From Candidatus Woesearchaeota archaeon (GTDB lineage Archaea; Nanobdellota; Nanobdellia; Woesearchaeales; GW2011-AR4): DNA of 38,886 bases. The position numbers and the translations under genes are program-made. The DNA is taken from positions 1-38,886 of the forward strand of contig JACPJP010000021.1 of the NCBI GenBank assembly GCA_016187495.1, written 5' to 3'. The notes under the pieces are model-generated. The model saw only the letters and a list, made by a program, of their open reading frames with translations. It made no database searches and was not told the origin of the DNA. This document shows, in pieces, positions 1 through 38,886 of this stretch (position 1 is the first letter of the stretch; every line of letters starts with the position of its first letter).

Positions 1-47
1 CTGCTAAAAGAAGCGAAAGATTTTTGTAAAAAGACATTTATGTTACT

Positions 48-83
48 CATGTTACATCACGTAACATGAATGCCGGCATTCAT
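48..83. repeat. Two overlapping perfect inverted repeats: CATGTTAC-atcac-GTAACATG (48-68) and ATGAATGCCGGCATTCAT (66-83)
   Basis: Read directly; perfect 8-bp stem and perfect 18-bp palindrome sharing ATG at 66-68, followed by T-rich DNA. Confidence 0.8.
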
Positions 84-153
84 TTTATTTTGAATTTTCT
101 CTAAACTTAGAAGTAACTATTTTGTATTAGGAGATACTGATTCTGGAAAAAAA

Positions 154-843
154 TCAGCTTACAGTAAAAGAGTAATTTATGCCAGGCTTCTTTATTAAGT
201 CTAGGATATCATCCTCATGCCCAGCCCCAATAATTGCAAGTATCTTCTTATCCGGGTACTTTGACGTTATATTATGAAGGTTATTTGCCATTACCTTGTT
301 CCTTTCCTCTATCAAGACCTTATAGACATTCGGGTACCTTTCCTTAACCATACCAACCAGTTTCTTAATTACCTTTTTGCTCGGCACTTTTGTAAGGTCA
401 AACTCTATGACTGATTTCCTGACAAAAATAGATTTCAATATGTCAACAAAAAAATTCCATTTCTCTTTCCATGTCAGGCTTTTTGAAAATCTTCTTAAGG
501 TTATTTCAATATCCTGGTCAATCAATGCTATCTTTATGTTATTTTTTCTTGCTAGCCTTACAGCGATTTTCATTTCACTTCCTGGAGCTACTCCAACCAT
601 GTTCCCGAGCTTTTTTTCAGCCCACGCGCCTATCAAAGAGAATATAAACCCTTTAATTCCAATTCTCTTTATATCATAAATCCTTATTTTGCCTGGCTTC
701 CTGAACAGGCTATATAGCCTTCTCTTATCAAGCTCCAAAGCGACAATATCGGGCTTCCACCCCTCTATCGCTTTCCTTACATCTTCAAGGCTTTGTTTTG
801 CTATATGGGATGTCCCTATAACCATGAGGTTTTTGTAATTCAT
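154..843 (-). CDS. TraB/PrgY-family protein
   Basis: MVIGTSHIAKQS...VALELDKRR...GSEMKIAVRLARKNNIKIALIDQDIEITLRR is TraB-like. Start refined to ATG at 843 (MNYKNLMVIGTSH) because a TATA-like TTTTTAAAAAG lies about 26 nt upstream. Confidence 0.8.
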   Translation of the reverse strand: MNYKNLMVIGTSHIAKQSLEDVRKAIEGWKPDIVALELDKRRLYSLFRKPGKIRIYDIKRIGIKGFIFSLIGAWAEKKLGNMVGVAPGSEMKIAVRLARKNNIKIALIDQDIEITLRRFSKSLTWKEKWNFFVDILKSIFVRKSVIEFDLTKVPSKKVIKKLVGMVKERYPNVYKVLIEERNKVMANNLHNITSKYPDKKILAIIGAGHEDDILDLIKKPGINYSFTVS

Positions 844-978
844 ACTGGGCAAGATAAGAACGCTTTTTAAAAACCTTCTTAAAATCACTCAAGAGTGCTA
901 AATAACTGCCCCTAAAAACGAAGATTTTAAATACTTGTACGATTACTATTTTTAAAATATTTCATAAAGGTGATGTTT

Positions 979-1251
979 ATGCTGAAGATGAAGAAAATAT
1001 CTGAAACTTATGATATGCGCGTTTTTACAGATAGTGGTGAATATTTTGGAGACGTTGAGGAGTCAATAATAACCCAGAACAAAATTTTTGGCTGGCGTGT
1101 AAGGGCCACTAAAAATTCTTTCTTGAACAAAGTACTTGGATCTGCAAAAGGCGTTATCGTGCCGCACCAGCTTGTTAAGTCGGTAGGGGACATACTAATC
1201 ATAAGCCGCGCTGCAGTTCCATCCTATTCTGAAGAAGAGAAGAAAGAATAG
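979..1251 (+). CDS. PRC-barrel domain small protein
   Basis: MRVFTDSGEYFGDVEESIITQNKIFGWRV... PRC-barrel-like; GGTGAT Shine-Dalgarno before ATG 979. Confidence 0.65.
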   Translation: MLKMKKISETYDMRVFTDSGEYFGDVEESIITQNKIFGWRVRATKNSFLNKVLGSAKGVIVPHQLVKSVGDILIISRAAVPSYSEEEKKE

Positions 1252-1279
1252 TTTTTATCAGAAACCGCGTGATTATAGC

Positions 1280-1319
1280 GGAGGACATAAATAATTATAC
1301 AAAATAGGTTATGTCCTCC
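1280..1319. terminator. Likely bidirectional terminator hairpin GGAGGACATAA-N18-TTATGTCCTCC
   Basis: Perfect 11-bp inverted repeat between two convergent genes. Confidence 0.65.
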
Positions 1320-1392
1320 CAATATAGGGGATGGCTATTTATTGTTCAAAAATTTAGGTTATCTACTATATTTTAGATTCTTCAATTGCAAT

Positions 1393-1989
1393 TTAGAAAA
1401 AGTACCTTACAGACCATATTGCAATTGCAGCCACTAATGGAATGATGAGATTGTCATCAACTTCTTCTGCGCCTATCTTTACTTCTATTCCCTCTACAAG
1501 CATCGCAAAGAATGAAGCAGCCAGGGCCTCGTGCCATGGGACAAATACAAAAGCAGCTATAAATCCTGCTATCAATCCAGCAATCCATCCTTCTACAAAT
1601 TTGGTCTTTACATAAGGATGCCTTCTCTTTCCGTACCTTATCCCAAACAAGTGCCCTATTGAGTCTGCAAATGCCAGAACAAGAATGGCAGGCATTGCAA
1701 TATCCATTGGAAAAAATGCCAGCACCAGCAATGAACCTATAATGTAGAAAATAAATCCCCTTCCGGGAAATTTTTTTGCGTATTCCTCCCTTTCAAAATT
1801 CCGCAAGAGCCAGCCTACTACGGGAATATTATATTTTTTGCTAAGTATGGATAGTACTAACATTACTACCAGCAAGCCGAATAAATGCTCCTTTCCAACA
1901 ATGCCGAACATAAGCAATGCTACGAGCACTACCCCTAGAGACATATGCAAAAGTTTTCTATTGACCTCAACCTTTATCTTGCTTGCCAT
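1393..1989 (-). CDS. Diacylglycerol/polyprenol kinase-like (SEC59/VTE5-type) membrane protein
   Basis: VNRKLLHMSLGVVLV... FADSIGHLFGIRYGKRRHP motif; multiple TM segments. Confidence 0.75.
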   Translation of the reverse strand: MASKIKVEVNRKLLHMSLGVVLVALLMFGIVGKEHLFGLLVVMLVLSILSKKYNIPVVGWLLRNFEREEYAKKFPGRGFIFYIIGSLLVLAFFPMDIAMPAILVLAFADSIGHLFGIRYGKRRHPYVKTKFVEGWIAGLIAGFIAAFVFVPWHEALAASFFAMLVEGIEVKIGAEEVDDNLIIPLVAAIAIWSVRYFF

Positions 1990-1990
1990 T

Positions 1991-2620
1991 TTACATGAGA
2001 TATTTTATAGCTATGAATCCTCCAATAAGCAGCACTATAAATATTATTGTAAGCCAGTTGAAATATTTGTCTATAAATTCTTTTATTTTCGGGCCGAAAA
2101 AATAAAATAAAGTGGCCACTAAAAAAAACCTTGCGCTTCTTCCTATTATAGAAGCAGTTATTAGCGGAAACAAGCCAACTTGCCAAAAGCCAGCTGCTAT
2201 TGTGAATACTTTATAGGGTATTGGCGTAAATGCTGCTGTTAAAATTGCAAGAAATGCGTAAGACTTGTATAAGTTTCCTACTGCATCGAATTGTGACTGG
2301 TAGCCCAATGCATCAATGATTAATTTTCCAACAGAATCAAATAAAAAAAAGCCTATAAAGTATCCAAAAATGCCTCCAAGTACAGAGCCTATTGAGGATA
2401 TTAAAGCAAAAAAGAAAGATTTTTTTGGTTTTGAGACCGATAAAGCCATCTGCAAGACGTCGGGGGGAATTGGAAAAAAAGATGACTCAGTGAATGCAAG
2501 GATAAACAGCGCAAAAGGGGAGTATTTTTTATGGGCCCATGAAAGCACCCATTCGTAAAGCTTCCTAATAAAGCCAAAAGTGTAAAGATGCAATGCCACT
2601 AATTTTTCATTGAATGTCAT
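1991..2620 (-). CDS. DedA/VTT (SNARE-associated) family membrane protein, YqaA-like
   Basis: ESSFFPIPPDVLQMALSV...GSVLGGIFGYFIG... pattern. Confidence 0.8.
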   Translation of the reverse strand: MTFNEKLVALHLYTFGFIRKLYEWVLSWAHKKYSPFALFILAFTESSFFPIPPDVLQMALSVSKPKKSFFFALISSIGSVLGGIFGYFIGFFLFDSVGKLIIDALGYQSQFDAVGNLYKSYAFLAILTAAFTPIPYKVFTIAAGFWQVGLFPLITASIIGRSARFFLVATLFYFFGPKIKEFIDKYFNWLTIIFIVLLIGGFIAIKYLM

Positions 2621-3638
2621 TTTTAATTTCTCCGCTTATTTTTTTATTTGGCCATATTTTGCATCCAGGCTCAATAACTGTGCCATCGGCATTCACATTA
2701 TCCCCAATTATCGCGCCTGCTTTATCTATCTTTATTTTTTTGTTTTTTATAATTGAATAAGTGTCATTTTTAGATATTATTTTTCCGCTGAATCTTACAT
2801 TTTCTCCAATAATTGAGTCTTCAACAATGGAATTTTTTTCAATAATGGTGTTATTCATTATAATTGAGTTTTTTACATTCCCATTGATTATGCAGTTATC
2901 CCCAATACTTGAATTTTCTACCATTCCTTTTATTTCTGAATTTTTCCCAATGGCGCTTTTTCCTTTCCTGATAATATTGTCAACTTTTAGCAAATCCCAT
3001 GGAAAGCTTATCTGAAAGCAGGATTTGCTCTTTATGCAGTATATTTTTTCCTTCAATGAAATGCCTTTTATTGCATCTGTAATCTCATACTCATTTCTTT
3101 CGGATTTTTTTACCTTTTCAAGCTCATTGAAAATTCCCACATCAAATGAATATAACGCGCAGCTTGCCAAATCCGAAACGAATTCTTTCGGCTTCTCAAC
3201 AATATCCGCAAGTATTCCATTTTTTTCTTTTACAACCCCAAAAAGCTCGGGATTTTTGACTTTATTTACCAGTATAGAATATTGGTGCTTAGCAATATTT
3301 TTAATGTCCTCTTTAGAATAGATGTTATCTCCCATCAAAACTATAAACCTTCCTTTTATTTTATCTTTGAGAATTGAAACCGCGTGCCCTGTGCCAAGCT
3401 GCTCTTTTTGTTCAATAAATTTTATGTTTAATTCATTATAATTTTCTTCAATGAACTTTTTTATCATATCTTTTTTGTATCCAACCACAACAATTAGTTC
3501 ATCTGCAATATTCTTCAAAGCTTCGAGATTATACTCAAGAATTGTTTTATTGGCCGCTTTAAGCAGAGGCTTGGGCCTTGTCAATGTAAGCGGATAAGTT
3601 CTTGTAGATTTTCCTGCCGCTAGAATGACTGCCTGCAT
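2607..3638 (-). CDS. Sugar-phosphate nucleotidyltransferase with C-terminal left-handed beta-helix repeats
   Basis: MQAVILAAGKSTRTYPLTLTRPKPLL signature; hexapeptide-like repeats at C-terminus; overlaps next gene by 14 nt. Confidence 0.85.
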   Translation of the reverse strand: MQAVILAAGKSTRTYPLTLTRPKPLLKAANKTILEYNLEALKNIADELIVVVGYKKDMIKKFIEENYNELNIKFIEQKEQLGTGHAVSILKDKIKGRFIVLMGDNIYSKEDIKNIAKHQYSILVNKVKNPELFGVVKEKNGILADIVEKPKEFVSDLASCALYSFDVGIFNELEKVKKSERNEYEITDAIKGISLKEKIYCIKSKSCFQISFPWDLLKVDNIIRKGKSAIGKNSEIKGMVENSSIGDNCIINGNVKNSIIMNNTIIEKNSIVEDSIIGENVRFSGKIISKNDTYSIIKNKKIKIDKAGAIIGDNVNADGTVIEPGCKIWPNKKISGEIKNDIQ

Positions 3639-3639
3639 A

Positions 3640-4878
3640 TTAAACCATCCATATGCTTTTCAGGTTATTTTTTATATTAGAAGTCTTGAGTACTGCTTTG
3701 ACTAGGGCTTTCGCATCGCTATACTTCCTTTTTTCCTCGGCATAGAGCCTATTATTTTTTACAAATGTGTTTTTATGCTTTTTCTTGAATAGCTCAGCAT
3801 GGAATTTTATTTTTACAGGCGGCCCTGCAACCTCCTTTGTTTCAGGAAGATTATCGGACTCCAATGCATAGTAAAACAATGATGTGCCTTTAGAATGCCA
3901 CAACATATCGCTTTCAATAACCTCAAATCCATAAAAAATGAGGTTTTGCTCTATAAAATGGAATGCCTTTAGCATCTTGGCTCCAGCAACATCGTCTTTT
4001 TTGTTCAAAGGCTCTGCATTTAGCATTACAATGTTTTTGGGAAATTTTCTTCTTATGTCCTCTTCTGTAAATATTTTTATTTCAAAAAATTCTTTGGATA
4101 GCTTTTTAAGGAATTCTTTTGCCCTGTGCACTATTATTTCAAACTTTTCATGGTCTAAAGCAGCAGCAGCATTCCTGCCTTTCTGCACGGGATCAATGAC
4201 TATTAACGGGCTGGTAAGCTTCGACTTGTTTAGCTCCATAAACACATTTTTTCCCTTATAATAATTTTTTACATCAATGACTGTTTTTTCCTTCCATTTT
4301 GTCACAGCCCTTATCAGCTTCAGAAATGAGCCGTAATAAACTGTAAGAATTTCGCATACATAGCCGGAAAAGCCATGGATGTAGCTCTCTGCCCCATAAA
4401 CCCCTGCAGCTTTAAAGAACTGCTTTGTCAGCCTTATATCGTCTATAAGCCTTTTATGTTTAATGACGAAATTTGAATGCAAAGGGGAAACGTCAGTTAT
4501 GTTTTTTGCCTGCTCTGCCTTTTTGATTTCCAGTATTGGAATTATCTCAAATGTAAATTTCCCTTGTTTTATCTGGAAATAATCACGAGAGCCGTGCAGC
4601 CTTGTTATTTTAAAGTCCTTTTTCAGAGATTTTCCCAGAATGTCAGAAAGATGGCTGCTTTTATCCTTGTATTTGCCATAATTAAACATGACAAAAATGT
4701 CAGCATCAAAAGTCTTGAGCCATGTTCCCTTTGCTCCAGAGCCTCCTAAAACTGCTTTTGCATGCTTTACACTTTTGTTTATTTTTTTTATGATGATATC
4801 TGCTTTCCCCAATATTTCCTTCTCGTATTGGCCCGTAGGCCTTATATCATTTAGGACCTCTGAAAGCAGTTTTTTCAT
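3640..4878 (-). CDS. cca: CCA-adding enzyme, archaeal class I tRNA nucleotidyltransferase
   Basis: LGGSGAKGTWLKTFDADIFVMF nucleotidyltransferase motif; full-length archaeal CCA architecture. Confidence 0.92.
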   Translation of the reverse strand: MKKLLSEVLNDIRPTGQYEKEILGKADIIIKKINKSVKHAKAVLGGSGAKGTWLKTFDADIFVMFNYGKYKDKSSHLSDILGKSLKKDFKITRLHGSRDYFQIKQGKFTFEIIPILEIKKAEQAKNITDVSPLHSNFVIKHKRLIDDIRLTKQFFKAAGVYGAESYIHGFSGYVCEILTVYYGSFLKLIRAVTKWKEKTVIDVKNYYKGKNVFMELNKSKLTSPLIVIDPVQKGRNAAAALDHEKFEIIVHRAKEFLKKLSKEFFEIKIFTEEDIRRKFPKNIVMLNAEPLNKKDDVAGAKMLKAFHFIEQNLIFYGFEVIESDMLWHSKGTSLFYYALESDNLPETKEVAGPPVKIKFHAELFKKKHKNTFVKNNRLYAEEKRKYSDAKALVKAVLKTSNIKNNLKSIWMV

Positions 4879-4975
4879 AACTTAGTGAGATTTTTGCGAA
4901 TATAAAAAGATTTAGGTTTTTTTACGATAACTATTTATACCTGTTTTTTAAGTAAAGAAATAAAGAGGTGCGTGT

Positions 4976-6166
4976 ATGATCGTTTTACTTTTATTGACTT
5001 ACTTAGTGGTTATATTACTGGTAGGGTTGCTTACTTCAGTTATAAGCCAGCGCTTTAGGATTCCCAACATATTGTTGCTGCTTCTTATAGGCATTGGCAT
5101 CGGCAGGATAGATTATAACGGGGCAAAATTAATCTCGTTCCCGGAAATTTTCATGGCTGGAATAAGCATACTAGCATTGGTCACGATTTTATTTGATTCT
5201 TGGTCTAGGTTTAAGCTCAAAAAGGATTATTTTTCACTGCATGCCTTATGGCTTTTTATTGTATCCTTGGTATTTAACCTTATTTTTTTGACAGTTTTTA
5301 CAATGATTGTTTTTGATGTTGAGTCAATATTTTTAGCTTTGATTTTTTCTGCTTTGATGTCGGGGACTGATCATGCAGTTATAAACTCGATGTTTAAGGG
5401 TATCAAAAACAAGGTTTTTGAGTTTTTGGGATTCGAGTCTTTGCTTAATACTCCTTTAGTTGTGTTAATTCCTTTTATAATCCTTGATTTGAAAGAAGCG
5501 CTTAAAGGTGAGATTGGAATACCTATTTTTATTGACCAGATTGTGCCTTTGCTGCAGCAGTTTGTTGTGGGTATAGGCGCAGGAGTCCTTATTGGGCTTA
5601 TAATGTTTAAGTTCATGAGAAAGGCTTATTCTGTTGTTTTGAGCCCGTTAGCGGTAATAACTTCCGCATTATTGGCATACATAATTGCAGAGAATTTGAA
5701 TGGAAACGGAATTTTGGCTGTGGCTTCAATGGGGCTTTTGTTTGGAAATGTTTATGTCAAGCAGAAATTCCAACTGCAAGAGTTTGCTTCTGTATTTTCA
5801 AATTCTCTTGAGATATTGGTTTTTGTCATGATAGGGTTGGTAGTAGCGATTCCGTTTTCCATGGAATTTTTGATAAAGTCATTGGGATTATTTTTAATTT
5901 ACATTGCAATAAGGTATTTCTCTATGCTATTTGCTTTGAGGGGAATGGATTTCACCATGAAAGAAAAACTCTTCATGTCGCTTAACGTGCAGAAAGGCAT
6001 TGCTGTTGCTGTTGTAGTTTTTTTCTTTGCTACACTGGATATAAAAGGTATAGGAACCGTGCTTAATCTTGCCCTTGCTTTCATGCTTTATTCAATAATT
6101 TTGTCTTCTATTGTCTTTAGGGCTGCAAAGTTCTTTATCAAAGATGCTAGAGAGAATAAGGGCTGA
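4976..6166 (+). CDS. Cation:proton antiporter (CPA1/NhaP-like)
   Basis: Multi-TM; MSGTDHAVINSMFKG and NGNGILAVASMGLLFGN; GAGGTG SD and TTTATACC TATA-like box upstream. Confidence 0.8.
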   Translation: MIVLLLLTYLVVILLVGLLTSVISQRFRIPNILLLLLIGIGIGRIDYNGAKLISFPEIFMAGISILALVTILFDSWSRFKLKKDYFSLHALWLFIVSLVFNLIFLTVFTMIVFDVESIFLALIFSALMSGTDHAVINSMFKGIKNKVFEFLGFESLLNTPLVVLIPFIILDLKEALKGEIGIPIFIDQIVPLLQQFVVGIGAGVLIGLIMFKFMRKAYSVVLSPLAVITSALLAYIIAENLNGNGILAVASMGLLFGNVYVKQKFQLQEFASVFSNSLEILVFVMIGLVVAIPFSMEFLIKSLGLFLIYIAIRYFSMLFALRGMDFTMKEKLFMSLNVQKGIAVAVVVFFFATLDIKGIGTVLNLALAFMLYSIILSSIVFRAAKFFIKDARENKG

Positions 6167-6175
6167 TTGGTTTCC

Positions 6176-8629
6176 TCATTCATTCACAATCTTAGCCACC
6201 CCAACCAGTTTATCGTCCTGCTGCAAATTGATTAATCTTACACCCTGCGTAGCCCTTCCAATGATATTTATTTGCGAAACATGCATTCTTATTGTTATGC
6301 CCTTTTTGGTTATCAGCATTATTTCATTTTCATCTGTAACGGAATTTATCGAAACTACCTTGCCATTTCTTTCAGAGCAGATTATGCTTCTAACACCTGA
6401 ACCTCCTCTATTTATCAGCCTGTACTCTGAAATATTTGTCCTCTTTCCATAACCATTTTCTGTTACAGTAAGCAGCGTTTTATCGTCTGTAGCAACAACC
6501 ATCCCTATAACCTCGTCATCAGCCAGCCTTATTCCCCTAACCCCCTGTGAGCTTCTTCCAGTAGGCCTTACATCATTTTCATTGAACCTTACTGCTATTC
6601 CATTCATGGTAGCTAAAATTATTTCCTTATTCCCATCTGTAAGCTTCACATTGATCAGGCTGTCATTAGGCTCAAGAGTTATAGCAACTATGCCTCCCAT
6701 TCTGGGGTTGCTGTAAGCTGCAAGTGCGGTTTTCTTTATTGTACCGTTCTTTGTGGACATGATCAGATATTTATCCGGATCAAATGATTTCACAGGTACG
6801 TATGCAGTCACGTTTTCATCCTGCTGCAGGCTAATTAAATTTATAACAGCCTTTCCTCTCGCCTGTCTGGATGCTTCAGGAATTTCATATACCTTAACCC
6901 AATGCACTTTCCCTTGGTTTGTGAACAGCAGTATGTAAGAATGTGTTGATGCAATAAATATGTCCCTGACAAAATCCTCTTCTTTTGTCGTTGTAGCTAT
7001 AAGGCCTTTGCCTCCACGCCTTTGCTGCCTGTAAGTCTGCAATGGCTGCCGTTTTATGTACCCGGAATGAGTAATGGTAATGACTTGGTTGCTTTCCTCT
7101 ATTATATCTTCCATTTCAAAGCTTGGTGCCTCGGTCTCAATAATTTCCGTCCTTCTGCTATTCCCATAATTTTGTTTTAACTCCAGAAGCTCCTGCTTTA
7201 TTATATTCATAATTTTTTGCGGAGAAGCTAAAATGGATTTTAGGTCTTCTATTAATTTTAACAAGCCTTCATGCTCAGTCTTGACTTTGTCCTGCTCTAA
7301 AGAAGTCAGCCTTTGCAAGCGCATCTCCAAAATAGCTACGCTTTGCTCTTCAGAAAGGCTAAAATTCGAAATTAAAGCGATCTTGGCATCCTCAACTGAA
7401 GCGCTTTCCTTTACAAGCTTTATTGTTTTGTCAATATTGTTCAATGCAATTATTAATCCTTCTAGAATATGAACCTTTTTTTGCGCTTTATTCAAATCAA
7501 ATAATGTCCTTTTCTTTACAATGCTCTTTCTATGGTCTATGTACTGCTGTATTAATTGATTTAGATTCAGGATCTTTGGAACATTATTTACCAAGGCTAC
7601 CATGATGATGCCAAAAGTAACCTGCAGCCTGGAATGCATATACAGTTGATTTAGCAAAACATCTGCATTTGCGTCCTTTTTCAGCTCAATAACAACCCTT
7701 ATCCCGTTCCTATCAGATTCATCCCTTATGTCGGCTATGCCATTTATTTTTTTGTCCCGGACTAAATCCGCTATATGCGTAATCATTTCTGCCTTATTGA
7801 CCATGTAAGGTATTTCCGTAACAATGATACTTTTCCTGTCTTTTGTATCTTCTATTTCTGTTTTTGCCCTTACAATCACTTTGCCCCTGCCTGTGCTATA
7901 AGCTTCCTTGATTCCACTTTTGCCGCAAATTAAAGCCCCTGTTGGAAAGTCTGGTCCTTTTACATGCTGCATTAGTTCTTCTGTTGTAATGTTTGGGTTG
8001 TCAATCTGCTTTATTGTAGCATCAACAATCTCTGGCATATTATGCGGCGGAATATTAGTGGCCATGCCTACTGCTATGCCTGATGAGCCATTAACAAGAA
8101 GATTCGGGACTTTTGATGGAAGGACTGTAGGCTCTTCAGATGTATTATCAAAATTTGGGGCAAACTTTACTGTTTTCTTGTCAATGTCCTGCATCATCTC
8201 TTCCGCAAGTTTTGTTAATCTTGCCTCAGAATATCTCATTGCAGCCGCATTATCCCCGTCAATTGATCCAAAATTGCCTTGGCCATCTACTAAAGGGTAT
8301 CTCATTGAGAAATCCTGCGCTAATCTTACTAGAGAGTCATATACCGCTACATCACCATGAGGATGAAAATCTGATAGAGTTCTGCCCACTATAAATGCTG
8401 ACTTTCTGAAGGGTTTATTATGCAATAATCCTGAGTTATACATCGTGTAGAGAACTCTTCTATGCACTGGTTTTAATCCATCTCTTGCATCTGGCAATGC
8501 CCTTCCAACAATAACTGACATAGAATAATCTATGTAGGATTGTTTCATCTCGTCTTCAATTAGTCTTTGAATTATCGTAGTTCCAGAGCTAGTTTCTTGT
8601 TCCTTTTTTTCAGTAGTTTTTTCGTCCAT
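6176..8629 (-). CDS. gyrA: DNA gyrase subunit A
   Basis: RALPDARDGLKPVHRR, AAAMRYSEARLT catalytic Tyr region, GyrA box QRRGGKG, beta-pinwheel repeats. Confidence 0.97.
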   Translation of the reverse strand: MDEKTTEKKEQETSSGTTIIQRLIEDEMKQSYIDYSMSVIVGRALPDARDGLKPVHRRVLYTMYNSGLLHNKPFRKSAFIVGRTLSDFHPHGDVAVYDSLVRLAQDFSMRYPLVDGQGNFGSIDGDNAAAMRYSEARLTKLAEEMMQDIDKKTVKFAPNFDNTSEEPTVLPSKVPNLLVNGSSGIAVGMATNIPPHNMPEIVDATIKQIDNPNITTEELMQHVKGPDFPTGALICGKSGIKEAYSTGRGKVIVRAKTEIEDTKDRKSIIVTEIPYMVNKAEMITHIADLVRDKKINGIADIRDESDRNGIRVVIELKKDANADVLLNQLYMHSRLQVTFGIIMVALVNNVPKILNLNQLIQQYIDHRKSIVKKRTLFDLNKAQKKVHILEGLIIALNNIDKTIKLVKESASVEDAKIALISNFSLSEEQSVAILEMRLQRLTSLEQDKVKTEHEGLLKLIEDLKSILASPQKIMNIIKQELLELKQNYGNSRRTEIIETEAPSFEMEDIIEESNQVITITHSGYIKRQPLQTYRQQRRGGKGLIATTTKEEDFVRDIFIASTHSYILLFTNQGKVHWVKVYEIPEASRQARGKAVINLISLQQDENVTAYVPVKSFDPDKYLIMSTKNGTIKKTALAAYSNPRMGGIVAITLEPNDSLINVKLTDGNKEIILATMNGIAVRFNENDVRPTGRSSQGVRGIRLADDEVIGMVVATDDKTLLTVTENGYGKRTNISEYRLINRGGSGVRSIICSERNGKVVSINSVTDENEIMLITKKGITIRMHVSQINIIGRATQGVRLINLQQDDKLVGVAKIVNE

Positions 8630-8840
8630 TTTTTGATTAGAAAATGATTAATTTTCCGTCGATAAATAGTATTTTTTTACATTTATAAGGGTTACGGTTC
8701 TGTACCATTATTTTCAATATAGAAAATAACCCCTGGACATTTGCTCGTAAGATGTATAAACCAATTTGCTAATTTCTTAAATTCCCTTAATCAAATCACT
8801 TCAGCTCACTAAAACATCCAAATTATGCTTTTTCATATAA

Positions 8841-8893
8841 TAAAAAATCATTTACGAAATTTTAGTCTTAAAAATTTTGTAAATGATTTTTTA
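8841..8893. repeat. Large hairpin, 23-bp stem (one G-T), 7-nt loop
   Basis: TAAAAAATCATTTACGAAATTTT-agtctta-AAAATTTTGTAAATGATTTTTTA, read directly. Confidence 0.9.
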
Positions 8894-8957
8894 AAAACCA
8901 AAGCAAAGTTATTTATACCCCATTTAAGCTTAAAAATGCTTCTCAAAGGTGTCAATA

Positions 8958-10685
8958 ATGTCATTTATAAACGATTTTGCTATGCTGTTCCTTGTTGTAG
9001 CAGCAATCTCTTTTTCTGTAAAGCTTATTAAGCAGCCGATAATTATAGGCTATATAATCTCAGGCTTTATCTTTTCATTTCTCATAGGAGCTGGCACGGC
9101 AGGAGACCAGATAATGTCAATGGCAGAGCTTGGAATAACCTTCCTTCTTTTTCTTATGGGGCTTGAGTTTAGCTTAAGCAGCTTGAAGTACCTTGGGAAA
9201 GATATTTTTATTGCTACGACATTACAGACTATAATCCTATTTTTTGTTGCATTTGTGCCTGCAAAGCTTATCGGTTTCAATACAAATGAAAGCATTTACC
9301 TTGCGATATTGTTCATGTTCAGCAGCACTTTGCTGGTAGCAAAATGGGTTGAGGACAGGAAGGAAACCTCATCTCTGAATGGAAAGATAACTCTTGGAAT
9401 TCTTGTCGTTCAGGACATATTCGCAATTCTAATATTAAGCATCCTAAACTTATTCAAGGAAACCGGAATTGAAGGAGTAATTATTGTTCCGCTTAAAGGG
9501 ATTATATTGATAGGTATAGCATTTATATTCGCAAGATACATACTTAACATACTTTTCAAATTTGCATTAAGGTATCCAGAACTGTTGTTCGTGCTGAGCC
9601 TTGGAATCTGCTTCCTATTTGTTGGAATCTCTCCTTTGCTTGGCTATTCAACATCCATAGGCGCATTTATCGCAGGAGTCACTTTAGCTAACACGGAATA
9701 CAAAAATGACATACTAAGCAGGCTAAAGCCGTTGATAATATTCTTTAATCTGCTTTTCTTCGTTGGCATGGGCTTCCAGCTCGATACAGATTTTGCCCCT
9801 CATGCGGTAAGCCTCATAATCCTCTTCTTGGTTTTATGCTTTATCGCAAAGCCTTTTGCAGTCTACTTAACACTAAAGCTCAGAGGCTATGACTTAAGGA
9901 CTGCCTTTAAAGCTGCCATAAACCTGTCGCAATTCAGCGAATTTGGCATGATTATAATCTTGGCAGGGATAGCTATGGGATTAATTTCAGCTGAAATCGG
10001 TCCAATAGCAATATTGCTGATTGTTGTTACAATGGCCATATCGTCCTATCTTATTAAGTATGAAAGCTTTTTGTTCAAGTATTGCGAGAATATCCTTAAA
10101 AAAATCGACGTCCTCTTCAAAAGCAAAAAAATTGAGGAGCAAAGCAAGAATCTGAAAGGTTACCATATAATCTTTTTTGGCTACTATGACTTAGGCAAGG
10201 AATTTTTCTCAAAACTTGAAGGCAGGGGAAAGAAAATACTGGTTGTCGAGAATGACCCGCAAAACATAAGAATACTAAAAAATGAAAAGATACCATTCGT
10301 TTACGGCTCAATATACAATCCATATTTCCTTGACCACATTGATTTTAGCAATGTTGAGATAGCTGTGTCAAGCTTAGTCAGCGCCGAAGACAATAAGCTC
10401 ATAATAAAAACCATAAAGCGCAATAATCCAAAATCCATCATTATAGCAACTGCAAAAAGTGTCAGCAATTCTTTGGAGCTGTATGATGCAGGAGCTGATT
10501 ACGTAATTTACCCCTCTTATCTTAACGAGCAGAATGTCTCTGTTCTGCTTGAAGACTACACATCAGACATAAACAAGATAATTTCAAAAAAAATAGAGGA
10601 CGTGGAAAAACTAAAGGAGAAAGAAGAGAGGATAAAATCCGCTAATGTCGTGTTCGACGTAAACGATTTTCTTAAAAAATTGTAA
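8958..10685 (+). CDS. KefB-like cation:proton antiporter with C-terminal TrkA-N (RCK) domain
   Basis: GLEFSLSSLKYLG, GFxxGxxLANTEY, then YHIIFFGYYDLGKEFF...VVENDPQNIR Rossmann RCK domain; SD GGTG before ATG 8958. Confidence 0.88.
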   Translation: MSFINDFAMLFLVVAAISFSVKLIKQPIIIGYIISGFIFSFLIGAGTAGDQIMSMAELGITFLLFLMGLEFSLSSLKYLGKDIFIATTLQTIILFFVAFVPAKLIGFNTNESIYLAILFMFSSTLLVAKWVEDRKETSSLNGKITLGILVVQDIFAILILSILNLFKETGIEGVIIVPLKGIILIGIAFIFARYILNILFKFALRYPELLFVLSLGICFLFVGISPLLGYSTSIGAFIAGVTLANTEYKNDILSRLKPLIIFFNLLFFVGMGFQLDTDFAPHAVSLIILFLVLCFIAKPFAVYLTLKLRGYDLRTAFKAAINLSQFSEFGMIIILAGIAMGLISAEIGPIAILLIVVTMAISSYLIKYESFLFKYCENILKKIDVLFKSKKIEEQSKNLKGYHIIFFGYYDLGKEFFSKLEGRGKKILVVENDPQNIRILKNEKIPFVYGSIYNPYFLDHIDFSNVEIAVSSLVSAEDNKLIIKTIKRNNPKSIIIATAKSVSNSLELYDAGADYVIYPSYLNEQNVSVLLEDYTSDINKIISKKIEDVEKLKEKEERIKSANVVFDVNDFLKKL

Positions 10686-10700
10686 TTTTAGTTTAATATC

Positions 10701-10844
10701 TCAAATCGTTTGAATCATATTGGAGCGTACACCAAAACTTTTGCCGCAATATACACATCTTTTCTTATTCTTTTCAGTTACCGGCTTAAGAGTTTGATAT
10801 TTCATCTTGTGATTGCACTGCGGGCATTGCAAAAGGAACATCAT
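10701..10844 (-). CDS. 47-aa zinc-ribbon protein (not in ORF track)
   Basis: Translated by hand: MMFLLQCPQCNHKMKYQTLKPVTEKNKKRCVYCGKSFGVRSNMIQTI*; CPQC...CVYC two CxxC knuckles. Confidence 0.75.
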   Translation of the reverse strand: MMFLLQCPQCNHKMKYQTLKPVTEKNKKRCVYCGKSFGVRSNMIQTI

Positions 10845-10895
10845 TTTTAGTCAAAAGCTTCATTATTTTTTTATCCTATGCGCACAACTATACTC

Positions 10896-11009
10896 GCGGA
10901 CAATATTGATTTCACATTAGTTGTCCGCTCCTAATAAGCAAAAGACGTATCTATTATGTTAATTTTGTGTCTTTTGCTATCTGCGCTATATAAGGCAAAA
11001 ACGCCTTAT
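10896..11009. repeat. Cluster of three perfect stem-loops upstream of hef
   Basis: GCGGACAA/TTGTCCGC (10896-10928), AGCAAAAGAC/GTCTTTTGCT (10937-10978), ATAAGGC/GCCTTAT (10990-11009). Confidence 0.85.
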
Positions 11010-11143
11010 TATTATTTATTTTTATTGAATAAACATATTGTTGGGAAAGATAGATTTATTTTTACTTTTTTATTATTAAAGTGTTTTGTGTAGTTTTAAT
11101 GGAATTAGTTTGTTGTACATGTGAATTTTACAAACACGCAATA

Positions 11144-11153
11144 TATATAAATA
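11144..11153 (+). promoter_or_regulatory. TATA-box-like element for hef (leaderless transcript likely)
   Basis: TATATAAATA about 25 nt upstream of ATG 11174. Confidence 0.6.
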
Positions 11154-11173
11154 AAAACGTATTCTTTAAGTAT

Positions 11174-13396
11174 ATGGTTGCTATTAAAAATTTTACTCCA
11201 AGACTTTACCAGGAAACTATTATGGCTTCCTGCGCTAAAGGAAATTGCCTTGTTATACTACCAACAGGGCTTGGAAAAACGAAAACAGCGATAATGGCTG
11301 CTGTGCAAAGGCTTAATTCTTATCCCAGCTCTAAAATACTTTTTTTAACTGTGACAAAGCCATTAGCTGAGCAGATTCATAATGAAATAAAGGAATGTAT
11401 GGATATCGATGAAGATAAAATAGCTTTGTTCACTGGCTCTGTTGCTCCAAGCAAAAGGGAAGAGATGTGGAAAAATTCTATTGTAACTGTAAGCACGCCG
11501 CAATGCATCGAAAATGACATAATTAATAACAGGATTGAGCTTGACAATGTGTCATTAATTGTTGCAGACGAAGCACATAATGCAGTAAAGGACTATTCAT
11601 ATACATGGGTTACGAAGCAGTACCACAGCAAATCTAGATTCCCCAGGATTATTGGATTAACTGCAAGCCCAGGCTCTGATTTAGAAAGGATACAAGAAGT
11701 TTGCAAGAACCTTTATATCGAGGAAATAGAGATAAGGACTGATCAAGATCCTGATGTAAAGCCTTATGTGCATGACATCGACATTTCGTGGTTAGAGGTT
11801 AATTTATCCACTATTTTCTTGGAAGCGACGAAATACCTGCAGAATTTTTTGAATGATAGGCTGGAAAAACTAAAGCAGTGGGGAATTTTGCAAAGGAAAG
11901 ATTTAAGGTATGTAAGCAAGACCGAGCTTCTGGAACTGCAAGCACAACTAAGAGGCAGGGCTTCTACTGGCGAAAAAGATTTTGTTATATGGAATGCGAT
12001 TTCTGTTTTAGCAGAGATAATGAAGGTAAGCCACGGCTTGGAGCTTTTGGAGACGCAGGGAGTTGTTCCAACATACAAGTATATGGAAAGGCTAAATAGC
12101 GACGCAAGCGCAACTAAAACAAAAGCGGTGAAGAATATTGTCAAAGATCTTAATTTCCGTTCGGCATTTGTTAAAATATCAAAGCTGTATGAGGACAAAG
12201 TAGAGCACCCTAAATTAATTGAGCTGCAAAAAATCATTGAGAAAGAGATTAAAGAAAATCCCGATAAGAAGATAATTGCCTTTAACCAATATAGGGACAA
12301 TGCTGTTGACATTGTTGAAAAGCTGAGTAAAATAGAAAATGTAAGTGCAAAATTGTTTGTCGGGCAGATGAAGAAAAATGAGACTGGATTAAGCCAGAAA
12401 GAGCAGAGAGCAATTTTGGATGAGTTTAGGGAAGGAAAATTTAATGTTTTGGTTGCAACTTCAATTGCAGAGCAGGGTTTGGATATACCTGAGGTAGATA
12501 CTGTAATTTTCTATGAGCCTATACCTTCTGAGATAAGGCAGATACAAAGACGCGGAAGAACTGGAAGGCATGGGAAAGGAAAAGTGATTGTTCTTATGAC
12601 AAAAGGCACAATGGATGAGGGCTATAGGTGGTCAGCTTTCCACAAAGAAAAAAGAATGCATAGGAATCTGAATGATCTGAAGAAAAAATTGACATTGATG
12701 CTAAACACAACGGAAGAAAAAATTACGAATTATATTAAAGAAAACAAAATAAAGATTTTTGCTGATTACAGGGAGAAAGGCACTGGCATATTCAAAGAGC
12801 TTGTGGAGCTTAATGTTGAATTAAAGCTTGATTCTTTTCCAAATTCAGATTACATACTTAGCTCTAGAGTAGGCATTGAGTTCAAGACAGTGCACGATTT
12901 TGTTGAAAGCATAATAGACGGAAGGCTTCTGCAGCAAGTTAGGAACTTAAAAAATAATTTTGAGAGGCCTTTGCTGATAATAGAGGGAATGGAAGACATT
13001 TATTCGGTAAGGAATGTGCACGCAAATGCAATAAGGGGGGCATTATCCGCTGTAGCTGTTGATTTTGGCGTTCCTATATTGCATACAAAAAATACTAAAG
13101 ACACTGCCCAAATGCTAAAGATTATAGCAAAAAGGGAGCAGGAAGAAACTGGAGCTGAGTTTAGTGTCCATCCCGAGAAGAAGAATTTAAGCATAAAGGA
13201 GCAGCAGGAATATATTGTAAGCTCATTGCCTGGTGTTGGCAGTGTTTTATCCAAGCCATTGCTTAAGCGCTTCAAGAGCGTCAAGAAAGTTGTAAATGCA
13301 GAGCAAAAAGAGCTTGAGGAAGTCGAAGGCATTGGAAATAGGAAAGCGGAAAAGATAAGGGATATTCTGGATAGGGAATATCAGATATTAGATTAG
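11174..13396 (+). CDS. hef: Hef-type XPF/Mph1 family helicase-nuclease
   Basis: SF2 motifs LPTGLGKTKTA, ADEAHNA, GLTASP, RRGRTGRHGKG; C-terminal ERCC4-like nuclease and HhH. Start refined to MVAIKNFTPRLYQ. Confidence 0.93.
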   Translation: MVAIKNFTPRLYQETIMASCAKGNCLVILPTGLGKTKTAIMAAVQRLNSYPSSKILFLTVTKPLAEQIHNEIKECMDIDEDKIALFTGSVAPSKREEMWKNSIVTVSTPQCIENDIINNRIELDNVSLIVADEAHNAVKDYSYTWVTKQYHSKSRFPRIIGLTASPGSDLERIQEVCKNLYIEEIEIRTDQDPDVKPYVHDIDISWLEVNLSTIFLEATKYLQNFLNDRLEKLKQWGILQRKDLRYVSKTELLELQAQLRGRASTGEKDFVIWNAISVLAEIMKVSHGLELLETQGVVPTYKYMERLNSDASATKTKAVKNIVKDLNFRSAFVKISKLYEDKVEHPKLIELQKIIEKEIKENPDKKIIAFNQYRDNAVDIVEKLSKIENVSAKLFVGQMKKNETGLSQKEQRAILDEFREGKFNVLVATSIAEQGLDIPEVDTVIFYEPIPSEIRQIQRRGRTGRHGKGKVIVLMTKGTMDEGYRWSAFHKEKRMHRNLNDLKKKLTLMLNTTEEKITNYIKENKIKIFADYREKGTGIFKELVELNVELKLDSFPNSDYILSSRVGIEFKTVHDFVESIIDGRLLQQVRNLKNNFERPLLIIEGMEDIYSVRNVHANAIRGALSAVAVDFGVPILHTKNTKDTAQMLKIIAKREQEETGAEFSVHPEKKNLSIKEQQEYIVSSLPGVGSVLSKPLLKRFKSVKKVVNAEQKELEEVEGIGNRKAEKIRDILDREYQILD

Positions 13397-13414
13397 TCTT
13401 ATTTTAATAAATAG

Positions 13415-13452
13415 GCAAGGCGGAGCGATATGACAGGAAAGCGACGCCTTGC
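13415..13452. repeat. Inverted repeat GCAAGGCG-N22-CGCCTTGC between hef and nitrilase gene
   Basis: Perfect 8-bp stem. Confidence 0.7.
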
Positions 13453-13503
13453 AGTAAAATCGCGAAGCATTATGAAACATTCAATTAAAATACTACAAAC
13501 AAA

Positions 13504-14238
13504 ATGGTCAAAGTAGCTGCTGCACAAATTCCAGTAACAAAGAATTCATTAAATAATCTAAACAAGATAATAAAATACATTAAAAAAGCTGCTTCTAAAA
13601 ATGCGGATATTGTTTGCTTTCCAGAGGGAGCATTAATACGCAACAAAAATAAGGATTCCGTTAAAAAAATTCCAATTAAAAAATATGTTGATATTATTAA
13701 AAATACTTGCAAAGAAAAGAAGATTCATTGCATATTTGGCTCAAACATTTTAAAAAACAATAAGCTATACAATTCTGCATTTTTTATTGACGACAATGGA
13801 AAACTAATTTACAGGTACGACAAAGTAAATTTATTCATAAAAGAAAAAATTGAGAAAAAAATAAAGGCAGGAAAAAGAAACAAAATAATAAAAACTAAAT
13901 TTGGAAACATCGGAATAATAATCTGCTGGGACATTGCCCATCCGGAATATGTGAAAGAACTTGCAAAAAATGGCGCATGGGTTATTTTCTGCCCGTCTTA
14001 CATTAAAAATTACGGAAGGGAATTGGAAAGCTATCTTCTGCTTCCTTATGCAAGGGCTTTTGAAAGCTCATGCTATTTTGTTTCTTGCGACAGCGCGAAC
14101 AAAGAATGCGCGCAGTACAGCGTTATTTGCGGGCCTTCAAGAATTTATTCGGAAATAAAAGGAAAAGAAGGGATTATTTTTGCTGAGCTGGATAGAAGGA
14201 AGATTGATGGGGTTAGGAAGCGATACAAGCTAACTTAA
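13504..14238 (+). CDS. Carbon-nitrogen hydrolase (nitrilase superfamily)
   Basis: VCFPEGAL (Glu), YDKVNLF (Lys), GIIICWDIAHPEY (Cys) catalytic motifs. Confidence 0.9.
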   Translation: MVKVAAAQIPVTKNSLNNLNKIIKYIKKAASKNADIVCFPEGALIRNKNKDSVKKIPIKKYVDIIKNTCKEKKIHCIFGSNILKNNKLYNSAFFIDDNGKLIYRYDKVNLFIKEKIEKKIKAGKRNKIIKTKFGNIGIIICWDIAHPEYVKELAKNGAWVIFCPSYIKNYGRELESYLLLPYARAFESSCYFVSCDSANKECAQYSVICGPSRIYSEIKGKEGIIFAELDRRKIDGVRKRYKLT

Positions 14239-14260
14239 AGAATATAAAAGAAAATATTGA

Positions 14261-15106
14261 TTAAAACCCCATCTGCCTTAATTTTTTTATCCTTGATTCC
14301 ATAGGGGGGTGTGTTGAATAAAAAAATGCCATTAGGCTTCTGCCACGAAATGGGTTTGAAATAAAAAGATGAGAAGTTGCCTCGTTTCCAAGCCTTAAAG
14401 GATGCCTTGCTGCATCTTTGTCAAGCTTCTCAAGAGCAGATGCCAAGCCATGCGAGCTTTTTATTATGCCAGCACCAGTTGAGTCTGCAAGATATTCACG
14501 GCTTCTAGAAATTGCAAGCTGTATAATTGTAGCTATTATCGGAGTTACTATTGCCAAAAGCAACAGGCTCAAAATATTATTATTCCCTTCCCTGTCCCTT
14601 CCACCACCAAACATAGCAGCCCATTGGGCCATTGTTGCGATATAAGAGATAACTCCGGCAATAGTTCCTGCAACTGTTGAGATTAGGATATCCTTATTTT
14701 TTACGTGAGCAATTTCATGGGCAATGACGCCTTCCAGCTCTTCAATACTTAACAGCTTAAGTATTCCTTCCGTGGCTGCGACTGCTGCGTGGTTTTTAGA
14801 ACGGCCGGTCGCGAATGCATTGCTTGCGTCGCTTGGAATAACATAGACTTTAGGCATCGGAACTTTTGCTTTTTCTGAAACTTCCTTGGTTATTTTGTAT
14901 AATTCATGATTTTGGTCATTGACTTCCTTAGCCCGATACATAGCCAAAACAATCTTATCAGAAAACCAGTAAGAGCCAAAGTTCATTATTATCGCGAATA
15001 TTCCAGCTATAATTAATCCATTATAACCACCAATAAGCTGGCCAACAAAGAGCAATAAGGCTGTAAGCAAAGCCAGCAGTATTACTGTTTTTAATTGATT
15101 CATCAT
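14261..15106 (-). CDS. htpX: HtpX-like M48 family zinc metalloprotease
   Basis: VIAHEIAHVKNKD HExxH motif; NAFATGRSKNHA; 4 TM segments. Confidence 0.95.
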   Translation of the reverse strand: MMNQLKTVILLALLTALLLFVGQLIGGYNGLIIAGIFAIIMNFGSYWFSDKIVLAMYRAKEVNDQNHELYKITKEVSEKAKVPMPKVYVIPSDASNAFATGRSKNHAAVAATEGILKLLSIEELEGVIAHEIAHVKNKDILISTVAGTIAGVISYIATMAQWAAMFGGGRDREGNNNILSLLLLAIVTPIIATIIQLAISRSREYLADSTGAGIIKSSHGLASALEKLDKDAARHPLRLGNEATSHLFISNPFRGRSLMAFFYSTHPPMESRIKKLRQMGF

Positions 15107-15258
15107 TATAAAACCACCTATAAAATAACAAGATAATCGAGTTTAAAAATTTAATGTTTTAAAAATGGGTTCAAACTATAAGTAAAGTATGCGCATGTTA
15201 TGCGCACCGAGCCTACAAAGTGGAGCAAGGAAAGTTATGGCAAAAGGGTCACTCTTTT

Positions 15259-15759
15259 TTAATCCCTATCCAAATGTTTTGTTAAAATATAAATCAGTGT
15301 TCCTATATAGATCAAACCCATAAATATCTCAACCATTACAAAATATCTAAACACACCAACAGGTACAATATCTCCATAGCCTACTGTAGTTAAAGTTATA
15401 ATTGAAAAATAAACTGCATCTGAAAAACTTAAATCGGCTATTTTATCATTTTCAATAAAATAATTCTCGCCACTTGCAATTCCTTCAGAGTATATTGTTG
15501 CAAATAATAGCACTGTGAAAAAAACAATATAAAAAATATTGACAAAATACTCGATTTTTGGCAAATTCTTTTTAAATAGGGATTTGTACTCATATGTTAA
15601 AACACCTGAAAAGACTAGTAGTATAAATGCAGCACTAATGATTTCCTGCTCAAAATTTGAAAATATTCTATGTGCGGTATAAGCAACAACAAAAAAAAGA
15701 GTTAAAATTAGAATTCTTCTAATGTTTTCTTTTGAGTGTAAATGCGATAAGTTAACCAT
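15259..15759 (-). CDS. Two-pore-domain-like/Kch-type potassium channel protein
   Basis: TLTTVGYGDIVPVG selectivity filter plus TM segments. Confidence 0.88.
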   Translation of the reverse strand: MVNLSHLHSKENIRRILILTLFFVVAYTAHRIFSNFEQEIISAAFILLVFSGVLTYEYKSLFKKNLPKIEYFVNIFYIVFFTVLLFATIYSEGIASGENYFIENDKIADLSFSDAVYFSIITLTTVGYGDIVPVGVFRYFVMVEIFMGLIYIGTLIYILTKHLDRD

Positions 15760-15879
15760 AACTTGAGTTTATTGAGTAATCTTAAATAGTTTTCTAAAAA
15801 AGAGTGCCACTGAGTAATAATTGCGTATAACAAGATATTCAATGAAAATTTCTTAGCATCATATTCCATCCTATGCAGG

Positions 15880-16011
15880 TCATAATGAAAACTTTCTTAG
15901 CATGTTTTCATACTCTCTTTTATATTGGTCATAATGGTCAGAACAGACTTTCATCCCATTCCAATCTTTTGTGGCTTCGTACCTGCAATCTGGTTCTTGA
16001 CATTCTATCAT
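15880..16011 (-). CDS. 43-aa small Cys/His protein (not in ORF track)
   Basis: Translated by hand: MIECQEPDCRYEATKDWNGMKVCSDHYDQYKREYENMLRKFSL*; C-x4-C...CxxH. Confidence 0.65.
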   Translation of the reverse strand: MIECQEPDCRYEATKDWNGMKVCSDHYDQYKREYENMLRKFSL

Positions 16012-16083
16012 TTTAGCGGTTCTGAGTAAATATGGATTATATTACCATAGTATGTTTTTCCTGTTTAAAAAGTTAATGGTAAG

Positions 16084-16638
16084 TTATTTCTTCCACTTAA
16101 TTGAGCATCCAATAGAATAAAGAAAATCGTGCTTTGGCTTTTTTCCTTCTAAAACCGCATTTATAGCTTCGTCCATATTAAATTCAGTTGCAATTTGACC
16201 TGGCTCTAATGCATTATCAAACCTTCCATGATAAACAAGCTTTTGCTTGGCATCAAAAAGGAATGGATCGGGCGTGCAGCTTGCTCCGTAAGCCTTGCCA
16301 ACTTCCTGGGTTTCATCATGCAAATAAACAAAATTATAGCCTTTTTCTTTTGCCGTCTCTACCATTCCTTCAAAGCTGTCTTCCGGATAGTTTTCCGATT
16401 CATTTGAGTTTATGCCAACAACAGCCAAACCCTTGCTCTTATATTTATTTTGCAGCCCTATTATTGTCTTTTGCTTTGCCTTTACATAAGGGCAATGATT
16501 GCACATAAAAATTATTAAGAGCGCTTTTGCATTTTTGAAATTGCTTAAACTATATGTTTTTCCGTCTGTGTCCTTTAAATTAAAGTCCGGAGCTTTGTCC
16601 CCAGTTTTCAGCTTTTCAAGTGATTTTAGCAGCACCAT
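16084..16638 (-). CDS. Thioredoxin-fold/AhpC-TSA-like redox protein
   Basis: GDKAPDFNLKDTDGKTYSLSNFKNAKALLIIFMCNHCPYVKAKQ; start refined to MVLLKSLEKL after TOPRIM stop. Confidence 0.88.
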   Translation of the reverse strand: MVLLKSLEKLKTGDKAPDFNLKDTDGKTYSLSNFKNAKALLIIFMCNHCPYVKAKQKTIIGLQNKYKSKGLAVVGINSNESENYPEDSFEGMVETAKEKGYNFVYLHDETQEVGKAYGASCTPDPFLFDAKQKLVYHGRFDNALEPGQIATEFNMDEAINAVLEGKKPKHDFLYSIGCSIKWKK

Positions 16639-16639
16639 T

Positions 16640-17035
16640 TTATTTTGGAAATGTGTATTCATTAATTAATTTTGTGTTTATATTATTAGCTGCGTAAGTT
16701 TCCATGCCTTCTATCTGCCTTAATTTTGTATTTTTAAACAAAAAATTCCTGAAACTATTGTCTATTTTTACTCCGCGCTGCTGCAAACCAGAATTCAGCT
16801 TTCCATAAAGCTCTTTACCTTGCTTGTCCAAGTCCGTAAGAATTATGCATTTTTCATTATTGTGGGATATACTTTCAATAATTTCAAACAACGGTTTTTT
16901 ATTTAATTCGATTATATTTTTAATTCCGAAATTTTCTAATGCTTTTCTGTCTTTTTTTCCTTCTACTATTATTAATTGATTGGATTGTTTAATTTTATCG
17001 ATATGTTCAGAAAATTCGTTATTAATCTGGTTCAT
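16640..17035 (-). CDS. TOPRIM domain protein (small, RNase M5/DnaG-like TOPRIM)
   Basis: LIIVEGKKDRKALENFGI...CIILTDLDKQGKEL: TOPRIM E and DxD motifs. Confidence 0.85.
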   Translation of the reverse strand: MNQINNEFSEHIDKIKQSNQLIIVEGKKDRKALENFGIKNIIELNKKPLFEIIESISHNNEKCIILTDLDKQGKELYGKLNSGLQQRGVKIDNSFRNFLFKNTKLRQIEGMETYAANNINTKLINEYTFPK

Positions 17036-17082
17036 TAGAGTTAAATTATTGATAGCATTATTTAAATTTTTGTAATGGGAGT

Positions 17083-17453
17083 GTGTCTAAAAAATCACTT
17101 CGCGGGTTGGCACATGAAAATTGAAATGGTGTTTTTGTTTTTATTTTTTTGATTCGGCATTTATGTTTTTACAATAAAATTTATTTTTAATAATTCGAAA
17201 AATTTCTCACTTCCCTTGCAAAAGGAATTTTTGTCTTCTTGTTTTTGTGCGCAACAATACTAAGCTGCGTTTTTGCAATCTGCTTGTTACATAAGGCAAA
17301 AACGCCATATTATTATTAATTGTTATCATTGAATTAATATCCTTGTTGTGAATCTGATATTGCTTAACATTTTAACTAGTAGGTTGGTTGTGTGGTTTAA
17401 TGGACTTGTTTTATTGTCTTAATAATTGATGCTAACCTTCATTTTTTAGACAC
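17083..17453. mobile_element. Candidate MITE or decayed insertion element bounded by 13-bp perfect inverted repeats
   Basis: GTGTCTAAAAAAT (17083-17095) and ATTTTTTAGACAC (17441-17453); flanking TAATGG at 17073-17078 and 17461-17466; no ORF inside. Confidence 0.5.
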
Positions 17454-17502
17454 GCTAGCCTAATGGCAATCATTAAATACCAAAAAAGACTCCCAAAATG
17501 AT

Positions 17503-18843
17503 ATGCTGCCGTTAAATGTGACCTTAAGCTACTACAAGAGGAGAGATATACAGGAAGAGATAATAAAAGCTGCGAAGAATCGCGAGGTAGCTGTAAAATA
17601 TGATGACAAGTTCGGCAACCGCCCAGATGTTTTAAACAATCCCAATGATGTTTTAGAGCTGGCAAAGCAGAAAGCAACTTCTTTCCATTGTTCAGAAGAG
17701 CTGTGGAGCAATGCACTGCAGCTAAGCCCTGACTTAAAAAGGCATGAAATTGAGAAGTTAAGGGTAGGATGGGACTTGGTTTTGGACATAGACTGCAGTT
17801 TTTATGAATATTCCAGAATAGCGGCTGATTTAGTTATTAAAGCGCTGAAGTTCAATGACGTAAAATATATTTCATGCAAATTCTCAGGAAATAAGGGATT
17901 TCATATCGGCATTCCATTTGAGGCTTTTCCAGAGAGGATAAGGAATGATGAAACTAGAAATTTATTTCCTGATGCTGCAAGGAGGATTGCTTTTTACATT
18001 AAAGAGCTTATCAAGAAACCATTGGGAGAGAAGATAATGCATTATGAAAAAAATGATTTTTCTAAAATAGTTGAAAAAACCAAAGAGAGCACAAATAAGA
18101 TAACTTATTATGAAAAAAATAAGTTCGGTGACAATGTTGCAAAATTAAATGCAGAGCCTTTTTTGAATATTGACACCATACTAATATCACCAAGACACTT
18201 GTTCAGGATGCCTTATTCCCTGCATGAAAAATCTGGTTTGGCTTCTGTCCCAGTAAATCCTGCAGAAGTTTTGGATTTCGAAAAAGAGCATGCCGATCCG
18301 AAAAATGCAAAAGTTTCCGAATTTGTATTTTTAGACAGGGAAAAGATTGCCAAGGGAGAGGCAAGAAAACTGCTTATGCAGGCATTTGACTTTTCTGCAA
18401 AAAGGGAAGAAGAGATTAATGTCGAAACAAAAAATGATTATGAAATTAAGGATGCAATGCCTGAGGATTTTTTCCCCCCCTGCATAAAACTGATAAGCAA
18501 CGGATTAGCTGACGGAAGGAAAAGGGCATTATTCATTCTCATAAATTTTTTGAGCAGCTTGGGGTGGAATTACGATGATATTGAAAAATACCTCAAGGAA
18601 TGGAACAAAAAAAATGCAGAGCCGTTGAGGGAGAATTATTTAGTAGGCCAGCTAAGGTACCATAAATCTCAAAAGAAAAAAATTTTGCCAGCAAACTGCA
18701 ACAACACGATGTATTATGTTAATATAGGCGTATGCAGACCAGATAATTTATGCAGCAAGATTAAGAATCCGGTAAGCTATTCGATAAGGAAATCTTTTTT
18801 TGCCAGGAAAGATGGAAAAACAAAGGAAAACCTTTATAAATAA
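17503..18843 (+). CDS. priS: Single-chain DNA primase: PriS catalytic core fused to PriL-like C-terminal Fe-S domain
   Basis: VLDIDCSF catalytic DxD, KFSGNKGFHIGIP; then PPCIKLI...ALFILINFLSSLGW...LPANC...IGVCRPDNLCSKIKNP. Confidence 0.88.
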   Translation: MLPLNVTLSYYKRRDIQEEIIKAAKNREVAVKYDDKFGNRPDVLNNPNDVLELAKQKATSFHCSEELWSNALQLSPDLKRHEIEKLRVGWDLVLDIDCSFYEYSRIAADLVIKALKFNDVKYISCKFSGNKGFHIGIPFEAFPERIRNDETRNLFPDAARRIAFYIKELIKKPLGEKIMHYEKNDFSKIVEKTKESTNKITYYEKNKFGDNVAKLNAEPFLNIDTILISPRHLFRMPYSLHEKSGLASVPVNPAEVLDFEKEHADPKNAKVSEFVFLDREKIAKGEARKLLMQAFDFSAKREEEINVETKNDYEIKDAMPEDFFPPCIKLISNGLADGRKRALFILINFLSSLGWNYDDIEKYLKEWNKKNAEPLRENYLVGQLRYHKSQKKKILPANCNNTMYYVNIGVCRPDNLCSKIKNPVSYSIRKSFFARKDGKTKENLYK

Positions 18844-18871
18844 GGCGTATTAACCAATTCTGAAAACAAGC

Positions 18872-18909
18872 CTGAAAAGATATCCTTTTCAGTACAGTTA
18901 AACAACTGT
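18872..18909 (+). promoter_or_regulatory. Two tandem hairpins between primase and uL3 operon
   Basis: CTGAAAAG-atatc-CTTTTCAG (18872-18892), ACAGTT-aaac-AACTGT (18894-18909). Confidence 0.7.
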
Positions 18910-19007
18910 TTTCTATAAAAGGAAATCACTAAAAGGCTTTTTTTGCGTAGATATCCCTTATTTGTATTTGTCTATGCGTTATGGGTGATAAAAGCTAAAA
19001 ACAAAAA

Positions 19008-19991
19008 ATGCCACAGAAGAGAAAACCGAGAGCGGGAAGCATGCAGTACTGGCCGAGGAAAAGGGCAGGAAGAATTTATCCTAGAGTTAGGAGTTGGGCT
19101 AGCTCAAAAGATGCAAAGCTGCTTGGATTTGCTGGCTATAAGGTCGGCATGACGCATTTGCTGATCAACGATAACCGTAAAACATCAACAACAAAGGGCA
19201 TGAGCATTTCTTGTCCAGTAACAATCATCGAATGCCCGCCATTAAAGGCTATTTCTATAAGATTCTACAAAAATACACAATACGGTTCTAAGCTTGTTTC
19301 TGAGGTCGCGGCTGATAATTTTGATAAGGAACTGAAAAGAAAGATTATTTTGCCAAAGAAAAAAGACCTAAAAAAAGAAATTCCAAATGACTATGATTAT
19401 GTTCGATTGCTAGTTCATACTTCCCCTGGAAGAACTGGCTTAGGAAAGAAAATGCCGGAGATATTTGAAGCTGCAATTGGAGGCAGCAAAGAATATCAGA
19501 TTAAATACGCGCAAGAAAAGCTCGGGAAGGAAATAAATGTTTCTGAAGTTTTCAAGGAAGGGCAGCAATTAGATGTCCATGCAGTATCCAAGGGAAAAGG
19601 CGTGCAGGGGCCTGTAAAGAGATTTGGCATTTCATTGAAGCAGCACAAATCGGAAAAGGGGCAGAGAAGGGTTGGAAGCCTTGGAGGATGGAAATCTCAG
19701 GGCCATATAATGTGGAGAGTGGCCAAAGCAGGTAAGATGGGCTACCACACAAGAACAGATCGCAATAAATGGCTGCTGAAAATAGGGAATAGTGCTGAGA
19801 TAAATAAAAAAGGTGGTTTTGAAAATTATGGAATTGTAAAAAATACATATATGCTCATAAAGGGGTCTGTAACAGGACCAAAGAAAAGGATTGTTAGGCT
19901 CAATGAGGCATTGACGCCGAATAAACTCAGGCCTTTAGAAGCCCCGGCAATACAGTACATTAACTTGAATACAAAAGAATCAAGAGAGTAA
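19008..19991 (+). CDS. rpl3: Ribosomal protein uL3
   Basis: MPQKRKPRAGSMQYWPRKRA... KLLGFAGYKVGMTH; archaeal L3. Confidence 0.97.
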   Translation: MPQKRKPRAGSMQYWPRKRAGRIYPRVRSWASSKDAKLLGFAGYKVGMTHLLINDNRKTSTTKGMSISCPVTIIECPPLKAISIRFYKNTQYGSKLVSEVAADNFDKELKRKIILPKKKDLKKEIPNDYDYVRLLVHTSPGRTGLGKKMPEIFEAAIGGSKEYQIKYAQEKLGKEINVSEVFKEGQQLDVHAVSKGKGVQGPVKRFGISLKQHKSEKGQRRVGSLGGWKSQGHIMWRVAKAGKMGYHTRTDRNKWLLKIGNSAEINKKGGFENYGIVKNTYMLIKGSVTGPKKRIVRLNEALTPNKLRPLEAPAIQYINLNTKESRE

Positions 19992-19992
19992 A

Positions 19993-20799
19993 ATGAAGCT
20001 TAACATTTTAGACGCATCAAAAAACAAAACTGGGGAAATAACCCTCCCAGTGCAGTTCAATGAAGAGATAAGACCGGATTTGATAAGCAGGGCTGTGCTT
20101 GCTTTGCAGAGCAACAGAAGGCAAGCTTATGGCGCTATGCCTGAAGCAGGAAAAAGAGCATCCTCAACGCTTTCAAAAAGGAGAAGGAGGTATAGGGGTT
20201 CATATGGCCACGGGATATCAAGGACACCTAGAAAAATTTTGTCAAGGAGGGGCACGAGAATGTATTGGGTTGGGGCTTTTGCGCCTAATACCAGGGGTGG
20301 AAGGAGGGCGCATCCTCCCAAAGCGGAGAAGAATCTTGAGAAAAGAATAAACAAGAAAGAGAGAAGGAAGGCTATACGATCAGGGATATCTACTACTATA
20401 ATAAAAGACTTTGTAAAGAATAGAGGCCATATAATTCCTGAGAATTTCCCATTCATATTGGACAATAAATTTGAAGGGTTGAGCAAAACACAAGAAATAG
20501 TGAATGCGCTTAAGGCTATAGGCCTTGAAAGGGAATTGGAAAGAGTTGAGAAAAAGAGCATCAGAGCTGGAAAGGGGAAGCTAAGAGGAAGGAAGTATAA
20601 TGCTAAAAAGGGTCTTTTAATTGTTGTTTCAAAAGACAGCGCAATAATGAAAGCCGCAAATAATATTCCGGGAGTTGATATTGTCGAGGTTAAAAATCTA
20701 AATGCGGAAATGCTTGCTCCAGGAGAAGTTCCGGGAAGGCTGACCTTATGGACAACTGGATCTATAAAATTGCTGGAGGAAAAAAAGCTGTTCATGTAA
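19993..20799 (+). CDS. rpl4: Ribosomal protein uL4
   Basis: NRRQAYGAMPEAGKRASSTLSKRRRRYRGSYGHGISRTPRK. Confidence 0.97.
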   Translation: MKLNILDASKNKTGEITLPVQFNEEIRPDLISRAVLALQSNRRQAYGAMPEAGKRASSTLSKRRRRYRGSYGHGISRTPRKILSRRGTRMYWVGAFAPNTRGGRRAHPPKAEKNLEKRINKKERRKAIRSGISTTIIKDFVKNRGHIIPENFPFILDNKFEGLSKTQEIVNALKAIGLERELERVEKKSIRAGKGKLRGRKYNAKKGLLIVVSKDSAIMKAANNIPGVDIVEVKNLNAEMLAPGEVPGRLTLWTTGSIKLLEEKKLFM

Positions 20800-20800
20800 A

Positions 20801-21058
20801 ATGGACCCGTATAAAATCGTGAAGCATCCTTTATCGACTGAAAAATCGATAAGGCTTATGGAATCGCAGAATAAATTGATTTTTGTAGTGGATATAGACG
20901 CTGATAAAGGCGTAATAAAAAAAGCTGTGGAAGATATGTTTAAAGCAAAGGTAGACAGCGTCAGGACTTACATAAGGTGTGGGGAAAAACGAGCTTATAT
21001 AAAATTCGCGGATGAAAGCCCTGCTATTGACATTGCAACTCAATTGGGTTTGATGTAA
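20801..21058 (+). CDS. rpl23: Ribosomal protein uL23
   Basis: KHPLSTEKSIRLME...VKKAVEDMFKAKVDSVRT-like; operon position. Confidence 0.96.
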   Translation: MDPYKIVKHPLSTEKSIRLMESQNKLIFVVDIDADKGVIKKAVEDMFKAKVDSVRTYIRCGEKRAYIKFADESPAIDIATQLGLM

Positions 21059-21064
21059 TTAAAT

Positions 21065-21118
21065 ATGGAGGTAAAACAAAAACTAGGCAATTCGTGGGGC
21101 TGAGGTTGCGAAGCAACC
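21065..21118 (+). promoter_or_regulatory. uL2 leader: possible 12-codon ORF plus hairpin GGTTGC-gaa-GCAACC
   Basis: ATG..TGA MEVKQKLGNSWG* (21065-21103) directly followed by perfect 6-bp hairpin (21104-21118). Confidence 0.4.
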
Positions 21119-21159
21119 GATGTCACACATGTTTTTCCGAGGTTTTTGTTAAAAAGCTC

Positions 21160-21870
21160 ATGGGTAAGAACTTAATACAACAGGCAAGAGGCAAGGGTGG
21201 CCCAAGGTACAGGGCACCAAGCTTTAGGTACAAGGGAGAATGCAAATATGTGGATTTTAATGCTGAGACATTAGTTGGAAAAATTGCAGAGTTTATAGAC
21301 TCGCAAGGCCATAACGCGCCGTTGGCGCAAATAAAGTATGAAAATGGAACAATAGCTTTGATACAGGCGCCTGAAGGAGTAAAAGTAGGGGATATAGTAG
21401 AAATGGGGGAAAAAGCCGAGGTTAAGACGGGAAATGTTATGCCTTTGAAAAATATACCAGAAGGGATTTCGATTTATAATATAGAATCTTTTCCAGGCGA
21501 TGGCGGAAAATTTGTAAAATCCTCTGGAGGCTTTGCAAAAATCATCACAAAAATGCAAAACACCATTGTGGTAGAAATGCCATCTTCAAAGAGAAGGAAT
21601 TTTTTTCCAGAATGCCGAGCAACTATAGGGGTTATTGCAGGAAGCGGCAGGAAGGAAAAGCCTTTCCTGAAAGCTGGAACAAGGTATTATGCAATGAAGT
21701 CTAAAAACAAGTTATGGCCCCAGGTTTCAGGAACATCAATGAATGCAGTCGACCATCCATTCGGAGCGTCCAGAGTATCAAAGGGAGGCCCTACACAGTC
21801 TTCAAGAAATGCTCCCCCTGGCAGAAAGGTAGGAAAAATAGCCCCTAAGAGGACTGGTAAGTTGAGGTAG
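21160..21870 (+). CDS. rpl2: Ribosomal protein uL2
   Basis: Canonical N-terminus [27 protein letters not shown] at ATG 21160; the longer 21094 start is probably spurious. Confidence 0.95.
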
Positions 21871-21871
21871 A

Positions 21872-22255
21872 ATGGCAAAGAAAGAATTTGTTTACCGTGG
21901 AAAGAGCATGGAAGAGCTAATGAAGATGAGCTTAAATGAAATAGCGGCACTGTTTCCCGCAAGGCAAAGAAGAAGCTTGAAAAGGGGGCTTACAGAGCAG
22001 CAAAAAATATTGCTGAGCAAGATAAGGAAAAATGAGACCAAGATAGAGACTCATTGCAGGGATATGATAATATTGCCAGAAATGGTAGGAAAGGCTGTAA
22101 AGGTCTATAATGGAAAAGAGTTTATCTCAGTAATTATTGTGGACGAGATGATTGGGCACTGTCTTGGGGAATTTGCTTTGACAAGAAAAAGGGTTGAGCA
22201 TTCTGCGCCTGGAATTGGAGCTACAAGGTCAAGCGCAGCATTATCTGTAAAGTAA
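21872..22255 (+). CDS. rps19: Ribosomal protein uS19
   Basis: [24 protein letters not shown]...[29 protein letters not shown]. Confidence 0.97.
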
Positions 22256-22256
22256 A

Positions 22257-22778
22257 ATGGCAAATAACTACACATTTAAGGATTATGATAAGGATAACAT
22301 GGCAAGGGTTTTAGGAAGGGCATTGCCTATATCGTTCAAGCAAAGCGTTGAGATATGCAGCTTGATAAGGGGCAGGGAGTTAAGCTATGCCAAGGATGCA
22401 TTAAGTAAAATCATGGAGCATAAGAAAGCAGTGCCGTTTAGGAGATTTAGGCATAATATTGGGCACAAAACAAAGATAGGCCCAGGCAGGTATCCTGAAA
22501 GGGCATCCAATGAAATATTAAAACTGATGAATAGTGTTGAGGCTAATGCGCAATTCAAGGGACTTAATACAGCTAATCTATTCATAACCCATATAAACGC
22601 AAATGAAGCTGGCAAAGTAATGCGAGCTGGAAGGAAGAGGAGCAGGAGAGCAAAAAGGACAAATATAGAGATTGTCGTGCAGGCAAAGGCTACAAAGCCA
22701 AGCACCAAGGAGAAAACAATTGCAAGTGAAAAAGCAACAATACAAAAAATACAAAATGTTGAAGAGAAGAAAAGATGA
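22257..22778 (+). CDS. rpl22: Ribosomal protein uL22
   Basis: MARVLGRALPISFKQSVEIC...VPFRRFRHNIGHK; operon position. Confidence 0.96.
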   Translation: MANNYTFKDYDKDNMARVLGRALPISFKQSVEICSLIRGRELSYAKDALSKIMEHKKAVPFRRFRHNIGHKTKIGPGRYPERASNEILKLMNSVEANAQFKGLNTANLFITHINANEAGKVMRAGRKRSRRAKRTNIEIVVQAKATKPSTKEKTIASEKATIQKIQNVEEKKR

Positions 22779-23548
22779 TAGAAAGAAAATTTGTAAGCCA
22801 GAAAATAAAGGAATTTGAGATACAAGAGTATATAGAAGATAACCTCAAGAACGTTGGCCATAGCCATACGAAGATGGTGAAGACACCATTAGGCGAAAAA
22901 ATAGTGCTTTATGCATCCAGGCCAGGGCTTATAGTCGGAAGGAAAGGGCAGAACATAAAAGAACTGACGAAAACGCTGAAAAATAAGTTTGGGCTGGAAA
23001 ATCCTCAAGTAGAGATAAGCGAGGTAGGAGAGGTTAATTTAGATGCGAATATAGTTGCTGAAAGAATTACAGATGCGCTGGAGAGGTTTGGATCCCAAAA
23101 GTTCAAGGCCATAGGGCACAAGACCATGGAGGGCGTAATGGGTGCAGGGGCATTGGGCATTGAAATAATAATAAGCGGTAAAATACCAAGCAGCCGCGCA
23201 AAATCGTGGAGATTTTATTCAGGATACTTAAAGAAATGCGGAGACATATCAATTGCAGGCGTTGATAAGGCCTATGCACAGGCAAAACTTAAAACAGGGG
23301 TAATAGGGGTCAAGGTCAGCATTATGCCCCCTGGAACAAAACTTCCGGATAAAGTAGAGCTTATCAAGGAAAGGGAGGGCAAAGTAGAGGAATTGGAAGA
23401 AGAAGCAAAAGAGGAGAATAATACGGCTAAAAAAGAGACTGAGGAAGCCAAGAAGGAAAAGCCTAGCTTAAAGAAGAAAGCAAAGAAAGCAATTGAAAAA
23501 CAAAATTTTTCAGCACCTTCCGAAGAGGTAAAGAAAAATGAAGATTAA
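22775..23548 (+). CDS. rps3: Ribosomal protein uS3
   Basis: KH domain PGLIVGRKGQNIKELTK; ATGA overlap with rpl22. Confidence 0.97.
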   Translation: MIERKFVSQKIKEFEIQEYIEDNLKNVGHSHTKMVKTPLGEKIVLYASRPGLIVGRKGQNIKELTKTLKNKFGLENPQVEISEVGEVNLDANIVAERITDALERFGSQKFKAIGHKTMEGVMGAGALGIEIIISGKIPSSRAKSWRFYSGYLKKCGDISIAGVDKAYAQAKLKTGVIGVKVSIMPPGTKLPDKVELIKEREGKVEELEEEAKEENNTAKKETEEAKKEKPSLKKKAKKAIEKQNFSAPSEEVKKNED

Positions 23549-23795
23549 GGATATAAAAAATTTAGATAATAATTCGTTTGATGAAAAAATTGCAGAAATG
23601 AAAAAGGAGCTGGTTAAGATAAATGCACAGGTCGCAATAGGGACCGCACTCAAAAACCCGGGACATGCTAGGCAGATAAAGAAGACAATAGCACGGATGC
23701 TTACTATCCAGCATGAACCCAAGGGAGGAGAAAGAGAAAAAATAATAACACAAAAATCAGAAAACAAAAAACTGGAGGTTGATAAAAAGGCATGA
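23538..23795 (+). CDS. rpl29: Ribosomal protein uL29
   Basis: Short; LDNNSFDEKIAEMKKELVKINAQVAIGTALKNPGHARQIKKTIARM. Confidence 0.93.
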   Translation: MKIKDIKNLDNNSFDEKIAEMKKELVKINAQVAIGTALKNPGHARQIKKTIARMLTIQHEPKGGEREKIITQKSENKKLEVDKKA

Positions 23796-24100
23796 GTGAA
23801 ATAGATCCAATCACTGGATTGCCAAAAGAGCTTGGCGCGTGGGAAACAATCACCAAAGAGGGGCAGACAATAAGAGTCTACCTTGAAAAGAAGAAATTCA
23901 AAAAGTTTTCCACGATGGTAGACGGTATTGATGAGAAGGAGGTAAACCTTAAAGACCTCGCAAAAAGGCTCAAGGAACAGTTTGCATGCGGGGGAACGGC
24001 AAAAGACGGGAAGATAGAGCTGCAGGGCGACCATAAAAGTAAAGTCAAGCAGTTCCTGGTCAAGATGGGTTTTCCTCCAGACACAATTGAAGTTGAATAG
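23792..24100 (+). CDS. Translation initiation factor SUI1/aIF1
   Basis: DPITGLPKELGAWETITKEGQTIRVYLEKKKFKKFSTMVDGID...GGTAKDGKIELQGDH. Confidence 0.96.
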   Translation: MSEIDPITGLPKELGAWETITKEGQTIRVYLEKKKFKKFSTMVDGIDEKEVNLKDLAKRLKEQFACGGTAKDGKIELQGDHKSKVKQFLVKMGFPPDTIEVE

Positions 24101-24163
24101 GCTGAAAGTGAGGGCTTGAGACCATGAATTTCATAATTTTACAGGTGAAGGTTTACAAAAAAA

Positions 24164-24625
24164 ATGTCAACAAACAGAATTAAAAATCCAGAAGGGCAGA
24201 ACCTGGATAAACTGCGACCAAAAAACAGTTTAAGCCTCAGGGGGAGGACATTTATAGGCACAGTAATATCCGCTAGAATGCAGAAGACTGTTACAGTAGA
24301 ATGGGAAAGAAAGCATTTCCTCAAGAAGTATGAAAGATACGAGAAAAGGAAGAGCAAAGTCAAGGCTCACAATCCGGAAAGTGTTAACGCTAAAGAAGGC
24401 GATGTTGTCAGAATCAAGGAATGCAGGCCAATAAGCAAGACAAAGAATTTCATTGTTGTTGAAGTCATGGGAAAGGAAAAAGGCTTTAAGGAAAGAATGG
24501 AGGCTGAGGAGGAATCTAAAGCAAGAAAGCCTGCAAAAGAAGAAAAGGCAAAGGAAGAGAATGTTAGGATGAAGCCCAGCAACCGCTCCGTCGGAAATAC
24601 TGGAAATACAGAGGGGGAAGACTAA
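24164..24625 (+). CDS. rps17: Ribosomal protein uS17 with charged C-terminal extension
   Basis: LRGRTFIGTVISARMQKTVTVEWERKHFLKKYERYEKRKSKVKAHNPE. Confidence 0.96.
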   Translation: MSTNRIKNPEGQNLDKLRPKNSLSLRGRTFIGTVISARMQKTVTVEWERKHFLKKYERYEKRKSKVKAHNPESVNAKEGDVVRIKECRPISKTKNFIVVEVMGKEKGFKERMEAEEESKARKPAKEEKAKEENVRMKPSNRSVGNTGNTEGED

Positions 24626-25027
24626 ATGCAGGCAGTAAAATCAAGAATAACAAGAGCAATTAATGTAGGGAGCCAAGTTGAAACTTGTGATAATTCTGGG
24701 GCAAAAGTAATCAAAGTATTTACGGTCGTAGGGAGCAAAACGACAAAAGGGAGGTTATCTGCGGCAGGTATCGCCGATCTTGTAATGGCATCTGTTAGGA
24801 GAGGAAGACCTGACATGAGAAAGCAGGTTGTTTATGCGGTTATAGTAAGGCAGAAGAAAGAGTACAGGAGAGCTGATGGAATGAGGATAAAGTTTGAAGA
24901 TAATGCTGCAGTTGTTTTGAAAGATGATAAGGGCAACCCGAAAGGGACTATATTCAAAGGCGCTATTGCCAAGGAAGTATGTGAGCGATGGCCTGCAATA
25001 GCTAAGGTAGCAAGCGTTGTTGTTTAA
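24626..25027 (+). CDS. rpl14: Ribosomal protein uL14
   Basis: VGSQVETCDNSGAKVIKVFTVVG...GTIFKGAIAKEVCERWPAIAKVAS. Confidence 0.97.
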   Translation: MQAVKSRITRAINVGSQVETCDNSGAKVIKVFTVVGSKTTKGRLSAAGIADLVMASVRRGRPDMRKQVVYAVIVRQKKEYRRADGMRIKFEDNAAVVLKDDKGNPKGTIFKGAIAKEVCERWPAIAKVASVVV

Positions 25028-25036
25028 GGTGGCTTT

Positions 25037-25417
25037 ATGAAAACAAAATTTTCAAAATCATGGATAAAAAGCAAGCAGCCAAGAAAGCAGAGAAAATACA
25101 GGAGTAATGCCCCCCTCCATGTAAAGCAAAAATTCCTGCATGCTCACTTGTCGAAAGAGCTAAGAAAAAAATACGATAAGAGAAACGTTGCGTTAAGAAA
25201 AGGCGACAGCGTAAAGGTGATGAGGGGCCAATTTAAGAACAAAACTGGAAAGGTTGATGAAGTCAGCGTTAAAAAAACGCAAGTGTATGTCAATGGCATC
25301 GAGTTTGTTAAAAGGGATGGGACAAAATCCCGTTATCCATTGCAGCCATCCAACCTTATGATTACCGAACTTAATATGGATGACAAGATGAGGAGTAAAA
25401 TAGCAGTGAGGAAGTAA
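25037..25417 (+). CDS. rpl24: Ribosomal protein uL24
   Basis: KQPRKQRKYRSNAPLHVKQKFLHAHLSKELRKKY; KOW VKVMRGQFKNKTGKV. Confidence 0.97.
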   Translation: MKTKFSKSWIKSKQPRKQRKYRSNAPLHVKQKFLHAHLSKELRKKYDKRNVALRKGDSVKVMRGQFKNKTGKVDEVSVKKTQVYVNGIEFVKRDGTKSRYPLQPSNLMITELNMDDKMRSKIAVRK

Positions 25418-25418
25418 A

Positions 25419-26105
25419 ATGTCTGAGCACCTTAAAAGTTATTTCGCGCCAAAATCGTGGAAAGTGAAAAAGAAATATGTGAAATTTATTTCGAAGCCCA
25501 ATCCAGGGCCGCATAAGATAGAAATGTCTTTGCCCCTTAATATTATCCTAAGGGATATTTTAGGATATGCAAAAAGCCTAAGAGAAGTAAAATTCATACT
25601 CAAAAGTAGGGATGTTGCGGTTGACGGCGTTAGGAGAAGGGATTCAAGATTTCCAGTAGGGTTATTTGATGTTTTGTCATTTAACGAAATCGGTGAACAT
25701 TTCCGCATCATTCTTGACGCTAAAGGTAAGATACAGCTTGTTAAGATAGACAAGCAGGAAAGCAGCCACAAGATATGCAAGATTATAGGAAAAACCGCGA
25801 TAAAAGAAAAAGTGCAGCTCAATTTGAATGACGGGAAAAACATAATCACAGAAGATTCCCAATACAAAGTCGGAGATAGTGTCGTGCTTGCATTGAACGA
25901 TAAAGCAAAAATAAAGGAAAAGATAAGCCTTGACAAGGGTGCTATAATATACCTTACAGGTGGAAAGCACATTGGCGAGACCGGAAAAGTTGTTGATATA
26001 ATCGGGAACAGGATTTTATACAAAACAAATGAAGCGGTTGTCGAGACATTAAAGGAAGCTGCCTTTCCTGTAGGAAAAGATAAACTGTTGATCAAATTAG
26101 GCTAA
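25419..26105 (+). CDS. rps4e: Ribosomal protein eS4
   Basis: HLKSYFAPKSWKVKKKYVKFISKPNPGPHKIEMSLPLNIILRD. Confidence 0.97.
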   Translation: MSEHLKSYFAPKSWKVKKKYVKFISKPNPGPHKIEMSLPLNIILRDILGYAKSLREVKFILKSRDVAVDGVRRRDSRFPVGLFDVLSFNEIGEHFRIILDAKGKIQLVKIDKQESSHKICKIIGKTAIKEKVQLNLNDGKNIITEDSQYKVGDSVVLALNDKAKIKEKISLDKGAIIYLTGGKHIGETGKVVDIIGNRILYKTNEAVVETLKEAAFPVGKDKLLIKLG

Positions 26106-26107
26106 AA

Positions 26108-26169
26108 TGAAAATCCCAAATTTCATTAAGTTTAGTTGGGATTTTCAATGATTTCAAAAGGGTTTGAAA
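26108..26169 (+). promoter_or_regulatory. Two tandem hairpins in the eS4-uL5 gap
   Basis: TGAAAATCCCAA-N16-TTGGGATTTTCA (26108-26147, perfect 12 bp) and TTTCAAA-aggg-TTTGAAA (26152-26169). Confidence 0.85.
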
Positions 26170-26172
26170 CAA

Positions 26173-26682
26173 ATGAACCAGATGAGAGGTATAAGCGTGG
26201 AAAAGGTGACACTTAACATAGGTGCTGGAAAAGACCAGGCAAAATTAGAGAAAGGAATAAAGCTGATAGGGGGCATAACTGGGCTTAAACCAGTAAAAAC
26301 TTTCACAAAAAAAAGGATACAGGAATGGGGCTTGAGGCCAGGATTGGCTATAGGATGCAAGCTGACCTTAAGGAACAAGAAAGCCCTGGAACTGCTTAAG
26401 AGGCTACTGGAAGCAAAAGATTGGACATTAAGCACGAGCAATATGGATAATGAGGGAAATATATCATTTGGAATAAGAGAGTATATTGATGTGCCCGGGG
26501 TAAAGTATGATCCTGATATAGGCATAATGGGATTCCAAGTTTGCATTACACTCAAGAGGAAGGGCTTTAGGGTAAAAAACCGAGCTATTAAGAGAGCCAT
26601 TATACCTAAAAAGCACAGGATAAACAAGCAAGATGCTATTGATTTCATGAAAAATAAGTTTAATATGAAAATTGCGGAGTGA
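26173..26682 (+). CDS. rpl5: Ribosomal protein uL5
   Basis: [24 protein letters not shown]; start refined to ATG 26173 (ORF track used TTG 26164). Confidence 0.95.
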
Positions 26683-26684
26683 AA

Positions 26685-26915
26685 ATGACATACAGCAATT
26701 ATAAAAAGGCACTGAAGCAGCTCAATGCGAAACCTGTAAAGCTAAAAAAATTTTTGAAGCATAATGTTCCAAAAAAAAGAAGCTGCGGGGTAAGCCTTAA
26801 AAGATGCGGCAGATGCGGCAGGATAAGGGGGCATATAAGCAGTTATGGCTTAAACCTGTGCAGGCAGTGCTTCAGGGAGATTGCGGTAAAATTGGGATTC
26901 AAAAAGTATAATTGA
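26685..26915 (+). CDS. rps14: Ribosomal protein uS14 (zinc-binding)
   Basis: [27 protein letters not shown]. Confidence 0.96.
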
Positions 26916-26922
26916 GGCGAAA

Positions 26923-27315
26923 ATGTCACTAAATGATACATTGTCAAATGCATTGTCGAATATTTTAAGGGACGAGAAACTTGGAAGGCCAGAAAGCACT
27001 ATTAAGCCTTCATCAAAAGTAATCAAAAAAGTGCTTGATATAATGAATGAGAATAGATATGTTGGCAATTTTGAAGAAACCAAAAATGCAAAAGGATGCA
27101 TATTGAAGCTTAATCTGTTAGGGAACATAAACAAATGCGGGGTAATAAAACCAAGATACAAAGTCAAAAAAGACCAATTTGAAAAATTTGAGGAAAGGTA
27201 TTTACTAGCAAGGGATATGGGTATATTAATCGTATCCACACCTGCGGGAATAATAACACATACAGAAGCTAAGAAGAAGAAAATTGGAGGAAGACTCCTG
27301 GCTTACTGCTATTAA
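26923..27315 (+). CDS. rps8: Ribosomal protein uS8
   Basis: NDTLSNALSNILRDEKLGR...GILIVSTPAGIITHTEAKKKKIGGRLLAYCY. Confidence 0.97.
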   Translation: MSLNDTLSNALSNILRDEKLGRPESTIKPSSKVIKKVLDIMNENRYVGNFEETKNAKGCILKLNLLGNINKCGVIKPRYKVKKDQFEKFEERYLLARDMGILIVSTPAGIITHTEAKKKKIGGRLLAYCY

Positions 27316-27317
27316 AA

Positions 27318-27878
27318 ATGACAACTGGCAAAAAAAACAAGGATTTAAGCATAGAAATAAAGCTTCATGAGAAGATTAGTGCGCAGCTAGATGGAAGTTT
27401 ATTGACTTTAAAAGGCCCAAAAGATGAGACTAAGAGGGAATTCAGTGATAAGGGAATTAAGATTGAACATAAAGACAACACCATTATATTAAAAGCTCCA
27501 AAATTCAGCAAGATGAACAAGAAGCGCATAAAATCGTATGCGGCTCATATAAGAAACATGGCAAGAGGTTGCATGGAAGCGTATAAATACACTATGAAGA
27601 TATGCTCCGGGCATTTTCCAATGAATGTCTCTGTAAGCAACGACCAGTTTATAGTAAAAAATTTTCTTGGGGAGAAAGTGCCAAGAACCTTAAAGCTCAA
27701 GGCTGGCGCTAGTGTCAAGGTAGAAGGCAATTTAGTGGTTGTGGAAAGCGCAAGCAAGGAAATTGCAGGCCAGGTGAGTGCAGACATTGAGCAGCTGACG
27801 AGAAGGACGGGTTATGATGGAAGAATATTTCAAGACGGCATCTGGATAATCGATAAAGACGGAAAGGGAATGCAATAA
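27318..27878 (+). CDS. rpl6: Ribosomal protein uL6
   Basis: LLTLKGPKDETKREF...AHIRNMARGCMEAYKYTMKICSGHFPM. Confidence 0.97.
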   Translation: MTTGKKNKDLSIEIKLHEKISAQLDGSLLTLKGPKDETKREFSDKGIKIEHKDNTIILKAPKFSKMNKKRIKSYAAHIRNMARGCMEAYKYTMKICSGHFPMNVSVSNDQFIVKNFLGEKVPRTLKLKAGASVKVEGNLVVVESASKEIAGQVSADIEQLTRRTGYDGRIFQDGIWIIDKDGKGMQ

Positions 27879-28508
27879 ATGACACAGATAAAAGAACTTT
27901 TGGAGATAAGGGAAAGAATCAAAAGCAAAAAGCCGAATTTTATCAGGCAGGATATCCGCAAGAAAGCGAGGCTGAAAATAAAATGGAGAAAACCCAGGGG
28001 CTTGGATTCAAAGATAAGGCGAAAGCTCAGCGGAAGGGCAAATCCGGTTTCCCAAGGATACAGAAGCCCAAAAAATGTTAGGGGGTTGCATAAAAGCGGA
28101 CTGATGCAATCTATGGTCAGGACAACAAAAGATATGGATAAGTTGAATCCAAAGGAGAATTGCCTTATGATATCCTCCTCGTTGGGAACTAAAAAAAGAA
28201 TTGAAATCATTAAAAAAGCCAGAGAGAAAAAATTCGAGATTGTAAACATAAAGAGTCCAGAGGATTATATTAAAAAGGTTGAGGAGATTATTAGCTCAAG
28301 AAAAAAAGCCAGAAAGGAATCAGATGTAAAGCAAAAGGCCAAAGAGGTAAAGAAGGAGGAGAAAGAGACAGTGAGCGAAGATGATAATGCTCGGACTTCG
28401 TCCGGTACGCGAACGAAGTTCGGTATCCCGCAAGGGGACACCCACTCCGTGGGAAAAGAAGCAGAGAAAAAAGAGAAAGACAGACTTTTGACAAAAAAGG
28501 AGATATAA
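27879..28508 (+). CDS. rpl32e: Ribosomal protein eL32 with C-terminal extension containing a hairpin-array insertion
   Basis: KPNFIRQDIRKKARLKIKWRKPRGLDSKIRRKLSGRANPVSQGYRSPKNVRGLH. Confidence 0.96.
   Translation: MTQIKELLEIRERIKSKKPNFIRQDIRKKARLKIKWRKPRGLDSKIRRKLSGRANPVSQGYRSPKNVRGLHKSGLMQSMVRTTKDMDKLNPKENCLMISSSLGTKKRIEIIKKAREKKFEIVNIKSPEDYIKKVEEIISSRKKARKESDVKQKAKEVKKEEKETVSEDDNARTSSGTRTKFGIPQGDTHSVGKEAEKKEKDRLLTKKEI
28391..28453 (+). repeat. 63-nt in-frame run of four mini-hairpins inside rpl32e
   Basis: CGGAC-ttc-GTCCG (28392-28404), CGAAC-gaa-GTTCG (28410-28422), TCCC-gcaag-GGGA (28426-28438), CCCAC-tcc-GTGGG (28441-28453). Confidence 0.85.
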
Positions 28509-28509
28509 A

Positions 28510-28956
28510 ATGCAGCTTAAGATACAAAAACGGCTTGCGGCACAAATACTAAAAAGGTCAGAAAATAACATTAGGCTAGATCCGAGTAGGCTGGAAGAAA
28601 TAAAGGAAGCAATAACTAAGGCGGATATAAAATCCCTGATAAAAGACCGGGCAATAACAGAGAGGGGAGCAAAGGGCATTTCTAGCTATAGGATAAATAA
28701 AAAGAGACTGCAGAAAAGCAAGGGTAGAAAAAGCGGCGTTGGCTCCATAAAAGGCAGCAAAGGGGCAAGAAGGGGCAAGAAGGGTGCATGGATAAGAAGT
28801 GTAAGGGCACAAAGGGGATTTTTGAAATTGCTGAGGGATAAAAAAATAATCCCGGACAATGAATACAGGCCGCTTTACATGAAGATTAAGGGCGGTTTTT
28901 TCAGGAGCAAAAGGCATATTAAGGTTTATATGAAAGAGCGCGGCATTATAAAATGA
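28510..28956 (+). CDS. rpl19e: Ribosomal protein eL19
   Basis: LKIQKRLAAQILKRSENNIRLDP...GVGSIKGSKGARRGKKGAWI. Confidence 0.97.
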   Translation: MQLKIQKRLAAQILKRSENNIRLDPSRLEEIKEAITKADIKSLIKDRAITERGAKGISSYRINKKRLQKSKGRKSGVGSIKGSKGARRGKKGAWIRSVRAQRGFLKLLRDKKIIPDNEYRPLYMKIKGGFFRSKRHIKVYMKERGIIK

Positions 28957-29549
28957 GAAAGGGCAACATTTATACGGTATATTTTAGAAGGAAGAGAAAG
29001 GGCTTTACTAACTACAGGAAAAGGCTTAAGATACTAACTTCAAAGAAGCCAAGGCTTGTTGTAAGAAAATCGCTGAAAAACATACAGGCCAATATAATTG
29101 AGTATAACCAAAAAGGAGATATTGTGAAAGTAACATGCCATTCGTCCGTTTTAAAAAAGCTTGGATGGAATTATGGGACTGGAAATTTACCAGCGGCATA
29201 TTTAGTCGGATTTATGCTTGGAACGAAAGCAAAAGCCTCAAATTTCAAGGATGCTGTTTTTGATATAGGGATTAATAAGTCTGTAAAAGGCTCGAGAGTT
29301 TATGCTGTATTGGCTGGCGCCTTGGACGCCGGGCTGAAAGTCCCTTACGGAGATGACATTTTACCTGATAAAGACAGGCTTTCTGGAAAGCACATAGCAG
29401 GCTATGCACAGAAATTAAAGAATGAGGATATGCTCAAAAAACAGTTCGGCTCTTATGTTAAAAGCAATGCTGACCCTGATAACATTGCCAAAAAGGTAGA
29501 AGAAGTAAAAGGTAAAATAAAAAATATAATTATGGTTAAAAATGGCTGA
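28953..29549 (+). CDS. rpl18: Ribosomal protein uL18
   Basis: VYFRRKRKGFTNYRKRLKILTSKKPRLVVRKSLKNIQANI. Confidence 0.97.
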   Translation: MRKGNIYTVYFRRKRKGFTNYRKRLKILTSKKPRLVVRKSLKNIQANIIEYNQKGDIVKVTCHSSVLKKLGWNYGTGNLPAAYLVGFMLGTKAKASNFKDAVFDIGINKSVKGSRVYAVLAGALDAGLKVPYGDDILPDKDRLSGKHIAGYAQKLKNEDMLKKQFGSYVKSNADPDNIAKKVEEVKGKIKNIIMVKNG

Positions 29550-30336
29550 AGACAACTTAATAGAAGATGAAATTATAGAGGAAGATATTGTAAAGGAAAA
29601 GATTGTAGAGGAGAAAAAACATACTGCATTTGACAAGGAAAGCTGGAAGCCAAAGACATCCTTGGGCATGAAAGTAAAATCCGGAGAGATTGATAATCTT
29701 GAATATGTTTTAGACAACCGGCTAAGGATACTTGAGCATGAGATTGTTGATGTGCTGATGCCAAATCTTGTCATAGACCTGCTATTTGTAGGCCAATCAA
29801 AAGGAAAATTTGGCGGCGGCCAAAAAAGGGTATTCAGGCAAACGCAGAAAAAGACACAGGAAGGCAATAAGCCCCACTTTGGGACTTTTGCAGTATTGGG
29901 GAATGGGAACGGATATATAGGGATAGGATACGGGAAAAGCAAGGAGACTGTACCAGCAAGAGAAAAGGCAACGAGAGATGCAAAACAGAATATTGTGAAG
30001 ATATTAAGGGGCTGCGGCAGCTGGCAATGCGGATGCAAAAAACCGCATAGTATACCATTTGCGGTGGAAGGCAGAAAAGGCTCTGTAAGAATAAGGCTCA
30101 TGCCAGCGCCGAGAGGAACTGGCTTAAGCATAGAGGGGGAATGCGCTAAGATGCTCAAAATTGCGGGAATAAAGGACATAAGGTCGCATACTTTTGGGCA
30201 GACCAGGACGAAAGTAAATTTAATCTATGCATGCTTTGAAGCATTGAAGAAGCTTTCTAAAATAAAAGTTCAAGAAGAAGATGCTGAAAAACTGGGGATT
30301 GTTGAGGGGGCTATAGGTGCGCAAAATGAGCAGTGA
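29542..30336 (+). CDS. rps5: Ribosomal protein uS5
   Basis: FGTFAVLGNGNGYIGIGYGKSKETVPAREKATRDAKQNIV. Confidence 0.97.
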   Translation: MAEDNLIEDEIIEEDIVKEKIVEEKKHTAFDKESWKPKTSLGMKVKSGEIDNLEYVLDNRLRILEHEIVDVLMPNLVIDLLFVGQSKGKFGGGQKRVFRQTQKKTQEGNKPHFGTFAVLGNGNGYIGIGYGKSKETVPAREKATRDAKQNIVKILRGCGSWQCGCKKPHSIPFAVEGRKGSVRIRLMPAPRGTGLSIEGECAKMLKIAGIKDIRSHTFGQTRTKVNLIYACFEALKKLSKIKVQEEDAEKLGIVEGAIGAQNEQ

Positions 30337-30784
30337 AGCAGATAGCAAAGATCAAGGGCAGAAAATTGCAATTGTAAGGGTAAGGGGCGTTACAGGCATT
30401 AAACATCCTATAGATGATACACTAAACAAGCTGAGGCTCTACAGGAAGAATTACTGCGTTGTTGTCCCAAAAAATCAGATTTATATTGGCATGATAAATA
30501 AGGTCAAGGATTACGTCACGTGGGGTGAGGTAGGCGAAGAAACATATAAAACCCTTTTGGATGAGAGAAAAGAGGCATTTAAAGGAAGAGATTCTGACAG
30601 CAAGGGAAAGATAAATTATGAAAAATTTTCAGAAATTGACGGTAAAAAAATAAAAAAATTCTTTAGGCTCAACAGCCCTAGGAAGGGTTACGGGAGGATG
30701 GGCATAAAGACACCATTTATAAATGGTGGGGCATTAGGTTATAGAGAGGATAAAATCAACGACCTTATCATGAGGATGATTTAG
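30326..30784 (+). CDS. rpl30: Ribosomal protein uL30
   Basis: IAIVRVRGVTGIKHPIDDTLNKLRLYRKNYCVVVPK; start refined to ATG 30326. Confidence 0.95.
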   Translation: MSSEADSKDQGQKIAIVRVRGVTGIKHPIDDTLNKLRLYRKNYCVVVPKNQIYIGMINKVKDYVTWGEVGEETYKTLLDERKEAFKGRDSDSKGKINYEKFSEIDGKKIKKFFRLNSPRKGYGRMGIKTPFINGGALGYREDKINDLIMRMI

Positions 30785-31234
30785 ATGACCGTCAACAAGA
30801 GAAAAAAGTTTTCAAGATACAGGGCAAGCATGACGCATGGCAAGGGCTCTAAAAAGAAAAGAAGGGGTTCTGGAAACCTAGGTGGCGCTGGAATGTCCGG
30901 CAGCGGAAAAAGGGCAGACAGCAAGAAACCATCAAATTGGAAGGAAAAGAGGTATTTTGGAAAATATGGTTTTATAAGCAAAAGCAAAAAAAATATTGTC
31001 CCAGTGAATATCAGTTACATAGATGCAAACTTGAATAAACTCCCTATGGATACAATAAAAAAGGAGAATAGTTTTTATTCTATTGATTTAAGCAAACTTG
31101 GGTTTAATAAGCTGCTCAGCGGCGGCAAAGAGGCAAACAAATACAAGATAAAAGTCCAATATGCATCCAAGAAAGCTATTGAAAAGGTAAAGGGCAGCGG
31201 CGGGGAAGTAATTCTGCCGGAACAGAAGGTATAG
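30785..31234 (+). CDS. rpl15: Ribosomal protein uL15
   Basis: HGKGSKKKRRGSGNLGGAGMSGSGKRADSKK. Confidence 0.96.
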   Translation: MTVNKRKKFSRYRASMTHGKGSKKKRRGSGNLGGAGMSGSGKRADSKKPSNWKEKRYFGKYGFISKSKKNIVPVNISYIDANLNKLPMDTIKKENSFYSIDLSKLGFNKLLSGGKEANKYKIKVQYASKKAIEKVKGSGGEVILPEQKV

Positions 31235-31257
31235 GTTAGGTATAATTTATCATTAAA

Positions 31258-32670
31258 ATGTCAATCTGGAAAGCAGTTTTAAACAATTTACCAGAAGTTG
31301 AAGGTCCGTCACAAAAATTTCTGCCATTCAAAGAGAAGCTGAAATGGACCCTTATTGTTTTAGTTATATTTTTTATTCTTGGTGTAATGCCCTTATTCGG
31401 GCTGGGGCATAACCAGCTAGAAAGGTTTCAGTTCTTTTCCGTAATTTTGGGGGCTGAATTCGGAAGTATTATCAGCTTAGGTATTGGACCGATAGTTACT
31501 GCCTCTATTGTGCTACAGTTGCTTAACGGCTCTGGAATATTGAAACTAGACCTTACACAATCTGAAGGGAAGAAAACATTTCAGGGACTGCAAAAGATGC
31601 TTGCAATCTTTTTTATAATATTTGAGTCTACAGTCTTTGTCATGATGGGCGGCTTGTCTCCTGATCCATCTTTAATTGGGGTTCCAGTATATGCGCAGCT
31701 GCAATTACTGCTGATATTCCAGCTTTTCTTAGGAGGGGTAATGATACTGTTTATGGATGAGGTTGTAAGCAAGTGGGGATTTGGCTCAGGAATAGGATTG
31801 TTTATAGCTGCTGGAGTAAGCAAGGGAATTTTTGTGCAGGCATTTAACTGGCTTCCAGGACCTAGCGGCATTGCAGGATTAACTTATTCAGCTGGTGCTG
31901 TGCCTGCATTGTTCCAAAGCTTGGCAGCAGGCGATCCTGTAACTGCCGGAATAATGATATCTACTTTAATCTTTACGGTCCTAGTTTTTGTGATAGCAGT
32001 TTATGGGCAGTCTATGAAAGTTGAAATACCATTGTCGTTTGGAATGGTTCGCGGTCATGGCGTAAGATGGCCATTGTCTTTTTTTTATACGAGCAACATA
32101 CCCGTCATATTGGTTTCTGCGCTTATTGCAAACTTCCAGCTTCTTGGAAGCTTTCTGGACAACAAAGGACTTCCATTGCTAGGAACGTTTAACAGCTTCG
32201 GGCAGCCAAGCAGCGGCTTTATATACTGGGTGCAGCCAATAAATCTGGTAAGGACAATAATACAGCAGCAGAATTTACTTGTAGGGTGGACGCCATATTT
32301 ACAAGCGCTTTTTTATATATTGTTCCTAATGATCGGAGCGATGATGTTTGCTATGTTTTGGGTCCAGACTGCAGGAATGGATGCAAGGTCGCAGGCAAAA
32401 CAGATGATGTCTTCTGGATTGCAGATACCTGGCTTTAGAAGAGACGAAAGGGTGCTTGAAAGATTGCTTAGCAGGTATATATGGCCACTTACAATCATGG
32501 GGGGCTTATCCATAGGATTATTAGCGGGATTTGCAGACATAACAGGAACTTTAAGCAGTGGTACAGGAATACTGCTTGCGGTAATGATAATATACAGGCT
32601 TTATGAGGAAATATCAAAGCAGCATATGATGGACATGAATCCTATGATGAGAAAGTTTATGGGTGGGTAA
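31258..32670 (+). CDS. secY: Protein translocase subunit SecY
   Basis: Multi-TM; RFQFFSVILGAEFGSIISLGIGPIVTASIVLQLLNGSGI. Confidence 0.97.
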   Translation: MSIWKAVLNNLPEVEGPSQKFLPFKEKLKWTLIVLVIFFILGVMPLFGLGHNQLERFQFFSVILGAEFGSIISLGIGPIVTASIVLQLLNGSGILKLDLTQSEGKKTFQGLQKMLAIFFIIFESTVFVMMGGLSPDPSLIGVPVYAQLQLLLIFQLFLGGVMILFMDEVVSKWGFGSGIGLFIAAGVSKGIFVQAFNWLPGPSGIAGLTYSAGAVPALFQSLAAGDPVTAGIMISTLIFTVLVFVIAVYGQSMKVEIPLSFGMVRGHGVRWPLSFFYTSNIPVILVSALIANFQLLGSFLDNKGLPLLGTFNSFGQPSSGFIYWVQPINLVRTIIQQQNLLVGWTPYLQALFYILFLMIGAMMFAMFWVQTAGMDARSQAKQMMSSGLQIPGFRRDERVLERLLSRYIWPLTIMGGLSIGLLAGFADITGTLSSGTGILLAVMIIYRLYEEISKQHMMDMNPMMRKFMGG

Positions 32671-32671
32671 A

Positions 32672-33421
32672 ATGGTTTTTGAAAATCTTTTAAACCCTGT
32701 TTTCGACCCATTGCTTAATCTGCCTACCATTTTGGCCGTGGTTATTCTTTCCTTTTTGATCTCTTTAATTATAACAGTTGTATATAAGTTTACTACGGAC
32801 CAGAACCTGATGAAAGACCTAAAGGAAGAAATGAAGGAATTCCAGAAAGAGGTTAAGGAGCTAAGAAAAGAGCCTGAAAAGGCTATGCAGGTGCAGAAAA
32901 AGGCTATGCAGACAAACATGAAGTATATGATACATTCCATGAAAAGCACATTGTATTCCATCATTCCGATAATAATTATTTTTAGCTGGATGAATGCAAA
33001 CTTTGCTTATGAGCCGGTATTTCCTGATCGTGATTTTACAACTACCATTAATTTCGAGACAAATGTTAAAGGAAGTATAGAACTCAGTGCGCCTAAAGGA
33101 ATAACTATCAGCGGAAACCCCAAAAAAGAGATTCAAGATAAAGAAGCCAAATGGGTTTTGAACGGTAAAGAAGGAGAATACCTTTTAGAGTATGTTATTG
33201 ATGGAAAGAAATATTACAAAGAGGTCATAATAACGGAAAATAACAAATACAAAGAGCCGGTCAAAATAGTTAAAGATGGTATTGTAAAATCAATTCAAAT
33301 AGAGCATAAGGAAAAAAAGCTGATTAACCTATTTGGATGGAGAATAGGGTGGCTTGGCACATATATAATATTTTCAATAATCTTTAGCATGCTTATCAGA
33401 AAACTCATTAAAGTCTATTAG
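32672..33421 (+). CDS. DUF106/EMC3-TMCO1-type Oxa1-superfamily insertase with inserted extracytosolic domain
   Basis: NPVFDPLLNLP...LMKDLKEEMKEFQKEVKELRKEPEKAMQVQKKAMQTNMKYMIHSMKSTLYSIIPIIIIFSW; final TMs FGWRIGWLGTYIIFSIIFSMLIRKLIK. Confidence 0.88.
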   Translation: MVFENLLNPVFDPLLNLPTILAVVILSFLISLIITVVYKFTTDQNLMKDLKEEMKEFQKEVKELRKEPEKAMQVQKKAMQTNMKYMIHSMKSTLYSIIPIIIIFSWMNANFAYEPVFPDRDFTTTINFETNVKGSIELSAPKGITISGNPKKEIQDKEAKWVLNGKEGEYLLEYVIDGKKYYKEVIITENNKYKEPVKIVKDGIVKSIQIEHKEKKLINLFGWRIGWLGTYIIFSIIFSMLIRKLIKVY

Positions 33422-33450
33422 GAATTAAGAAGTAATTAAGATAACCCCCT

Positions 33451-33939
33451 TTAACACGCCTTTATTTTGTTGGCTTTTACAGAATTCCCGGAACATATTT
33501 CTAAAGTGTCTACTCCCATGACTTTTGGAAAGAACTGTATGCTCTTTATGGCTCCGTATGTGCTGGAATCGTATACTATTGACTTATCTTTGACGTCCAA
33601 AAGCTGCCCTTTTTTAATTGACATGTTGTTGGGATCCAAAAGCTTGGTTCCTTTTTCTCCGGTAATCCAAATCCCCAATCCATCTATGTCTATACCTCCA
33701 GTATTGTCTATGACGAAATTGATGTAAGTGCCGCTTCCTGAACCTGCATAGCATACCTCTGCATCCGCAATATTCCGCATCTTAATTGCTACTCCCGAAC
33801 ATGCGTCACCTGGCCTCGATATATCCAAGTTTCTTCCCCAGTTTAATACCACAGATCCTAAAGCGACGGCAAAAGAAATTAGCAAAACGGTCGCTATTAA
33901 CGGACTTACACTCCTTTTATTAAAAACTTTTCTTGGCAT
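33451..33939 (-). CDS. Type IV pilin/archaellin-like protein
   Basis: KRSVSPLIATVLLISFAVALGSVVLNWG class III signal peptide/hydrophobic helix followed by beta-rich region. Confidence 0.75.
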   Translation of the reverse strand: MPRKVFNKRSVSPLIATVLLISFAVALGSVVLNWGRNLDISRPGDACSGVAIKMRNIADAEVCYAGSGSGTYINFVIDNTGGIDIDGLGIWITGEKGTKLLDPNNMSIKKGQLLDVKDKSIVYDSSTYGAIKSIQFFPKVMGVDTLEICSGNSVKANKIKAC

Positions 33940-34028
33940 TCTAGTTATGCGCTTCTATACTGATTTTGCTTCGTATATAAAGATTTCGAATCATAACCTT
34001 TATAAAGATTTTTCAATTTCTATTGGGA

Positions 34029-34292
34029 ATGCCACAGCCTTACAAGAGATCAAGAAGCTTAAGAAGATTAAATATAAGGGTTTTAGGAAAAAGTGTGCTG
34101 CGCTACAAGGAAAGGAAGCCAGGAAAGGCTAAGTGCGGCAATTGTGGCATGGCGCTTAAAGGCGTCTCCAGAAAAAGGCCGAAAAAAATGCAGAAAATAC
34201 CTATAACCGGGAAGAGTCCGGAAAGACCTTATAGCAACCTATGCAGCAGGTGCATGAGATTGGTTATGATTGATAAGGCAAGGCTGCAATAA
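34029..34292 (+). CDS. rpl34e: Ribosomal protein eL34
   Basis: CGNCGMALKGVSRKRP...RPYSNLCSRCMR; TATA-like TTTATAAAG about 30 nt upstream of ATG 34029. Confidence 0.95.
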   Translation: MPQPYKRSRSLRRLNIRVLGKSVLRYKERKPGKAKCGNCGMALKGVSRKRPKKMQKIPITGKSPERPYSNLCSRCMRLVMIDKARLQ

Positions 34293-34370
34293 AGTAAATA
34301 TTATTAATAATCCATTATAACTGATGCTTATTAAAAATAGATATTAACAAAAATAGAGTTATAACAAAAT

Positions 34371-34413
34371 AATCTCCTGAGTTTATGGTGACATTACTCT
34401 TTAATTGGAGATT
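34371..34413 (+). promoter_or_regulatory. eL14 leader hairpin AATCTCC...GGAGATT adjacent to the RBS
   Basis: Perfect 7-bp stem, nested GAGT/ACTC; followed by GGGGGGAAAAATG. Confidence 0.55.
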
Positions 34414-34423
34414 GGGGGGAAAA

Positions 34424-34897
34424 ATGATTGAAATAGGAAGGTTATGCGTTAAGCTTGCAGGAAGGGATGCTGGTTTAAAGTGTGTTGTTGTTGATATTCT
34501 AGATGATAAATTTGTTTTAATCGACGGCGAAACAAGAAGAAGAAAGTGCAATATTCTGCACATAGAGCCATTGAAGGACGTTCTTAAGATAAAAAAGAAA
34601 GCTTCGCATGAAGAAATAAAGAAAGAATTTGAAAAACTGGGGTTGAAAATTAGGGAAACCAAGCCAAAACAAAAGACTGAGAGGCCTAGGAAGAAAAGGA
34701 AAACGCCAGAGCGTCTAAGGCAGCAAAAAGAGGAAAAGAAGAAGTTAAGAGATGTTTTCAGGAGGAAGGGAGAAAAAAGCGAGAAGAAAACTGCGGAAAA
34801 AGAAGCAGGAAAGGAAGAGACTCTGGAAGAAAGGGCTGGTTTAGATGGAGGAAGAGAAGAAAAAGAACCAAAAAAAAGCGAAAAACAAGGAAGATAA
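34424..34897 (+). CDS. rpl14e: Ribosomal protein eL14 with long charged C-terminal extension
   Basis: MIEIGRLCVKLAGRDAGLKCVVVDILDDKFVLIDGETRRRKCNILHIEP; start refined to 34424. Confidence 0.94.
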   Translation: MIEIGRLCVKLAGRDAGLKCVVVDILDDKFVLIDGETRRRKCNILHIEPLKDVLKIKKKASHEEIKKEFEKLGLKIRETKPKQKTERPRKKRKTPERLRQQKEEKKKLRDVFRRKGEKSEKKTAEKEAGKEETLEERAGLDGGREEKEPKKSEKQGR

Positions 34898-34908
34898 GAA
34901 AAAGTAAT

Positions 34909-36564
34909 TTATTTCCTATCAATTAAATCAAAAAGCTCTGTCAAATTCAGCTCAAAAGCTGCAACAGGCACTTCAAGCGACCAGTTTGTTACGACATTTG
35001 GGTTTAACTCCCCAATATAAGCAACTTTTTTCCCATTCACAGCTACGCGAGCTACACGTCCTTCAATAAAGGAATTGTGCTCTGTTTCAGTTATCTCGTA
35101 TTTTAAATTAAGGCTTCTGAATAAATAATCAAGAATTTGCTTTATTTCGGTGTAATCTGTATTTTCGGACGCAATAGCTGCTGCAAGCCTGTCATTTTCT
35201 TCTATATTAGTTTCCGTATTATCATTTTTCTTGAAAATTGTCCCTATTGCAAAGATTCTTTGAGGATATTCATGGTGCTTGTTGCCGCTTAAGATTTCCA
35301 TTAATGAAGGCATTACCCACGATCTTAAAACGTTATAATCTGAGGATATGGAGTTTGCGAGCTCTATTAATGGTGCATCCGCATTCATTTTTTTGCATTG
35401 AATCTCCTTATTTGTAAGATGGTATGTGCTTGCCTCAATGAACCTCAGCCCGACCAACAACTCGGATATTTTTCTTTTGAAAACCTCAAATTTGTTTTCT
35501 TCCGCTATTGTTGCGACATGGGGTATTATTGAATGAAAATTTTCGTATCCATATGATATTGCAATGTCCTCCGCAAGGTCTGATTGGTGCAATATATCTG
35601 CCCTGTAAGATGGTATGAGCGCTTTTTTATTTTTGTAGCCGTAACCCATCTGCTCAAATAGTTTCTTAATCTCATTTTCTTTTAATTCCAGCCCTAGTAA
35701 TTTGTTTATATAGCTTATGTCTACTTTCATTTCTTCTGGCCTTAAATCAGGAGTAATATATTTTTTATTTCCATAATGCAGTTCCATTGAGTAAACAATT
35801 CCATTCATTTCGTACAATGCAGTTACAATAATATTGAGGCATTTCTGCAGAACATTAAAATCAAATCCAGAGCATTCTACAAAAATTTCCTTTGTTTTTT
35901 CATTTATTTTTCCAGTTTTGTGAGAATTAATTATAGGCGGAACCGATAAAACTTCGTCGTTAGAGTCCCGGAAAACCGGAAATTTTTTCTTTCCATGCAG
36001 CAAATGCCCATAAGCTTTTCCAGCTGGATGCTTTTCCAGGATTTCCGAGGCATTCATTTTTTTATGGGATTCCAGCGGCTGAAAGACTATGTCTTTTGGG
36101 TCTTGAGCAATAAACTTTATCGGAGTCTTGATTTTTTCAAATGGGTAAATCCCTATTGCTACCTTTTTTCTGTTTCTTCCATAGGTTATATGGAGTTTTT
36201 CCTGTATGTCTATAACCTCTTTTATTTTTTCGTCGTCAAAATGCAAATTTTTTACTATTGCGCAGGCTGTGTATGGCCTTACCTCTGCAACTGATTTGTC
36301 AACAATCATCTTTTCCTTTGAAGGCTCCACTTTACAATGTTTCAATCCAGTTTTTTCCCCGATAAATGAGGAGAAAGCTCTGGCAAAGCCCTGCACAGAG
36401 AGCATATCCGGCCTATTAGGGAATACTTCGACAATAATTTCCTTATCATTAACTTCTTCCAAATCAGTGCCAAGCATCGATATCCTGTCCTTTAATTTTT
36501 CCAATGGCAGTTTTTTGCCTACTAAAGAATCAAAGACTTTTCTATTGAGGGTTATTGTTGGCAT
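34909..36564 (-). CDS. pheT: Phenylalanyl-tRNA synthetase beta subunit
   Basis: MPTITLNRKVFDSLVGKKLPLEKLKDRISMLGTDLE...VEVFPNRPDMLSVQGFARAF. Confidence 0.96.
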   Translation of the reverse strand: MPTITLNRKVFDSLVGKKLPLEKLKDRISMLGTDLEEVNDKEIIVEVFPNRPDMLSVQGFARAFSSFIGEKTGLKHCKVEPSKEKMIVDKSVAEVRPYTACAIVKNLHFDDEKIKEVIDIQEKLHITYGRNRKKVAIGIYPFEKIKTPIKFIAQDPKDIVFQPLESHKKMNASEILEKHPAGKAYGHLLHGKKKFPVFRDSNDEVLSVPPIINSHKTGKINEKTKEIFVECSGFDFNVLQKCLNIIVTALYEMNGIVYSMELHYGNKKYITPDLRPEEMKVDISYINKLLGLELKENEIKKLFEQMGYGYKNKKALIPSYRADILHQSDLAEDIAISYGYENFHSIIPHVATIAEENKFEVFKRKISELLVGLRFIEASTYHLTNKEIQCKKMNADAPLIELANSISSDYNVLRSWVMPSLMEILSGNKHHEYPQRIFAIGTIFKKNDNTETNIEENDRLAAAIASENTDYTEIKQILDYLFRSLNLKYEITETEHNSFIEGRVARVAVNGKKVAYIGELNPNVVTNWSLEVPVAAFELNLTELFDLIDRK

Positions 36565-36566
36565 TT

Positions 36567-38096
36567 TTATTTCATCCAGACCTTTATTTCCCTTAATCGT
36601 TTTAGGTCGTTATTGTAAATATCCCTTATATCCATGATGTTGTAATAATCTATTATTGTACGTTCCATGCCCAAGCCCCAAGCTAAAACTGGGCATTCAA
36701 AGCCTAGCAAAGGCTTAACCATTTCTGGCCTGAAAATTCCACTGCCGCCTAGCTCTACCCATTGTTTTTTTATTGGGTGCCATACATCGACCTCTGCACT
36801 AGGTTCAGTGTAAGGAAAATGTCCAGGCCTTATCCTTACATCAGGAAATCCCATCTTAGCAAAGAATTCTTTTAGGTAGCCTTTTAAGTGCTTGAAGTTT
36901 GCATTAGGGTCAACAACAATTCCTTCCACCTGTATAAACTCAAACAATGATTTCCATGATAATGTCTCGTTTCTGAATACCTTTCCGACAGAGAAAAATT
37001 TTGCAGGAAGGTCAGATTTTTTCAGATTTGCTATGGTCTGCGCAGATAAAATCGTGTTGTGCGTTCTTAACAAATTTTCCTTTGCCATTTCCTCTGACCA
37101 TTTATACTGCCAGCCTTTGCTTCCTGTTGCAAAGCCGTTTTCATGCGCTGCTTTTACCTTCCTTATGAGCTCTTTTGGCAGTTTTCCGTATTTTGGGTCT
37201 TTAATATAAAAAGTGTCCTGCATATCTCGCGCGGGATGGTCCTGCGGAACAAATAAGGCATCTAGGTCCCAGAAAGAAGTCTGCACTAAATTCCCCTGCA
37301 TTTCCCTAAAGCCCATATCCAGCCATATCCTCTTTATGTATTGTATAGCTTGTGTGACAAAATGCAGTCTGCCGCCGTAAATATTAGGGACGTTTATTTT
37401 TACATCATAGCTCCTTAATTTCGTGCTTTTCCATAATCCTGACTTGATGATTTCTGGAGTTAAGCGGTCTATTACTCTCTCATCTTGTATTCCATATTCA
37501 ATTATTTTTTGTCCAATTTCGGTAGGAGAAGCGTCAATTATTTTAGAAATATTAGCCTTTATTATTTGGTTTCTTCTTCTTAGATTTTCAAACGCAAGTT
37601 TGTCCAAATCTTTCAGATCAGAACTATCCAAGGGGAAACTCTTTTTAATGAATGCTTCCTCAGGAAACCCCTTTTTCAGAAGTTCCTTGCCAAGATCAGT
37701 TATTCTGACAACTATGCCATTTTCCTTGGTTATGTCTATTGCGCCTTTTGATTTTAAAATGCCTAGGCTTATGCTCAATTCCTGCTTGCTTAAGCCGGAA
37801 TTTCTTTCTATATCATCCAATGCTGACTTTCCTTTTATCTGCTCAAGAAATTTTTTTTCCGGAAGCCCTTTTTTGAGATATTTTATTCCATTTTCATCAA
37901 GAACAATTTGCTCCTTAAGCTGCTTATTTATCCTTACAAGCTTCTTATTTTGAAGCCATTGTAGGGCCCTCATAACTTCTACTTTCTGCAACCCCGTTTT
38001 TGCGGCTATTTCCTCAAATTTGTTGGTTTCCTTCAATGTAGGAAGTACTTTTCTTTCGTAAGAGTGCAATGTCGCTATTATCTTGTCTATTTCCAT
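36567..38096 (-). CDS. pheS: Phenylalanyl-tRNA synthetase alpha subunit
   Basis: FWDLDALFVPQDHPARDMQDTFYI...FEFIQVEGIVVD...GMERTIIDYYNI. Confidence 0.97.
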   Translation of the reverse strand: MEIDKIIATLHSYERKVLPTLKETNKFEEIAAKTGLQKVEVMRALQWLQNKKLVRINKQLKEQIVLDENGIKYLKKGLPEKKFLEQIKGKSALDDIERNSGLSKQELSISLGILKSKGAIDITKENGIVVRITDLGKELLKKGFPEEAFIKKSFPLDSSDLKDLDKLAFENLRRRNQIIKANISKIIDASPTEIGQKIIEYGIQDERVIDRLTPEIIKSGLWKSTKLRSYDVKINVPNIYGGRLHFVTQAIQYIKRIWLDMGFREMQGNLVQTSFWDLDALFVPQDHPARDMQDTFYIKDPKYGKLPKELIRKVKAAHENGFATGSKGWQYKWSEEMAKENLLRTHNTILSAQTIANLKKSDLPAKFFSVGKVFRNETLSWKSLFEFIQVEGIVVDPNANFKHLKGYLKEFFAKMGFPDVRIRPGHFPYTEPSAEVDVWHPIKKQWVELGGSGIFRPEMVKPLLGFECPVLAWGLGMERTIIDYYNIMDIRDIYNNDLKRLREIKVWMK

Positions 38097-38190
38097 TTGA
38101 ATTCCGATATTGAAAGGTGCTTTTTAAGTTTTTGGTATCAAATCCAAAAAATGGCAAATTTTTATAAATAAGGTTATACTTTCAGTTGTT

Positions 38191-38775
38191 ATGAAAAGAG
38201 GTGCAGATATATTTATTGTTGCTGCGTTGATTTTTATATTGTTTTCTTGGCAGGTATTTGCAGCAGGCGGAGGTGGCGGCGGAGGTGGCAGTTCCGGTTT
38301 AGGATTTACCAGCTCAAGAGATTCCGTTTTTACTCTTGTAAATATGGATTATTCCGCAAAGTTTTCCCTGAAAAACAATACCAAATATGAGCTTAAAGTA
38401 AACGTTGATGATGGCAATGTTACTGTAAATTTCGGAAGCTATTACTTTGAACTGAAAGATGGAGATAATTTTGCCGATTTAAATGAAAATGGTCTTGCCG
38501 ACATAAATTTTAAACTTGAAAGTATTAAAGGCTCTAGAGCAGATATAAGGATTATTGATGCTGGAGAGCAAATTCAGATTAAAAAAGATGTAGAAAAAAA
38601 TGAGAAGCTGAAAATAGAGGAAAGGATAAAAGGAGAGAAGGAAAATAACGAAGAAGGATTAAAATGCGGAAATCTTAGTGCACTAAAAGAGAGGGTAAAA
38701 TGCAGGCTTGAGCAGGAAGAAGAACAAGAAGAGGAATTAAATCTGTCAGCCTGTCCCACAATTCACAACAAATAA
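38191..38775 (+). CDS. Secreted/surface protein with Gly8 linker and Cys motif; possibly truncated
   Basis: Signal peptide, AAGGGGGGGGSSG, DLNENGLADINF Ca-binding-like loop, CGNLSALKERVKCRLEQEEE; TATA-like TTTATAAATA at about 38161. Confidence 0.6.
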   Translation: MKRGADIFIVAALIFILFSWQVFAAGGGGGGGGSSGLGFTSSRDSVFTLVNMDYSAKFSLKNNTKYELKVNVDDGNVTVNFGSYYFELKDGDNFADLNENGLADINFKLESIKGSRADIRIIDAGEQIQIKKDVEKNEKLKIEERIKGEKENNEEGLKCGNLSALKERVKCRLEQEEEQEEELNLSACPTIHNK

Positions 38776-38830
38776 ATACTAGTTCTCGTCTATAAATTAC
38801 AAAATTATCGTCAGCAAAAGAGGTGATTTT

Positions 38831-38886
38831 ATGGCGTACATTACATCAAACAAAAGCCAAAACTGGCTTCTGCCCTTGTCAATAAA
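38831..38886 (+). CDS. 5' end of a gene running off the window; possible transposase N-terminus
   Basis: AGAGGTGAT SD then ATG: MAYITSNKSQNWLLPLSI...; resembles N-termini of some DDE transposases, from memory only. Confidence 0.35.
   Translation, partial: MAYITSNKSQNWLLPLSI

Follow-up and report, generated by a model that had tools for sequence, protein, structure and literature searches.

A very small palindromic repeat inserted in frame in protein genes of Woesearchaeota

The palindromic elements of Rickettsia (RPE) and their counterparts in Wolbachia are repeats that lie both between genes and in frame in conserved housekeeping genes, at tolerated positions, and their mobiliser is unknown (PMC2229807, PMC3767692). 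How protein-coding palindromes move and why they are tolerated in essential genes have been open questions since the discovery in Rickettsia. Archaeal palindromic elements with coding potential have been reported in Methanocaldococcus jannaschii (Suyama, Lathe and Bork 2005, cited in PMC2996958 and PMC2229807); as far as the citing papers describe them, they resemble the element reported here in being archaeal palindromes in frame in protein genes. REP/BIME sequences are also small, dispersed, non-autonomous bulged hairpins, but they are mainly extragenic, whereas the Woesearchaeota element commonly lies within gene bodies. The mitochondrial double-hairpin elements of Allomyces and other eukaryotes are small dispersed mobile units of two adjacent GC-rich hairpins. 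They share this layout with the Woesearchaeota unit but are mitochondrial, and no shared sequence has been demonstrated; to our knowledge, systematic in-frame insertion into core proteins is not typical of them.

The element is in kind a protein-coding palindromic repeat: a hairpin-forming dispersed palindrome that lies in frame in unrelated genes and also between genes. Like RPE, it is palindromic, both intergenic and in-frame genic, and without an identified mobiliser; it differs in size, architecture, self-nesting and host. RPE are about 100-150 bp long (84 bp in one listed case) and are modelled as long stem-loops, whereas the Woesearchaeota unit consists of 33 or 39 nt in two short abutting hairpins, a size that excludes an RPE proper. 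Unlike RPE, it nests within itself and belongs to an archaeal order, and no sequence relation between the two has been demonstrated. A scan of a genome-contig collection with a stringent exact pattern gave no Rickettsia among the matches listed. We found no description of the family in Woesearchaeota or DPANN in the open literature, subscription papers being mostly outside the scope of the search.

Architecture and dispersal of the eL32 insert

The window (the whole stretch of DNA analysed, 38,886 nucleotides) is contig C15 of a 778-kb archaeal genome, G000, which is 67% complete. In the named collections, its congeners and the other members of the family are MAGs of Woesearchaeota or 'Nanoarchaeota'. 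Several G000 contig ends (C1, C3, C6, C7, C9, C12, C13 and others) have about 141 nt in common with another contig, as expected of assembly k-mer overlap.

The mobile unit consists of two abutting hairpins. HpA is TGC-T-CGGAC-NNN-GTCCG-GCA (20 nt, with longer variants of about 20-26 nt) and HpB is CCAAC-TNC-GTTGG (13 nt). The features of the eL32 locus are as follows:

27879..28508, + strand: host gene, ribosomal protein eL32, 209 aa (open reading frame; Pfam PF01655, E = 5e-32, residues 18-123)
28388..28453, + strand: inserted composite element, 66 nt = 22 codons, an outer unit interrupted by an inner unit; boundaries set by homology and clean empty sites
28388..28405, + strand: outer unit, 5' part of HpA, TGCTCGGACTTCGTCCGG
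28406..28438, + strand: inner unit, 33 nt, TACGCGAACGAAGTTCGGTATCCCGCAAGGGGA, HpA TAC-G-CGAAC-GAA-GTTCG-GTA plus HpB TCCC-GCAAG-GGGA
28439..28453, + strand: outer unit, 3' part, CA foot of HpA plus HpB CCCAC-TCC-GTGGG
28392-28404, + strand: hairpin CGGAC-TTC-GTCCG, in the 5' part of the outer unit
28410-28422, + strand: hairpin CGAAC-GAA-GTTCG, extended by TAC/GTA to 28406-28425
28426-28438, + strand: hairpin TCCC-GCAAG-GGGA
28441-28453, + strand: hairpin CCCAC-TCC-GTGGG

The insert lies in the Lys/Glu-rich C-terminal tail of eL32. An earlier, sequence-only reading had described four hairpins spanning 63 nt, or 21 codons. All four are present on the + strand and open in the eL32 frame, where the insert encodes ARTSSGTRTKFGIPQGDTHSVG. 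The size needed correction to 66 nt and 22 codons (the peptide given in that reading itself has 22 residues), and the supposed array of four is really two nested two-hairpin units of 33 nt, the outer one (28388-28405 plus 28439-28453) being split by the inner. The inner unit has the same length as a free intergenic 33-nt unit of the same genome, and their first 23 nt are identical but for one base. The insert is GC-rich, as had been noted (58% versus 36% for the genome).

The locus is the only cluster of at least three such hairpins in the 778-kb genome, and shuffled genomes contained 0-1 each. Clustering alone is therefore only modest evidence, the site being unusual but not extreme, and by itself it would not exclude that GC-rich hairpins arose by chance in a low-complexity tail that evolves fast, or through an assembly artefact. 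The decisive evidence against chance came from further copies. Using blastn against the genome itself, we found a second full copy on C10 (E = 7e-25, 91% DNA identity), together with six short matches covering the second hairpin only. The C10 copy lies in the C-terminal tail of Rpo7 and encodes VRTKSGTRTKFGIPQGDTHSAG; a third, diverged copy (E = 7e-22) lies on C26 in the acidic N-terminal region of FtsY and encodes ARTTSGAQTQFGISQGDTPSVE. All three have identical strand and frame. Near-identical in-frame copies in three unrelated genes, and a family with covarying stems in many independently assembled genomes, make chance or artefact a negligible explanation, and the dispersed copies rule it out.

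The first-hairpin loop is TTC in eL32 and its reverse complement, GAA, in Rpo7. In the FtsY copy, two stem pairs are altered on both sides (A-T to G-C and C-G to T-A), which is weak alone with three sequences only; HpA2 and HpB are partly decayed. Since the three copies share the same inner junction, the 66-nt composite of 22 codons arose once and then spread whole.

The insert was absent from eL32 in all four congeners with a readable C-terminus (in a fifth, the gene runs off the contig), and the Rpo7 and FtsY inserts were each absent from the three congeners with the gene present. Conservation of the segment in the eL32 of relatives, with no other copies, would have refuted a mobile element; it failed on both counts. 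A further candidate in the window is weaker:

24561..24596, + strand: candidate decayed copy in the C-terminal tail of uS17, NVRMKPSNRSVGN, in the same frame (nhmmer E = 0.66)

The uS17 tail of this genome is longer than in five congeners, and another genome, G052, has a clear copy in its uS17 tail.

Empty sites and self-nesting

Three kinds of site could be compared with empty versions. An intergenic repeat of the window genome occurs in five copies as GGCAAAAAA or AGCAAAAAA, followed by TACTCGAACGAAGTTCGGTATCCACTGCGTGGA and then TAATCC, and in two further copies (on C22 and C1) as GGCAAAAAATAATCC. Filled and empty versions thus differ as GGCAAAAAA + 33 nt + TAATCC versus GGCAAAAAATAATCC, without target duplication. 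In uL1, genome G016 has AAAGAAG + TGCCAGGACGAAGTCCGGTGCCAACCGCGTTGG + AAAAACC where its congener G009 has AAAGAAGAAAAACC; the uL1 of G009 carries a 33-bp insertion of its own elsewhere in the tail, differing in both position and frame. In uS13, a 39-nt unit of G001 is nested in an older unit, and G003 has the older unit without the nested one. Each of the three is a precise insertion of HpA plus HpB without target duplication. Within a gene, a unit adds 11 codons (33 nt) or 13 codons (39 nt). An IS-derived MITE was rejected because of the missing duplication, and because each end is formed by a hairpin of its own instead of by terminal inverted repeats.

Flanks were A-rich where tested; position -1 is A in 81% and position +1 is T in 61%. 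We regard A at -1 as a preference and not as a proven target, since the -1 base may belong to the detection alignment.

More units nested inside the HpA of an older unit, some by several steps, were seen in other genomes (L146, L154, L159, L169 and L197). The intergenic units of G000 (on C7, C12, C21, C22 and C31; L006-L010) are embedded in a longer repeat, also dispersed and roughly 250-300 nt in length, whose ends (CACAACCA... and ...GTGAGCAT) are conserved and which contains an inverted repeat, TTTTTTGC/GGCAAAAAA. This longer repeat is a second intergenic repeat family, unrelated to the hairpin unit.

The family, its reading frame and its host proteins

Scans with the exact eL32 and Rpo7 peptides gave zero matches in genome-contig and viral-contig collections, because the long composite is specific to the window genome; structure-aware models alone revealed the family. 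A covariance model (R1) built on the eL32, Rpo7 and FtsY copies and run over 118 relatives brought in shorter elements of about 39 nt, AATGCTCGGACTACGTCCGGCACCAACTCCGTTGGNAAA, encoding NARTTSGTNSVGK. With a second model, R2, we obtained matches in 25 of 353 genomes of the order, up to at least about 10 per genome. Matches to a third model, R3, were confined to the same order in 378 genomes drawn across the class. Only the best 16-18 candidates per genome were scored in these searches, R3 included, which limits their sensitivity. No known RNA family in Rfam was matched.

A few matches were rejected. Two viral-contig pattern matches (a GSGTNFVG motif in a 185-aa open reading frame, without HpA) were judged to be chance, as were, probably, genome-contig matches in Marinobacter, Paucibacter and a 'bacterium' MAG. 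A match in G149 proved to be a conserved FtsZ GTPase-domain motif read backwards.

Over 86 matches, 94% of stem cells were paired (HpA outer TGC/GCA, bulged T and inner CGGAN/NTCCG; HpB CCAAC/GTTGG). Altered cells on both sides numbered 88, compared with 23 ± 3 in shuffles (none of 500 reached 88) and at most 15 in slid controls. The shuffle figure cannot be read as a p-value, since the sequences are related to one another and their alignment was fitted to the structure model; comparison with the slid controls is safer. The suggested likeness to in-frame palindromic elements of the Rickettsia kind is thus borne out by dispersed copies in the genome (Rpo7, FtsY) and its relatives, empty congener sites, including the four readable eL32 tails, the covariation of the stems, clean insertions of 33 bp at other sites and a reading frame shared by unrelated hosts. 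We consider it highly likely that the eL32 segment is an in-frame mobile palindromic element, although an insertion has yet to be observed within a single strain.

About 27 supported in-frame copies are in phase 0, in which the insert encodes roughly NARTxSGTNSVGK; peptides encoded in the open frame include FGIPQGDTHSVGK and TTSGTNSVGK. Three copies are in phase 2: in uL1 of G016, in uS4 of G002 and, judged by inspection, a nested one in a Mur ligase of G002. Taking these as 30 independent events, sense orientation (30/30) and phase 0 (27/30) are both far from even. This test depends on which open reading frames were checked. Ten non-sense or other-frame ORFs were screened with Pfam for antisense coding. 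Overlaps with RIO1 and HSP70 were rejected because they fall right at the beginning of the frame, probably upstream of the start codon. One possible antisense case remains unresolved, L157, where a unit lies in antisense orientation within the C-terminal portion of an HhH-GPD ORF of G002. This locus (on C141) and L158 (on C29 of the same genome) are 60-nt units that are nearly identical and share their flanks.

So strong a bias in strand and frame could reflect selection for the peptide and not tolerance. If the peptide NARTxSGTNSVGK or the mRNA hairpin pair served in regulation or as a binding motif, copies would be kept for that function, as might also be suggested by a TtuA-like site filled in two genera, where the stem has decayed and the peptide is partly kept. 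The filled site in two genera implies that some copies are old. We nevertheless hold a selected function to be improbable. The phase-2 copies read as unrelated, LGxxxFPAPTxL-like peptides, so that the element does not depend on any one peptide; many units lie between genes; no common feature links the hosts; and the FtsY and eL32 copies differ by seven amino-acid-changing and three silent codons, which shows that conservation of the peptide is not tight. Among the stop-free frames of the 39-nt consensus, phase 0 gives the most polar peptide. This fits selection for harmless inserts, and selection for function remains possible.

The hosts identified by Pfam comprise, besides eL32 and Rpo7, the ribosomal and polymerase proteins uS17, eS6, uL1, uS4, uS13 and Rpo1; the enzymes dihydroorotase, PMM/PGM, RsmB/F methyltransferase, metallophosphoesterase, UppS, PfkB kinase and XPD helicase; a glycosyltransferase, a polyketide-cyclase-like protein, MetAP, a small-domain methyltransferase, GatE and ABCE1; and a GCV_T protein, STT3, ScpB and FtsY. 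The sequence-only reading had suggested that such an element may be tolerated in non-essential tails. This does not hold, since many sites are inside enzyme domains, and copies interrupt the catalytic domains of dihydroorotase, UppS, ABCE1, GatE, XPD and PMM. Against solved structures, the ABCE1 insert is an 11-residue gap (3j15, 3bk7) just after the Walker A region, the GatE insert is a 10-11-residue gap (1zq1, 2d6f), and UppS and dihydroorotase also show gaps at the insert. All four inserts lie in segments that are variable between homologues.

Positions within conserved domains near active sites, as in ABCE1, together with the precise boundaries and the paired two-hairpin fold, would suit a mini-intron excised from RNA, leaving proteins without the insert. 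Excision, however, requires neither an open frame nor a length divisible by three, yet all 29 supported genic copies (27 in phase 0 and two in phase 2) have both. Length divisible by three was found in only 38 of the 52 other elements (p = 0.0014), so that 14 lack it. With no known RNA family matched in Rfam, we regard a mini-intron as very improbable. That the insert is translated is inferred from the open frames and the lengths divisible by three, in the absence of mass spectrometry.

The in-frame mobile element accounts for odd inserts in core proteins of Woesearchaeota (ribosomal proteins, RNA polymerase, ABCE1, UppS), which could mislead alignments and phylogenies.

Movement and selection

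In our reading, the Woesearchaeota element is a selfish piece of mobile DNA, very small and non-autonomous. Precise duplication-free insertion, dispersal, nesting and covarying hairpins are shown by the comparisons above. Its mode of movement can only be inferred. On one of the strands, most hairpin loops match C(GNA)G, a motif with which DNA can form unusually stable mini-hairpins. The element may move as a folded single strand with two such stable mini-hairpins, mobilised in trans by an enzyme that has not been identified. Movement as single-stranded DNA, taken alone, is a possibility that we put forward with less than even confidence.

One candidate mover is a RAYT/IS200-IS605-like Y1 (HUH) transposase acting on a REP-type palindrome. 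Bulged hairpins, single-strand folding potential, absence of target duplication and dispersed non-autonomous copies would all fit on general grounds, and Y1 transposases occur in 16 of 34 genomes tested. Their distribution does not follow that of the element: PF01797 is absent from the element-rich G000, G001, G010 and G013 and present in match-free genomes such as G015, G017 and G025, with the reservation that these are incomplete assemblies. We found no transposase gene in association with an element, and the flush two-hairpin unit differs from the REP layout. We therefore consider this origin unlikely.

Whatever the enzyme, insertions that break genes would be purged by selection, so that genic survivors would be in frame, mostly in the most polar, turn-forming frame (NARTxSGTNSVGK), and loops and tails may tolerate this polar, turn-forming peptide. 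The full proposal is that a self-nesting 33-nt unit, which would rank with the smallest of mobile DNA elements, travels in the form of folded single-stranded DNA by means of an as-yet-unknown enzyme and steadily adds 11-13 codons (at least 22 when nested) to essential proteins across an archaeal lineage; as a whole it remains tentative. Exact units, duplication-free empty sites, dated nesting and independent insertions into the same gene in different frames make mechanism and selection separately testable.

Genome G010 contains several near-identical intergenic units, CCTGCTCGGAAGCGAGCTTCCGGCATCCACTGCGTGGACTAC (L186-L191), which suggest a recent amplification, judging from their similarity alone. 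In the window, a 39-nt direct repeat at 10987-11025 and 17288-17326 is 90% identical, with a small palindrome, AAGGCAAAAACGCCTT, in each copy.
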